A stretch of DNA of 64,000 nucleotides from Oscillospiraceae bacterium. GTDB lineage: Bacteria > Bacillota > Clostridia > Oscillospirales > CAG-272. Below are positions 1-64,000 of this stretch, piece after piece. Position 1 is the first letter of the stretch. Every line of letters begins with the position of its first letter. Under the pieces are notes generated by a model that did not search any database, was not told the DNA's origin, and saw only the letters and a program-made list of their open reading frames with translations. Location of the stretch: the NCBI GenBank assembly GCA_015064445.1, contig SVSE01000002.1, positions 124,001-188,000 on the forward strand, read 5' to 3'. Made by a program: the position numbers and the translations under genes.

Positions 1-1
1 A

Positions 2-265
2 GGGGACGAGCTTGGTGCAAAGATCGTTGACGAATATATTGACTACCTTGCAAGTGGTGTTGCAACTATGATTAACATTTTCCAACCAAATGTCCTCTCT
101 ATTGGTGGTGGCGTTTGCAACGAAAAGGATTACCTACTTGTTCCACTTAAGGAAAAGGTATTCAAGGAAACCTATTCAAGAGATCCTGCAAAGCAGACTG
201 AAATCAAGATTGCTGAGCTTGGAAACGATGCTGGCATTGTTGGTGCAGCTTCACTCGGACTTTAA
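2..265 (+). CDS. ROK-family glucokinase, C-terminal part (5' truncated by window)
   Basis: Frame open from base 2: GDELGAKIVDEYIDYLASGVATMINIFQPNVLSIGGGV...; typical ROK glucokinase C-terminus. Confidence 0.8.
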   Translation, partial: GDELGAKIVDEYIDYLASGVATMINIFQPNVLSIGGGVCNEKDYLLVPLKEKVFKETYSRDPAKQTEIKIAELGNDAGIVGAASLGL

Positions 266-266
266 T

Positions 267-297
267 AAAAAAGCGTGGCTCGCCCACGCTTTTGTTC
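267..297 (+). terminator. Rho-independent terminator
   Basis: AAAAGCGTGG-CTCGC-CCACGCTTTT inverted repeat followed by T-rich run. Confidence 0.8.
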
Positions 298-321
298 TAT
301 TTATTCTACAAGGAGGTAGCT

Positions 322-2490
322 ATGACGCTTGATATGCCTATTGGCAATCTATACGGGGTTGGACCGAAGTACGAAAAGCACTTTGCGAATGCAGGTCTTT
401 ACACCGTCGAGGATTTGCTTTACTATTTTCCAAGAGCCTATCAAAATCGTGCCGACATCTGCTCTCTTGCGAGTGCTGGCTTTGATAGCGCACCACACGC
501 ATATATTCTGACTGTTGCCTCTGATGTTAAGGTGGCAATGATTCGCAGGGGTATGAACATTTTGAAGTTCAAGGCCTTTGACGAGAGTGGCATAGTTGAG
601 ATAACCTATTTTAATCAAAACTATTTAAAGGAAGTCTTTAAAAAGGGAGCGACCTTCCGTTTTTGGGGCAAGGTTACAAAGGAAAAGCGCACCCTGTGTA
701 TGAATTCGCCATCATACGAGCCTTATACAATGGCAAAGCCACTTGATCCATTTGTTTCGGTTTATCCTCTATTTTCAGGAATGAACCAAAAATATCTTTC
801 GAGGCTTATCAGTGGTATTTGTGAGGGAATTCAAGGTCTTATAAAGGACCATTTGCCAGAAAAAATTCGTTTAGAAAACGAGCTTTGTACCCTTTCCTAT
901 GCCCTTAAAAACATTCATTTTCCCGAAAGTGCCGATGCGCTTGACAGGGCTATGCGTCGCTTGACCTTTGACGAGCTTTTCTTGTTTGCGCTCTCTGCAT
1001 CGCAGATGAAAACGGTTTCAAGTGCTAAGCTCGCACCTATGATGAAAAGGGTGGATTTAGCTCCTCTGCTCTCGCAGATGCCATATGAGCTAACAGATGC
1101 TCAAAAGCGCACAATTTCCGAAATTCAAGGGGATATGTGTGCGAAAAACGACCGTTCTCCGTCCGATTTGAACAAATATATTCCATTGGAATTCACGATA
1201 AAGCCGATGAACCGAATCATCGTTGGAGATGTTGGCAGTGGCAAGACAATTTGTGCTGCGTCATCTGCATTTATCGCTTGCAAAAATGGCTATCAATGTG
1301 CACTTATGGTGCCAACTGAAATACTCGCATTTCAGCACTATGAGGATTTGAAGCCTCTATTTGAAAACGCAGGAATTTCCTGTGAGCTTTTGACAGGCTC
1401 AACGCCTGCAAAGGCTAAAAGAGAGATACTCTCTCGACTCAAAAACGGTCAGACCTCGTTTGTAATAGGCACGCACGCGCTAATTCAAGACAGTGTTGAA
1501 TTTAAGAGCTTAGGACTCGTTATAACTGATGAGCAGCACAGATTTGGTGTTATGCAAAGGGCAAGGCTTGCCGAAAAGAGCAAGAGCGCGCATGTGCTTG
1601 TAATGAGTGCGACTCCTATTCCTCGTACTCTATCGCTTATGATTTATGGCGACCTTGATATTTCGCTCATCGACGAGATGCCCAAGGGCAGACAGCGCGT
1701 TGACACCTTTGTTGTTGACGAGAGCTATCGCAAGCGCCTTAATGCGTTTATGAGAAAGCAGGTTGAGAGCGGAAATCAGGTTTATGTCGTTTGTCCGAGT
1801 GTTGAGGAAAAGAAGGACGACATTCTCGAAAGTGCTGATTTTAATCCGTTTATTCTTGCTTTTAAAGACACTCCCCCCCTTAAAGCGACAGTTGACTACG
1901 CAAAGGAGCTTTCCGAAAATGTGTTCCCTGACTTAAATGTTGGATTCCTTCACGGAAAGATGAAGGCAAAGGAAAAGGACGCAATTATGATGGACTTTGC
2001 AAACAAGAAAATCGACATTCTTGTTTCCACAACGGTTATCGAGGTTGGCGTAAATGTGCCAAACGCAACTCTTATGGTCGTTGAAAACGCAGAGCGCTTT
2101 GGACTTTCACAGCTCCATCAGCTAAGAGGCCGTGTTGGTCGTGGCAAGGACAAGTCGTACTGCATTCTCGTTTCTAATTCTAGAAGCGAGTCAAGTCGTG
2201 AGCGCCTTGAAATAATGCGTACAACCTATGACGGATACACAATCGCGGAGCGCGACCTTAAAATGAGAGGTCCTGGCGACTTCTTCTCCACCAATTCGGA
2301 AATCCGTCAGTCTGGCGAGGTAAGCTTCAATATAGCAAAATCCTGCTCCGACGAGGCGCTTCTCCACTCTGCCTTTGAGGGTGCAAGAGAGGTTTTGAAG
2401 GACGACAAGTCGCTCTCAAAGAGCGAAAATGCGCTATTGCTTGCTAAGGTTGAAAAAATCTGCAATATCGGCGCTAAAACGATAAGCTGA
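322..2490 (+). CDS. recG: ATP-dependent DNA helicase RecG
   Basis: Wedge/OB N-terminus, GDVGSGKT, DEQHRFGV, SATPIPRTL, QLRGRVGRG motifs; ATG at 322 preceded by AAGGAGG. Confidence 0.95.
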   Translation: MTLDMPIGNLYGVGPKYEKHFANAGLYTVEDLLYYFPRAYQNRADICSLASAGFDSAPHAYILTVASDVKVAMIRRGMNILKFKAFDESGIVEITYFNQNYLKEVFKKGATFRFWGKVTKEKRTLCMNSPSYEPYTMAKPLDPFVSVYPLFSGMNQKYLSRLISGICEGIQGLIKDHLPEKIRLENELCTLSYALKNIHFPESADALDRAMRRLTFDELFLFALSASQMKTVSSAKLAPMMKRVDLAPLLSQMPYELTDAQKRTISEIQGDMCAKNDRSPSDLNKYIPLEFTIKPMNRIIVGDVGSGKTICAASSAFIACKNGYQCALMVPTEILAFQHYEDLKPLFENAGISCELLTGSTPAKAKREILSRLKNGQTSFVIGTHALIQDSVEFKSLGLVITDEQHRFGVMQRARLAEKSKSAHVLVMSATPIPRTLSLMIYGDLDISLIDEMPKGRQRVDTFVVDESYRKRLNAFMRKQVESGNQVYVVCPSVEEKKDDILESADFNPFILAFKDTPPLKATVDYAKELSENVFPDLNVGFLHGKMKAKEKDAIMMDFANKKIDILVSTTVIEVGVNVPNATLMVVENAERFGLSQLHQLRGRVGRGKDKSYCILVSNSRSESSRERLEIMRTTYDGYTIAERDLKMRGPGDFFSTNSEIRQSGEVSFNIAKSCSDEALLHSAFEGAREVLKDDKSLSKSENALLLAKVEKICNIGAKTIS

Positions 2491-2498
2491 GGATTATC

Positions 2499-4097
2499 AT
2501 GGAAATCACCAAAATTGAAATAAACAACTATAAGGCTATTAAAAAAGCAATTTCTCTAGAGCTTAAACAAGGTTACCCTGTTTGTCTTGTCGGAGAAAAT
2601 GGAAGCGGTAAAACAACAATTTTGGAAGCCGTAAATTCAATTTTCGCCTCTATTTTCGACACAAAAGATATCTATTTTGATTTCAAGCTATTTATAAAAT
2701 TAAGCGAAGCCGAATTCAGAGACGTTTTTCCAGACAAGCCAATAGATGACGAGGGGCTGAATGTTATAGCATATGCCAACTATAATGCCAATCTCAAAAT
2801 AGACGCTATTGACAACAAATATATCAAAAATGTCGACGAGAGCACAGCCTTTGCCTTTTTAGAAAGAGATTTGTTCTACGAAAAAAACGCGTTGATTCAA
2901 GGCTCACACTCTATATTAAGTTCTCCCAAAAGCTTTTTAGAATGGCTTTCCGAGCAGTTTGAGACTGTGGGGCTTTCAATTGATACAAAAGGCTCTTATG
3001 TAAATCAACAAATTGACAGATTTATACCTCAAATATTAGAGTCCTTTAAAAAAAGCACGCCCGCTATGCCAGTAGGCTTTGACATTGAACGAACCCAAGC
3101 GGAAGAAGAATACCGAAGAAAGGTTGACGAAAATCTACCCTTTTTCAAGCTTTTAAAGCTCGTATACAAGCATTTGCGCTCTATTCAATGCCTTTTTTTC
3201 AAGAATGACAACAACAATACAATTTTCAAGGAAAAGAAATTTTTAGGCGTTGATGTTCAGGGCATTTTATCTAATCAAATCATAAACAAGTTTATTCAAA
3301 GAGCTTATTCAGAACACAGTGGCAAAGCTTGGAGTTATTCTGGTGGTGCTTTAGATAATGAAGTTCGCGAATTTTTGGAGCAACGCATAAATGCTATAAT
3401 ACCTGACTTTGATAGAAAAATTGTCGAACGAATATCCATAAATTTTAGCGATGACAAGCTTGAATTTGTTCTCCATGAAAAAACGGGCAATATAGTTCCG
3501 TTGAATCAAAGCAGTGCTGGACGCAGATGGTATTTTACATTTTTATTTCTTGTTTCTCTTTTAAAGCCAAACGATGTTTTCATAATTGACGAGGCAGGAT
3601 GCAACCTGCATCCAAGAGCGCAACGTTTCGTAGCATCTGAGCTTCAAAGGCTTAGCGAAAATGGCATAAATGTAATATATTCTACCCATATGCCATATAC
3701 AATTCCAAAAAGCCTTGATTGTATTCGCTTTGCCCAAATCGATGAAAAAAACGGAATAACTATTATTTCCCCAGAAACATATGGAGACTTAAGCTCCTTT
3801 TCTATCAAAATTCTCGGCTCTGACATTTTTGAAATAGAGGAAGCCTTTAAAATTTATAGTTCATCTAACCAAAGAGATTTAGCGCAAAGAGTTTACAAGA
3901 TATTAGAGAAAAAGAAGGGTGAGCGCTCTTGGCACGAGGTAGAAGACGAGCTTGGAATTCCCGAGGATACACGAAAATCATGGAAGCCTTATACAAATGG
4001 CAAAAAGAACAGCAAATTCAGATGCCCTAATCTAGATAGTCTTATGACTATTGCAAGGTGGGCAAATATGACCTTGTTTGAATTAATTGTCGAATAA
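2499..4097 (+). CDS. AAA/RecF-OLD-like ATPase with C-terminal extension
   Basis: Walker A GENGSGKTTIL, signature-like SSAGRRW, Walker B VFIIDEAG, NLHPRAQ, H-switch YSTHMPY; no recognisable TOPRIM. Confidence 0.85.
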   Translation: MEITKIEINNYKAIKKAISLELKQGYPVCLVGENGSGKTTILEAVNSIFASIFDTKDIYFDFKLFIKLSEAEFRDVFPDKPIDDEGLNVIAYANYNANLKIDAIDNKYIKNVDESTAFAFLERDLFYEKNALIQGSHSILSSPKSFLEWLSEQFETVGLSIDTKGSYVNQQIDRFIPQILESFKKSTPAMPVGFDIERTQAEEEYRRKVDENLPFFKLLKLVYKHLRSIQCLFFKNDNNNTIFKEKKFLGVDVQGILSNQIINKFIQRAYSEHSGKAWSYSGGALDNEVREFLEQRINAIIPDFDRKIVERISINFSDDKLEFVLHEKTGNIVPLNQSSAGRRWYFTFLFLVSLLKPNDVFIIDEAGCNLHPRAQRFVASELQRLSENGINVIYSTHMPYTIPKSLDCIRFAQIDEKNGITIISPETYGDLSSFSIKILGSDIFEIEEAFKIYSSSNQRDLAQRVYKILEKKKGERSWHEVEDELGIPEDTRKSWKPYTNGKKNSKFRCPNLDSLMTIARWANMTLFELIVE

Positions 4098-4133
4098 AAA
4101 AAAGGGGGGGTACAGCAGTACCCTTTCTTTTAT
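4096..4133 (+). terminator. Probable Rho-independent terminator between ATPase and HNH genes
   Basis: AAAAAAAAGGGGGGGTAC-AGCA-GTACCCTTTCTTTT. Confidence 0.6.
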
Positions 4134-4185
4134 TCTTCTTTTTTGCTATTATATGAGTACAGAATTCTTGAAAGGAGGTACTCAA

Positions 4186-4500
4186 ATGTCAAAATTCGAT
4201 ATCGTTGACATATGGCGAGACAGATATGGCGATTCGAACGAGGAATATGACCATGCTGGCAGAAAAATGCTTATTTCTGCTCACACAAACCCCAACAGCC
4301 GTTATCAGCCAACAATCGACCATATAAGACCGTTGTCAAAGGGTGGTCTTGATGTCCTTGAAAACATCGAAATATGTAATCGTTATACTAATTTTGAAAA
4401 GGGTGATAAATTTCCTCATTGGAAGGCAAATGGCCGACGCTTTCACGCAGAAAAAATGAAGAACACCAGTCACGGATACATAGTTGTAGAGGATAAGTAA
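4186..4500 (+). CDS. Small HNH endonuclease-domain protein (~104 aa)
   Basis: TIDHIRPLSKGGLDVLENIEICNRYTNFEKG HNH-like motif; ATG at 4186 preceded by AAAGGAGGT (the longer ORF start at 4087 is less likely). Confidence 0.8.
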   Translation: MSKFDIVDIWRDRYGDSNEEYDHAGRKMLISAHTNPNSRYQPTIDHIRPLSKGGLDVLENIEICNRYTNFEKGDKFPHWKANGRRFHAEKMKNTSHGYIVVEDK

Positions 4501-4542
4501 AGCAAAAACCGACTCGTTTGAGTCGGTTTTGCTTTTTTATTT
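4501..4542 (+). terminator. Rho-independent terminator
   Basis: AAAACCGACTC-GTTT-GAGTCGGTTTT then TTTTTT. Confidence 0.85.
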
Positions 4543-4570
4543 GGTTAAATTTTAGATGTTCGAGCTTTTG

Positions 4571-4641
4571 GATACGCCACATTCGTGGCTACACCTCAGC
4601 CACCGTCAAAGACGGTCCCCCTTCTCCTCAAGGAGAATGCT
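4571..4641 (-). repeat. Truncated/diverged copy of the palindromic repeat seen at 30287-30557
   Basis: Reverse complement reads GGAGAAGGGGGACCGTctttGACGGTGGcTGAGgTGTAGCCACgaaTGTGGCGTAtcc, matching GAAGGGGGACCGTTTACGGTGGATGAGTTGTAGCCACTTGTGGCGTATGC. Confidence 0.75.
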
Positions 4642-6134
4642 TAACCGTGGTACAATTTTTTAGTCTGATACACAGGCTCGCAGGTGAGGTTAATTCCAAG
4701 CTTACGGAATGTAGCTACATCTACAGGAGAAAGGATTACGCTTGAATGGAGCTCGGCATTTTTGAGAAGCGCCAATGCCTCCATTGCCTTCTTTGCCTCT
4801 GCGCTTGTTGCAGCGGTGATTGCCAAGGCGATTAGCACCTCGTCTGTATGGAGTCTTGGATTGTGTCCACCAAGGTTCTCAACCTTCAATTTTTGAACAG
4901 GTCCTAAAACCTCAGGAGAGATGATGTCCTTATCATCGTCAATTCCTGCAAGCGCCTTAACCGCGTTTACGAGCACAGCGCTCGATGCACCAAGGAGTGT
5001 AGAGGTCTTTCCCGTTACGATTCTTCCATCGCAAAGCTGAATTGAAGCTGCAGGAGCGCCTGTTGCCTCTGCCTTATCAAGCGCCGCCTTAATACAAGGT
5101 CTCTCGCTTGCAATATCAATTCCACTATTCTTCATAATGAGCTTGATTTTATTGATTTCAGTTTCGCAATTATTGCCCTTTCTTTGATTGCAAAGAGCAT
5201 TGTAGTATCTTCTTATAATCTCGCGTCTTGACGCATCTCTTACAGCCTCATCATCGAAAATACAATTTCCAGCCATATTTACGCCCATATCTGTTGGAGA
5301 TTTATAAGGGCACTCGCCAAGAATTCCCTCATACATAGCGCGCAAAACAGGGAAAATTTCAACATCACGATTGTAGTTTACAGCCGTTTCTCCATATGCC
5401 TGAAGATGATATGGGTCTATCATATTTATGTCGCTCAAGTCAGCAGTTGCAGCCTCATAAGCCTCATTTACTGGGTGATCAAGAGGAATGTTCCAAACTG
5501 GGAAGGTTTCAAACTTAGCATAGCCCGACTTAATTCCACGCTTATACTCGTGGTAAATTTGAGAAAGGCAGGTTGCCATCTTTCCACTTCCAGGACCTGG
5601 CGCTGTAACAACAACGAGTGAGCGAGAGGTTTCTATGTATTCGTTTTTGCCATAGCCCTCATCACTTACAACCTTTTCGATATCGTAAGGATAGTTCTCG
5701 ATTTGGAAATGCTTATAAACCTTTATTCCAAGTGCCTCAAGCTTTGCCTTAAATGCCTCAACAACGCTTGATTTTTGATATCTTGTGAGCACAACGCTTC
5801 CAACATAAAGTCCAAAGCCACGGAATGCGTCGATTAAGCGAAGCACATCGAGGTCATAGGTGATTCCGAGGTCGCCTCTTACCTTATTTTTCTCAATATC
5901 AGTTGCATTGATTGCGATAATAACCTCTGCTTCATCCTTTAGCTCTGCAAGCATTCTAATCTTACTGTCTGGGGCAAAGCCTGGCAAAACTCTTGATGCG
6001 TGATGGTCGTCAAAGAGCTTGCCTCCAAATTCGAGGTAAAGCTTACCACCGAATTGTGCAATTCTCTGCTTTATTTTTTCGGATTGTAATTTTAGATATT
6101 TTTCGTTGTCAAATCCTATTTTGTACATAGCCAT
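4641..6134 (-). CDS. DUF1846 domain-containing protein
   Basis: 497 aa; MYKIGFDNEKYLKLQSEKIKQRI..FGGKLYLEFGGKLFDDHHASRVLPGF is typical of the DUF1846 family. Confidence 0.85.
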   Translation of the reverse strand: MAMYKIGFDNEKYLKLQSEKIKQRIAQFGGKLYLEFGGKLFDDHHASRVLPGFAPDSKIRMLAELKDEAEVIIAINATDIEKNKVRGDLGITYDLDVLRLIDAFRGFGLYVGSVVLTRYQKSSVVEAFKAKLEALGIKVYKHFQIENYPYDIEKVVSDEGYGKNEYIETSRSLVVVTAPGPGSGKMATCLSQIYHEYKRGIKSGYAKFETFPVWNIPLDHPVNEAYEAATADLSDINMIDPYHLQAYGETAVNYNRDVEIFPVLRAMYEGILGECPYKSPTDMGVNMAGNCIFDDEAVRDASRREIIRRYYNALCNQRKGNNCETEINKIKLIMKNSGIDIASERPCIKAALDKAEATGAPAASIQLCDGRIVTGKTSTLLGASSAVLVNAVKALAGIDDDKDIISPEVLGPVQKLKVENLGGHNPRLHTDEVLIALAITAATSAEAKKAMEALALLKNAELHSSVILSPVDVATFRKLGINLTCEPVYQTKKLYHG

Positions 6135-6153
6135 ATCCTTTAAAACCTGTGAT

Positions 6154-7365
6154 TTATTTTATAACGAGCTGAACGGGAAGACCGTTCTTGAATTCAGGAA
6201 AGCGTTCGCCCTGTATCAATGGAAGAACATATTTTATACATTCCTCGGTTGCCGAGCATTCGTCCTCTCCAATAAAATTGTCTGGGATAAATTTAACCTT
6301 GTTTGCAATATCGTGTGCGTTTGCGCATGAGAAGCCTATCTTATATTCTCCGTCCTGACGAACGAATACAGGAACAATGCCACTTCTGCCCTCAAGAGCA
6401 AGCTTCACTGCGTGAGAGCCTATCATAACGCTCTCTGCAATGTCGGTTGCCGAGCAGAGGTGTGATGCACATCTTTGAGGCACATTAAGCTCTATTGCAC
6501 GAGTTTTACAGCCGAGCCTACCCTTTACAAGGCTTGCAAGAGCTGTTGCCGAGCCACAGAGCTGACGATTTCCAAAAACATCAACAGAGTTGTTATGGCA
6601 AACATATTCTCCGTCTGAATAGCGAATTCCCTCGCTAATCGCAACTACGACATCATTATGGTCATCGAGAACGCGCTTAACATCAGAGATGAATTTATCA
6701 TCATCAAATGCGCGCTCAGGAAAATAAATTAGGTCCACGCCCTTGCCATCAAGTGCGCAAAGAGAAGCAGATGCAGTAAGCCAACCGCTATCTCTACCCA
6801 TAATTTCAACTATTGTAACTGCCTTTTGAGTATATACAGCACAGTCACGAATGATTTCCTTTAAGGTTGTCGCAATATACTTACACGCAGAGCCATAGCC
6901 TGGTGTATGGTCTGTTACAACAAGGTCATTATCAATTGTTTTCGGCACTCCGATTACCAAAATATCAAGTGCATTTTTCTTAACATATTGCGAGAGCTTA
7001 TCAACGGTATCCATAGAATCGTTTCCACCGATGTAGAAGAATATATGAATATCGTTCTTTTTTAGAACCTCAACAATTTTCTCATATCTGCTCTCATCTC
7101 CACCGATATCAGGCAAGCGCAAACGACAGGTGCCAAGCGCACTTGCAGGTGTTAGCTCGAGTGCATCAAGGCTTTTTTCATCCTCAAAAAAAGAAAAAAG
7201 GTCGACAATATCTTCCTTCATAAGTCCCTCTATGCCGTTTTTCATTCCATAGAGGCGATTTATCTTCTTGCTTTCAAGACAAGCCCTAATAACTCCGGAA
7301 AGAGTTGCATTTATGGCGCAGGTTGGTCCACCTGATTGTCCTACGATGGCATTAAATTGTCCCAT
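6154..7365 (-). CDS. 6-phosphofructokinase, PPi-dependent type
   Basis: GQSGGPTCAIN, YIGGNDSMDT and PKTIDND motifs (PPi-PFK type); start MGQFNAIVG. Confidence 0.85.
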   Translation of the reverse strand: MGQFNAIVGQSGGPTCAINATLSGVIRACLESKKINRLYGMKNGIEGLMKEDIVDLFSFFEDEKSLDALELTPASALGTCRLRLPDIGGDESRYEKIVEVLKKNDIHIFFYIGGNDSMDTVDKLSQYVKKNALDILVIGVPKTIDNDLVVTDHTPGYGSACKYIATTLKEIIRDCAVYTQKAVTIVEIMGRDSGWLTASASLCALDGKGVDLIYFPERAFDDDKFISDVKRVLDDHNDVVVAISEGIRYSDGEYVCHNNSVDVFGNRQLCGSATALASLVKGRLGCKTRAIELNVPQRCASHLCSATDIAESVMIGSHAVKLALEGRSGIVPVFVRQDGEYKIGFSCANAHDIANKVKFIPDNFIGEDECSATEECIKYVLPLIQGERFPEFKNGLPVQLVIK

Positions 7366-7467
7366 ATCTCTCTCCTTTGTGCTTTTATCAATATCAGATA
7401 TAGTATAGCACAAGCGCGCGCAAAAGTCAAACATTAGCGCATATTTTTTGCAACTTTTTTTAAAATA

Positions 7468-7498
7468 TGAAAAACGCCACGCAGGGTGGCGTTTTTTA
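7468..7498 (-). terminator. Rho-independent terminator after the E2-like gene
   Basis: AAAACGCCAC-GCAGG-GTGGCGTTTTTT hairpin. Confidence 0.75.
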
Positions 7499-8467
7499 TT
7501 TTATATCTTCAATTACCTGCTCTGGTGGATTGTCAAGGCATTCAGGATGCTTAAAGCATGCTCTTATTACCTTAAGTGCTGATGCATAATAGAAGCCATC
7601 GCAAATACGCTCATCAAGATTATAGGTTATCTCGGTAAAGCTATGCTTTGTAACGCTTCCGTCCTCATTTACCAAAAGCTCTCTTCTCTTTGAGCCAAAC
7701 GCAATAAATGCAGGAACTGTACCAAAATCGTACAGGTGGTGCACAATAGGTGGAATTCCAAGAGAGCCCATTGAGGTTATAAAGAGTGATGCGTGGAATG
7801 GGCTAAGCTTTGTTAAGAACTTAGGCAAAAGTCCACAATAATCAAGAAATCTCAAGAATTTGATTGTCCAGCGAAGCAAAAGTCCCGGAATGTAATTGAG
7901 CGCCTTAGCAAGCTTATCAAACTTACTGTTTGGCTTGGCACGATAGCTCTCAATTTTGTCATTCAAAATTTTATAAACCTCGTCAGCTGTAGCTGATGGA
8001 TCAACTATAACCTTTATAACTGTATCTGGGGATTCAAGAGTCATTTCCTTCTTTACAACGAGGGAAATTTCAATCTTTTTTCTTGTATATATCTTCTGAC
8101 CACGAATAAAGCGATTGATTGCAGGTCTTTGAGAAACTGCACGCACATATGCGGCAAGAATTACATGCATCAAGTTAAAGCCAACAAGTCCCTCTGCCTG
8201 CTTTTTCCTGATATACTCATCAATCTTTGGCATACTGATTCTATCAAAAATAAAGTTTTGAGAGGTGTTTCTTGTTTCCATTATATAAGGAACAAGGCGC
8301 GCCATAGGGGCAACTCCCTTTACTCGGCGTATCTTATCCTTTTCATAGAGCTTCTTTTCCTTTTTTAGGCGCTTAAGCTCTTCCTTTTTTTGTTTATCAA
8401 GAGCCTTTTGCTCCTGCTTACTTAAAGGGCGTTGCTCATCGGTCAATTCGTTCTTGTTTTCTATCAT
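7496..8467 (-). CDS. 2-oxo acid dehydrogenase E2-like acyltransferase catalytic-domain protein
   Basis: MARLVPYIMETRNTSQNFIFDRISMPKIDEYIRKKQ..FNLMHVILAAYVRAVSQRPAINRFI; CAT/E2-like fold; no lipoyl domain. Confidence 0.7.
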   Translation of the reverse strand: MIENKNELTDEQRPLSKQEQKALDKQKKEELKRLKKEKKLYEKDKIRRVKGVAPMARLVPYIMETRNTSQNFIFDRISMPKIDEYIRKKQAEGLVGFNLMHVILAAYVRAVSQRPAINRFIRGQKIYTRKKIEISLVVKKEMTLESPDTVIKVIVDPSATADEVYKILNDKIESYRAKPNSKFDKLAKALNYIPGLLLRWTIKFLRFLDYCGLLPKFLTKLSPFHASLFITSMGSLGIPPIVHHLYDFGTVPAFIAFGSKRRELLVNEDGSVTKHSFTEITYNLDERICDGFYYASALKVIRACFKHPECLDNPPEQVIEDIK

Positions 8468-8544
8468 CTGTAAGTCGTCCTTTTTAGATTAGTCATAAGT
8501 CAGTATTTATTTTACCACAAAAATGCGAAAATTTGAAGTACTTT

Positions 8545-8569
8545 TTCGAAAAAACTTGATTTTTTCGAA
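8545..8569. promoter_or_regulatory. Perfect inverted repeat upstream of the deo promoter
   Basis: TTCGAAAAAA-CTTGA-TTTTTTCGAA. Confidence 0.5.
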
Positions 8570-8591
8570 TTTGCATTTATTTTCATAAAAG

Positions 8592-8620
8592 TTGATTTTT
8601 CATTTAATATGTGATAAAAT
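8592..8620 (+). promoter_or_regulatory. Sigma-A-like promoter of deo operon
   Basis: TTGATT-17 bp-TAAAAT, ~30 bp upstream of deoC start region. Confidence 0.6.
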
Positions 8621-8649
8621 ATAAATAAGGACACCAAAGGGGGCTTATT

Positions 8650-9315
8650 ATGGAAATTAGCAAAATTATATCAATGGTTGACCACACGCTTTTAAAGCAG
8701 GACGCAACCTGGGACGAAATAAAGGTTGTTTGTGATGATGCAATTAAATTTGGCACAGCATCCGTTTGTATTCCACCGGCATATGTAAAAGAGGTAAGTG
8801 AATACTGTCAGGACAAGATGAGAGTTTGCACTGTTATCGGCTTCCCTAACGGATATTCAACCGAAAAGGTAAAGTGCTTTGAGATAAAGGACGCAATTGC
8901 AAACGGTGCGCACGAAATCGACACGGTTATCAACATAGGCGACCTCAAAAACGCTCGCTTTGATAAAATCAAGCAGGATTTGATGGCTGAAAGATTCTTT
9001 TGTGGGGACAAAATTTTAAAGGTTATAATCGAGACCTGTCTTTTGACAGAGGACGAGAAAAAGCGTATGTGCGAGATTGTAAGCGAGGTGGGGGCTGATT
9101 TTATTAAAACCTCAACCGGCTTTTCGACAGGTGGCGCTACAAGAGAGGACATTGCTCTCTTTGCAAAGCATATAGCGCCAGAGGTTAAGATAAAGGCAGC
9201 AGGAGGAATCTCCTCATTTGACGATGCGCGCGATTTCATTTCACTCGGTGCATCTCGCCTTGGCACATCAAGGCTTGTAAAAATACTTAAAAACGAAAAC
9301 GGAGGTGGCTACTAA
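8650..9315 (+). CDS. deoC: Deoxyribose-phosphate aldolase
   Basis: MVDHTLLKQDATWDEI, VCTVIGFPNGYSTEKVKCFE, FIKTSTGFSTGGAT, KAAGGISSFDDA. Confidence 0.95.
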   Translation: MEISKIISMVDHTLLKQDATWDEIKVVCDDAIKFGTASVCIPPAYVKEVSEYCQDKMRVCTVIGFPNGYSTEKVKCFEIKDAIANGAHEIDTVINIGDLKNARFDKIKQDLMAERFFCGDKILKVIIETCLLTEDEKKRMCEIVSEVGADFIKTSTGFSTGGATREDIALFAKHIAPEVKIKAAGGISSFDDARDFISLGASRLGTSRLVKILKNENGGGY

Positions 9316-10052
9316 TGGCACAATATCCTACTCCTCATATAAACGCAGCTCCAGAGGATTTCGCAAAAACCGTGCTTATGCCCGGGGATCCATTGCGTGC
9401 TAAATTTATAGCAGAAAATTTCCTCGAAAATGCGCGTTTAGTTAACAATGTGCGTGGAATTCAAGGCTACACAGGCACATATAAGGGCGTGCCCGTATCA
9501 GTTATGGCAAGTGGTATGGGAATGCCATCAATCGGCATCTACTCTTACGAGCTTTTTAGCATTTTTGGTGTTGAAAATATTATTCGTGTTGGCTCGGCTG
9601 GTGGTATGCAAGAGGGCATTAAGGTAAGAGATATAGTTCTCGGAATGGGCGCATGCACTGATTCAAATTATGCAAGCAATTTCCGTCTTAATGGCACATT
9701 TGCGCCTATTGCAAGCTATAAGCTTTTGAGTACCTGTGTGCAAAGGGCTGGTGAGCTTGGGCTTACCTACCATGTTGGAAATCTTTTGTCATCAGATGTT
9801 TTTTACGGAGATTTCGAGGGCGTTGCCGAGAATGATTTGCCATCTAAAAAATGGGGTAAAATGGGCGTTATGGCAGTTGAAATGGAGGCTGCGGCGCTTT
9901 ATATGAACGCATCAAGGCTTGGCAAAAATGCGCTTGCAATATGCACAGTATCTGACCATCTCTTAACAGGAGAGGCTACAAGCGCCGAGGAAAGACAAAG
10001 CAGCTTTACTCAAATGATAACGCTTGCGCTTGAAACCGCAATATCACTATGA
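9315..10052 (+). CDS. deoD: Purine-nucleoside phosphorylase, DeoD type
   Basis: TVLMPGDPLRAKFIAENFL, GMGMPSIGIYSYEL, RVGSAGG, VEMEAAALY. Confidence 0.93.
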   Translation: MAQYPTPHINAAPEDFAKTVLMPGDPLRAKFIAENFLENARLVNNVRGIQGYTGTYKGVPVSVMASGMGMPSIGIYSYELFSIFGVENIIRVGSAGGMQEGIKVRDIVLGMGACTDSNYASNFRLNGTFAPIASYKLLSTCVQRAGELGLTYHVGNLLSSDVFYGDFEGVAENDLPSKKWGKMGVMAVEMEAAALYMNASRLGKNALAICTVSDHLLTGEATSAEERQSSFTQMITLALETAISL

Positions 10053-11212
10053 AAAAAAGAGTATTTTTAATCGTTTTAGATAGCTTTGGAATAGGCGCGC
10101 TTCCCGATGCCGATAAATTCGGAGATTTGGGCACAAATACGCTTGGGAGTATCGCTAAATCGCCATTTTTTGCGTGTGATAACCTGTCAAAATTAGGGCT
10201 TGCCGACATTGACGGTGTCGCGCTTGGCTCATCAAGCAAGGCGATAGGTGCACACGGAAGATGCAAGGAAGCCTCTATGGGCAAGGACACAACGGTTGGG
10301 CACTGGGAAATTACGGGCTTAATATCGGAAAATCCTCTACCAACCTATCCAAACGGATTTCCAAGCGAGGTAATTGCCAAGTTCGAGGCGCTCACAGGTC
10401 GTGGCGTGCTATGTAACAAGCCATATTCAGGCACAGAGGTTATAAAGGATTATGGCGAGGAGCATCTAAGAACAGGTAAGCTTATTGTTTACACCTCAGC
10501 AGACAGCGTTTTTCAGATTGCTGCGCACGAGGAGATTGTTCCTCTTGACGCTCTCTATGAATATTGCAGAATTGCAAGAAAAATGCTCGTTGGAGAGCAC
10601 GGTGTTGGCAGAGTTATTGCAAGACCATTCAAGGGCGAGGCTGGCAATTTTGTAAGGACTCCAAACAGGCATGACTTCTCTCTTGAGCCGAGTGGCAAAA
10701 CAATTCTTGATGAAATTAGCGCATCAGGGCTTGATGTTATTTCTGTTGGAAAGATTTTTGATATTTTCGCAGGGCGCTCAATTAGCAAGAGCTATCCTAC
10801 AAAATCAAACGCAGACGGTATCGAACGCACGCTCGAGATAATGGATAGCGATTTTAACGGACTTTGCTTTGTGAATTTAGTTGATTTCGATATGCTATAC
10901 GGACATAGAAACGACATTGACGGTTATGCCAAGGCAATCGCTTATTTTGATGCTAATTTGCCAAGAATAATGGAAAAGCTACGCGAGAATGATGTGCTTA
11001 TTATAACTGCCGACCACGGCTGTGATCCGGGAGATACAAGCACTGACCATTCAAGAGAATACATTCCGTTTCTTGTTTATGGTAGCGACATCTCCCCGAA
11101 AAATCTTGGAACTCGTAGCACATATGCCGACATTGGTGCGAGTGTATGTGAGCTTTTGGGAGTTAAGCACGAGGGCAAGGGCATTAGCTTTGTTAGCGAG
11201 GTACAAATATGA
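10049..11212 (+). CDS. deoB: Phosphopentomutase
   Basis: FLIVLDSFGIGALPDADKFGDLGTNTLG, GKDTTVGHWE, TADHGCDPGDTSTDHSREYIP. Confidence 0.95.
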   Translation: MKKRVFLIVLDSFGIGALPDADKFGDLGTNTLGSIAKSPFFACDNLSKLGLADIDGVALGSSSKAIGAHGRCKEASMGKDTTVGHWEITGLISENPLPTYPNGFPSEVIAKFEALTGRGVLCNKPYSGTEVIKDYGEEHLRTGKLIVYTSADSVFQIAAHEEIVPLDALYEYCRIARKMLVGEHGVGRVIARPFKGEAGNFVRTPNRHDFSLEPSGKTILDEISASGLDVISVGKIFDIFAGRSISKSYPTKSNADGIERTLEIMDSDFNGLCFVNLVDFDMLYGHRNDIDGYAKAIAYFDANLPRIMEKLRENDVLIITADHGCDPGDTSTDHSREYIPFLVYGSDISPKNLGTRSTYADIGASVCELLGVKHEGKGISFVSEVQI

Positions 11213-11601
11213 AATATGAGGCTTTAATAAATGAGGCGCGTGTTGCACAAAAAAGCTCCTATGCGCCATATTCGTCGTTTAATGTAGGGGCTGCTGTGCT
11301 TACAGGCGACGGACAAATATACAAGGGCTGTAACATTGAAAATTCATCATACGGGGCGACAATTTGTGCCGAGAGAGTCGCAATAGGAAACGCCATATGT
11401 GACGGGAAGCGTGAGCTTTTGGCGATTGCGATTGTCGGTGGCGAGGGCTTTTCGAGTGACAAAATGGCTATTCCCTGTGGATCTTGTCTTCAGGTTATGA
11501 GCGAGCTTTGTGATGATAATTTTGAAATTGTTTTGTGCGAGGGCGAGAAGATTAAGACATTTAAGCTTTCTGAGCTTCTCCCACATAGGTTTAAACTATG
11601 A
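11209..11601 (+). CDS. cdd: Cytidine deaminase
   Basis: YAPYSSFNVGAAVLTGDG, GCNIENSSYGATICAERVAI, PCGSCLQVMSEL. Confidence 0.95.
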   Translation: MKYEALINEARVAQKSSYAPYSSFNVGAAVLTGDGQIYKGCNIENSSYGATICAERVAIGNAICDGKRELLAIAIVGGEGFSSDKMAIPCGSCLQVMSELCDDNFEIVLCEGEKIKTFKLSELLPHRFKL

Positions 11602-12896
11602 GAATGTACGATATTATTTATAAAAAGCGAATTGGCGAGGCGCTTACAAAACAAGAGATTGATTTTGCGATAGGTGGCTTTGTAGGTGGCGATGTGCCAG
11701 ATTATCAAATGTCAGCCCTTGCTATGGCTATTTGCTTTAAGGGCATGACATACGAGGAAACGCTTTATTTAACCGACGCAATGATGCGCTCGGGCGATGT
11801 TGTGAATTTAGACAGATTCAACGGACTCTGTGTCGATAAACACAGTACAGGTGGCGTTGGAGATAAGACAACTCTTATCGTTGCGCCTATTGTTGCCTGC
11901 CTTGGCGCAAGGGTTGCAAAAATGTCTGGGCGAGGGCTTGGACACACAGGCGGAACTGTTGACAAGCTTGAGTCCCTTACAGGCTATCGCACCTCTCTTT
12001 CAAGTAATGAATTTCTTTCTCAGGTTGAAAAAATCGGTATTGCAGTAACAGGTCAAAGTGGCAATTTAGTGCCTGCTGACAAGAAGCTCTATGCTCTTAG
12101 AGATGTAACTGCAACCGTCGACTCTATTCCCCTTATAGCTTCGAGTATTATGTCAAAGAAGCTTGCCTCAGGGGCGCATTCGATTGTGCTTGATGTCAAG
12201 TGTGGAAGTGGCGCGTTTATGAAAAACGAGGACGATGCCACCGAGCTTGCCTCTGCTATGGTTGAGCTTGGTCGTGGCTTTGGGCGAAATGTGCGTGCGC
12301 TTATTACTGATATGAGCGTTCCTCTTGGCGCATTTGTTGGAAATTCGCTTGAGGTGTATGAGGCGATTCAGGTTTTGAGTGGCAAGGGCGAGAGTGCGCT
12401 TACCGAGCTCTGTGTTGCTCTTTCCTCAAATATGATTTCAATGGCGCTTGACATTGATATAGATGAGGCGACACGACAGGTTAACGAGGCGATTTCAAGT
12501 GGCTTGGCACTATCAAAATTCAAGGAATGGATTGACGCACAGGGTGGCGACACATCGAAAATAGACGATCCTGTGTTGCTTTTAGGTGCAAAGCACAAGC
12601 TTGAATACAAGGCGACAGGCGATGGTTACATTTCCGAAATAGATGCCGAGGGAGTTGGCGTTGCATCAATGCTTCTCGGTGCTGGCAGAGCCAAAAAGGA
12701 CGACGAAATTGATTTTCTTGCAGGAATTGAGCTTCGCGCTCGTTATGGCGATTATGTAAAAAAGGGCGACACGCTCGCCATTCTCTACGCATCTGATTCT
12801 GCCCTGTTTGATAGTGCGTGTGCAAGGCTTGATTTTGCATTTAAGCTAAGCAATAAGCTGCCAAAGCAAAAATCACTTATAAAGAAAATTATATGA
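11598..12896 (+). CDS. Pyrimidine-nucleoside/thymidine phosphorylase
   Basis: VDKHSTGGVGDKTTLIVAPIVA, KMSGRGLGHTGGTVDKLES, DVKCGSGAFM. Confidence 0.95.
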   Translation: MRMYDIIYKKRIGEALTKQEIDFAIGGFVGGDVPDYQMSALAMAICFKGMTYEETLYLTDAMMRSGDVVNLDRFNGLCVDKHSTGGVGDKTTLIVAPIVACLGARVAKMSGRGLGHTGGTVDKLESLTGYRTSLSSNEFLSQVEKIGIAVTGQSGNLVPADKKLYALRDVTATVDSIPLIASSIMSKKLASGAHSIVLDVKCGSGAFMKNEDDATELASAMVELGRGFGRNVRALITDMSVPLGAFVGNSLEVYEAIQVLSGKGESALTELCVALSSNMISMALDIDIDEATRQVNEAISSGLALSKFKEWIDAQGGDTSKIDDPVLLLGAKHKLEYKATGDGYISEIDAEGVGVASMLLGAGRAKKDDEIDFLAGIELRARYGDYVKKGDTLAILYASDSALFDSACARLDFAFKLSNKLPKQKSLIKKII

Positions 12897-12925
12897 GAAA
12901 AGCACCTTAAAGGGTGCTTTTCATA
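12897..12925 (+). terminator. Rho-independent terminator of deo operon
   Basis: GAAAAGCACCTTAAAGGGTGCTTTTC. Confidence 0.7.
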
Positions 12926-12947
12926 TTATATAGGTAGAGGTGATTTT

Positions 12948-13283
12948 ATGGATACTGCTTCTATGCTCGAGGAATACAGGCGCGAAAATCCAAGACGAAA
13001 AATAATTTTCTTAAACGCAAAAAATGACAGATATTTTGAAGAATACGCACGCTTCAATTTGGATATTTTAAGTGAGGGATTAGCAAGAGGTGGTGTTTGT
13101 TTTTCCGTTGTCGATGACGGGGTTTTTATATCTGGCGAGGATGCGCAAAGAAGGCTTCTTTTTGAATGTGGAATTCTTTGCGCCTCGCACGACGGGGGCG
13201 CAATTTTAAAGCCATATGCGAATGCGTGCGATATAATGAGTGCTATTTGCAGAATTAGCGAAATTTTCGGCAATCGCTATTGA
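12948..13283 (+). CDS. Hypothetical protein (111 aa)
   Basis: ORF with GGTAGAGGTG upstream of ATG; no family recognised. Confidence 0.55.
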   Translation: MDTASMLEEYRRENPRRKIIFLNAKNDRYFEEYARFNLDILSEGLARGGVCFSVVDDGVFISGEDAQRRLLFECGILCASHDGGAILKPYANACDIMSAICRISEIFGNRY

Positions 13284-13340
13284 CTTTCTACGCTTTTAAG
13301 TATAAAATATACTTATATCAATTTTTTAGGTGGTAACGAG

Positions 13341-14009
13341 ATGTTTAAAACAGAGCTTCACTGTCATTCAAGTGATATTAGCGCTTGCGCAAGAGTTGAC
13401 GCTGATATTATCATAGAAAAATTCACGAGCGCAGGCTACTCTACTCTTGTTTTGGCAAACCATTTCAGCTCCGGAACATATGCTCATAACAAATGCGAGA
13501 GCTGGGACGAATGGGTTGACAAATACATCGGTGCATATGAGCTATTAAAGGAAAAGGCTAAGGGCAAGCTTAACATTTTGCTCGGCATGGAGCTTCGCAC
13601 AAACGAAAACAACAATGACTATCTTGTTTTCGGTGTTACCGAGAAGTTTTTAAGAGAAAACGAGAGCATATTTAAAATGAACATTTGGGATGTGCACAAG
13701 CTTACCTCAGCAAATGGTATGCTTTTAGTCCAAGCGCATCCGTTCCGTGATGGAATGTGCGTTAATCATCCACACGCCCTTGATGGTGTTGAGGTCTTTA
13801 ACGGACATATGGGTCACGATTCAAGAAACGATATAGCAGAGGCTTGGGCGAACAAGTTCTCTCTTATCAAGACCTCTGGCACGGACTTCCACTACGCAGA
13901 TGTGCCTGCAAATGCAGGAATTTTGACTGAGTGCGAGATTACAAGCATGGACGCACTTGTTGAAGTTTTAAAGAGTGGTAGCTACGAGCTCATTAAGGAA
14001 GTATATTAA
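13341..14009 (+). CDS. PHP-domain metal-dependent phosphoesterase-like protein
   Basis: FKTELHCHSSDISACARVD, LANHFSSGTY, LVQAHPFRDG, SGTDFHYADV. Confidence 0.8.
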   Translation: MFKTELHCHSSDISACARVDADIIIEKFTSAGYSTLVLANHFSSGTYAHNKCESWDEWVDKYIGAYELLKEKAKGKLNILLGMELRTNENNNDYLVFGVTEKFLRENESIFKMNIWDVHKLTSANGMLLVQAHPFRDGMCVNHPHALDGVEVFNGHMGHDSRNDIAEAWANKFSLIKTSGTDFHYADVPANAGILTECEITSMDALVEVLKSGSYELIKEVY

Positions 14010-14011
14010 GT

Positions 14012-14047
14012 GAAAAGAGATTTTCCAAGTGGAAAATCTCTTTTTTG
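14012..14047 (+). terminator. Rho-independent terminator
   Basis: AGAGATTTTCC-AAGT-GGAAAATCTCTTTTTT. Confidence 0.85.
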
Positions 14048-14181
14048 TCACTTTTTAATCTTAAATATTTTCCTTAACAAAGGAGTTAATATTTTCGGCG
14101 ATTTAATAATTACTATTTTCATAAATAAAACTCCCATTTGGCATTGCTACAATACCATAGTATGGGAGTTTTTCTTTTTTG

Positions 14182-15114
14182 TTACTTTTTCCATTTTGGC
14201 TTGGATTTAAGTATTGTATAAAGTGACACATAGCTGTCGTGGCGTGATTTTGGTATCTCTCCACTTTGAACTCTCGCTATTATATCACAGCCCTCCTCTT
14301 TAGTGTGGGAGCACTTAGTATATCGACACATTCCCTCGGATTTTCTGAATTCTCTAAAGGTATCAAAGAGGTCCTCGAGGTCGAAAAAGTCAAAGCGCTC
14401 AAAGTCAAGCAGAGTAAAGCCAGGGGTGTCGGCAAGGTAGCCCGTGTGTCCCTGTCCCAAAAGCGAGGCGAGTGGGAAAAGCTCCGTCTTTCTCGTTGTA
14501 TTCTTTCCTCTTTCAAGCCTTTGAGATAGCTCTCCCGTTTCAAGGGAAAGCTTTGGGAAAAGCTTATTTATAAATGTGCTTTTACCAGCGCCTGACGCAC
14601 CTGAAAAGGCGAAAATCGTGTTCTCATCTCTTGATGCGATATAGGAAAGGAGCTCATCCCTGCCCTCTCCGTTTTCACTCGATGTGACAAAGGTGGTAAA
14701 GCCACTTTTTCTGTAAATCTCGGCTGTGTCTTGGGCGAAATCCATATCAAGGTCTGCCTTGGTGATTACGATAACGCACTCAATGCCCTTTGACTCGGCT
14801 ATGCAAATGAGCTTATCTATCGTTTCGAGCACGGGCGAGGGCTTCACGCACGAGATAACCACGAACAAAACATCGAGGTTGGCAAGAGGTGGGCGAATTA
14901 GCGAATTTTTGCGAGGCTCTATTTTACTAATATAGGGCTCTCCATTTTCGTTTATTGCGACCTGCACTCTATCGCCTGCCAAAAGCGTTATATTTTCATG
15001 CTTAAATGCGCCCTTTGCACGAGTTTCTATGTAATTTTTTCCGTTGTATTCCTCGTCAAGCATAACGGTAAAAATACCGCCTACGCTTCTCGTTACTGTT
15101 CCAACAAGAATCAT
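14182..15114 (-). CDS. rsgA: Ribosome small subunit-dependent GTPase A
   Basis: Circularly permuted GTPase: VITKADL, FSGASGAGKSTFINKL, TTRKTELF, LADTPGF; C-terminal CRYTKCSHTKEEGCD zinc motif. Confidence 0.95.
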   Translation of the reverse strand: MILVGTVTRSVGGIFTVMLDEEYNGKNYIETRAKGAFKHENITLLAGDRVQVAINENGEPYISKIEPRKNSLIRPPLANLDVLFVVISCVKPSPVLETIDKLICIAESKGIECVIVITKADLDMDFAQDTAEIYRKSGFTTFVTSSENGEGRDELLSYIASRDENTIFAFSGASGAGKSTFINKLFPKLSLETGELSQRLERGKNTTRKTELFPLASLLGQGHTGYLADTPGFTLLDFERFDFFDLEDLFDTFREFRKSEGMCRYTKCSHTKEEGCDIIARVQSGEIPKSRHDSYVSLYTILKSKPKWKK

Positions 15115-16061
15115 TTCTTTCTTTTTACTCCAAAAATTCTACGAAGGCTTGACATAAAGTTAGAGAATCCACTTCTGCAACGAAGCTTCTCGAATTTTAT
15201 TTTCTTATTCTTTTGAAGCTCCTTTACATACTCGAGCATGCTATCAGCGCTCTGGAATCTTTCAGATGGCTTCTTGCTCATAGCGCAAAGGATAATTTGC
15301 TCAAGTCCCACAGGGATTTCAGGATTGATTTCTCTTGGTGGGATTGGCTCCTCGTTAATTTGCTTAACTGCGATTGAAACAGGACTTTCTCCCTCGAATG
15401 GAAGCTTTCCTGTTGCGAGCTCATAAAGCATTGCGCCGAGTGAATAAATATCACTTCTGCAATCAATTGGCTTCGCACTTGCCTGCTCTGGGCTCATATA
15501 ATAAACCGTTCCGATTGCCTTATCGGTCATTGTAACTGTTTCAGCGTTAGGGAGCTTAGCAATACCAAAGTCCATGACCTTGATGCGACCATTTCTCAAA
15601 ACCATTATGTTTTGTGGCTTTATGTCTCTATGAATAATTCCACCATCGTGCGCAGTTTTGAGCGCCTTCAGCGTTTGCACGGTATAGCTGATTATTTCCT
15701 CAAAGGAAAGTGGTCCCTTTTTGGCTTTAAGGTATGCCTTAAGAGTAATGCCTGAAACATACTCCATTACCATATACTTTTTCTCGCCTGCTGTTGAAAA
15801 CTCGTGCATAGCAACAATATTAGGATGCTTTAGCATTGTTTCAACACGGGACTCGTTCTTAAAGCGCTTGAGCATTAGCTTGTCGCACGCAACATCGTCC
15901 TTGAGCATTTTAATAGCTACGGTGTTATCGTTTACATATGTATCGGTAGCCTTATATACGATTGCCATTCCACCGATTCCGATAAGCTTATCAAGACGGT
16001 ATCTTCCGTCCAAGAGCTCTCCCTCGAGCTGTTCATATCTTTCGAAGATTTCCTTTTCCAT
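15111..16061 (-). CDS. Hanks-type Ser/Thr protein kinase (short, no PASTA repeats)
   Basis: IGIGGMAIVYKATD, HRDIKPQNI, DFGIAKL, GTVYYMSPEQA; start at 16061 with GGAGGA upstream. Confidence 0.9.
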   Translation of the reverse strand: MEKEIFERYEQLEGELLDGRYRLDKLIGIGGMAIVYKATDTYVNDNTVAIKMLKDDVACDKLMLKRFKNESRVETMLKHPNIVAMHEFSTAGEKKYMVMEYVSGITLKAYLKAKKGPLSFEEIISYTVQTLKALKTAHDGGIIHRDIKPQNIMVLRNGRIKVMDFGIAKLPNAETVTMTDKAIGTVYYMSPEQASAKPIDCRSDIYSLGAMLYELATGKLPFEGESPVSIAVKQINEEPIPPREINPEIPVGLEQIILCAMSKKPSERFQSADSMLEYVKELQKNKKIKFEKLRCRSGFSNFMSSLRRIFGVKRKK

Positions 16062-16072
16062 AAAAGTCCTCC

Positions 16073-16846
16073 TCAAAATCTAACGAGCAAAGCAGTAATA
16101 TTATCTGCTCCACCGTTTTCGTTTGCACAGTCGATGAGTCGTCTTACAGTAAGTGAAAGGCTTATTTGGTCGAGGTTCTTTTTATCAGAGCCAACAACGA
16201 TATCGCGAATGCCCTCGTCACTTACAAAATTAGTAAGTCCGTCAGAGCAAAGGAGCATATATGTTCCCTCGGATGCGCCCTCTCTTATGAAATCTCCCTT
16301 TACAGAGCTTTCGGTTCCTACTGCGCGAGTAATGATGTTTTTATTTGGGAAGTTCTCTGCCTCCTGCTCGGTTATTTGTCCGATATCGAGCAAATATTGA
16401 ACATATGAGTGGTCCTTTGTGATTTGCTTTATTCTATCGCCCTTCATAAAGTACATACGGCTATCGCCAACATTTACGCAGAAAACTGTATTTTGAATTA
16501 CGAGAGCAGCAACAAGCGTTGTGCCCATTCCACGAAGTGTTGGATGCATAAGGGCGTGGTCGTGAACTGCTGTGTTCGCCTGATCGAGTGCATCGAGCAT
16601 AACAGTTTTGATATCAGAGCCCTGAAGCTTTTTATTTTTGTTGCCGATGTATGGCGAAATAAAGTCATCAATTATTGAGACAAACTTTTCTGCCGCAATT
16701 TTTGATGCCTCTGCACCTCCTCTTGTGCCTCCCATTCCGTCACAAACGACGCAAAGGCAGGTTTTTTCGGAATAGGTTTTCAGAATGTATGTATCCTGAT
16801 TTACATTTCTTTTCATTCCTACATCGGTGTTAGCCGAGCAAATCAT
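16073..16846 (-). CDS. PP2C-family Ser/Thr protein phosphatase
   Basis: NQDTY, VCDGMGGTRGGAEAS, VNVGDSRMYF, LLCSDGLTNFV. Confidence 0.93.
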   Translation of the reverse strand: MICSANTDVGMKRNVNQDTYILKTYSEKTCLCVVCDGMGGTRGGAEASKIAAEKFVSIIDDFISPYIGNKNKKLQGSDIKTVMLDALDQANTAVHDHALMHPTLRGMGTTLVAALVIQNTVFCVNVGDSRMYFMKGDRIKQITKDHSYVQYLLDIGQITEQEAENFPNKNIITRAVGTESSVKGDFIREGASEGTYMLLCSDGLTNFVSDEGIRDIVVGSDKKNLDQISLSLTVRRLIDCANENGGADNITALLVRF

Positions 16847-17895
16847 AAGTTACTTGTACCTTTCTTGTCTAATTTTTGAGATTGTCTTCTTAGCTGACCA
16901 CAGGACGCGTTAATGTCCGAGCCGAGCCTGCGCCTTACAGTTGCGTTTATTCCAAGCGAGATAAGCTTATTTTTAAACAGGTTTACATTTTTTGATGTTG
17001 AAAGACCTGTTTCCTTAACCTCGTTTAGTGGAATAAGATTAACATGTGGCGTTGATTTTATATATTTTTTGAGGACACCTGCAAGGGCAATTGCGCCCTC
17101 AATGGTGTCGTTTTTATTTGCAATAAGCGTGTATTCAAAGGAAATGCGTCTGCCTGTTTTATCAAAGTATCTTTGGCACGCGCTAAGAAGCTCGTGAATT
17201 GAGAATTTTTTGTTTACAGGCATAATCTCGCTTCTCACATCATCGTCGTAAGCGTGAAGTGAAATAGAGAGAGTTATCGGCAAGCCCTCAAGGGCAAGTG
17301 CGTCGATTTTATCGACAAGCCCACAGCTTGAAACCGATATGTGACGAAGTCCTATATTAAGATTTTCAGGCGAGGAAACAAGCCTTAAAAACTTGATTGT
17401 GTTGTCGTAATTATCAAGTGGCTCACCTATTCCCATCATAACGACATTAGAAATGCGCTTGCCTGTATCTCTTTGCGCCACGATAATTTGTCCGAGCATC
17501 TCAGAGGGAGTTAAGTCACGCACCTTGCCATTGATTGTTGAGGCGCAAAATTTACAGCCCATACGACAGCCGACCTGTGATGATATACACAGGGTATTTC
17601 CGTGCTCATATTCCATAAATACGCTCTCAATGCATTCTCCGTCAAGTAGCTCAAAGAGGTATTTCTTTGTGCCATCGAGTGCGCTATCAAGGCGTGTTAC
17701 TATTTTGGGCAAGCGTAGCTCACAACAGCTCTTCAAGGCATCTATGGTTTTTGATGAAATGTTTCTCATCTCATCAAAATCTGCGCCCTTTATCATCCAG
17801 CCATATATTTGCTTTGCCCTGAATTTTGGCTCTTCTATGCTTAAAACAACCGTCTCAAGCTCTTGGAGTGTCATTGAAAGAATGTCGTGCTTCAT
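16843..17895 (-). CDS. rlmN: 23S rRNA (adenine2503-C2)-methyltransferase (radical SAM)
   Basis: SSQVGCRMGCKFCAST, VVMMGIGEPLDNYDN, HISVSSCGLV, C-terminal RRRLGSDINASCGQLR. Confidence 0.95.
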   Translation of the reverse strand: MKHDILSMTLQELETVVLSIEEPKFRAKQIYGWMIKGADFDEMRNISSKTIDALKSCCELRLPKIVTRLDSALDGTKKYLFELLDGECIESVFMEYEHGNTLCISSQVGCRMGCKFCASTINGKVRDLTPSEMLGQIIVAQRDTGKRISNVVMMGIGEPLDNYDNTIKFLRLVSSPENLNIGLRHISVSSCGLVDKIDALALEGLPITLSISLHAYDDDVRSEIMPVNKKFSIHELLSACQRYFDKTGRRISFEYTLIANKNDTIEGAIALAGVLKKYIKSTPHVNLIPLNEVKETGLSTSKNVNLFKNKLISLGINATVRRRLGSDINASCGQLRRQSQKLDKKGTSNL

Positions 17896-19196
17896 TATTT
17901 AACTCTTTTCATCTTTGCAACGAAAAATCCGTCCGTTCCCGTTACATGTGGCATAAAAGTATACATTCCGTTTTGTGAGTGTATTTTTCCAAGCTCAAAG
18001 TCAACGCTTTCAAAGGATTTGTTAGCCTCAAGGAAGGCTTCAACAACATTTTCGTTCTCTTGAGTGTTAAGTGTGCAGGTGGAATAAACGACACATCCCC
18101 CAACCTTTACATATTTTGAACAGTTTTCAAGTATTGCCATTTGAACCTGTGGCAAATTCGAAATTTGCTCAGCCGATTTATATTTTATGTCAGGCTTCTT
18201 TGCTATTACTCCAAGTCCTGAGCAGGGCACATCGCACAAAACGAAATCAAAGGCATTCACAAAATCCTCTCTTGGCTCCTTTGCGTTCTGCTCCTTTACC
18301 TCGATTATATCAATGCCGAGCTTTTGTGCACCTGCACTAACAAGCGATAGCTTGCTTTTATGAAGGTCACAAGCAACCACCTTGCCATTATTGTTCATAT
18401 CGATTGCGCACGAGAAGGATTTTCCGCCTGGGCACGCGCACGCATCGAGAACGCTACTTCCCTCGGCTGGCGCAAATATCTTTGTGCAAGCAAAGGATGC
18501 TACATCCTGAATAAAGCAATCGCCCCTATCAATGAAGTCTATAATATCAGAAATTGGCGCATCAAGAATAAATATTTCATCAGAAATATCAGATGCTACA
18601 TATCCGATTTCCTTTATCTCAAGAAGCCTCTCGAATTCCGAGGCGCTTATTTTAAGGGTGTTTCTTCTTGCAGTAACACCTTTTTTAGGCTTTATTGAAA
18701 GCACAATCTCTTTTGCACATTCGTCTCCATAAGATGCCCTAAAAATGTTCAAAATGTCGCTTGGAATTGAGGTTTTGATTGAAAGCGCCTCCCATTCATC
18801 CTCTGGCAAATCAAACTGCTTCTCTCTTCTCAAAAATTCACGAAGACACGCATTTACATAGCCCTTTGATTTTTTTGGGCAAATAGAAACAGTCTCGGAC
18901 ACTGCCGAATACTCGGGGATTCTGTCCATATAAAGAAGCTGATAGAAGCCAATACGCAATGCATTTTTCGTTTCCAAGTCAAGCTCAGAAACGGGCTTTT
19001 CAGAGCATTTTGAAATCACATAATCAAGCGTTATGAGTCTTTCTGTTACGCCAAGGAAAAGCGCTGTATAAAGTGATGCATCAAGCTTTGACATATCAGA
19101 TCTTGATATTACATTGTTAACCTCAATATTTGAATAGCTTGACACCTGTTCTGCCTTAATCAATGATGTAAGCGCAAGCTTTCTTGGATTTTCCAT
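17895..19196 (-). CDS. rsmB: 16S rRNA (cytosine-C5)-methyltransferase RsmB
   Basis: NusB-like N-terminus; DACACPGGKS, CDVPCSGLGV, YSTCTLNTQENE. Confidence 0.93.
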   Translation of the reverse strand: MENPRKLALTSLIKAEQVSSYSNIEVNNVISRSDMSKLDASLYTALFLGVTERLITLDYVISKCSEKPVSELDLETKNALRIGFYQLLYMDRIPEYSAVSETVSICPKKSKGYVNACLREFLRREKQFDLPEDEWEALSIKTSIPSDILNIFRASYGDECAKEIVLSIKPKKGVTARRNTLKISASEFERLLEIKEIGYVASDISDEIFILDAPISDIIDFIDRGDCFIQDVASFACTKIFAPAEGSSVLDACACPGGKSFSCAIDMNNNGKVVACDLHKSKLSLVSAGAQKLGIDIIEVKEQNAKEPREDFVNAFDFVLCDVPCSGLGVIAKKPDIKYKSAEQISNLPQVQMAILENCSKYVKVGGCVVYSTCTLNTQENENVVEAFLEANKSFESVDFELGKIHSQNGMYTFMPHVTGTDGFFVAKMKRVK

Positions 19197-19207
19197 AAGT
19201 TTTTCTG

Positions 19208-20140
19208 TTATCTCCCTAAAATATCGCCTTTTGAAATTTTTCTGCCGTTAATGAAGTCCCTTGCGTTCATTCTGCCCTTGCCCTCTGGGACAATAACATC
19301 GAGTGCAATAACTCCACTTGCGCATTTTACATGTATTGAGCTATCAAGCAAGACAACCTCGCCCACCTGCGCATTATCTGCGCTTACGCTCGAAATGTGT
19401 GCGCTCACAATTTTTATAAGCTTTCCGTCTGCCCCTCTTGTAAACGAGAGAGGAATAGGTGAAAGTCCTCTTATTTGGTTATGCGTTGAAATCGCATCAA
19501 GAGTGAAGCCTACAAAGCAATCCTCCTTTGTGATTTTTTCAGCATAAGTGAAGGTATCAGGCTGTTTTGTATAGGTCGCCTCTCCTTTTTTGAAAAGCTC
19601 TACTGCCCTAAGCAAGCCCTTGGACGATGCCTCGGCAAGCTTATCGTGCACGCTTTCAAAATTATCATTTTCCTCAATTGTGATTTTCTCAACGAGGATA
19701 ACATCGCCTGTATCAAGACCTGCGTCCATTCTCATAACGCTAACGCCCGTTTCCCTCTCGCCATCAATTATAGCTCTTTGAATAGGAGCAGCGCCACGAT
19801 ATTTTGGCAAAATCGATGCGTGTGCATTGATACAGCCATATTTAGGATAATTCAACACATATTCTGGAAGTATTCTTCCATATGCAACAACCACGATAAG
19901 CTCGGGGTCGAGCTCCCTCAAGGTCTGCTCAAAGGCACCGTCCCTTAAGGTTTGTGGCTGATATACATCAAGATTTTTTTCGAGAGCGTATTTTTTAACA
20001 TCGCTTGGAGTTAGGACCATTCCTCTGCCCTTTGCCTTATCAGGAGTTGTGACAACTCCGACAATCTCCTCTCCACTCTCATAAAGGGCGCTCAAATTTA
20101 TCTTCGCAAACTCGGGCGTGCCCATAAAAAGTATTCTCAT
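19208..20140 (-). CDS. fmt: Methionyl-tRNA formyltransferase
   Basis: MRILFMGTPEFA, NAHASILPKYRGAAPIQRAI, GVSVMRMDAGLDTGDV. Confidence 0.96.
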   Translation of the reverse strand: MRILFMGTPEFAKINLSALYESGEEIVGVVTTPDKAKGRGMVLTPSDVKKYALEKNLDVYQPQTLRDGAFEQTLRELDPELIVVVAYGRILPEYVLNYPKYGCINAHASILPKYRGAAPIQRAIIDGERETGVSVMRMDAGLDTGDVILVEKITIEENDNFESVHDKLAEASSKGLLRAVELFKKGEATYTKQPDTFTYAEKITKEDCFVGFTLDAISTHNQIRGLSPIPLSFTRGADGKLIKIVSAHISSVSADNAQVGEVVLLDSSIHVKCASGVIALDVIVPEGKGRMNARDFINGRKISKGDILGR

Positions 20141-20142
20141 AT

Positions 20143-20601
20143 TTAATCCTCTATTTTACGAATAACCTTGTCAGTATAAAGCACTCCGTCAAGATGATCA
20201 AGCTCGTGACAGATTGCCTTAGCCAAAAGTCCCTCGGCAACGATTTCATACTCCTCGCCGTCACGATTGAGCGCGCGTGCAGTTACATACATAGGGCGCT
20301 TGGTAATTCCCCATTCGCCAGGCAAGGAAAGACATCCCTCCTCGCTCTCCTGCTCGCCAGCCATAGCTATAATGCGAGGATTTATCATTTCAAACAAGCC
20401 CTCGTCTGTTTCGATAACTACAATTCTGCGAAGAACTCCAACCTGTACGCCTGCAAGGCCACAGCCATTTGCATAACGCATGGTTTCAACCATATCATCA
20501 AGAAGCGTTCTGATTCTTGGTGTAATTTGCTCAACAGGGCGACTCTTTTTTCTCAAAAAAGCCTCGTCTGTATCTTTTTTTACAATTTTAAGTATTGCCA
20601 T
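20143..20601 (-). CDS. def: Peptide deformylase
   Basis: GCGLAGVQVGVLRR, EGCLSLPG, CHELDHLDGVLYTD. Confidence 0.96.
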   Translation of the reverse strand: MAILKIVKKDTDEAFLRKKSRPVEQITPRIRTLLDDMVETMRYANGCGLAGVQVGVLRRIVVIETDEGLFEMINPRIIAMAGEQESEEGCLSLPGEWGITKRPMYVTARALNRDGEEYEIVAEGLLAKAICHELDHLDGVLYTDKVIRKIED

Positions 20602-20614
20602 AATTTTCTCCTAA

Positions 20615-23107
20615 TTAAAGCGCCGTTGGATTAAAATCTATTGATATTCTCGCCCTTTGTGATGATTTAGAGAGCGAGATTAAAATGTCAGAGAAGATTT
20701 CTCGCACAGTCGAGGTAAGCTTACACTTGACAATAATTCTCTTTCTATATCTTCCCTGTGCCTTATACACGGGCGCTTCAAATGGTCCGTAGGCAATTGC
20801 GGGAATGTTGCCCTTTTTCAGCCCTGCCTCAAGCCTTGTAACAATATCGCCCGATACCTTATTAACCTCGTTTTCAAATGGCGAGGAAACAGTAATCACA
20901 GCAAGGTCACAAAATGGTGGGAACTGATAGGCCTTTCTTATTTGAATTTCGTTTTGATAGAATGAGTCATAATCCTGCTCCGAAGCATAAAGAATTGTGC
21001 GATCATTCGGTGAATTTGTCTGAATAACTGCGACTCCCTTGTCAGATGCTCTACCAGCTCTACCTATTACCTGCGTGAGCATAGAAAATGTACGCTCGGA
21101 CGCGCGATAGTCGCTTGTATAAAGCATCATATCGGCAAGCATTACGCCAACCAAGGTAACTGACGGGAAGTTGTGCCCCTTTGTTACCATTTGCGTTCCT
21201 ATCATAACATCTGCCTCTCGATTCAAGAATGAGCCGAGAATATTTTCATACGAGGTCTTTGTTGTTGTCGTGTCTGCATCAAGGCGCAGAGTTTTAACAC
21301 TTGGAAAAAGCCTTTGAAGGTCGCCCTCAAGCTTTTGAGTGCCAAAGCCGACATACTCAAACTCGCTTTTTTGGCAGGACGGGCATTCCTTTGGAACACG
21401 CCTTTGATAGCCACAATAGTGACAGCGCAGGATTCCACTTCCACTCATTACGCGATATGCGTTTTCAGCATCAATTTCCTCGTCAATTTTCTTAAATGAA
21501 TGATATGTAAGCGCAACTGAGCAGTTAGGGCATTCGAGCACCTTGCCACAATTAGTACAGGAGAGCGCGCTATGGTATCCACGACGGTTCAAGAACAGAA
21601 TTGCCTGCTTTTGGTCGTCAAGCGTGCGCGCAGTAAGAGAGGCGAGCTTTGTGCCGAAAACGGACATATTTCCGTTTCCCCTCTCGCGCTTCATATCGGT
21701 TATAATTACATCAGGCAAAACTGCCCTTCCGTATCTTTTTGTGAGCTTAACAAGCTCATATGCACCACCCATTGCCTTATAATAGGAGTTGAGCGATGGT
21801 GTTGCAGAGGCAAGAAGCATAAGTGCCTTTGATTTTGCACAGCGAAATCTCGCTACATCGTGCGCCAAATACTTCGGGCTTGTCTCTGATTTATAGGTAT
21901 GCTCCTGCTCCTCATCAATTACAATCATTCCGAGGTTGGAAAGTGGAGCAAATACAGCGGAGCGAGTGCCGATTACGACATCGATATCTCCGTCCTTGAT
22001 TTTTCTATATGCATCAAATCTTTCGCCCTGTGAAAGACCCGAGTGGATTACCGCTACTCTATCTCCATAATATCCACAGAATACGGACACGGTTTGAGGA
22101 GTAAGCGAAATTTCGGGCACAAGAATAATAACGCTACGGCCATCGGACACGACCTCGTCAATCATTTTCTTGATAACGCTCGTTTTTCCGCTTCCTGTAA
22201 CGCCATAGAGCAACGCTCCATGCGCCTCGCCCGTGTTATAAAGCGACTTGAGCTTATCAAAGGCCTCAGTCTGCTCCTCACTCAAAACATAGTCATCGCG
22301 CTCCTTTGTCCTTTCAAGGTACGACGCACGACGAGTAGGCAATCTCTCAATTTTTACAAGTCCCTTGTCAACAAGCGCCAAGAGCTGTTGGCGTGTTGTC
22401 GAGGTTCTCTCGTAAATGTCCTTATCGGTAAGAGAGCCAAGCTCACAAAGAAGGCGCAAAATATCTGCCTGCTTTTTACCACGAAGTCTTTTTGGACCTG
22501 TATCAGCACAAGCCTCAATCGCCTCATCTCTTGACACATTAAGCGACACAACGCTCTCATATTTTGCCTTGTCCCTTTGCTCAAGCTCTGTTCTTCTTAG
22601 AATATATTTGTTTTTGGAAAGCCATTCTATGCTAACGGACGCATCAGCAAGCTTATCCTTCAGATAAGATGTGCTAACTCCTGCGTGGTCCCTTACATAT
22701 TCGTATAGCTCTCTATACTCGTCAGGAATTCGCTCACTTGCCTTGTCGCTAACAAAGCATCTTTCGTTTACCTTGGTAGCCATAACAGCAGGAACGATGC
22801 ATCTAACCGCCTCGCCTATTGTGCAAAGGGTTTGCGATTTCATAAATCGACAAAGCTCCATCATATCGCTATCAAGGGACAAATAATCGCTCATTTGCGA
22901 TTTGACATCCTTGATTTTGTCTGATGCACACTCGTTATATACCTCGGTAACTATTGCAATTTTTTGCTTATTTGACGTGCCAAATGGCACGATAACAAGC
23001 GAGCCAACACCGATTTGTCCCTCCATTTCGGACGGAACTCTGTACGAATATTCTATATCAGCGTGATATGGAACATCCAAAATATGAGTTTTTACACACT
23101 CTGCCAT
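20615..23107 (-). CDS. priA: Primosomal protein N' (PriA helicase)
   Basis: LLYGVTGSGKTSVI, IDEEQEHTYKSETSPKYLAHDVA, zinc-binding CxxCG/CPNC motifs, GTQMVTKGHNFPSVTLVGV. Confidence 0.95.
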   Translation of the reverse strand: MAECVKTHILDVPYHADIEYSYRVPSEMEGQIGVGSLVIVPFGTSNKQKIAIVTEVYNECASDKIKDVKSQMSDYLSLDSDMMELCRFMKSQTLCTIGEAVRCIVPAVMATKVNERCFVSDKASERIPDEYRELYEYVRDHAGVSTSYLKDKLADASVSIEWLSKNKYILRRTELEQRDKAKYESVVSLNVSRDEAIEACADTGPKRLRGKKQADILRLLCELGSLTDKDIYERTSTTRQQLLALVDKGLVKIERLPTRRASYLERTKERDDYVLSEEQTEAFDKLKSLYNTGEAHGALLYGVTGSGKTSVIKKMIDEVVSDGRSVIILVPEISLTPQTVSVFCGYYGDRVAVIHSGLSQGERFDAYRKIKDGDIDVVIGTRSAVFAPLSNLGMIVIDEEQEHTYKSETSPKYLAHDVARFRCAKSKALMLLASATPSLNSYYKAMGGAYELVKLTKRYGRAVLPDVIITDMKRERGNGNMSVFGTKLASLTARTLDDQKQAILFLNRRGYHSALSCTNCGKVLECPNCSVALTYHSFKKIDEEIDAENAYRVMSGSGILRCHYCGYQRRVPKECPSCQKSEFEYVGFGTQKLEGDLQRLFPSVKTLRLDADTTTTKTSYENILGSFLNREADVMIGTQMVTKGHNFPSVTLVGVMLADMMLYTSDYRASERTFSMLTQVIGRAGRASDKGVAVIQTNSPNDRTILYASEQDYDSFYQNEIQIRKAYQFPPFCDLAVITVSSPFENEVNKVSGDIVTRLEAGLKKGNIPAIAYGPFEAPVYKAQGRYRKRIIVKCKLTSTVREIFSDILISLSKSSQRARISIDFNPTAL

Positions 23108-23140
23108 ATCACACCTCCACATTAAAATTGTTTTCTTAAA

Positions 23141-23644
23141 TTAGTTGTTCGCAGAAACTGATGGGTCCTCGTATCTTTCGTCGAATCCATCCTCGTCTGT
23201 GTAAACCTCAGAAGCGTTCATAAGCTCTTGAGTGTCATCCTCATCCTCAAAGGCACGAATATATCTGTCCTTTTCAAGTGCTCTCTTCTTTTCGAGCTTT
23301 TCCTGCTCCTCAATTGCGAGAAGCTCCTCTTCAAGCTTTGCGTCGAGCGCGCGCACATCCACGATTGCGCTATCATAATCCTCATCGCCCTCGAACACTA
23401 CCTTGTATTCGCCAGCCTTAAGTTCTCTTACAGCGCTTCTTACAGCCTTCTCGTCCTTGTATTCCTTCTTGTGGTCGCGTCTGTCGCTTGCGCCCTTTTC
23501 AGCATCCTTGCGTACGCGTGTTTCATTTGTGATGATGCGTGCGCACTTTGCGGTTGCCATAACAAGAGTGTACTTGTTAAGTCTTTCGTTTCCGTTTTCG
23601 TCCTCTGAAAGCTTCAAAAGCTCTTGAATTGATGGATAAAGCAT
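23141..23644 (-). CDS. rpoZ: DNA-directed RNA polymerase omega subunit with long charged C-terminal extension
   Basis: MLYPSIQELLKL...NKYTLVMATAKCARIITNE; located next to gmk. Confidence 0.8.
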   Translation of the reverse strand: MLYPSIQELLKLSEDENGNERLNKYTLVMATAKCARIITNETRVRKDAEKGASDRRDHKKEYKDEKAVRSAVRELKAGEYKVVFEGDEDYDSAIVDVRALDAKLEEELLAIEEQEKLEKKRALEKDRYIRAFEDEDDTQELMNASEVYTDEDGFDERYEDPSVSANN

Positions 23645-23667
23645 TTTTTAATCTCCTTGTTTTTTGC

Positions 23668-24279
23668 TTATATAAATTTTTTAATAATCTTTTTTGTTCT
23701 TTTTGTTCTTGCGTGCTCTGCCAAAATTATGCTATAAATAAGCTCGGCGCACTCCTTAGCCCTACCGTCCTCATTTACAACCGAATAGTCGTATTTTGGA
23801 ATGAGTGCGAGCTCCTCCCTTGCTCTTGCCAAGCGCCAACGAACAACCTCATCAGTTTCCGTTCCTCTTGAGCGCAAGCGCCTTTCGAGTGTTTCTCCAT
23901 CAGGTGGAGTGAGCATAACTGTTACTGCATTACGCATTTTTTTCTTTACCTGCATAGCACCGTCAACCTCGATTTCAAGCACGATGTCCTTGCCCCTTGC
24001 AAGCGCCTGCTTTACCTCCTTTAAGGGAGTGCCATAGTAGTTCTCACAATAGGTTGTATATTCGAGGATTTCTCCGTTTGCTATACGATTTTCAAACTCT
24101 GCCTTATCAATAAAATGATAATGAACACCGTTTACTTCTCCTGGTCGTGGCGCTCTTGTGGTAGCTGACACAGAAAGCTCAATTCCTGTGTGAGAATCAA
24201 CAAGCTCCTTTACAACAGTTCCCTTTCCACTTCCAGCAGGGCCCGAGACGATAATCAAAATTCCCTTACGCTTACTCAT
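23668..24279 (-). CDS. gmk: Guanylate kinase
   Basis: IIVSGPAGSGKGTVVKEL, SVSATTRAPRPGEVNGVHYHF, YGTP, RLRSRGTETDE. Confidence 0.96.
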   Translation of the reverse strand: MSKRKGILIIVSGPAGSGKGTVVKELVDSHTGIELSVSATTRAPRPGEVNGVHYHFIDKAEFENRIANGEILEYTTYCENYYGTPLKEVKQALARGKDIVLEIEVDGAMQVKKKMRNAVTVMLTPPDGETLERRLRSRGTETDEVVRWRLARAREELALIPKYDYSVVNEDGRAKECAELIYSIILAEHARTKRTKKIIKKFI

Positions 24280-24541
24280 CTCTTATCCCTCCATTATCGT
24301 CATTTTCAGCTCCGTTTAATCTTTGTGCGACAACATCGGTTGCAAGTGCCGACAAAATTACATGGTCGGAGTCTGTGATTATAATACTTTTTGTGCGTCT
24401 GCCACTTGTGCAGTCGATGATTCTTCCATTATCCTTTGCCTCACCAACGGTTCTTTTTGCTGGGGCAGAATCGGGAGAGATAAGTGCAACCACTCTCTCA
24501 TCGAGAATCATATTTCCAAATCCTACATTTATTAGCTTCAT
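24272..24541 (-). CDS. DUF370 / RemA-like extracellular matrix regulator
   Basis: MKLINVGFGNMILDERVVALISPDSAPAKR..CTSGRRTKSIIITDSDHVILSAL; neighbour of gmk/yicC. Confidence 0.88.
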   Translation of the reverse strand: MKLINVGFGNMILDERVVALISPDSAPAKRTVGEAKDNGRIIDCTSGRRTKSIIITDSDHVILSALATDVVAQRLNGAENDDNGGIRDE

Positions 24542-24542
24542 A

Positions 24543-25442
24543 TTACTCTATATTCTGTATCTGCTCTCTAATTTTCTCGAGCTCGTTTTTAATATTCACT
24601 ACAAGATGTGCAGTGCTTGAATTAGATGCCTTTGAGCCTATGGTGTTTGTTTCTCTATTCATTTCCTGAAGCAAGAAGTCGAGCTTACGACCAGCTGGCT
24701 CATTCGCCTCTACGATTTCCTCGAATGCGCCAAAGTGGCTATCGAGTCTTACAAGCTCCTCATCAATTGCAATTCTATCGGCGAAGATTGCAACCTCGGT
24801 CAAGATCCTCTGCTCATCAATCTCAATTGTGTTATCAGAGAGGAATTTCTTGATTCTCTCCTCAAGCTTTGAGGCATACTCGTGAGTATCCTTGTCCGAG
24901 TTTTCGGAAATCTGTGCAAGGTAGCCCTTGATATTCTCAATCTTCTCACGAATGTTGCGAAGAAGATTTTCGCCCTCGGTCCTTCTTCTTTCAAGGAAGT
25001 CGGCAAGTGCGATGTCGAGAACCTCCTTTATGTCATTCCAGTCACCCTCGAGGTCGTCCTCTGGCTTCTTAACATTAAAGATTTCACGATTAGATGCAAT
25101 TTTGCAAACTGTGATATCATCGTGAAGGTCGAAGGTGTCACGAAGCTTGTAAAGTGCGTTTATGTACGACTGTGCGTATGCGGTGTCAAGGTTGATTTCA
25201 ACTCCCTGCTGTTCAAGAAGGTCAACATTTACATAAATTTCAACCTTTCCTCTTGAAATGCCATTCGCCTGTACATATTGCTTTATTTTGTCCTCAAGGA
25301 AGCTGTAAAGACGAGAAATCTTTACATTCGCATCGAGGTATCTATTGTTTACGGATTTTATCTCGACGGTAATATCCTTACCGGCGACAGTTTTGCGCGC
25401 TCTTGCGAACGCTGTCATGCTCTTAAACATACGCTTCTCCAT
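24543..25442 (-). CDS. YicC-family endoribonuclease
   Basis: MKSMTAFARA, EIKSVNNRYLDANVKI, GRKLDFLLQEMNRETNTIGSKA. Confidence 0.93.
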   Translation of the reverse strand: MEKRMFKSMTAFARARKTVAGKDITVEIKSVNNRYLDANVKISRLYSFLEDKIKQYVQANGISRGKVEIYVNVDLLEQQGVEINLDTAYAQSYINALYKLRDTFDLHDDITVCKIASNREIFNVKKPEDDLEGDWNDIKEVLDIALADFLERRRTEGENLLRNIREKIENIKGYLAQISENSDKDTHEYASKLEERIKKFLSDNTIEIDEQRILTEVAIFADRIAIDEELVRLDSHFGAFEEIVEANEPAGRKLDFLLQEMNRETNTIGSKASNSSTAHLVVNIKNELEKIREQIQNIE

Positions 25443-25525
25443 TATTTTATATTATATATTACTATTTTAATATATTAAGGGCGATTTTGTCAACTTTTTT
25501 CGCAAAATATTGGATACATAAATAA

Positions 25526-25558
25526 AACCCCACTCTAAAAGAGTGAGGTTTTTGTATT
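25526..25558 (-). terminator. Rho-independent terminator
   Basis: AAACCCCACTCTAAAAGAGTGAGGTTTTTG. Confidence 0.65.
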
Positions 25559-25560
25559 AT

Positions 25561-26082
25561 TTAACCAAAGAATTTGTCAATGCGAAGCATTTTTCTGATT
25601 TTTGTGTGGTAGTGTCTTGAGAAGCGCTTAAACACAATATCGCAAAGCACGAGGCACACAAGTCCGATAACTCCTGTCAAAATTTCCCAGTGAAGCTCCA
25701 AGGGCTCGCCTGCTGTAAACACAAATCTGACAAGCATAATTGTAAGCGTTGCGCTTGCGACCATATAAAGCGCCTTAAGAGTTATGCACACTCCCCTCGG
25801 ACGCGCCTCGAAAATTCTGCGAAGCACAGGATAAAAGCCGAAAATCGCATACTCTGTTGCAACGAGCTTTGATGGCAGGATTAAAAATGCAATCACAGCA
25901 CATACAACATATGATAGCATTCCTGCACCGTTACCAAGCTCCTCGCAAACAACGAAAATTAAAATCGAAGCTATCAAAACTGCACAAAGGTCAAAAATAT
26001 TAAAGAACGAGCCAAGAAGTAATATTACAACACCGAGCGCCGACATGATTGCGCAAAAGGCGAGATATTTCGTCTTCTTCAT
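25561..26082 (-). CDS. Hypothetical multi-spanning membrane protein (ECF S-component-like appearance)
   Basis: 173 aa, several hydrophobic segments: KYLAFCAIMSALGVVILLLGSFF... Confidence 0.65.
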   Translation of the reverse strand: MKKTKYLAFCAIMSALGVVILLLGSFFNIFDLCAVLIASILIFVVCEELGNGAGMLSYVVCAVIAFLILPSKLVATEYAIFGFYPVLRRIFEARPRGVCITLKALYMVASATLTIMLVRFVFTAGEPLELHWEILTGVIGLVCLVLCDIVFKRFSRHYHTKIRKMLRIDKFFG

Positions 26083-26087
26083 CTTTA

Positions 26088-26654
26088 TTACCTACACAAG
26101 CAGTCAAGGCAAATCAAGCACGAGCAAATGTCGCACATATCGCATCCAGCATTTCCAGGCTGTGAGGTGGTTTGTCTTCCGTATGCGTTACCACGGTTTT
26201 GCAAATTGTCTCTGAAAAGCTTGTATTCTCCATTATTTGGAGCCATATTACAAGCCATATTTGAATATTTGAGTGCGTCGGCATAAGCGCCCTTGCTTGC
26301 GAAAACGCACGCCTTAAGGTAATGCCATTCTGCATTTCTATCAGCTTGATCAATAGAGTCAAGGACAAGGTCTGCCTCGACAAACTTGCTCTCCGAAATT
26401 TTTCTTCTCGCATCGGCAAGTGCGTATGCGCTATCTGTGCTTGTGCCAGAATCGTTTTTAGCGCCACCAGCCCTTTGACGGAGAATTTCGTCATAAGCCT
26501 CGTTTATTTCCTTCATCTTGGACTCAGCAAATTCTGACATAGGTCCAGGATTTTTGTCAGGATGATATTTAAGAGCAAGCTCCTTATAAGCCTTCTTTAC
26601 CTCTTCATTTGTAGCATTTGGCGATATGCCAAGCACCTTGTATGGATCTGTCAT
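26088..26654 (-). CDS. J-domain protein with TPR-like region and Cys-rich C-terminus
   Basis: [35 protein letters not shown] with HPD; tail [20 protein letters not shown]. Confidence 0.85.
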
Positions 26655-26718
26655 TTCATTCCTCCACAATTTAATCTATGCTAATTTTAACACAAAAGCC
26701 CGTGTATGTAAATAGTTT

Positions 26719-27573
26719 TCACACAGTTTTCAGTTTAAGTACACAAGATGTTTGATTTACCATTCCGATATATATCGTGTTTTTAAGAATCCCCTCGACA
26801 TCTCTATGAGATGAAAAATCAAGCGCCTCGAGTGCGTGGCTCAGCTCATCAAGCTCCAGCATTAGCGCAATTCGAAGCAAATTTTTGTTTTCCTCGTCAA
26901 GCTCCTTGCCAAAGGAATTGATTATCGCGTTAAACGAGCCTGTTTTCGCATCGCTATCAAGGTCGTCAATTGCGTCAATTATATATATCCATTTGCCGAG
27001 ATGATAACCAATTTTCGCACACAGGGTCGCCTCTTCTCCCTCTAATCCATACGATGCGACAGCCGAGAGAAGCTCTCCAAAGATGCTCGCAACCGAGTCG
27101 ATGCTATCGGTGTTTTGTGCCTCAAGCGCGCTAAGGGCATCTATCTTTTCCTTAAGAGTTTCCTCTAAATCCTTCAAATTCTTGTCGGTTTTCTTGAAAA
27201 ATATGGTGGTAAGAGCTACCATTCTTGCCAAGAGCCTTTTGAAGCCGTGAGAGTCGTTTATGTTGTCCTTTAGCTTTAAGCGAGTGAGCATTACGCTTGC
27301 TTTAGCACAATATTCGAGCGCTTCGTCAATTTCGAGCATAGGGCGTCTTACAAACGGATGTGCGATGCAACGACGCATTTTTACCTCTCCTGTGCGCTTT
27401 TCCGCCACCTTGCGAAGCAATACGAGAAACACAAAATCATAGCTGAGAGTCATTTTTGACATACAGCCTGTGCGCTTCCCCATAGCGCGACAAAGTCCGC
27501 AATAGGTCGCCTTATAAAGCTCGTGCTCCTTAACCTTTAGCTCAGGTATTTGTGGCTTTATGTATCCAAACAT
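26719..27573 (-). CDS. DUF5685 family protein
   Basis: MFGYIKPQIPELKVKEHELYKATYCGLCRAMGKRTGC...; DUF5685-like N-terminus. Confidence 0.75.
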   Translation of the reverse strand: MFGYIKPQIPELKVKEHELYKATYCGLCRAMGKRTGCMSKMTLSYDFVFLVLLRKVAEKRTGEVKMRRCIAHPFVRRPMLEIDEALEYCAKASVMLTRLKLKDNINDSHGFKRLLARMVALTTIFFKKTDKNLKDLEETLKEKIDALSALEAQNTDSIDSVASIFGELLSAVASYGLEGEEATLCAKIGYHLGKWIYIIDAIDDLDSDAKTGSFNAIINSFGKELDEENKNLLRIALMLELDELSHALEALDFSSHRDVEGILKNTIYIGMVNQTSCVLKLKTV

Positions 27574-27650
27574 TTTGTGTCCCCCTTCCTTTAATACTTC
27601 TCTTAATATATTAACACTAAATGCAAATTATTTCAATAGAAATTTCAATT

Positions 27651-27678
27651 TAAAAAACGGCATTGCGCCGTTTTTTAA
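27651..27678 (-). terminator. Rho-independent terminator after spoIIR
   Basis: AAAAAACGGC-ATTGC-GCCGTTTTTT. Confidence 0.75.
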
Positions 27679-28289
27679 TATTCAAAGCCAAAGGCATTTG
27701 CTGCAATCTCTAAAAGCTTAAATTTAATTTCGTATTCGCCCGAATTTCCTGTTATCATATAATACTGCTCCTTTGTGAGCCCTGCACTGATATACGCCTC
27801 GTCATCATATTCGATTGCCTGTGCTGTGCAAAGAGGTGGAAAAAGCACACACCACCAGTTTTGCCCCTTGCCCTCGCCTATAACAACTCTTACCGAGGTA
27901 TATTCGCCTGCTGGCAGGGAAAAGCCCTCATAATCTCGCCTTGGGTACTCCTCTTTGCCAATTTTTATCGACACTGTGTCGATAATTCCCTCTTTTTCAA
28001 GCGTTTGCTCAGCGAGCCCCTCAAGATATTCCCTCTCAGATGCAATCATCATAAGCGTCTGCTCCTTGCTATCGCTTTCGTATTTTGATATGTGCTCAAG
28101 CAAGGCGTCCCTTACCTTTAATTTAATCTCCTGATCGCGCTCGCTATCAGAATTTGCAAGGACATGAAGCCTTATTGTCGAATTGTATATTTCGCACTCC
28201 TTGGCTGACGGAATGACAGCCCAAAGTGACAAAAATATAACAAAGCAAAAAAATGATGTAATTATTATTCTTAATTTTCTTTTTTTCAT
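27675..28289 (-). CDS. spoIIR: Stage II sporulation protein R
   Basis: IRLHVLANSDSERDQEIKLKVRDALL, GQNWWCVLFPPLC. Confidence 0.93.
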   Translation of the reverse strand: MKKRKLRIIITSFFCFVIFLSLWAVIPSAKECEIYNSTIRLHVLANSDSERDQEIKLKVRDALLEHISKYESDSKEQTLMMIASEREYLEGLAEQTLEKEGIIDTVSIKIGKEEYPRRDYEGFSLPAGEYTSVRVVIGEGKGQNWWCVLFPPLCTAQAIEYDDEAYISAGLTKEQYYMITGNSGEYEIKFKLLEIAANAFGFEY

Positions 28290-28297
28290 AAAATAAA

Positions 28298-28342
28298 AAC
28301 CTCCGTACTCGGTAATTATTTCCCGTTTACGAAGGCTTTATT
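28298..28342 (-). terminator. Probable terminator after small lipoprotein gene
   Basis: Minus strand AAGCCTTCGTA ... TACGGAGGTTTTTATTTT. Confidence 0.55.
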
Positions 28343-28345
28343 CAA

Positions 28346-28534
28346 TTAATTAGCGCTAGATTCAGCAAAATCCACTACGTTATCAACGTCTATCATATTG
28401 TCGCTTGGAAGCTCGCTTGGAGTTTCCTGTGAGGATGAGGATGATGAGCTTGGATCCTCTTCATCTGGGCCACATGCGATGAGCATTCCGAGGCACAAAA
28501 GAAGTGACAACATAAGAGCAATGATTTTCTTCAT
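28346..28534 (-). CDS. Small putative lipoprotein
   Basis: MKKIIALMLSLLLCLGMLIACGPDEEDPSSSSSSS: lipobox-like LIAC, Ser linker; 62 aa. Confidence 0.6.
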   Translation of the reverse strand: MKKIIALMLSLLLCLGMLIACGPDEEDPSSSSSSSQETPSELPSDNMIDVDNVVDFAESSAN

Positions 28535-28673
28535 ATATAGTTCTCCTTGTAATTTAGACATATTTTACAAATTTATTTTACTACATTTTATCAATTTTGT
28601 CAATAGAATGTTTAATTTTTCTTGCTTAACTATACTTTTTGTGGTAAAATAATCAGTAGATAGGAGTGATTTC

Positions 28674-29156
28674 ATGAATTTTGCAAACGAGCTGGTTGCT
28701 CTTTTAAAGGAAAAGGGACTCACAATTTCGTGCGCAGAGTCCTGCACTGGTGGTCTTGTTGCCAAAACAATAACCGATGTATCAGGCTGCTCGAGCGTTT
28801 TTTATGGTGGCGTGGTTTCTTATGATAATAGTGTAAAAATGGGCTTGCTTGGTGTGCGTGAGGACACCTTGAAGGCATTTGGTGCTGTATCTGAGCAAAC
28901 AGCCAAGGAAATGGCCATCGGCGTTTCTAAGGCGTGTAAAACGGACATAGGCATAAGCACAACGGGAATTGCAGGTCCTGACGGTGGAAGTGCTGAAAAG
29001 CCCGTAGGAACGGTTTATATCGGCATATGCACTGACGGTGTAGCGAGTGCAAAAAGGCTCAATATTTTGCCCTCTCTTTCGCGTGGCGAGATAAGAGGCG
29101 AGGCAGTAAGGCTTTTGCTAACTTATCTTATAGATAAAATTAAAGAAAGGTATTGA
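28674..29156 (+). CDS. CinA C-terminal-domain nicotinamide-nucleotide amidohydrolase (PncC-like)
   Basis: [51 protein letters not shown]. Confidence 0.92.
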
Positions 29157-29219
29157 TTTTAGCATTCTTATATGGTAAAATATACCTTGAAAATTTTATT
29201 ATTCTCATAGGAGATAAAT

Positions 29220-30287
29220 ATGGAAAAGAAATTTAGAAAAATAGGCATTCTATCATCAGGTGGTGACGCGCCAGGCATGAACGCAGCGATAAGAAGCGTT
29301 ACTCGCTCTGCTATTGCTCGCGGAGTTGAGGTTGTTGGCATTGTTGGTGGATATGCAGGACTTATAAACGAGAATCTTAAGCCACTTACTGAAATGGATG
29401 TTAGTGGTATTATCTCGCATGGTGGCACCACCCTCTACTCTGCTCGTTGCAACGAGTTCAAGTATGAGGAGGGTATGCAGAAGGCTATCGCAACCTGTAA
29501 AAAGAACGATATCGACGGTCTTATTTGCATCGGTGGCGACGGTACATTCAGAGGTGCGACAGACCTTAGCATTCGTGGCATTCCTTGCATCGGTATCCCT
29601 GGAACTATTGATAATGACATTACTGCAACCGACTATACAATCGGCTACGATACAGCTATGAACACCGTTATCGACCTTTGCGACAAGATTATTGACACAT
29701 CTGAGTCTCACTCTCGTTGCGCTGTTGTTGAGGTTATGGGTCGTCACGCAGGCTATATTGCTATTGAGACCGGTATTGCTCTTGGCGCTGTTGGTGTTGC
29801 TCTTATTGAGATGCCATTTGACAAGGAAGCACTTTTTGCAAAGATGAACGCGCTTCGTGCACAGGGTCAGCAAAGCTTTATTGTTATTGTTGCCGAGGGA
29901 ATGGGAAGTGAATTTGGAGAGGCGCTCACAAAGGAGATTGAGGAAAGAACTGGCATCGAATCAAGATTTGTTCGTCCTGCTCACATCGTTCGTGGTGGTA
30001 CTCCTACTCTTCGCGACCGTTCGCTTGCATCTGTTATGGGAGACAAGGCAGTTGACCTTCTTCTCGCTGGAAAGAGCGATCTTGTTATCTGCTCAAGAAA
30101 TAATGAGGTTATTGCAACTGATATTAAGTGGGCGCTTATCGTTGATAGAATGTTCAAGGACAAGCTTAAGGATGGCGACCTTGACAGCTTCACACAGGAG
30201 CAGATTGATGATATGAAGGCTCTTTGTGCTGAGCGTCGCGCTTATTTTGAGAATATGTACGACATAATGCTCACAATTGGTGGCTAA
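29220..30287 (+). CDS. pfkA: ATP-dependent 6-phosphofructokinase
   Basis: ILSSGGDAPGMNAAIR, CIGGDGTFRGA, GIPGTIDNDI, EVMGRHAGYIA. Confidence 0.95.
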   Translation: MEKKFRKIGILSSGGDAPGMNAAIRSVTRSAIARGVEVVGIVGGYAGLINENLKPLTEMDVSGIISHGGTTLYSARCNEFKYEEGMQKAIATCKKNDIDGLICIGGDGTFRGATDLSIRGIPCIGIPGTIDNDITATDYTIGYDTAMNTVIDLCDKIIDTSESHSRCAVVEVMGRHAGYIAIETGIALGAVGVALIEMPFDKEALFAKMNALRAQGQQSFIVIVAEGMGSEFGEALTKEIEERTGIESRFVRPAHIVRGGTPTLRDRSLASVMGDKAVDLLLAGKSDLVICSRNNEVIATDIKWALIVDRMFKDKLKDGDLDSFTQEQIDDMKALCAERRAYFENMYDIMLTIGG

Positions 30288-30583
30288 GCCTTCCCTTTGA
30301 AGGGAAGGGGGACCGTTTACGGTGGATGAGTTGTAGCCACTTGTGGCGTATGCTTTGACACCTCATCAGTCAACCTCGTTGACAGCTTCCCCTCAAGGGG
30401 AAGCCTGATAATAATGCTCACAATCGGTGGCTGAGCCTTCCCTTTGAAGGGAAGGGGGACCGTTTACGGTGGATGAGTTGTAGCCACTTGTGGCGTATGC
30501 TTTGACACCTCATCAGTCAATTCCATTGACAGCTTCCCCTCAAGGGGAAGCCTGATAATAATGCTCACAATCGGTGGCTAAGC
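30264..30583 (+). repeat. 147-bp tandem repeat (two full units plus partial third) containing a palindromic-ended element and the pfkA 3' end
   Basis: ATAATGCTCACAATYGGTGGCT recurs at 30264, 30411 and 30558 (exact 147-bp spacing); each unit holds GCCTTCCCTTTGAAGGGAAGG ... CTTCCCCTCAAGGGGAAGCC. Confidence 0.9.
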
Positions 30584-30658
30584 CGAGAGCCTCGGCGGGC
30601 ATATTCGAGCTTGATACACAAGCTCATCGAATCTCGCAAAGTGATTTTATAATAAAAG

Positions 30659-30692
30659 AAAAGCTCCGATTTCTCGGAGCTTTTTATTTTGA
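30659..30692. terminator. Rho-independent, possibly bidirectional terminator
   Basis: AAAAGCTCCGATTTCTCGGAGCTTTTTATTTT between convergent genes. Confidence 0.8.
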
Positions 30693-30700
30693 TTTAGGAA

Positions 30701-32506
30701 TTAGTTTTTCTCTTCGTCGTCCTCGTACTCTTCGTCATCCTCGTACTCGTCCTCTTCTGCCTTCTTTTTAGCAGCCTCAGCCTCAAGACGCTTCTTAGTT
30801 TCCATCTTTGGCTTAATTACGAGTGAGTAAATTCCTATAGCAGTACATCCACCGATAACTACAACGCATCCTACTACGATTGCAACAACTGCGCCTGTGC
30901 CAAGACCTTCCTTGACAATCATAGGAATAACCTCTGTTTCTTCCTTGTCGCAGTTTACGCAATAATGCGCTCTCATACCGTCTGAGCTTTCAGTTGCAGG
31001 AACGAGAGTGATCCAGTCGGCATAAATGTGCTTAGAAACAACTCTTTGCGCATGACAGACATTACAGTCGATGTCGCAGACATTGTCATATTTATGGTCG
31101 TCCACGCTTCTCTTTTGTTTACATTCGTTACAGTCGATATCGCAGTCGTGATCGTAAAAGTGTCCCTCTACATAGTTAGGATTGAGCTCGTTACACTTAT
31201 CACAGTTCTTGTCGCACTTGTTTTTGAATGGATGCTCCATAAGTGGCTGTCTTACATGTGTACAATTTTCATTGTTACAATGAGTGTCACAGTCTGATGT
31301 GTATGTATGAGGAATAAGTGTTGGGTCAGAAACGGTGTTTCTTTCATAACCACAGTTTACAACATTACAAACTTCATCACACTCAGATTCGTAAACGTGA
31401 GGGCCTACTGTTCTTTCGAGCTGACAGTAATTACAGGTAGCATCACAATCACTTGTGTAGGTGTGGTCAACCCTGTTTGGATTTGGCTCTCTACAGTTTT
31501 CGCACTCAACTGTGCAGGCATATGGGAATGAGTGCTGTGCACCACCAACAGGAGCTCTTAGAGCATCACACTTGTTACAGTGAACATCACAGTCTGATAC
31601 ATATGTATGAGGCTCAACTGTTCTTGTTGCAGGGCAAACGCTACAGGTTGTATCGCACTCATTATCATAAACGTGGTCAGCTACATTAAAGAGAGTACCA
31701 GCAGCCTCGCTACACTTACCCTCGCTTCCACGAAGGCAAATTGTTGCGTGCTTTGTTGGGTCGGTTGGGCTAATCGCATATGAGCCATATTCGTGTCCTG
31801 TTGAATAAATAACGTCATACTTTGTTGCACTACACGCGCATTTGTATGTTCCCATACCATTGTTTACGCAGTCAGCGGCTATATATGGATTTTCGGTTGT
31901 GCTAATAGTTGAATCCAAAGTCCAGTCGTGCAAGCCTGAGCGCTCATAAATCTTCACTTCAAAAATAGGCGCCTTGCCCCAAAAACTACCATTTTCGGTT
32001 ACAGTAAGAACTACCTTCTTTACAGAAAAAGCATCTGCTGAGGAAATGTCAACACGATTGTTTGTGTCCTTTGTATTTACATCTCCACTACTCCAAACAA
32101 CGCTGTCATTAGCATCGAGAAAATCCACTTTCACGCTTCCGATAAACTTGCCACTTGCCGATGCAGATGAATATATAATATTTTGATTTGCATCAATATT
32201 TGCATTATATGCAACCGCATTGCCATCATTACTGTTAAGGTAAACTCTAACATCAGAAATTTGTTTTACTTCCGAAAAAACGAAGGAAAAGGTTCCCCCC
32301 ATATAGAATGTACCATTAGTCGTGTTGCCATCGATCAAAAGCTCCGGTCTTACCTTCACATCATCAGATGAAGAAATTACATTAGATTGCTTGGCAATGT
32401 CACTCCCTTTTTGAGATGTGCAAGCAGCAGATGAGTTAATGGCAAAAACAACGGCCGAAACGAGCATTGTTACTACCATTACAAAAAGTAAAATTCTCTT
32501 TTTCAT
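30701..32506 (-). CDS. Secreted/membrane-anchored protein with ~9 Cys-rich CDxxCNxC repeats
   Basis: Signal peptide MKKRILLFVMVVTMLVSAVVF; repeats H-x-Y-x-x-x-CD-x-x-CN-x-C-x-x-x-R; C-terminal TM GLGTGAVVAIVVGCVVVIGGCTAIGIYSLVIKP and acidic tail. Confidence 0.85.
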   Translation of the reverse strand: MKKRILLFVMVVTMLVSAVVFAINSSAACTSQKGSDIAKQSNVISSSDDVKVRPELLIDGNTTNGTFYMGGTFSFVFSEVKQISDVRVYLNSNDGNAVAYNANIDANQNIIYSSASASGKFIGSVKVDFLDANDSVVWSSGDVNTKDTNNRVDISSADAFSVKKVVLTVTENGSFWGKAPIFEVKIYERSGLHDWTLDSTISTTENPYIAADCVNNGMGTYKCACSATKYDVIYSTGHEYGSYAISPTDPTKHATICLRGSEGKCSEAAGTLFNVADHVYDNECDTTCSVCPATRTVEPHTYVSDCDVHCNKCDALRAPVGGAQHSFPYACTVECENCREPNPNRVDHTYTSDCDATCNYCQLERTVGPHVYESECDEVCNVVNCGYERNTVSDPTLIPHTYTSDCDTHCNNENCTHVRQPLMEHPFKNKCDKNCDKCNELNPNYVEGHFYDHDCDIDCNECKQKRSVDDHKYDNVCDIDCNVCHAQRVVSKHIYADWITLVPATESSDGMRAHYCVNCDKEETEVIPMIVKEGLGTGAVVAIVVGCVVVIGGCTAIGIYSLVIKPKMETKKRLEAEAAKKKAEEDEYEDDEEYEDDEEKN

Positions 32507-32581
32507 ATTAAATCTCCTTTTAAGATTTAGTTACTAATTATATTTTAACACAGGCAAGGGAGAATGTCAATATAAGAGAAA

Positions 32582-32616
32582 AAATCCTTGACGCAAGGTC
32601 AAGGATTTTTGTTTTA
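32582..32616 (-). terminator. Rho-independent terminator
   Basis: AAATCCTTGAC-GCAAG-GTCAAGGATTTTTG. Confidence 0.7.
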
Positions 32617-32627
32617 TTTAAGTTAGA

Positions 32628-34514
32628 TTAGATAGCCTTCTTTTTAAAGATGAACCACCAAGCAGCGAATCCGCCACCGCCAACTACGGCAACTGAACCG
32701 ATTACGATTCCTGCAATTGCGCCACCGCCAAGGCCAGCCTTGTCGCCAGTTTCCTTAACGCCACAATTTGCACAAGCGCGCTCCTCGTAGCCTTCCTCGT
32801 TTTCAGCCCATTCGCCCCAAGCGTGGTCTGCTACTGTTCTTTCTGCGTTACATACATTACATGTTGTATCACAAGCGTTGTCGTAAACGTGATCTGCTGG
32901 TGTTCTTGCAGCGTTACATACATTACATGTTGCATCACAAGCGTTGTCGTAAACGTGATCTGCCGGTGTTCTTTCTGCGTTACATACATTACATGTTGCG
33001 TCACAAGCGTTGTCGTATACATGGTCAGCAGGTGTTCTTGTTACTGTGCAGTTGTTACATGTGCCATCACAAGCGTTGTCGTAAACGTGTGCAACTGCTG
33101 TTCTTGTCATACCGCAGGTGTTGCACTGTGTATCATCGCAATTGTCATAGATATGAGCAAGCGCTGTTCTTTCAAATTCGCACTCGTTACATACTGTGTC
33201 GTCACAGTTGTCGTACAAGTGACCTTCTATGTAATCAGGGTTAGCTACGCTACAACCATTGTTACATGTATTGTCACAAGCGTTATCGTAAGCGTGACCT
33301 GGAGCTGTTCTTGTCTCGCCACAGCCTACAACGTTACACTCTGTATCTTCGCAGTCCGTGTATTGGTGTCCTGCAGTTGTTCTAATTTCATCACACTCTT
33401 CGCATGATGTATCGCAATCGTGCTCGTATGTATGTTGAACTGTTGCATCAGTTCTTACAAAGTCACAGTTATCGCACTTTGTCTGGCAATCCGCCTTTTC
33501 ATAAGCATGAGCCTCGTCAGATGTTCTTGTTTCTCCGCACTTGTCGCACTTAACGTCGCAAGCATGTGACCACTCATGATCTGAAATGTTCAACTTTTCA
33601 TTGCAATCCTCGCGTGTGCAAAGATTATAGTGTTTTGATGGAACAGCTGCTGCTGTTTCGTCTTCAAGGGTTGCAGGGTCATCCTCCACTGCAGGAACTG
33701 CCGGAAGAACGAAATACTCTTCTCCTGCCTCGTGCCCAAGGGCTGGGATGGGCTGATCGTTATTTTCTGCGCCACACATACATTTGTAGTCGCCTACACC
33801 ATCAACAGTACATGTAGGTGCTGTATCTGTATTGTCAAGTTCCCAAATATGAGAGATTTCGGTTGAAAAAACCTCAACTTCCCAAATCATATTCATAATA
33901 GCCCATCTGTCAGTATTTTTAAATACTATTTTTGTAACTCTAGCATTTGGATTGATAGTCACAACCTGTTGATCTCCAGTCCAAGTCAATTTAGTGTTGT
34001 TAAACAAATCCATAACCTTTTCTTCTTGAGCGACTTCATCCCAAGTATACAAAGTAATATAAAGACCAAATCCATCAGATGTTTTTTCAGTCATATCATT
34101 AACCGGAATAGTATCCCACGGACGAGTAGGAAGGTTGATTCCATACGAGTTAACAACAATGTTGATATCCGTAACATAGTTTGGATCTGCAAAAGTAGCA
34201 GTAATATATGTGTCGCCACCGGTATTGTTTCCAAGCATTCCAATGTGCCAATCGCCATCAACTAACTCTGATGTATGGTTTTGGATGTGCCAAGTTCCGC
34301 CTTGTACAGTAAATGTTGCCTCGGATGCAATGTTAACAACACGCTCTTCGTTAGAGCATTCGAGTGATGGAACCTTTGCATCAGGATTGTGAACTGGGCA
34401 ATCACAATCAACGGTTGCTCCTTCACCAGCTGGTTCATCAGCATGAGCTACGCTTACAAGGCTTGTGAAGATCATAGCAAATGCCAATACAAATAGTAAA
34501 ATTTTCTTTTTCAT
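32628..34514 (-). CDS. Paralogous secreted/membrane-anchored protein with ~11 Cys-rich CDxxCNxC repeats
   Basis: Signal peptide MKKKILLFVLAFAMIFTSLVSVAHA; three near-identical 21-aa repeats PADHVYDNACDATCNVCNAER; C-terminal GGGAIAGIVIGSVAVVGGGGFAAWWFIFKKKAI. Confidence 0.87.
   Translation of the reverse strand: MKKKILLFVLAFAMIFTSLVSVAHADEPAGEGATVDCDCPVHNPDAKVPSLECSNEERVVNIASEATFTVQGGTWHIQNHTSELVDGDWHIGMLGNNTGGDTYITATFADPNYVTDINIVVNSYGINLPTRPWDTIPVNDMTEKTSDGFGLYITLYTWDEVAQEEKVMDLFNNTKLTWTGDQQVVTINPNARVTKIVFKNTDRWAIMNMIWEVEVFSTEISHIWELDNTDTAPTCTVDGVGDYKCMCGAENNDQPIPALGHEAGEEYFVLPAVPAVEDDPATLEDETAAAVPSKHYNLCTREDCNEKLNISDHEWSHACDVKCDKCGETRTSDEAHAYEKADCQTKCDNCDFVRTDATVQHTYEHDCDTSCEECDEIRTTAGHQYTDCEDTECNVVGCGETRTAPGHAYDNACDNTCNNGCSVANPDYIEGHLYDNCDDTVCNECEFERTALAHIYDNCDDTQCNTCGMTRTAVAHVYDNACDGTCNNCTVTRTPADHVYDNACDATCNVCNAERTPADHVYDNACDATCNVCNAARTPADHVYDNACDTTCNVCNAERTVADHAWGEWAENEEGYEERACANCGVKETGDKAGLGGGAIAGIVIGSVAVVGGGGFAAWWFIFKKKAI
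32821..33070 (-). repeat. 63-bp in-frame tandem repeat within the Cys-repeat gene
   Basis: gcgttacatacattacatgttg(c/t)(a/g)tcacaagcgttgtcgta(a/t)acgtgatctgc(t/c)ggtgttctt recurs at 63-bp spacing. Confidence 0.85.
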
Positions 34515-34553
34515 ATTTTGATTTTCTCCTTTTCTATCAATTTTACCATTTAT

Positions 34554-34583
34554 ATTATATCATTTGTAACCTTTCGTTGTCAA
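34554..34583 (-). promoter_or_regulatory. Sigma-A-like promoter for the 628-aa surface protein
   Basis: Minus strand TTGACA-18 bp-TATAAT. Confidence 0.65.
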
Positions 34584-34641
34584 TTCGCACAACGACCAAA
34601 AAGCGCAAATCCTTTTTGTGCATTATGCACAACGATTAACG

Positions 34642-34652
34642 CCCCCCCCCCC
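34642..34652. repeat. 11-bp poly-C (poly-G on the gene strand) tract upstream of promoter
   Basis: attaacgCCCCCCCCCCCatttttgt. Confidence 0.85.
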
Positions 34653-34659
34653 ATTTTTG

Positions 34660-34945
34660 TACTTTATGTACAAAAAATCCAACTCGACTTGTCAGAGTTG
34701 GCATGGCATCACCGCAGGTGTATGTAACCAATGCGTTACATTGTATGTTGTTTTTTGTCGAGTTGATTACATACCGCAGAAAGCGGATTGCATTCACGCT
34801 TTGCGTGATTACATGCAAGCGCAAGCGCTTGATTTGTTGATTTTCGCTTTATACTTTATGTACAAAAATCCAACTCGACTTGTCAGAGTTGGCATGGCAT
34901 CACCGCAGGTGTATGTAATCAATGCGTTACATTGTATATTATTCT
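34660..34945. repeat. Two ~90-bp near-identical direct repeats (about 34660-34750 and 34852-34942)
   Basis: TACTTTATGTACAAAAA(A)TCCAACTCGACTTGTCAGAGTTGGCATGGCATCACCGCAGGTGTATGTAAYCAATGCGTTACATTGTAT occurs twice. Confidence 0.9.
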
Positions 34946-34962
34946 TTACATTGAGTTATTTT

Positions 34963-34998
34963 TACAAAAAAATCACCTCTCGGTTGAGAGGTGATTTT
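34963..34998 (-). terminator. Terminator at end of S10-spc-alpha operon
   Basis: AAAATCACCTCTC-GGTT-GAGAGGTGATTTTGTTTTT. Confidence 0.8.
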
Positions 34999-35006
34999 GT
35001 TTTTAA

Positions 35007-35351
35007 TTAGTCAACGAGCTTAATGAGTGCCATTTCAGCGGCGTCACCGCGTCTTGGGCCAAGCTTGTAAACCTGTGTGTATCCACCGTTGCGAGCTGCA
35101 TACTTTGGTGCAATCTCGTCGAAGAGCTTCTTAACTACATCTTCCTTTGTGATATAGCCAAGTGCTTCACGGCGTGCAGCAAGGCTTCCGTCCTTGCCAA
35201 GTGTTATCATTTTGTCGGCAACTGCGCTGAGTTCCTTTGCTCTTGCGTAGGTTGTTTCAATCTTGCCGTTTTCGAGGAGCAAGGTTACCATTCCGCGGAG
35301 CATAGCAATTCTGTGAGCAGTAGGTCTGCCGAGCTTTCTATTTCCTGCCAT
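35007..35351 (-). CDS. rplQ: 50S ribosomal protein L17
   Basis: [34 protein letters not shown]. Confidence 0.96.
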
Positions 35352-35390
35352 TGTTAATTCTCCTTTGCAGAGTTATCTTTGGAAAAAGAA

Positions 35391-36359
35391 TTACTCCTCT
35401 TCCTTTCTGAGTTCAAGCCCGAGTGATGCGAGCTTAGCTATTACTTCCTCGAGGGATTTCTTTCCGAGGTTCTTAACCTTAATCATATCCTCTTCTGTAC
35501 GGTTGATAAGGTCTTCTACATTGTCGATGCCTGCACGCTTCAAGCAGTTAAAGCTTCTTACAGACAAGTCAAGTTCCTCAATGGTCATCTCAAGTACCTT
35601 TTCCTTGATGGTCTCTTGTCTTTCAACCATTGTTTCTGTTCCTCTTGCTTCATCAGAGAGATCTACGAGCAAGCTGAAATGATCGTTGAGAACCTTGGCT
35701 GCAAGCGATATTGCCTCTGTTGCGCTGATAGTGCCGTTTGTCTCTACATCTACTGTAAGCTTATCGTAGTCAGCGATGCTTCCTACACGAGTGTTTTCAA
35801 CCGAGTAGCTTACATTGTAAACAGGTGTGTAAATTGAGTCTACGAAAATTGTTCCGATAGGAATAATTGCCTGGCTCTTTACATGGTCTGTCTTATTCTT
35901 TTCCTGTGATACATATCCACGACCACGCTCGAAGGTAAGATCCATATAGAAATGTGTACCCTCTGCTACTGTTGCGATATGAAGGTCAGGATTGAAAATT
36001 TCGAGATCGGCGTCATGTTTAATGTCACCGGCAGTAACCTCACAAGGACCTGTTACATCAATAAATGCGGTCTTTGTTACATCTCCGTAAATCTTTGGGA
36101 TAATTCCCTTAACATTAAGAACTATCTCTGTTACATCCTCGGTTACGCCCTCAACAGTTGAAATCTCGTGAAGAGCACCGTTGATTTTGATGCTTGATAC
36201 AGCATATCCAGGAAGAGAGCTGAGGAGCACTCTTCTAAGTGAGTTACCGAGAGTTGTACCGAAGCCTCTTTCGAGAGGCTCGATTACGAATCTGCCCTTA
36301 CTACCGTTATCGCTTTCACCCATTATAGTAATATTAGGCTTTTCGATTTCTATCATCAT
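35391..36359 (-). CDS. rpoA: RNA polymerase alpha subunit
   Basis: [29 protein letters not shown]-terminal [19 protein letters not shown]. Confidence 0.97.
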
Positions 36360-36503
36360 AATAAATAATCCTCCTTGTATTCAAGTATGTGTTTGTTTTT
36401 TCTCAATCTGAGGAATTGTTACATAGCTTTTATCCATCTGTACTTACACTCTAAGTGCACTCTCCACACGAGGTGGAGTAGTACAGTAGACAAAGAGCGA
36501 TTA

Positions 36504-37121
36504 TTATTTTGAGTAAAGTTCGATGATGAGCTGTTCGTTGATTTCGAAGTCGATATCATCACGCTCAGGCATAGCAATAACCTTTGCGCTACCATTCTTA
36601 TCGAGCTCGAGCCACTTTGGAGCTACAGTATCAGCCATTGCCTCAACGAGAGCCTTAATCTTTGGCGACTCGGTTTCCTTAACTGCGATTACATCGCCAA
36701 CCTTTACAAGGATTGAAGGAATATTAGCCTTGTGGCCATTAAGAGTAAAGTGACCGTGAAGTACGAGCTGACGAGCTTCCTTATGGCTTGTTGCGAGACC
36801 CATTCTGAATACTACATTATCAAGTCTTCTTTCAAGAAGTCTGAGGAGGTTTTCACCTGCGATGCCTTCCTGATTATCTGCCTTCTTGTAGTAGTTCAAG
36901 AACTGCTTCTCGAGAACGCCATAGTATCTCTTAGCCTTCTGCTTTTCTCTCAACTGAGTACCATACTCAGTGAGCTTCTTTTTAGCTGCTCCGTGCTGAC
37001 CAGGAGCAGATTTTCTTCTATCCAAAGCACACATGCCGGAGGTGCAACGCTCACCCTTAAGGTAAAGCTTTTGTCCTTCTCTACGGCAAAGCTTGCATGA
37101 AGGTCCTGTATATCTTGCCAT
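36504..37121 (-). CDS. rpsD: 30S ribosomal protein S4
   Basis: [26 protein letters not shown]. Confidence 0.96.
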
Positions 37122-37142
37122 TTGTTCGTTCCTCCTATAAAA

Positions 37143-37535
37143 TTAAACGCGTCTGCGCTTTGGTGGTCTGCAACCGTTGTGAGGGATAGGAGTTACATCC
37201 TTAATCATTGTAACGGTAAGGCCTGCAGTTGAAAGTGCACGAATTGCTGACTCTCTTCCTTGACCTGGGCCCTTTACATAAACCTCAACAGTCTTCATAC
37301 CGTGTTCCATTGCTGCCTTTGCTGCTGCTTCAGCTGCCATTTGTGCAGCGAATGGAGTTGACTTTCTTGAACCCTTGAAGCCGAGCTCACCAGCAGATGC
37401 CCATGATACAGCATTGCCGTTTACATCGGTGATGGTTACTATTGTGTTATTAAATGTAGAGCTGATATGCGCTGCACCCTTTTCGATGTTCTTGCGCTCA
37501 CGGCGTCTTCTAACAACTTTTTTATCGTTTGCCAT
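37143..37535 (-). CDS. rpsK: 30S ribosomal protein S11
   Basis: [43 protein letters not shown]. Confidence 0.97.
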
Positions 37536-37547
37536 TTGCTACACTCC

Positions 37548-37916
37548 TTATTTCTTCTTGTTAGCTATCGTCTTTGCAGGACCTTTTCTGGTTCTTGCAT
37601 TTGTCTTTGTTCTTTGTCCTCTTACAGGAAGACCTTTTCTGTGTCTGGTTCCACGATAGCAGTTAATTTCTACCAGACGCTTGATGTTGAGTGCTACTTC
37701 TCTTCTGAGCTCACCCTCAACGTGGTAATTTGTTTCGATTTCCTCACGAAGCTTCGCGATTTCATCTTCTGTCAAATCTTTTGCGCGCTTGTCAGGATCG
37801 ATTTCTGTCTTAGCGAGAATGTCCTTTGCGCTCTTAAGTCCGATACCGTAAATGTATGTCAAAGCAATTTCAACACGCTTTGCGTTCGGAATATCAACAC
37901 CAGCTATACGAGCCAT
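37548..37916 (-). CDS. rpsM: 30S ribosomal protein S13
   Basis: [48 protein letters not shown]. Confidence 0.97.
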
Positions 37917-37965
37917 TTGTTTTTCACCTCATTAAATATTGGTTTGAATATTGGTTTGGTTTGAA

Positions 37966-38079
37966 TTAGCCCTGTCTCTGCTTGTGCTTTGGATTCTCAC
38001 AGATAACCATAACGGTTCCTTTTCTCTTGATAATCTTGCACTTGTCACAGATTTTCTTTACGGAAGGCTTTACTTTCAT
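37966..38079 (-). CDS. rpmJ: 50S ribosomal protein L36
   Basis: [37 protein letters not shown]. Confidence 0.97.
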
Positions 38080-38095
38080 TATGAAACCACCTTTC

Positions 38096-38314
38096 TTATT
38101 TCGCACGCCATGTGATACGGCCCTTTGAGAGGTCATATACTGAAACCTCAACTGTTACCTTATCACCGGGCAGAATTCTTATATAGTTTAATCTGAGCTT
38201 TCCTGAAATATGGGCAGTTACAATGTGTCCATTAGGAAGCTTTACCTTGAAGGTCGCGTTAGGAAGTGCTTCCGTTACAACGCCCTCAAATTCAACAACA
38301 TCATCTTTTGCCAT
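38096..38314 (-). CDS. infA: Translation initiation factor IF-1
   Basis: [50 protein letters not shown]. Confidence 0.97.
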
Positions 38315-38431
38315 TGATATACTCCTTTAAATTTTAGGTAATCTTATTTTTGATTCTTCGTATTGTAAGTGACTTATACGAATTCTCTGCCACCTTGATT
38401 TCAGCCGCGCAAGGGGCATTTAATTTATTCA

Positions 38432-39190
38432 CTAATCGATTTTGGTCAAGAGAATGACACCATTATTAGTAACTGCAATGCTATGCTCATAATGAGCTGA
38501 AAGCTTTGAGTCCTTAGTAACGACTGTCCATTGATCTCCGAGCACGCGCACCTCGTGAGTGCCCTCGTTAATCATAGGCTCAATCGCGAGAGTCATACCG
38601 GGATAAATTCTCGGTCCACGGCCTGCAGTTCCGTAGTTAGGAACATTAGGATCCTCGTGAAGCTTAGCGCCCACGCCGTGTCCAACGAACTCGCGTACTA
38701 CCGAGAAGCCCTGCGCCTCAGCATATGTCGATACAGCATTACCGATATCGCCGATTCGAGGATTCTCTGCATTTTCGATAGCCTTTATAGCCTCGAAAAA
38801 GCTTTGGGTTGTAGCATCAATGAGCTTTTGTGCCTCGGGTGAAATTTGACCAACTGCAAAGGTATTCGCGCTGTCTCCTGTAAATCCGTGCCATGTAGCA
38901 CCTACATCAATTTTTACGATGTCGCCATTTTTAAGTATCTTTTTGTGTGAGGGAATACCGTGTATAACCTCATTATTAACACTTATGCAAGCGCTTCCAG
39001 GGAATCCGCCATATCCGAGAAATGTTGGCTTTGCACCACATTTCTCGATATATTTACGAATCTTGTCGTCGATTTCCTTAGTAGTTACGCCCTCGTGAAT
39101 CATTTCCTTAGCAACGAGCAATGCCTCGCCAGTAATTCTACCAGCAACCTTCATTATCTCGATTTGCTCAGGTGTTTTAAGTTGAATCAT
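38432..39190 (-). CDS. map: Type I methionine aminopeptidase
   Basis: GYGGFPGSACISVNNEVIHGIP, DVGATWHGFTGDSANTF, GHGVGAKLHEDPNVPNYG. Confidence 0.96.
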   Translation of the reverse strand: MIQLKTPEQIEIMKVAGRITGEALLVAKEMIHEGVTTKEIDDKIRKYIEKCGAKPTFLGYGGFPGSACISVNNEVIHGIPSHKKILKNGDIVKIDVGATWHGFTGDSANTFAVGQISPEAQKLIDATTQSFFEAIKAIENAENPRIGDIGNAVSTYAEAQGFSVVREFVGHGVGAKLHEDPNVPNYGTAGRGPRIYPGMTLAIEPMINEGTHEVRVLGDQWTVVTKDSKLSAHYEHSIAVTNNGVILLTKID

Positions 39191-39193
39191 ACT

Positions 39194-39844
39194 TTAAGCG
39201 ATTGCGTCCGCGATTGCCTTGAGAGTAAGTGCGGTTGTATCAGCAACCTCCTCTTGTCCCTCAACCAATGAAAGAACGCCCTTCTTACCATAGAATTCTT
39301 TAAGAGGCTCGGTTTGAGCATGATAGATTTCCAATCTGCTCAAAACAACCTCAGGAGCATCATCCTTACGGATTATGAGCTTTTCTCCGCACTTGTCGCA
39401 GAATTCGCCCTTTGCCGAAGGCTTATAAACGGTGTGGTATGATGCTCCGCATGGGCAGACACGTCTGCCAGACATGCGTTCAACAATTTTATCATCCGCT
39501 ACCTCGATGCTGACAACGCAGTTGATACCAACTCCCATTTTGTCAAGCGCCTCAGCCTGCGGAACTGTTCTGGGGAAGCCATCAAGGATAAATCCGTTTG
39601 CACAGTCATCCTTTGCAAGTCTTTCAGCGATAATGCCGATTACAACCTCATCAGGAACGAGTGCTCCCTTTTCGGTGTAGGACTTAGCAGCCAAGCCCAT
39701 CTCAGTATTGTTTTTAATTGCTTCTCTAATCATGTTACCTGTTGAGATGGTAGGAATACCATACTTTTCAGCAACGATGTCAGATTGTGTTCCCTTGCCT
39801 GCACCAGGTGCACCAAGGAATATCATTTTGAGATTTTTACTCAT
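39194..39844 (-). CDS. adk: Adenylate kinase (zinc-lid type)
   Basis: FLGAPGAGKGTQSDIVAEKYGIPTISTGNMIR; lid CPCGASYH..CDKCG. Confidence 0.96.
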   Translation of the reverse strand: MSKNLKMIFLGAPGAGKGTQSDIVAEKYGIPTISTGNMIREAIKNNTEMGLAAKSYTEKGALVPDEVVIGIIAERLAKDDCANGFILDGFPRTVPQAEALDKMGVGINCVVSIEVADDKIVERMSGRRVCPCGASYHTVYKPSAKGEFCDKCGEKLIIRKDDAPEVVLSRLEIYHAQTEPLKEFYGKKGVLSLVEGQEEVADTTALTLKAIADAIA

Positions 39845-39860
39845 GAGTTTTCTCCTTATA

Positions 39861-41201
39861 TTATTCGAGGAAACCTTTGTAGTGACGCATTGTCATTTGA
39901 GCTTCCATATCTCTTACTGTTTCAAGGATTACGCCTACAACGATGATTATTGATGTTCCGGAGAATGCAATGCTTGAGAACATACCCGAATAATCCTTAA
40001 CCACAGGAATGTAAGACATAATAAGATGAATTACGAGTGGGAGTACAGAAACGATTGAAAGGAACAATGCTCCTATGAGTGTGATTCTTGAAAGAACCTT
40101 TGATATAAAGTCGGAGGTTGCCTTACCAGGACGAATACCTGGGATAGAACCACCGTTCTTTTGCAAGTTACCCGAAACCTCAATCGGATTGAATGAGATT
40201 GCTACATAGAAATATGCAAATGCAACGATAAGAACGAATTGCAATATTACATATACCCAAGAGGTGCTAGCAAAGATATTAAGGAATCCGTGCCAGAATG
40301 TTCCCTCCTCTGGAGCATCAAAGAACATAGCGATTGTTGCAGGAAGAGTAAGAATTGCGTTTGCGAAGATGATAGGCATAACACCTGTCATATTGAGCTT
40401 AATTGGAAGATTAGAGCTCTGTCCGCCATACATCTTTCTACCAACAACCTTCTTTGCATACTGTACAGGAATTCTACGCTCACTGTCTGTGATGTAAATA
40501 ATGAACCACATCATTGCGAGCAAGAGAATCAAGTAGCAAATTGGATATACGATTGAGAATACGAGGTCGCTTACCTTTGCACCGCCGATGCTATTTACAA
40601 GATTTGCAATAAAGCCGATAAGTGCTGAAGGAACGCGAGATACGATGTTTGCGAAAAGGATGATTGAGATACCGTTACCGATACCCTTTTCGTTAACCTT
40701 TTCAGCGAGCCACATTACAAGTGATGAGCCTGCTACGAAGCAAGCAACGATTACGAATGCGAAGAATACGCCTGTGTAATCCTTTCTGATAGCGCCATAA
40801 TTTCTGAGAAGGAAGTAATATCCGATACCAGTAATTATAGAGATTGCGATTGTAATGTAACGAGTAATTTGAGCTATTTTGTCCTTACCCTCTTCGCCTC
40901 TCTTAGCAAGTCTTTCAAGTGCAGGAATTGCAATTGTAAGAAGCTGAATTACGATAGAAGCTGTGATGTAAGGTGATACTCCGAGTGCGAACAATGTCGA
41001 ATACTCGAAAGCAGATCCTGAAAGGATGCTTACGAATCCGAGAATTGAGCTTGAGTCGAAGCTATCAAGCAATGCACCACTTTCTACGAATGGTACAGGC
41101 AAGCATGCGCCTACTCTGTAAATAAGAACGATGAAGAGTGTGAACAATAGCTTTTTCTTTAAATCTGGAATTTTCCAGGCATTAGCTAAAGTACGAAACA
41201 T
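39861..41201 (-). CDS. secY: Preprotein translocase subunit SecY
   Basis: ALGVSPYITASIVIQLLTIAIPALERLAKRGEEG; multi-spanning. Confidence 0.97.
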   Translation of the reverse strand: MFRTLANAWKIPDLKKKLLFTLFIVLIYRVGACLPVPFVESGALLDSFDSSSILGFVSILSGSAFEYSTLFALGVSPYITASIVIQLLTIAIPALERLAKRGEEGKDKIAQITRYITIAISIITGIGYYFLLRNYGAIRKDYTGVFFAFVIVACFVAGSSLVMWLAEKVNEKGIGNGISIILFANIVSRVPSALIGFIANLVNSIGGAKVSDLVFSIVYPICYLILLLAMMWFIIYITDSERRIPVQYAKKVVGRKMYGGQSSNLPIKLNMTGVMPIIFANAILTLPATIAMFFDAPEEGTFWHGFLNIFASTSWVYVILQFVLIVAFAYFYVAISFNPIEVSGNLQKNGGSIPGIRPGKATSDFISKVLSRITLIGALFLSIVSVLPLVIHLIMSYIPVVKDYSGMFSSIAFSGTSIIIVVGVILETVRDMEAQMTMRHYKGFLE

Positions 41202-41203
41202 AA

Positions 41204-41644
41204 TTATTTCACCTCAGCTTTTCCGCCTGCAGCCTCAATTTTCTCCTTAGCTGTTGCTGAGAAAACTGTTGCTACTACAGTGAGAGCTTTTTTGAGTTCA
41301 CCGTTGCCAAGCACCTTAAGTCCGTCGCAAGCCTTTGAAACCATACCCTTGTTCATAAGTGTTTCAAGAGTTACAGTTGTGCCTTTTCTGAAAGAGTTAA
41401 GAGCGCTAACATTGATAATAGCGTATTCTTTACCAAATTTATTATTGAAACCTCTCTTAGGGAGTTTTCTGTAAAGTGGGAGCTGTCCGCCTTCAAATCC
41501 AGGTCTTACGCCACCGCCTGAGCGTGCATTCTGACCCTTGTGGCCCTTACCAGCGGTCTTACCGTTACCAGAGCCTGGACCTCTTCCCTTGCGCCAAGCT
41601 GCCTTTGCTGATCCGGCAGCGGGTGAAAGTTCATGGAGCTTCAT
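41204..41644 (-). CDS. rplO: 50S ribosomal protein L15
   Basis: [44 protein letters not shown]. Confidence 0.96.
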
Positions 41645-41719
41645 TTTTTATCCTCCTTGTTGAAATTGATTTTGTGTAATTGATTTTTGGAACCAATTTC
41701 TGCCCTTTGGCAGTTAAGG

Positions 41720-41899
41720 TTACGCGTTTTCTACAGTTACGAGATGTCCGATAACCTTCAATTTGCCTGCCAAAACCTGATCGTTTGCTACAACGATGCT
41801 GTCACCAATCTTGGTAAGGCCAAGAGATTTTGCAGTTGCCTTTTGGTTTGGCTTGGAAGCAATAAGACTCTTTGCAAGTGTTACTTTAACCTTTTCCAT
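41720..41899 (-). CDS. rpmD: 50S ribosomal protein L30
   Basis: MEKVKVTLAKSLIASKPNQKATAKSLGLTKIGDSIV. Confidence 0.95.
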   Translation of the reverse strand: MEKVKVTLAKSLIASKPNQKATAKSLGLTKIGDSIVVANDQVLAGKLKVIGHLVTVENA

Positions 41900-41912
41900 C
41901 TTATCTTCCTCC

Positions 41913-42413
41913 TTAGCCCAACTTTGTCGCGTCGATTTCGCGAGTCTTTGCAACTTCTTCAGCAGTTCTAAGTGCCTTAAGTCCCTCGAATGTAGCCTTA
42001 ACTACATTTGTCTTGTTGTTAGAACGAAGGCTCTTAGCTCTGATGTTCTTTATACCAGCGAGCTCAAGTACTGCACGAACAGTCTGTCCTGCGATAATAC
42101 CAGTACCGAGTGAAGCTGGCTTGAGAAGCACGGTGCCTGCACCGAACTTTCCGATTACTTCATGTGGGATTGTAGTATCCTTCATTGCTACGGTAATCAT
42201 ATTCTTCTTAGCATCTTCGATTCCCTTACGAATTGCGTCTGGAACCTCAGCTGCCTTACCGAGACCGTAACCTACGTGACCGTTACCATCACCTACAACC
42301 ATAAGAGCTGTGAAGCGAGCGATACGACCACCCTTTACTGTTTTGGATACACGGTTGAGTGCAACCATTTTCTCTTTGAGATCGAGGGTTGCTGCGTCAA
42401 TCTTTGTTGCCAT
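41913..42413 (-). CDS. rpsE: 30S ribosomal protein S5
   Basis: [43 protein letters not shown]. Confidence 0.97.
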
Positions 42414-42488
42414 TTTAATTTCTCCTCTGTGTTTAATTAAATAAGTGAATTAAACAGTGTACAAACCGAAGTCTTGTTAAGACAAGAA

Positions 42489-42848
42489 TTAGAACTTAAG
42501 TCCGCCTTCTCTTGCGCCTGCTGCAAGCTCCGATACACGTCCGTGATATACATAACCGCCACGGTCAAATACTACTGTGTCGATTCCCTTTGCGAGTGCC
42601 TTTTCAGCAATCATAAGGCCAACCTTCTTAGCTGCCTCTTTGTTGCTTCCGATTCCTTCGAAGCCAGCCTCCTGAGTAGAAGCGGAAACGAGTGTTACTC
42701 CTGCTACATCGTCAATGATTTGGCAAGAGATGTTCTTGTTTGAACGATATACGCAAAGACGAGGACGCTCAGCTGTTCCGGAAATCTTTCCACGAACTCT
42801 TGCGTGTCTCTTAAGGCGTTGTGCGTTGCTATCTTTTCTTGATACCAT
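42489..42848 (-). CDS. rplR: 50S ribosomal protein L18
   Basis: [30 protein letters not shown]...[14 protein letters not shown]. Confidence 0.96.
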
Positions 42849-42866
42849 CTTTGTCGTCTCCTTTCA

Positions 42867-43409
42867 TTATTTACCAGTCTTACCGGCTTTACGGCGAATC
42901 TTTTCGCCCTCATATTTGATACCCTTGCCCTTGTATGGCTCAGGTGCTCTCTTAGAACGAATGAAAGCTGCTGTTTCGCCAACGAGCTGCTTGTCGATAC
43001 CCTTGATGATGATTGTGTTAGCATCTGGCACCTCGAATGTGATGCCTGCAGGTGCGTCAACTACAACTGGATGTGAATATCCAAGTGTGAGGTTGAGGCT
43101 CTTGCCCTGCATTGCTACTCTATAACCAACACCGCTGATTTCGAGCTTCTTTGAGTAGCCAGCTGTTACACCAACAACCATATTGTTGATAAGAGTTCTT
43201 GTAAGACCGTGAAGTGCACGATCTTCCTTTTCGTCGCTTGGACGAGCTACTGTAAGTGTAGCGCCATCAAGAGCAACGACCATTCTATTGTGATAATTCA
43301 AGCTCAATGTACCCTTTGGGCCCTTTACTGTAATTACAGAGTTAGCCTTGTCGATGTTTACATCAACGCCAGCAGGAACAGTGATTGGAGCTCTTCCGAT
43401 TCTTGACAT
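42867..43409 (-). CDS. rplF: 50S ribosomal protein L6
   Basis: [41 protein letters not shown]. Confidence 0.97.
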
Positions 43410-43427
43410 GTCCTTTTCCTCCTATAA

Positions 43428-43823
43428 TTACCAAACAAATGCGAGAACTTCGCCGCCAACATTTTCATGTCTAGCCTTTTTGTCTGTCATAATGCCCTTT
43501 GATGTGGATACGATTGCGATGCCGAGGCCGTTCATAACCTTTGGCATATCCTCGCAATTTGAGTAGATACGAAGACCTGGCTTTGAAACTCTACGGATAC
43601 CGTGAATTACTCTTGCCTTGCCCTCATACTTGAGTGTGATTCTAATAACACCCTGCTTTCCGTCTTCGATAACGGATACAGCCTTGATGTAGCCCTCTTC
43701 GAGAAGAATGTCAGCGATTGCCTTCTTCATATTAGAAGCAGGTACATCAACGGTTTCGTGCTTTGCATTGCTCGCATTTCTAATTCTTGTGAGCATATCT
43801 GCGATTACATCTGAAATTTGCAT
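43428..43823 (-). CDS. rpsH: 30S ribosomal protein S8
   Basis: [35 protein letters not shown]. Confidence 0.97.
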
Positions 43824-43945
43824 TTTTAAATTCTCCTTTTATGCAAGTATTTAATTCTTGCTGCCACTAAAAGTGACGGCATATCGGTGGTTAAACAATT
43901 GTTTCCTTCCGATAGATGGAGTGAGCGCATAGCGCCCGTGCTGTT

Positions 43946-44131
43946 TTACCAGCTTGCTTTCTTTACGCCTGGGATTTCTCCTGCGTAAGCTCTTTCACGG
44001 AAGCAAATACGGCAGATGCCATACTTACGAAGATAACCGTGAGGTCTGCCACAGATTTTGCAGCGGTTGTATTCTCTTGTGGAGAATTTCTGCTTCTTCT
44101 GCTGTTTGAGTACCATTGCTTTCTTAGCCAT
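43946..44131 (-). CDS. rpsZ: 30S ribosomal protein S14, type Z
   Basis: [48 protein letters not shown]. Confidence 0.96.
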
Positions 44132-44145
44132 TTTAAATCCTCCAA

Positions 44146-44685
44146 TTATTTAGCAAATGGAGCGCCCATAAGTGTAAGGAGCTCTTTTGCTTCTTCGTCG
44201 GTATTTGCGGTTGTTACGAATGTGATATCCATACCACGAATCTTGTCAACCTTATCGTACTCGATTTCAGGGAAAATCAACTGCTCACGAAGACCCATGG
44301 AGTAGTTACCGTGGCCATCAAAGCCGTTAGGGTTGATACCCTTAAAGTCACGAACTCTTGGGAGAGCGAATGTGAAGAGTCTATCCATAAACTCATACAT
44401 CTTCTCGCCACGAAGTGTAACCTTAACACCAATCTTTACGCCCTCACGGAGCTTAAAGTTAGCAACGCTCTTTCTTGCGTAGGTAGGAACAGCCTTCTGT
44501 CCTGCGATCATTGAAATTTCCTCGATGATGCTGTCGATAACCTTTGCGTTATCCTTTGCATCGCCTGCACCAACGTTGATTACAATCTTATTAAATCTTG
44601 GAATCTGCATTGGGCTCTTGTATCCGAACTTGCTCATGAGAGCAGGAGCAACTTCGTTCTTATAAAGATCTGTAAATCTTGCCAT
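44146..44685 (-). CDS. rplE: 50S ribosomal protein L5
   Basis: [37 protein letters not shown]. Confidence 0.97.
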
Positions 44686-44701
44686 TTTCAGTTACCCCCT
44701 A

Positions 44702-45016
44702 TTAAAGTTCCTTACCGCATTTTGCGCAAACGCGGATTTTCTTGCCGTCCTCGATCTTGTGTGCAACTCTTGTAGCCTTGTCGCATGACTTGCAGTAGAT
44801 CTGAACCTTTGAAGCGTACATAGCGCCTTCAACCTTGATAATACCACCAGTTTCGCCCTGTCTTCTTGGCTTTGTGTGCTTTGTAACAATGTTAGCACCC
44901 TTAACAATAACCTTCTTTTCGTCTGGGCTTACTGCGAGTACCTCACCCTTAACACCCTTATCGTCTCCGGAGATAACAATAACGGTATCGCCTGTCTTAA
45001 CATGCATCTTATTCAT
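44702..45016 (-). CDS. rplX: 50S ribosomal protein L24
   Basis: KTGDTVIVISGDDKGVKGEVLAVSPDEKKVIVKGANIVTKHTKP. Confidence 0.96.
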   Translation of the reverse strand: MNKMHVKTGDTVIVISGDDKGVKGEVLAVSPDEKKVIVKGANIVTKHTKPRRQGETGGIIKVEGAMYASKVQIYCKSCDKATRVAHKIEDGKKIRVCAKCGKEL

Positions 45017-45031
45017 TATTATTTCCTCCTA

Positions 45032-45400
45032 TTAAAGTACTTCTGGTGCAAGAGAAAGAATCTTAATAAATTCCTTTTCACGAAGCTCTCTAGCCACTGG
45101 GCCAAAGATACGAGTTCCTCTTGGTGTCTTATCTTCTTTTACTATAACAGCTGCGTTCTCGTCGAACTTAATGTAAGATCCGTCAGCGCGATGAACACCC
45201 TTAACGCTTCTTACGATAACAGCCTTAACAACGTCGCCCTTCTTAACAATACCGCCAGGAGCAGCCTTCTTTACTGAGCATACAACTACGTCACCGATGT
45301 TAGCATATCTTCTGCCTGTACCACCGAGAACTCTGATGCAAAGAAGCTCCTTAGCGCCTGTATTGTCGGCAACCTTCATTCTGCTTTCTTGCTGAATCAT
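45032..45400 (-). CDS. rplN: 50S ribosomal protein L14
   Basis: [37 protein letters not shown]. Confidence 0.97.
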
Positions 45401-45465
45401 TTTTATCCTCCTAATAAGGTTTCCCTATACTCGGCACATATCAAATGTACCCTCATAAGGATTAA

Positions 45466-45723
45466 TTATTTTGCCTTTTCTATGATTTGAACGAGGCGCC
45501 ATCTCTTTGTCTTTGAAAGAGGTCTTGTTTCCATAACCTCGATCTTGTCGCCTACGTTGCACTCATTCTTTTCGTCGTGAGCGTGGATTTTTGTTGTGTG
45601 CTTGATAATCTTGCCGTATACTGCGTGCTTTACATTATCCTGGATTGCAACAACTACTGTCTTGTCCATTTTATTGCTAACAACAATACCAACTCTTGTT
45701 TTTCTCAAGTTGCGTTCTGTCAT
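45466..45723 (-). CDS. rpsQ: 30S ribosomal protein S17
   Basis: [33 protein letters not shown]. Confidence 0.96.
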
Positions 45724-45740
45724 AACTCTTTATCCTCCAA

Positions 45741-45929
45741 TTATGCGTTCTTCTCGTTGAGAATGGTCTTTACGCGTGCGATGTCCTTCTTAACATCTGC
45801 GATCTTGTGAGGATTGTCGAGCTGGTTAATAGCATGCTGGAAACGAAGGTTGAAAAGCTCTTGCTTAAGTTCCTTCAACTTCTTTTCCAAGTCTTGTGAA
45901 GACATTTCTCTGATTTCATTAGTTTTCAC
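45741..45929 (-). CDS. rpmC: 50S ribosomal protein L29
   Basis: [30 protein letters not shown]. Confidence 0.96.
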
Positions 45930-45932
45930 AGC

Positions 45933-46361
45933 TTATTCCTCCACTTCCTCGATTTGCTCCTTCACCATAAACTTACATTTAATGGGAAGTTTGTGCATTG
46001 CAAGACGCATAGCCTCTCTTGCAATCTCTTCAGATACGCCGTCCATTTCGAACATTACTCTACCTGGCTTAACAACAGCTGCCCAGTACTCTGGTGAACC
46101 CTTACCGGAACCCATACGAGTCTCAGCTGGCTTTTCTGTGATAGGCTTATCAGGGAATATTTTGATCCAAACCTTACCACCACGACGGATATATCTTGTC
46201 ATAGCGATACGGGCTGCTTCTATCTGATTTGCGTGAATCCAAGCAGGCTCCATAGCAACAAGGCCATACTGACCGTTTGTTATGGTGTTACCTCTTGAAG
46301 CCTTACCTTTAAGGCGGCCTCTTTGAACACGTCTGTATTTAACTCTCTTAGGCATTAACAT
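45933..46361 (-). CDS. rplP: 50S ribosomal protein L16
   Basis: [41 protein letters not shown]. Confidence 0.97.
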
Positions 46362-47119
46362 TAGTGTGCGCCTCCTTCGGTATTTTTAGGAGCACGTGGT
46401 GCTCTTCTACGGCTATCACCCTTGTTATCCTTATTATTGAATCTTCTCTTTGGACGGTCATTCTTTTCCTCAACAGTCTTAGAAACCTCGGAAAGAACCT
46501 CACCCTTGTAGATCCATACCTTAACACCGATTTTACCGTAGGTGGTATTTGCTTCCCAGAAACCGTAGTCGATGTCGGCTCTGAGTGTCTGAAGAGGAAT
46601 TGTTCCCTCATGGTAGTGCTCAGTACGAGCGATTTCAGCACCGCCAAGACGACCGCTACAAGCGATCTTGATACCCTTAGCGAACTTCATTGTTCTACCG
46701 ATAGCCTGCTTCATAGCACGGCGGAAACCGATTCTTCTTTCGAGCTGGCTACAAATGCTTTCTGCAACGAGCTGAGCGTCAGTATCGATGTGCTTAACCT
46801 CAACTACATTTACAGCTGCCTTCTTGCCGGTGAGCTTCTCAACATCCTTACGAATGTTTTCGATTTCTGCACCGCCCTTACCGATGATCATACCTGGCTT
46901 TGCACAGTGAATGAACACCTTAACCATTTCGTTTGCAGCGTCTCTTTCGATTTCGATCTTTGAAACTCCTGATGCGAGGAGCTTGTTCTTGAGATGCTTT
47001 CTCAAGTTATAGTCAGATACAAGGATGTCGCCGAACTTCTCGTCAGAAGCGTACCATCTTGAATCCCAGTTCTTGATTACGCCAACGCGCAATCCGTGTG
47101 GATTAACTTTCTGTCCCAT
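46361..47119 (-). CDS. rpsC: 30S ribosomal protein S3
   Basis: [40 protein letters not shown]. Confidence 0.97.
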
Positions 47120-47132
47120 TTCAGCGTCCTCC

Positions 47133-47471
47133 TTACTCTTTCTCAGCCACTGCGATTGTGATGTGGCTGGTTCTCTTCAATATTCTATTAGCACTGCCCT
47201 TACCTCTTGGCATTACTCTCTTGAGCATATGGCTGCCAGCGGTTACGAAGCACTGTGATACATAGAGTTTTGATTTATCCATTTGATGATTGTTCTCAGC
47301 ATTAGCTACTGCGCTCTTAAGCAACTTTTCAAGATATTCAGCTGCGCTCTTAGGAGTATTCTTAAGAATTGCTGCTGCCATCTCTACATTCTTGCCACGA
47401 ATGAGGTCAAGAACGATTTTTACTTTGCGAGGAGCGATGCGAACATCATAAAGGTATGCTTTTGCTTCCAT
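47133..47471 (-). CDS. rplV: 50S ribosomal protein L22
   Basis: [48 protein letters not shown]. Confidence 0.96.
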
Positions 47472-47489
47472 TGTGATGTGTGCCTCCTA

Positions 47490-47771
47490 TTACTTACCGT
47501 TATTTGATGTTTTTGAGCCTGCGTGGCCTTTGAATGTTCTGGTGAAAGCAAACTCGCCGAGCTTGTGTCCTACCATATCTTCAACTACATATACCGGAAC
47601 ATGCTTTCTTCCATCATGAACGGCAATTGTATGTCCCACGAATTCTGGGAAGATGGTCGAAGATCTTGACCATGTTTTCAAAACTTTCTTTTCGCCCTTT
47701 TCGTTCATAGCAACGATACGGTTGTAGAGCTTTTCTTCTACATAAGGCGCTTTTTTCAAACTTCTGCTCAT
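47490..47771 (-). CDS. rpsS: 30S ribosomal protein S19
   Basis: [45 protein letters not shown]. Confidence 0.97.
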
Positions 47772-47785
47772 TGTCTTCTCCTTCC

Positions 47786-48613
47786 TTATCTGCCGTTTCT
47801 GCGTTTAACGATATATTTGTTTGTTCTTGCCTTCTTGTTTCTGGTCTTAAGGCCAAGTGCTGGCTTGCCCCATGGGGTTACAGGACCTGGACGACCAACA
47901 GGTGACTTACCTTCACCACCACCGTGTGGGTGATCGCAAGGGTTCATTACAGAACCACGTACAGTTGGACGGATGCCCATGTGACGGGTCTTACCTGCTT
48001 TACCGATCTTAATGGTATCATGCTCGATGTTACCAACCTGACCGATAGTAGCCTTACAATCAAGTCTTACAAGACGAACCTCGCCGGATGGGAGACGAAC
48101 CTGAGCCATTCCGTTTTCCTTAGCCATGAGCTGAGCCTGTGCACCAGCGGTACGAACAAGCTGAGCGCCCTTACCAGGATAAAGCTCGATGTTGTGAATG
48201 ATTGTACCTACAGGAATATTCTCGATTGGGAGAGTGTTACCTGGCTTAATGTCTGCATCAGCACCGCTGTAAAGAACGTCGCCATCTGTTACTCCTGCTG
48301 GAGCGATAACATAGCTCTTCTTGCCCTCATCGTTTTGGAGAAGTGCGATGTAGGATGTTCTGTTAGGGTCGTATTCGATACCGATAACAGTTGCCTTTTC
48401 CTCATCTCTCTTGAAGTCGATAAGTCTGTACTTCTGCTTGTTTCCACCGCCCTGATGACGAACGGTGATCTTGCCGTAGCTGTTACGGCCGGAGTGCTTC
48501 TTCTTTGTTGTAATAAGGCTCTTCTCTGGGGAGAACTTAGTTACTTCATCGAAGGATGCTACTGACATGTGTCTTCTCGACGGTGTAGTAGGTTTATATT
48601 TCATTGTTGCCAT
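47786..48613 (-). CDS. rplB: 50S ribosomal protein L2
   Basis: [45 protein letters not shown]. Confidence 0.97.
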
Positions 48614-48630
48614 AATTACTGCCTCCCGTC

Positions 48631-48924
48631 TTAGTTCAAGCCGTTAAAGAATTCGATTTCCTTGGAGCTTTCCTTGAGTGTTACGATTGCTTTCTTCCAC
48701 TCAGAGGTGTAACCATAGTGATAACCCATTCTCTTTGGCTTTTTCTTCATTATTATTGTATTTACGCTTGCAACCTCTACATTGAAGAGCTCTTCAACTG
48801 CTGCAGCGATTTCTGGCTTTGTTGCATCGATAGCAACCTTGAATGTGTATCTCTTTGATGAGATGCCATCCATTGACTTTTCAGTGATTACTGGTTTGAG
48901 GATTATGTCCTGAGCAAATTTCAT
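48631..48924 (-). CDS. rplW: 50S ribosomal protein L23
   Basis: [42 protein letters not shown]. Confidence 0.96.
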
Positions 48925-49547
48925 TATGCATATACCTCCTCTATTTTAGCTACAGCATTCTGTGCAAATACGATTGAGTTGCAGTTGAGAATGTCGTATG
49001 CGTTCAAGGTGTTAGCGTATGTTACCTTAACACCTGGGATATTAGCAAGGCTCTTTACTACCATTGCATCAGGAGCTTCAAGAACTACGAGGCTCTTCTT
49101 TCCTGCGCCGATTGCCTTAAGCATTGCTACCATTGTCTTTGTCTTGAACTCAGTTGCTGTGATTGCATCAACAACGATCATCTCGTTTGCTGCTACCTTA
49201 GCGCTAAGAGCACTGAACAAAGCGATTTGCTTTACTTTCTTGTTGAGCTTGGTTGTGTATGAGCGTGGCTTTGGACCAAGAGCAATACCACCATGTGTCC
49301 ATTGTGGAGATCTTGTTGAGCCCTGTCTTGCTCTACCTGTACCTTTCTGCTTCCAAGGCTTGCGTCCGCCACCTGAAACCTCGCTTCTGGTGAGAGTGGA
49401 CTGTGTGCCCTGTCTTTGATTGAGAAGGTAAGCTCTTACTGCCGCATGAAGTACTGCTTCGTTAACGCTTGCACCGAAAACCTTTTCGCTGAGTGCGAGT
49501 GCGCCAACCTCTTCGCCATTCATGTTTAAAACCTTGATATCTGGCAT
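48924..49547 (-). CDS. rplD: 50S ribosomal protein L4
   Basis: RQGTQSTLTRSEVSGGGRKPWKQKGTGRARQGSTRSPQWTHGG. Confidence 0.97.
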   Translation of the reverse strand: MPDIKVLNMNGEEVGALALSEKVFGASVNEAVLHAAVRAYLLNQRQGTQSTLTRSEVSGGGRKPWKQKGTGRARQGSTRSPQWTHGGIALGPKPRSYTTKLNKKVKQIALFSALSAKVAANEMIVVDAITATEFKTKTMVAMLKAIGAGKKSLVVLEAPDAMVVKSLANIPGVKVTYANTLNAYDILNCNSIVFAQNAVAKIEEVYA

Positions 49548-49565
49548 TGTTTCTTCCTCCTACTT

Positions 49566-50198
49566 TTATGCTTTAACGCTGTTACGAATGAACACGATAC
49601 CACCGCGAGCACCTGGAATTGCGCCCTTGATTGCGATGAGGTTCTTTTCTGCGTCAACTTTGATTACTTCCAAATTAAGTACTGTAAGATTTTCATTACC
49701 GTACTGACCAGCCATCTTCTTGTTTTTGAAAACTCTGGAAGGTGTCGAGTTAGCTCCCATTGAGCCTACTTGACGGTGGATAGGACCAACACCGTGAGTT
49801 GCGTTGAGCATGTGGTGTCCCCATCTCTTAACTGCACCTGAATAACCATGGCCCTTTGTAATGCCTGAAACGTCGACCTTTTCGCCTGCGGTGAAGGTAT
49901 CGACAGCTATTACATCGCCTACGTTCATGTCAGCTGCACCCTCGAGTCTGAATTCCTTAAGATGCTTCTGTGGTTCTACGCCAGCCTTCTTGAAGTGACC
50001 AGCAAGTGGTTTGTTTACGTGCTTTTCTGATGCCTTCTCGAAACCGAGCTGAACTGCATCATAGCCGTCTGTTTCGGTAGTCTTCTTTTGAACTACCACG
50101 CAAGGACCAGCCTCGATTACTGTCACAGGAACTACAACGCCGTTTTCAGCGAAGATCTGTGTCATACCGAGTTTCTTACCGATAATTGCTTTTTTCAT
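49566..50198 (-). CDS. rplC: 50S ribosomal protein L3
   Basis: [40 protein letters not shown]. Confidence 0.97.
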
Positions 50199-50227
50199 TT
50201 TTGCTTCCTCCTAATTTAAGGTTATTG

Positions 50228-50265
50228 GTTGATGTTTGTTTTTGTCGAGCCACCGACACATCAAC
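50228..50265. promoter_or_regulatory. Long hairpin in the rpsJ-rplC intercistronic gap
   Basis: GTTGATGT ... GTCG-AGCCAC-CGAC-ACATCAAC nested perfect stems. Confidence 0.6.
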
Positions 50266-50344
50266 TTGACCTTCCGTCATCATAGCGCATTAAGATTTTA
50301 CGCTACTGTACAGTCGGGTTTGGCTTTTATGCTTCCTGCGTAAA

Positions 50345-50656
50345 TTAAAGCTCTACCTTAATTTCAACGCCAGCTGGAAGCTCAAGACTCATAATTGCCT
50401 CAGCAACCTTCTTTGAAGGCTTAATGATTTCAATGAGTCTCTTGTGAGTACGCTGTTCGAACTGCTCACGGCTGTCCTTGTACTTGTGTACTGCACGAAG
50501 GATTGTTACGATCTCCTTCTGTGTGGGAAGTGGAATAGGTCCCGATACAGTCGCGCCATTTCTCTTAGCTGCCTCAACAATCTTTTCAGATGCGGAATCA
50601 ACCAATGTGTGGTCATATCCCTTAACTCTTACTCTGATCTTCTCGTTTACTGCCAT
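50345..50656 (-). CDS. rpsJ: 30S ribosomal protein S10
   Basis: [69 protein letters not shown]. Confidence 0.97.
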
Positions 50657-50931
50657 TTTGCTTTCCTCCTTATTAAATAGAATTTTGGACGGGGACTTTT
50701 TGCTTTACACCGTCCCGTGTGTTTCAATCACCCGCTTAACAAAACCGAACCCGTCAGCATATCATAGGTTCGGACAAATGTAAGCAGGCGTCGCCTCGGT
50801 CTTTACCAAGGGGAAGATTCCCGACATACATTCTCTGCCGTGTGAAATCCGATGTGCTCCACGAAAATTACCCGCAAATGCCTTAGCAGTGCGACCTTTA
50901 CGGCAACCTCTCGCTTCTTCGCGCATCAAGC
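50657..50931 (-). promoter_or_regulatory. Long structured 5' leader of the S10 operon
   Basis: ~275 nt between inferred start site and rpsJ ATG; hairpins GGACGG..CCGTCC (50687-50715) and CCGAACC..GGTTCGG (50745-50773). Confidence 0.55.
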
Positions 50932-50937
50932 CTACAT

Positions 50938-50966
50938 ATTTTATCATATATATATAGGAAAATCAA
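50938..50966 (-). promoter_or_regulatory. S10 operon promoter
   Basis: Minus strand TTGATT-17 bp-TAAAAT. Confidence 0.65.
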
Positions 50967-51204
50967 CAATTTTTTTAAAATTTTTTCAAAAAAGATTTTT
51001 GTCAAATGTAGAAAAAAGTGGTCATTTTTGTATATTTTGCACAAAGAAAATGGCATTTTCCCCTAAAAATAGCCTTGAAAAGGCTCAAAAAACTTGAAAA
51101 AACCTTAAAATTTCGTATACTTGCACAAACGGTATATAGCCATTTTTGAACAGTTTTCTTCCTTATTATTATATATAGGTCCATTTTGCAAAAAGAAAAA
51201 GTGA

Positions 51205-51240
51205 GAAATTTCAAAAATCTCTCACTTGATTTTATTATTT
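51205..51240 (-). terminator. Probable terminator after LRR protein gene
   Basis: AAGTGAGA ... TCTCACTT flanking T/A-rich runs. Confidence 0.55.
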
Positions 51241-51241
51241 T

Positions 51242-53404
51242 TTATTCGTCTTCCTTGTTAATTAGCGCCATAACGCTGTTTGAAGGAGCATTTGCAGCCA
51301 CAAGAGAAAGTGTTACCGTATCAAAGGTTTTAGTGCCAATCGTGGAGTTATTTACGTAGTCGCTATCAGACTGAATATAGGAAATATTACCCTCAGAATC
51401 AATGATATAAAGAGCAATTATGAGGTTAAGCTTCTCCTTTGCCTCTGCTGAGAAATTGTTAATCGAGCAACTAAACACGGAATATTTCGTGCTAGTCATT
51501 TCAACCTGGAATCCGTATGTGGTGCTCAAAATTCCGTCTGTGAGAAGCTCATCGCCCTCGGCAAATTTTTGTGAATTTACTGCGATCAATCCAAATCTAA
51601 GTGCGCTACCACCTGCACTGATATAGTCGTTATAAGCGTTCCAATCAACTGTAAATCCACCTGTAAGAGAGGTCATGGCAGGATTGCACGCATATCCCTC
51701 AGCTGTGAAGATCGGATTTGCACTCTTCTCTTCCAAAACCTCATCCTCGCATCTTGTGCAGGTGTAGGTCTTGTCGCCCTTTTGGTCGAATGTAATATAT
51801 ACAACTTTGATAAGCTCATCCTTATCGTGTCCAAGCGCCGGCTCGCCTGGCATTCTATCACACTTAATGCATCCCGATGGCAATACACAGGTCGGTGTAT
51901 CATTGATCGTATGCTCGCCACCGTTGAGTTCTATACAGTAGTCAGCACCGTATATAATAGTGTTTTGATTATATGTTACGCCGTTTTCAATATCTAAAAG
52001 ATATTGCTCGTAAGAATAAATGTACTTAGTGTTAAATCTGCTAATACCGTTAAGAGTCTTAAGTCTTTCAGGATCATTACCTGTATAAATGGTAAGGAAG
52101 GTGCCGTTTACAACTCCACTCAAAGAGTCCTTGCCAATCGACTCAATATCCTTGTGCAAAACCAATGTTGAAAGCTTACTACAATTGATAAACATACTTG
52201 GCGAAATGATTTTGTTTTTTACAATAACCTTTTGAAGATTTGCGCATCCATTAAACACATTTTCTCCAACAGTTGTAAGTGTTTCGGGAATAACAATCGT
52301 TCCGGAAACTCCCGAAGCACTAAAAGCATATACCCCGATTGAAGTAAGAGATTCAGGCAAAGACAAGCTTGTCAAGGCATACGCTCTCAAAAAAGCACTT
52401 CTGCCAATAGTTGTAATGTTATCATGAAGAGTGAGTGAATCAATTTTAGGACAATCAACAAAAGCGTATTCATCTACAATTCTGGTATTTTCACCAAAAA
52501 CAACAGTTGTCAAATTGTCGCAGCCTTTACACATATTCACGCCAGCATTGCCGTCAAATGTAAGCTTAACAAGAGAGTCGCAGTTGTAAAAAACATCAGA
52601 GCCCACAGTGGTAAAGCCACCGTCAAATTCAACTTCAGTTACACCGGTTCCTCTGAAAGCACATTTGCCGATTGAAGTCAAAGAGTTGGCAACAATCTTT
52701 CCTGTAAAAGCCGCACAGTAATCAAAAGCATTATCACCAATGGTTTCAAGAACATCCTCTCCCCATTCGACAGTTTCAAGTGCAGAACACTTACTAAAAG
52801 CACTGGCGCCTATCGAAACCGCGCCATTCATTACTACTTTTTTCAAGCTGACCGCTTCAGCAAACAAGTTTGTCGTTATGTTTTTAAGCGAATTTGGAAG
52901 CTCTACTTCGAGTATAGACTCACTTTGATAAAAGTTGTATGTTCCCATTGAGGTAACGCCCTCGGGTACTTTGAGCGTCATAAGAGCAGTAAAGCCCTTA
53001 TCTTTTCTGAAAATTCTATCCTGAATTGTCACAAATCCCGAAGGGATTTCTAAACGAACAATAGAAGCATATGAATACGATTCTCCAGTTGTATCAGCGA
53101 TTGCTGCATTTAATGCAGAAAAATCAAATTCCTTGTTTGATGTACTCAAATTATGGAAGGTTGTATCTGTACATTTCAGGATATAGTATGCAGGATAAAC
53201 CGTATACGAGTTATCCGAATTTTTAAGCATTACTCGAGAGGTGGTGTCAAAGCCTTCCTTTGGTGATATCGAGTCGATTATTTGCACTTCTGACCACTCA
53301 GGGATTACAGGAGCCGTTGACTCTTCCTCGGCACTTACGCAAAAAGCGAAAACACATGCAAGAAGCAACGTCAAAGCAAGTATTAAAAACGTCTTATTTC
53401 TCAT
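51242..53404 (-). CDS. Secreted BspA-like leucine-rich-repeat (LRR_5) protein
   Basis: Signal peptide MRNKTFLILALTLLLACVFAFCVSA; repeats such as SIGASAFSKCSALETV, TIGRSAFLRAYALTSLSLPESLTSIGVYAFSASGV. Confidence 0.85.
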   Translation of the reverse strand: MRNKTFLILALTLLLACVFAFCVSAEEESTAPVIPEWSEVQIIDSISPKEGFDTTSRVMLKNSDNSYTVYPAYYILKCTDTTFHNLSTSNKEFDFSALNAAIADTTGESYSYASIVRLEIPSGFVTIQDRIFRKDKGFTALMTLKVPEGVTSMGTYNFYQSESILEVELPNSLKNITTNLFAEAVSLKKVVMNGAVSIGASAFSKCSALETVEWGEDVLETIGDNAFDYCAAFTGKIVANSLTSIGKCAFRGTGVTEVEFDGGFTTVGSDVFYNCDSLVKLTFDGNAGVNMCKGCDNLTTVVFGENTRIVDEYAFVDCPKIDSLTLHDNITTIGRSAFLRAYALTSLSLPESLTSIGVYAFSASGVSGTIVIPETLTTVGENVFNGCANLQKVIVKNKIISPSMFINCSKLSTLVLHKDIESIGKDSLSGVVNGTFLTIYTGNDPERLKTLNGISRFNTKYIYSYEQYLLDIENGVTYNQNTIIYGADYCIELNGGEHTINDTPTCVLPSGCIKCDRMPGEPALGHDKDELIKVVYITFDQKGDKTYTCTRCEDEVLEEKSANPIFTAEGYACNPAMTSLTGGFTVDWNAYNDYISAGGSALRFGLIAVNSQKFAEGDELLTDGILSTTYGFQVEMTSTKYSVFSCSINNFSAEAKEKLNLIIALYIIDSEGNISYIQSDSDYVNNSTIGTKTFDTVTLSLVAANAPSNSVMALINKEDE

Positions 53405-53583
53405 TATTTTCTCCTTAAATTGTTTAAGATAATCTATGTAATTATTTTATCATAAAGATACAGTATTTGTCAATCAAAAAATGCGCGTGCGCGAGCTTTG
53501 ATTCGTTAAATTATCAAATGCACATATGTTCATATTATTTGAAACACGCTTGGCAAAAGGGCTTTAAGGATTTTTTAAAAGAA

Positions 53584-53611
53584 AAGCTACGCGTTTGCGT
53601 AGCTTTGTTTT
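53584..53611 (-). terminator. Rho-independent terminator
   Basis: AAAAGCTACGCGTTTGCGTAGCTTTGTTTTTT. Confidence 0.7.
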
Positions 53612-54319
53612 TTATTTTTTGCCCTGTCCGTAATATGCGTTAGGTCCATGCTTGCGATCATAGTGCTTGCGAAGCAAGGTTTCCTGCATTCTTTCAGTTT
53701 TGCCATTAGCATTAAGCATAAGCATCTCTGTGTTATAAGCCATCATAGCAACCTGCTCAAGAACCACAGCTGCCTCAACCGACGCCTTCGCATTATCGCC
53801 CCAAGTGAATGGTCCGTGAGAGTGAACGAGCGCTGCGTGCATTTGAGTTGCACCGATGTCCTTAAGTGCCTCAAGAATTACTGTGCCTGTTTCCTTTTCA
53901 TATGCGCCCTTGATTTCCTCATCAGTCATCTTACGTGTGCAAGGAATCGTAGTGCCAAAGTAATCTGCGTGAGTTGTACCGTAAGGTGTGATGCCTCTGC
54001 CAGCCTGTGCATAGATTACAGCCCAAGGAGAGTGAGTGTGAGTTACACCACCGATTTCAGGATAAGCCTTGTAAAGCTCCAAATGTGTTGCTGTATCGGA
54101 CGAAGGCTTATATGTGCCCTCGATAACATTTCCATCAAGGTCAAGGACAGGAAGCATATCAGGAGTCAAATCATCGTATTCAACGCCAGATGGCTTTATA
54201 ACAACAAGTCCCTTTTCTCTGTCAATTCCGCTAACATTTCCCCAAGTGAATGTAATGAGGTTATATTTTACGAGCATCATATTTGCCTCGTAGACCTCTT
54301 TTTTAAGCTCTTCTAACAT
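53612..54319 (-). CDS. araD: L-ribulose-5-phosphate 4-epimerase-like class II aldolase
   Basis: [56 protein letters not shown]. Confidence 0.85.
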
Positions 54320-54329
54320 ATTTATCTCC

Positions 54330-54923
54330 TTATATCTTTGCTCTTAATTCTACAACCTTGCCGATGATTGTAACGGGCAAGCTCGCAATTTCTTCATTTG
54401 AAAAATATCTTGGCTCGTAAGCAGGATTTGTAGGCATAAGCCTTATGCCCTCGGTATATCTTACAACCTTTTTCATCGTCGCCTCATCGCCAACCAAAAC
54501 GACAGCGATATCGCCATTGTCAACACTGCTTTGACAACGAATAATTACAGTGTCGCCATTTGTAAATCGTGGCTCCATGCTGCGCCCCTTAACACGAAGT
54601 CCGATAAGAGTTGCGCCCTTTGCCAAGGATGCGTCAACATCTACATATTCCTCAACATCCTCGATTGCGTCAATAGGAATACCTGCAGCAACATTTCCAC
54701 AAACAGGAACCTTGATTACATTTGTACTAACCTCGCCAGCAACAAGCTCCCCAGCACCAACGCCAAAAAGCCTTGCAAGAGTTGCAACGGTGTTTGCATC
54801 AGGAGTGCTAACCCCACGCTCATACGCAGAGTAGGTCTGTCGTCTAATGCCAAGATAGTCAGCAACCTCTGCCTGAGTAAGACCCGCGCCCTTGCGCGCA
54901 GATATCAATCTTTGCTTTAACAT
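54330..54923 (-). CDS. XRE-HTH / S24 (LexA/CI-like) self-cleaving repressor
   Basis: [39 protein letters not shown] candidate Ala-Gly cleavage site; GRSMEP catalytic Ser; ATMKKV catalytic Lys. Confidence 0.88.
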
Positions 54924-54975
54924 AATAATTCTCCTATGAAATAGTTAGAATATATAATATCTATATTACAAAATC

Positions 54976-55004
54976 AGTATAGCAAATATTTTTTGCCCTG
55001 TCAA
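54976..55004 (-). promoter_or_regulatory. Repressor-gene promoter with palindromic operator in spacer
   Basis: Minus strand TTGACA-17 bp-TATACT; spacer contains GCAAAAAATATTTGC (54982-54996). Confidence 0.8.
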
Positions 55005-55048
55005 GTGCTTTTTTGAAAATAATGTCATTTATTTTTCACATTTCCCTA

Positions 55049-55077
55049 TTGACAAGGCAAATTTAATTTGCTAAAAT
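55049..55077 (+). promoter_or_regulatory. Divergent promoter with palindromic operator in spacer
   Basis: TTGACA-17 bp-TAAAAT; spacer contains GCAAATTTAATTTGC (55057-55071). Confidence 0.8.
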
Positions 55078-55087
55078 GTTGTCGTAA

Positions 55088-55102
55088 GCAATTTTAATTT
55101 GC
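55088..55102. promoter_or_regulatory. Third operator-like site
   Basis: GCAATTTTAATTTGC, one-base relative of the 55057 site, just downstream of the rightward -10. Confidence 0.65.
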
Positions 55103-55304
55103 TTTTGCTTACCTCTTAAACCGACATACCTCCACTCCTTGTCGGTCATTCGCCCCGTAGCAGATTACTGTTAAGAGCGTGCGCATAGGCTTTAGTGCTT
55201 TGCCTTTCTCCTGCGCAAAATCAGCAAATTTCTGCGCACATATGCCAAAAAGTGGCAGTATGTGTCGATAAAACAGAATTTTAAGATTTTAGGAGGTATA
55301 ATTT

Positions 55305-55574
55305 ATGTGTAAAATATGCAGTTCAATTTATGGTCATTCAAGCGCTTGTCCAGAATATTCGCCAAGAAGTGATGTTTTTTGCGTTTTATGCGAATGCGAA
55401 ATGCAAAAGGACGAGGAGGTGGTAATTACGCCAAAGGGATATGTTTTTTGTCGAGATTGCCTAAGTACGCTTGATATGCACGACTTTTGCTTGTATTTTG
55501 ATGTTGACAACCCCTTTGAGCTTGTCGAAAAATACAACATCTGCCAAATCAAAAGGATAGGTAGATATCAATGA
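55305..55574 (+). CDS. Small Cys-rich (putative zinc-binding) protein
   Basis: CKICSSIYGHSSACPEY...CVLCECEM...CRDCL; RBS AGGAGG; ATGA overlap with next gene. Confidence 0.7.
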   Translation: MCKICSSIYGHSSACPEYSPRSDVFCVLCECEMQKDEEVVITPKGYVFCRDCLSTLDMHDFCLYFDVDNPFELVEKYNICQIKRIGRYQ

Positions 55575-55954
55575 CAATGGAGCAGTTAAAGCGTCTACAC
55601 GCGTTAAACAAGGAAATCGAGCTCGAGAAGGAGCGCCTTTACTCTATGCGTTGTGTTCAAGGCCGTGTCAATTTAAACGGTATCGCTTTAATTTACGAGG
55701 ACGATTTTGCCGAGGATGTGGCTGTTCTTGAAGAAAAAATCAAGACACACCTCAAGGATTGTCTTGCTCTTTACAGGGAAATTTTAGATTTCGTAAATGC
55801 AATTCCCGATCCTCTAATCCGTCTTATAGTCTCGTTAAGATATATAAACGGGCTCGAATGGGAGCAGGTTGCGCTACATATTGGTGGTGGAAATACAGGG
55901 GAGAGTGTGCGTAAAGCGTGCGAAAGGCATCTTCGTAGGTATTTGAAAAAATAA
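55571..55954 (+). CDS. Phage-type ArpU/sigma-like (DUF1492-like) transcriptional protein
   Basis: Coiled-coil N-half, then IPDPLIRLIVSLRYINGLEWEQVALHIGGGNTGESVRKACERHLRRYL, a region-4-like HTH. Confidence 0.65.
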   Translation: MTMEQLKRLHALNKEIELEKERLYSMRCVQGRVNLNGIALIYEDDFAEDVAVLEEKIKTHLKDCLALYREILDFVNAIPDPLIRLIVSLRYINGLEWEQVALHIGGGNTGESVRKACERHLRRYLKK

Positions 55955-56038
55955 AAATTTCGCTTTCATATTGATTTTGTTTAAAATATATGATAAAATA
56001 TCTTCGTATATATTTTATTTTATTATTTTAAAGGAATT

Positions 56039-56986
56039 TTGGAAATGAGAAAAACCTGTCGATTTCTTGAAAAGTTTATCTTGGTTGTTCTGATCGAGCT
56101 TCTTTTCGTTGCATTGTTCGGAACAGTTAGCTTTTCATTTATGCACGATGCAGAAACTAACACTCTCGTAATGCCACACATTGTTACAATCGTGTTCTTG
56201 ATTTTCATTTTGGGCACTATCGGAACAGGCGTATTCATGGCGTTCAAGGCTAAGGAAATATGCGTTGTAAGCATAAAGAAAACCGAGCCATTTTTACTAT
56301 TCGCATCTGCCTTTGCGGCAATTTTGTCACTCACCTTCTTCATATACGAATGTGTTATCAGCATCGTAAGAGGACAAATGAGCGCGTATTTCGTATTTAG
56401 AGCTACTAAGTGGGTGCTTTCACTTGTGCTCGTGGCTTACTTTATAATCCAAGCGCTTCCAAAGAAGGTTGGAAAAATGCGCATTCATGTTCCATCAAGT
56501 GCAAAGATAGGCGTATCAATTTGTGCGATTTTGTGGGCTGTATTCGGCGTTCTTACCGTTTACTTCAACGCATTGCAGATAAACGACATTTCAAAGGTGT
56601 CACAGCTTATTGTGTACGCATCTATTGCCGTATTCTTCGTTTTTGAGGGAGAGTTCGACAATGTTAAGGCAGTTCACAAGCCTTATATGATAAGCGCAAT
56701 TACATGCTCTGCACTTTCCTTTGCATTCCCACTTGGAATCTCGCTTTCAAAGATTTTGGGCAAGTATTCACCATTTGGTGCATTCTCACAGCCAGAGCTC
56801 TTGCTCACATTCTCAATCGGTCTTTACGCATTTGCGAAGATGGTTGCAATGGTTCGCACAATGAGAATTGTTGTTGACAGTAAGTCAAGCGACCATCACA
56901 AAAAGTTCGACAAATCAAAGGAAAAGGTTGAGGAAAAGTCCGAGGGCGAAAGCGCTCCAGAGGTTATCGAAAACACCGAAAATTGA
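56039..56986 (+). CDS. Hypothetical multi-spanning membrane protein
   Basis: 315 aa, many hydrophobic segments, charged C-terminal tail; ATG at 56045 (MRKTCRF) also possible. Confidence 0.65.
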   Translation: MEMRKTCRFLEKFILVVLIELLFVALFGTVSFSFMHDAETNTLVMPHIVTIVFLIFILGTIGTGVFMAFKAKEICVVSIKKTEPFLLFASAFAAILSLTFFIYECVISIVRGQMSAYFVFRATKWVLSLVLVAYFIIQALPKKVGKMRIHVPSSAKIGVSICAILWAVFGVLTVYFNALQINDISKVSQLIVYASIAVFFVFEGEFDNVKAVHKPYMISAITCSALSFAFPLGISLSKILGKYSPFGAFSQPELLLTFSIGLYAFAKMVAMVRTMRIVVDSKSSDHHKKFDKSKEKVEEKSEGESAPEVIENTEN

Positions 56987-57006
56987 CACCCTGTGTTAAT
57001 AAAATA

Positions 57007-57041
57007 AAAGCCACACCGAAATCGGTGTGGCTTTCTTTTTC
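57007..57041. terminator. Rho-independent terminator
   Basis: AAAAGCCACACCGAAATCGGTGTGGCTTTCTTTTT. Confidence 0.8.
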
Positions 57042-57079
57042 CGAAAAAGATGCTAATTTGAAAAACTCTTATTCGGTTT

Positions 57080-58891
57080 TTAGCTCTCTGAGCTTGAAAG
57101 ATATTTCTTCGCTTGAAGCTCAAACATATCTGCGTACTTGCCATTCGAGGAAATCAACTCATCATGGCTTCCACTTTCAATTATTTTGCCATTCTCAAAC
57201 ATATATATCTTATCAACATGTCTTGTAGTGGAAAGGCGATGCGTTATAAACACAACCGTCTTGCCTCTTGCATTTTTATCAATGCCGACATTGAGATTGT
57301 ATTCGGCAATCGGGTCAAGGGCGCTCGAGGGCTCATCCATAATGATTAGCTCGTTATTGTGCGCAAAAACTCTCGCTATGGCAATCTTCTGATTTTCTCC
57401 ACCACTTAGCTCTGTTCCGTCATTATAGAACTCTCGTGTAAGCTCCGTGTTGATTCCGTTTGGCAAGTGATTTAGCTTGTCGCCAAAGGTGCTATCCTCA
57501 AGTGCGTCAAGCACTACCTGCTCCTTGTCCGGTGTATACTTATCTGCAAGAACATTTTCGGCAACGGTTGCGGCGAAAACCTTATAATCCTGAAATACCG
57601 CTCCGATTTTCTCGCGAAGCATATCGAGACGATATTCCTTTATGTTAATTCCATTAACAAGGATTTCTCCCTCTGTAGCATCATATAGACGCATCATAAG
57701 CTTTGTGACGGTTGTTTTACCTGCGCCATTATAGCCAACAAATGCAATTCTATCGCCCTGTTCAACCTTAAAGCTCACATTATCAAGAGCCTTTTTACCA
57801 TCTCCATACTCAAAGCTAACATTCTTAAATTCGATGCTTTCAAAGGAATGTAGCTCCTTATCGCCAGACACGATCTCGCTCTCAAGAGAGAGGAATTTTC
57901 TTACCTTGTCAGCAAAAAGCGAGGTTTGGTTGATGTCAGACAAGCGCCACTGAAGCTCGGAGAACATTCCCCTTACCTTGTTAGCTGCAGTGATAGCTAT
58001 GGCAAATCCACCGACAAGAATGGTCTTTGTTTCCATTAGATGATATGCCATATAAAGAATTACGAACAAATCCTCAGCTATATGAATAAGCGAGAACATA
58101 ATTTGAAGGAACAAAAGCTCCTTTTGGCGCTTTACTGTGATCTTTTTCTCCTCGTCCTTGTTTTTCTCAAACTCATTTTTCATATTTTGAGATACCTTGG
58201 TAAGACGAATTTCCTTTGCGTAATCAGAAAGCGAGAAAAATCTCTGAAAATACCAGTCCTTACGCCAAATCACATTCGACACAAGCTCATATTTATAGTA
58301 AATATTATTCTGAATGATATTCATAATCATTGTGATTATAGAAAATCCGAGAATAACTACTGAAATTATTGGATCAACGCTCAGCACAACGCCAAACACC
58401 GAAACAGAGGCAACGAGGCATCTTATAATATCGGAGAAGGTGTCAAGAGTTCTCAAAATACTCTTATCACTATTTTCCATAGAGTATATAAAATCATTAT
58501 AGAACTCAGGTGTGTCATACCTTGCGAGGTCAATCTCGTTTGCCTTTATAAAGAAGCGCTTATGTAGCTTTCTTATAAAGTCAAGCTTGTGCATTGGGTA
58601 ATAAATCTTCCAGTGCCACGAATAAAAGAGCTGATATGCGAGCATATATGCCGCCATTATGACGGTTTTCCAAAGAATTGTTTCAAAGGTGTCGCCTCTA
58701 TCAAGAGAGTTAAGAATCTCGCTTATGAGGTAGACCGTAACACCGTGATTAAGACCTGTTATTACGCCCATAATAATGCGCATAATGCAAAGCCCCGGTG
58801 AGCTTTTGAATACAGTTTTGATAATGAAGGAGTTGTTCTTTACAGATTGTGAGAATTTAACCTTTTCTCTTTTGTTACTCATCTGCCTCAC
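57080..58891 (-). CDS. ABC exporter, fused permease/ATPase
   Basis: FVGYNGAGKTTVTKLMMRLYD, LSGGENQKIAIARVFAHNNELIIMDEPSSALDP, ITHRLSTTRHVD. Confidence 0.9.
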   Translation of the reverse strand: MRQMSNKREKVKFSQSVKNNSFIIKTVFKSSPGLCIMRIIMGVITGLNHGVTVYLISEILNSLDRGDTFETILWKTVIMAAYMLAYQLFYSWHWKIYYPMHKLDFIRKLHKRFFIKANEIDLARYDTPEFYNDFIYSMENSDKSILRTLDTFSDIIRCLVASVSVFGVVLSVDPIISVVILGFSIITMIMNIIQNNIYYKYELVSNVIWRKDWYFQRFFSLSDYAKEIRLTKVSQNMKNEFEKNKDEEKKITVKRQKELLFLQIMFSLIHIAEDLFVILYMAYHLMETKTILVGGFAIAITAANKVRGMFSELQWRLSDINQTSLFADKVRKFLSLESEIVSGDKELHSFESIEFKNVSFEYGDGKKALDNVSFKVEQGDRIAFVGYNGAGKTTVTKLMMRLYDATEGEILVNGINIKEYRLDMLREKIGAVFQDYKVFAATVAENVLADKYTPDKEQVVLDALEDSTFGDKLNHLPNGINTELTREFYNDGTELSGGENQKIAIARVFAHNNELIIMDEPSSALDPIAEYNLNVGIDKNARGKTVVFITHRLSTTRHVDKIYMFENGKIIESGSHDELISSNGKYADMFELQAKKYLSSSES

Positions 58892-60749
58892 CTCCCTCGC
58901 TTATGTCAATATAGTTCTGCGCCTGCTTTTTGAACATATCGGCATATTTACCATTTTTAGCCATAAGCTCTGCGTGAGTTCCACATTCGACAACCTCTCC
59001 GTTTTCTAGCAGATATATCCTATCTGCGCCGACTGCGCTTGAAAGCCTGTGAGAGATAAATATCATTCCCTTGTTTTCGCCTGCCTGCATCATATTATTA
59101 TACATTTCGCTTTCAGCGACGGGGTCAAGGGCGCTTGATGGCTCGTCAAGAATTATGAATGGTGCATCCTTTAAAAAGGCGTGTGCAATCGCAAGCTTTT
59201 GGCTTTGTCCAACGGAAAGAACTGCTCCATTTTCGTCGAATTCCTTTGTAAGAATCGTTTCTATACCGTTCGGGAGCTCCATTACTCGCTCGTAAGCACC
59301 ACTCTTTTTAAGTGCGTCAATTATACGCTCCTCGTCGCCCTCTATTCTTGGGCGCATAAGCACATTTTCAGACACAGGTAGCGCCATAAGCTTAAAGTCC
59401 TGAAAAACCACGCTAAACATATCACGATATTCGTTAATTTTTATATCCCTTAAATCCGTTCCATTTAAGGTGATTCTTCCCTCAACGGGATCATAAAGTC
59501 GAAGCAACAGCTTAACAAGCGTGCTTTTACCTGCGCCATTGTGTCCAACGAGCGCAATTTTCTCGTTTTTGCCAACCCTTAGACTGACATTTTTAAGCAC
59601 ATAAGAATCGCTTCCCTCGTATTTAAACGACACTCCCTCAAGCGAAAGCGCTCCTCTTTCTGGCATGAGCGCATTCTCCGAGTCCTTCATCTTAGGCTCA
59701 TATTCCATAAAGGATTTGAAATCCTCAAAGAACAGCGCGTGCTCGTGAAGCTTATAATATCTGTCAGTTATTTGGCTAAATGTGCTTGTAAGGCTTGATA
59801 CAGAGTTGATAACAACTGCACAATCGCCTATTCCAAGCGTGCCAGTAACGAGTGTTCTGAAAACTGCATATCCTATCGCAAGAGGATTTGTAATTATGCT
59901 TTGAAAGCCGTTTTGGAAAATCTCTAAAAGCATTTCCTTGACGCCATAGCGACGGACAATGTCAACTCTTCCGTCCGATGCCTCATCATATCTTTCAAGC
60001 AAAAACTCCTTAGCGTTTGTCAATCGCATTTCCTTTGCATAATCGCTTGAATAGAAAATTCTCTGGGCATACTGTGCACGCCTATGTAGAATTCTATCCT
60101 CGCTTGAATGCTTATGCCATTGCTCATTTGATTTCTTTTTAAGAAACGCACCAAATAGTGGCAAAATAGCAAAAACAATAAACACAGGGTCCATTGTAAA
60201 CAAAATCGAGCCATATAATGCCATACCGATTATAACACCGAAAAGACTTGTTACAGTCCATGTTATATTCCACATACGCCACACAAGGTCCTGATTTGCC
60301 TTTACATACTTATCGTAGAAATCGGGGTTTTCAAAGCAAGCAAGCTCAACGCTGGTGCACTTGTCGTAAAGCCTCGTAAGCACCTTCTTTTCTACCTTTA
60401 TAAACGCAATATCGGTTATAAAATTAGTAAGAGGTGTCATTATTAAAACAAGCAACGCAGGAATCACTATCATAATAAATGCTTGGAGGGCAACCTGACC
60501 AAATGGCATGCCTGCCTCAAAGGAATTGATTATGTAGCGAAGCGAATATGTTCCAACAACAAAGCCGAGAATCGTTTCCAAGAGCTGAACTGCAAGTCTG
60601 AAAATAAAGACCGCAGGGGCTGAGGAAACAATAAGCCTCATCGCATAAACTGTGTCCTTGAAAACAGCCTTAAGCGAAAGCTTCTTTCCCTTTTCCTTCT
60701 TCTTTTTAGTTTTATCCTTTTTCAATTTTATCTCCTTATTTTTCCACAC
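58875..60749 (-). CDS. ABC exporter, fused permease/ATPase (partner)
   Basis: LVGHNGAGKSTLVKLLLRLYD, LSVGQSQKLAIAHAFLKDAPFIILDEPSSALDP, ISHRLSSAVGAD; overlaps partner gene by 17 bp. Confidence 0.9.
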   Translation of the reverse strand: MWKNKEIKLKKDKTKKKKEKGKKLSLKAVFKDTVYAMRLIVSSAPAVFIFRLAVQLLETILGFVVGTYSLRYIINSFEAGMPFGQVALQAFIMIVIPALLVLIMTPLTNFITDIAFIKVEKKVLTRLYDKCTSVELACFENPDFYDKYVKANQDLVWRMWNITWTVTSLFGVIIGMALYGSILFTMDPVFIVFAILPLFGAFLKKKSNEQWHKHSSEDRILHRRAQYAQRIFYSSDYAKEMRLTNAKEFLLERYDEASDGRVDIVRRYGVKEMLLEIFQNGFQSIITNPLAIGYAVFRTLVTGTLGIGDCAVVINSVSSLTSTFSQITDRYYKLHEHALFFEDFKSFMEYEPKMKDSENALMPERGALSLEGVSFKYEGSDSYVLKNVSLRVGKNEKIALVGHNGAGKSTLVKLLLRLYDPVEGRITLNGTDLRDIKINEYRDMFSVVFQDFKLMALPVSENVLMRPRIEGDEERIIDALKKSGAYERVMELPNGIETILTKEFDENGAVLSVGQSQKLAIAHAFLKDAPFIILDEPSSALDPVAESEMYNNMMQAGENKGMIFISHRLSSAVGADRIYLLENGEVVECGTHAELMAKNGKYADMFKKQAQNYIDISEGGEADE

Positions 60750-60804
60750 CCGTGGGATTTTGCCGAGGCAAAAAAATGGGTTATTTTTCTTGCTCGGTAT
60801 CTAC

Positions 60805-60833
60805 ATTTTAACACAGTCAAAATCTCTTGTCAA
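60805..60833 (-). promoter_or_regulatory. Promoter of ABC exporter operon
   Basis: Minus strand TTGACA-17 bp-TAAAAT. Confidence 0.7.
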
Positions 60834-60851
60834 TATGCACAAAGCAATTAA

Positions 60852-60861
60852 CCCCCCCCCC
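60852..60861. repeat. 10-bp poly-C (poly-G on the gene strand) tract 18 bp upstream of the -35
   Basis: caattaaCCCCCCCCCCgattttttgt. Confidence 0.85.
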
Positions 60862-60924
60862 GATTTTTTGTCACTTTTCACAAAACTGCGATTTTGAAGC
60901 TTCTGATTTTTTGTGCACATTACA

Positions 60925-61488
60925 CTATTTTAATTTTCGCTTACTCTTTCTTTTTTCTGCAGATACATAAAAGTCCATATACACTCTTCTGCGATAAAGA
61001 TAGAGGTTTAAAAAATATGAAAGCACAATCAAAATCGCCGAAGCCACCGCGCCCAAGGCTCTTGGCATTATATCGTTTAGAATATACAAATACCGTACCA
61101 AATAAATAAGTGGCTCAAAAAGCACGCCAAGTATTGCTGTAAGAGCGACGAAAAATATAAAGTAAGCCTCTCTTCTAAAGCATTTTTTGCTCTCCTCAAA
61201 TACATTACCGAGCTTCTTGTCTTTGTATCCCCTTATTATTTCGCAATCTCCTCTATTTCTTATTGAATACTTCCAGCCCACATGCAATTTCGTGAAAATA
61301 TATATGCTGACAAGCCCAAGAAGTATTGTAACGATAAGTGGAAGAAGCTTATTTTTCGCTAGGTGCTCATCAAACGGGATAATGCACCATTTAAGAAATG
61401 CATAAATTATTTTTGTGCAAATGGCAGTACCAAGAAAATATAGTCCCTCCTTGCACAGTAGCTTAAATTTCGCCTTCAAGCTCTCCAT
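60925..61488 (-). CDS. Hypothetical membrane protein
   Basis: ~187 aa from MESLKAKFKLLCKEG; several TM segments. Confidence 0.6.
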   Translation of the reverse strand: MESLKAKFKLLCKEGLYFLGTAICTKIIYAFLKWCIIPFDEHLAKNKLLPLIVTILLGLVSIYIFTKLHVGWKYSIRNRGDCEIIRGYKDKKLGNVFEESKKCFRREAYFIFFVALTAILGVLFEPLIYLVRYLYILNDIMPRALGAVASAILIVLSYFLNLYLYRRRVYMDFYVSAEKRKSKRKLK

Positions 61489-61555
61489 TGTCTTCCCTCC
61501 TTTAATCTTTACCTGTGCACAGTTTAACATAAAAGAAGACTTATAATTAAATTTT

Positions 61556-61585
61556 GGGACATCTTGATTTTGGAAGGGACATCTT
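61556..61585. promoter_or_regulatory. Direct repeat, candidate LytTR binding site
   Basis: GGGACATCTT at 61556-61565 and 61576-61585 (20-bp period) between divergent genes. Confidence 0.55.
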
Positions 61586-61690
61586 TTTATTTTTGAAATT
61601 TCGTCCCTAAAACAATACTTTTTATCACAGCTATTGCTTTAAGAGCATTACATATGTTAAAATATACATATAAAATTTAAGGAGAAGGCC

Positions 61691-62425
61691 ATGATCACTA
61701 TTGCACTTTGTGATGACAATACACAGTTCGCGTGTCTTTTAAGGCAACATCTACAAAGGCTTTGCGCTTATAATGTTCCAAGCAGAGTTGACATAAGCAT
61801 AGCTCCGACCTTTTCGTCGGCTGACGAGGTGCTCGAATATCTTCAAGATAACACAATTGATATTTTGTTTTTAGATATTGATATGCCAAAAACAAATGGC
61901 TTTGAGCTGGCAAAGGCACTATGCAATGCGCATCCTAACACCATAATAATTTTCGTTTCCTCTTATGAGGAATTTGTGTATAGCTCGTTTGAATATTGCC
62001 CCTTTCAGTTTTTGAGAAAGGCTCATCTTGACAAGGAGCTTGAAATAACGCTCAAGAGAGTTATCGAAAAATGCGTTATTGGTAGCGAATCGCTCGTTTT
62101 TGACACAACAGAGGGAGAGATACTATTAAGGGTTCGCGACATTTTGTTTTTTGAGGGGCAAAAGAATTATTTTTACATATACACCTCTCAAAGCAAGGTG
62201 TACAAGTGCAGAGGCACTATGAAATCCGTCGATGCTCTAACTGAAAAATATGATTTCTTCAGAATTCACTCGGCATACATTGTTAATTTAGAGCATATTG
62301 ACAACATAAACAGCAAGGGCTTTTTGGTTATGAAAAACGAAAAAATTCTAAGCATTTCTAAAAAGCGAATGCAAAGCTTCAAGGGCGCATATATGGAATT
62401 CATTCGAAGGAGAGTAACGAGATGA
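61691..62425 (+). CDS. LytTR-family response regulator (AgrA-like)
   Basis: REC domain IALCDDN..LFLDIDMPKTNG; LytTR domain DILFFEGQKNYFYIYT...FFRIHSAYIVNLEHI. Confidence 0.9.
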   Translation: MITIALCDDNTQFACLLRQHLQRLCAYNVPSRVDISIAPTFSSADEVLEYLQDNTIDILFLDIDMPKTNGFELAKALCNAHPNTIIIFVSSYEEFVYSSFEYCPFQFLRKAHLDKELEITLKRVIEKCVIGSESLVFDTTEGEILLRVRDILFFEGQKNYFYIYTSQSKVYKCRGTMKSVDALTEKYDFFRIHSAYIVNLEHIDNINSKGFLVMKNEKILSISKKRMQSFKGAYMEFIRRRVTR

Positions 62426-63732
62426 TATTTTTTGAATTTGCAGTTTCTCTTTTTGATGCTTTAATATGTGTATATTTCATCTCTCGCTTCAATGGTATAG
62501 CGCTAAGCCCTAAGAAAAACAAATTCATTTTGCCATCAATTGCCATCATATTTGCCTTCTCAATTATAAACGACCTGTTTTTAGAGGGCTTTAATGTCGT
62601 TGGAACAATTGTTTTCCTTTCCTTGTATATTGGATATGCGCTTTTGACCTCTGGTAAAAAATATATTCGTGCCATTTTGGGCGCTTGTATTTTCGAGATT
62701 GTTTTTGTTATTTTAAGCTCGCTTCTTTATCTTATAATAACCTTTATAATAAAGGACTATGATGCACTGCTTCAAGGCGAGGGTGGCGTGTTTAGATACG
62801 CATATGTTATAATTCATAAAATCGTATTGTTTGTTGTGCTTAAGCTAATTCTTATGTACTTTAAATCAAGCGAGTTCATTGACATACGGCACGGAGTTAT
62901 TGCATTTTTATTCTCGTTTGCAACCATTTTAGGGCTTGGCTCTACTATGTATATTGCATCAATTGTTGATGCTGGAAAAATACAAGTGCAGACTATGATA
63001 ATAGCGTTAGCGTTTGCCTTTGCTAATGTTGCACTATATGTCTTAATTTTTCAGCTTCAAAAATATCAGCAAAGCAAGTACCAGCTCAAGCTTCTTGAGG
63101 AGAAAATTGCCTTTGATGAGGCAAGACACAACGATGCTAGCGCTATATGGCAATCAATACGACGCGTCCAGCATGATATGAAGCAGCATATGGCGGTTAT
63201 CTCGGGATATCTTGACGACCAAAGCATTGATGGCGCTAAGAGGTACATAAACGAGCTTGCGCCAAGCGTTGACAGCATGGGCACGCTTTTAAGCTCTGAC
63301 AATCGCGTGCTTGACTATCTTATAAACTCAAAGCTTGCTCCGTTATCTGACACTAAAATCGTAATTTCGGGCTCTATTGGCAATCTTTCCGACATAAAGG
63401 AAACCGATCTTGCGTGTCTTATTGGAAACATTCTCGACAATGCAATATCTGCGCTTGCAGAGGTCGGTAAAACGAGCGAAAAGCGTCTTGAGCTACTTTT
63501 TATGCGTCAAAATTCAAATAGAATTATAATATGTAAAAACACAATTGAGCGCTCTGTTTTAAAAAGCAATCGCGAGCTTGAAACTACAAAGGCGTCCTCT
63601 GATGCTCACGGATATGGCACCAAAATAATTGCAAAAATAGTTTCTGATTATAATGGAATGGTCGATTATTTTGAGGAGTTTAATATGTTTGGAGTTCAGG
63701 TCGTTTTGCCCGAGCCAAATATAAATTTATAA
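62422..63732 (+). CDS. GHKL sensor histidine kinase (AgrC-like)
   Basis: N-terminal TM segments; RRVQHDMKQHMAVISGYL H-box; GNILDNAISAL N-box; GYGTKIIAKIVSDYNG. Confidence 0.88.
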   Translation: MIFFEFAVSLFDALICVYFISRFNGIALSPKKNKFILPSIAIIFAFSIINDLFLEGFNVVGTIVFLSLYIGYALLTSGKKYIRAILGACIFEIVFVILSSLLYLIITFIIKDYDALLQGEGGVFRYAYVIIHKIVLFVVLKLILMYFKSSEFIDIRHGVIAFLFSFATILGLGSTMYIASIVDAGKIQVQTMIIALAFAFANVALYVLIFQLQKYQQSKYQLKLLEEKIAFDEARHNDASAIWQSIRRVQHDMKQHMAVISGYLDDQSIDGAKRYINELAPSVDSMGTLLSSDNRVLDYLINSKLAPLSDTKIVISGSIGNLSDIKETDLACLIGNILDNAISALAEVGKTSEKRLELLFMRQNSNRIIICKNTIERSVLKSNRELETTKASSDAHGYGTKIIAKIVSDYNGMVDYFEEFNMFGVQVVLPEPNINL

Positions 63733-63739
63733 AAAAGAA

Positions 63740-63776
63740 AAATCCGATGTGGCTTACTACATCGGATTTTTTATTT
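63740..63776. terminator. Rho-independent terminator
   Basis: AAAAATCCGATGTGGCTTACTACATCGGATTTTTTATTT. Confidence 0.75.
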
Positions 63777-63780
63777 ATTG

Positions 63781-64000
63781 TTAGTTTTCAGGCAATACGT
63801 ACTCCGGATCCCAATCCATAACGCTTTGCATTGTTACGCTATAAAGTGTTCCGTCAAGCTTTTCGAAAACGTTCTCCTGAACGCCACCGTTTTGATATTG
63901 CTTTTGAATAAGCCCAACGCTATTTTCATTTGAATAGGCATATGCGCTTATTACAATATCAAGCGTAGGATTTTTGTCAAATCCCGTAATTAGACAGGAC
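63781..64000 (-). CDS. Partial hypothetical protein, C-terminal end only
   Basis: Open minus-strand frame ending ...FEKLDGTLYSVTMQSVMDWDPEYVLPEN-stop; runs off window. Confidence 0.55.
   Translation of the reverse strand, partial: SCLITGFDKNPTLDIVISAYAYSNENSVGLIQKQYQNGGVQENVFEKLDGTLYSVTMQSVMDWDPEYVLPEN

Follow-up and report, generated by a model that had tools for sequence, protein, structure and literature searches.

Here, we report a small gene cassette in the 64-kb window, i.e., the whole stretch of DNA that was analysed, which is probably (we put it at roughly 0.7) a phage-derived unit of the chromosome in which an S24 repressor represses its own synthesis and DNA damage brings induction through cleavage of that repressor. 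From its gene content and relatives, we read the host as a gut-type Clostridia bacterium. Leftward, the cassette carries REP (54330..54923, minus strand), an XRE/S24 repressor of 197 aa, and ALD (53612..54319, minus strand), a class II aldolase-family gene (Pfam Aldolase_II); rightward, it carries ZF (55305..55574, plus strand), an 89-aa Cys-rich protein, and SIG (55571..55954, plus strand), a protein of 127 aa with a coiled coil and a sigma-70 region-4-like HTH. Searching 29 congeneric genomes with the SIG protein gave five further cassettes, six in all, each with the order ALD-REP and, divergently, ZF-SIG-MEM, and each with three operators. The order and strand of ALD are the same in six congeners and in G016, a remote orthologue from another genus. 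ALD starts about 11 bp past the end of REP, in the same direction, and the leftward promoter probably drives transcription of both genes. Farther downstream, past the aldolase, lies a gene for a BspA-type leucine-rich-repeat protein of 720 aa (51242-53404).

Operators within the spacers of two divergent promoters

The leftward promoter of REP(-ALD) (55004..54976, minus strand) reads TTGACA-GGGCAAAAAATATTTGC-TATACT and the rightward promoter of ZF-SIG (55049..55077, plus strand) reads TTGACA-AGGCAAATTTAATTTGC-TAAAAT, both with a 17-bp spacer and an extended TG. Each spacer holds an exact GCAAA-N5-TTTGC palindrome, the predicted operators O1 (54982..54996, within the REP promoter) and O2 (55057..55071, within the ZF-SIG promoter). 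In both cases the palindrome begins 2 bp after the -35 and directly abuts the -10, so that its right arm doubles as the extended -10 TG; the layout shared by the two divergent promoters is TTGACA-N2-GCAAANNNNNTTTGC-TANNNT. A third predicted operator, O3 (55088..55102, GCAATTTTAATTTGC), lies about 10 bp beyond the rightward -10, which would place it at roughly +4 to +18 relative to the inferred ZF-SIG start. The original prediction had described twin TTGACA promoters with 17-bp spacers holding this palindrome, a third related site past the rightward -10 and no involvement of a LexA-type box, and our analysis agrees on all of these, GAAC-N4-GTTC being absent from the interval.

The bare palindrome is not rare. 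There are 9 sites at ≤1 mismatch in the window versus 6.7 expected, and 8 exact bare palindromes genome-wide versus 8 for the reversed control, i.e., no enrichment. When the 381-bp intergenic region was simulated 20,000 times with a first-order Markov model, at least one exact palindrome occurred in 98 simulations and two in 1; the excess over chance is in the pairing and placement of the palindromes, not in the palindrome alone. The combined pattern TTGACA-N2-GCAAA-N5-TTTGC-TANNNT is exact at only these two sites in the 1.77-Mb genome, and its reversed control gave 0 matches genome-wide, even allowing 3 mismatches. The genome search for the motif in promoters that had been suggested earlier finds the exact promoter-plus-palindrome confined to the two promoters of this locus, the other six exact palindromes being within genes or in a terminator-like hairpin. 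Degenerate full-motif matches in the genome were rejected as a regulon; they resemble ordinary TTGACA/TGnTATAAT promoters. Exact promoter-operator matches in genome_contigs (84) and viral_contigs (21) were taken as chance, since they come without a REP, ZF or SIG homologue. The twin-promoter pattern is absent from every other one of the 394 genomes of the order that were searched and from the viral contigs, and the GCAAA-N5-TTTGC motif was not found in the literature searched.

REP as a candidate self-cleaving repressor

REP is an HTH_3 DNA-binding domain fused to a Peptidase_S24 domain (Pfam), and it matches LexA chains in the PDB. Its cleavage residues are the scissile A80-G81, S115 and K151, with 34 from G to S and 36 from S to K, which is a LexA-like spacing; the adjacent XRE/S24 repressor with cleavage-site and Ser/Lys motifs that had been proposed is therefore present. 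The best match of REP is the phage repressor family phrog_4, and it falls below the LexA equivalog cutoff TIGR00498 (88.8 versus 110.95 bits), with the match limited to the C-terminal part. The genome contains a RecA gene and has no PF01726 match (LexA DNA-binding domain), and among the 29 congeners such matches are weak or few, whether or not the cassette is present. The only other S24 match in the genome reads as signal peptidase I, by reading of its sequence. Since the cleavage residues are in place, RecA is present, no LexA was found, and the other S24 protein is seemingly a signal peptidase, we infer that damage-induced cleavage is the most likely trigger; RecA-stimulated self-cleavage of REP in this genome is likely, and inducibility by DNA damage is plausible.

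In the mechanism we propose, REP dimers would bind GCAAA-N5-TTTGC at O1, O2, and O3. Because both of the spacers between -35 and -10 are covered, by O1 and O2, REP bound there should keep RNA polymerase off its own REP-ALD promoter as well as off the divergent one of ZF-SIG, and O3, just within the transcribed region, should add to the block and to cooperative binding. RecA filaments on damaged DNA would stimulate REP cleavage between A80 and G81, by which the HTH would be cut loose from the dimerisation domain and a ...VAA end would be exposed. Both promoters would then fire and yield the small zinc protein ZF together with SIG, a DNA-binding protein that resembles sigma region 4. As the damage is repaired, new REP would shut the unit again; with one repressor under negative autoregulation, the expected response is a graded pulse that resets itself.

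G016 bears directly on the trigger. This genome, which is 8% contaminated, has the same gene order (ALD-REP and, divergently, ZF-SIG), and its REP is 54-56% identical with an identical recognition helix. Both spacers again contain their operators, O1 and O2 (the latter at one mismatch), and a degraded O3 is in place; the O1-O2 distance is 96 bp (75+21), two helical turns longer, and the DNA is otherwise different. The G016 REP (L008:1501-2109), however, has lost the scissile AG, the Ser, and the Lys (P/S, E, and R, respectively), residues of which Ser and Lys are kept almost without exception in the other relatives examined. In this lineage, therefore, either a different signal must be at work or repression must be constitutive, and the architecture cannot strictly depend on damage induction, since the cleavage residues were lost while the helix and the operators were kept. 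The same observation favors a local repressor switch that is induced by a cue other than RecA/DNA damage, e.g., a ligand, a partner protein, or another stress protease, and S24 regulators such as IrvR (PMC7101444) and PrlP (PMC12273997) answer to cues different from DNA damage, or to such cues in addition to it. We regard this as a minority possibility for REP, against which stands the fact that AG/Ser/Lys and the NVAAG context are retained in all five sequences of the genus that cover REP in full (in the sixth, G154, the contig end falls inside REP and the rest is on another contig).

Shared recognition helix and operators in phage immunity regions

The viral contigs were scanned blind, on the sites alone, for two GCAAW-N5-WTTGC sites 15-17 bp apart. 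Eight contigs were found, of which five (four phage sequences) are divergent repressor regions; in the other three the sites are within coding sequence. The phage immunity regions have 4-5 sites each, mostly at 28-33 bp intervals (operator arrays at L252:5842-5977, L253:5844-5977, L254:2763-2869, and L259:4431-4564), and their repressors carry the helix KRQTYS[AS][YW]ER, e.g., KRQTYSSYERG, which is the same recognition helix as in REP. Thirty-odd S24 relatives with other helices (33-54% identity), on the other hand, have no paired GCAA sites upstream. We consider the viral scan together with this helix contrast the best non-experimental evidence that REP would bind these predicted operators. 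The pairing of the XRE recognition helix with the GCAAA-N5-TTTGC operator, as supported by sequence in phages and in a host chromosome, makes regulon prediction possible. These CI/Cro-type regions (L252/L257, L253/L255, L254, L259/L261) resemble the cassette in the recognition helix, in GCAAA-N5-TTTGC sites at about 30-bp periodicity and in operators overlapping the divergent promoters. They differ from it in having a divergent Cro-like XRE protein and 4-5 operators and in lying inside phage genomes, and their repressors, unlike REP, are about 109-136 aa with no S24 domain seen.

The match of operator type, spacing, and recognition helix to phage immunity regions, the best match of REP to phrog_4 and the occurrence of SIG phage relatives near packaging genes would all suit a true bistable CI/Cro lysis-lysogeny switch, i.e., an intact or remnant prophage immunity region; nevertheless, we consider this improbable. 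For bistability of the CI/Cro type, either positive feedback or another, opposing repressor is required. The rightward operon has no Cro/XRE protein (ZF and SIG examined), and no operator is placed next to the REP -35 so as to activate it, the nearest upstream, O2, beginning about 53 bp from that -35; DNA looping from O2 to the REP promoter may take place. Bistability is therefore not supported, and neither is the word "bistable-type" in the original prediction. Lambda CI-OR combines an S24 repressor, multiple operators between divergent promoters, Cro, and OR2-mediated PRM activation; the cassette has the S24 repressor and multiple operators in common with it, whereas Cro and OR2-type activation are not seen here. 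What stands of the claimed CI-type autoregulated layout is an S24 repressor with operators in both divergent spacers, in an apparently phage-derived style, but not a working prophage switch, the flanks being chromosomal: an aldolase and a membrane protein, with ABC transporters and ribosomal proteins also among the neighbors (these last two named by reading translations). No phage structural or replication genes are in the cassette neighborhood, most cassette-free congeners have ALD and MEM as direct, divergent neighbors, and the cassette sits in the same place in all six.

It is likewise improbable that REP is a genome-wide SOS regulator that replaces LexA and controls DNA-repair genes. Such a role would fit the lack of a LexA here, the few LexA-like matches in the genus, and REP being the only S24 repressor in a genome with RecA. 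However, the exact palindromes outside the cassette are where we described them above, in genes or a hairpin, the recA upstream region has no site at ≤2 mismatches, and most congeners are without REP and also without LexA. REP shares with LexA the S24 self-cleavage module and a presumed autoregulation, but it has an HTH_3/XRE domain rather than the LexA winged helix, and no SOS box.

Conservation of the cassette among congeners

With W allowed at the inner position of the half-site, the exact full motif is found at 12 places in the 29 congeneric genomes, two per cassette genome, and at 0 in the remaining 23 congeners without the cassette. Spacings are constant in 6/6 cassettes (O1-O2, 75 bp; O2-O3, 31 bp), whereas the center of O1 and the flanks vary. 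Within the genus, REP is 73-88% identical and SIG 42-59%, SIG and ZF evolving faster than REP. The idea that the palindromes are chance features of ordinary extended -10 promoters, TTTGC being partly the TGn motif, draws on the overlap of the right half-site with the extended -10 and on TTTGN before the -10 of cassette-free aldolase promoters too, and it is refuted by conservation: the left half GCAAA is missing from nearly all cassette-free aldolase promoters and present at cassette promoters with fixed spacings, and the exact pattern is confined to cassette genomes (12/12).

The cassette-free aldolase promoter (L172-L191) reads TTGACT-17-TA[CT]TAT, with TTTGN before the -10, i.e., the right half-site only. 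This half-site may be the remnant of an operator, or the promoter may just have its ancestral form; 12 of the 22 inner branches of the aldolase tree are open, and a tree so poorly resolved does not separate gain of the cassette from loss. Please note that several congeners, as well as G016, are incomplete or contaminated bins.

Putative outputs of the cassette

ZF has conserved CxxC pairs and is RING/zinc-ribbon-like; Foldseek gives a RING/PHD-like structure match, which is weak. SIG (phrog_36) is predicted to form a long coiled coil followed by a C-terminal HTH, and its relatives match Sigma70_r4 and DUF1492. Foldseek alignments of the SIG HTH reached sigma region 4 of SigD and SigE at probabilities as high as 0.99, but with poor E-values, and a PDB sequence search with SIG gave no significant match. 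Phage relatives of SIG are found downstream of replication-type genes and, by reading of the adjoining frames, near packaging genes. SIG is probably a second-tier transcription activator, kin of phage late/packaging regulators, and we take this as its likeliest role. PADLOC matches were dismissed as generic HTH matches. A more speculative picture, which we offer tentatively, is that a phage immunity module was turned into a two-tier host response, in which self-cleaving REP would free ZF and SIG to switch on unlinked genes of the host or of a resident element, while in one lineage the repressor would have become non-cleavable with its operators and gene order retained.

Relation to known systems

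The closest known system is FddR of Francisella, an unrelated genus that has no canonical LexA. FddR is a phage S24 repressor that was co-opted by its host; it is autoregulated via the palindrome GTG-N11-CAC and controls itself and a divergent gene, with a very small regulon (PMC13148647, PNAS Nexus 2026). The cassette is alike in its apparently captured phage S24 repressor, in a palindrome at its own and the divergent promoter and in its occurrence in a genus apparently lacking canonical LexA; it is also chromosomal, outside a prophage, conserved in place in related species, and has a small predicted regulon. By this analogy, the cassette is best seen as a further case of a captured phage S24 divergent unit, a kind already known from FddR. 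The two differ in the operator (GTG-N11-CAC versus GCAAA-N5-TTTGC here) and in the divergent genes, and here there is a remote orthologue without the catalytic residues and a patchy distribution, the cassette missing from most congeners. IrvR of the Gram-positive Streptococcus mutans is likewise LexA-like (HTH plus S24), encoded on the chromosome and in charge of a local pathway; it is, however, reported to be an exception to RecA control, and its outputs, competence and dextran-dependent aggregation, differ from those of the cassette (PMC7101444).

Phage S24 repressors are emerging as captured, self-contained units of the damage response, and the cassette would add to them a Gram-positive-type case that apparently lacks LexA. 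G016 provides a naturally catalysis-deficient orthologue for comparison and, if our reading is true, REP and its G016 counterpart would offer a natural comparison through which to study a change of inducing signal in an S24 repressor.

Leader RNA of ZF-SIG

A possible 5' RNA hairpin (55084..55112, plus strand) in the ZF-SIG leader overlaps O3. In the alignment, 93.6% of its cells are paired versus 28-56% for slid versions, with two double-sided changes only; shuffle controls are not clearly exceeded, so support from covariation is suggestive only. An Rfam search of the leader gave nothing credible. The 220-nt leader (55083-55304) folds better than shuffles (z = -3.7). In its predicted structure, an early CCUCUUAAA stretch is base-paired to the part around the ribosome-binding site of ZF. 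The leader CUCUU is invariant in six congeners, and a local CUCUUA...UAAGAG stem is seen in four.
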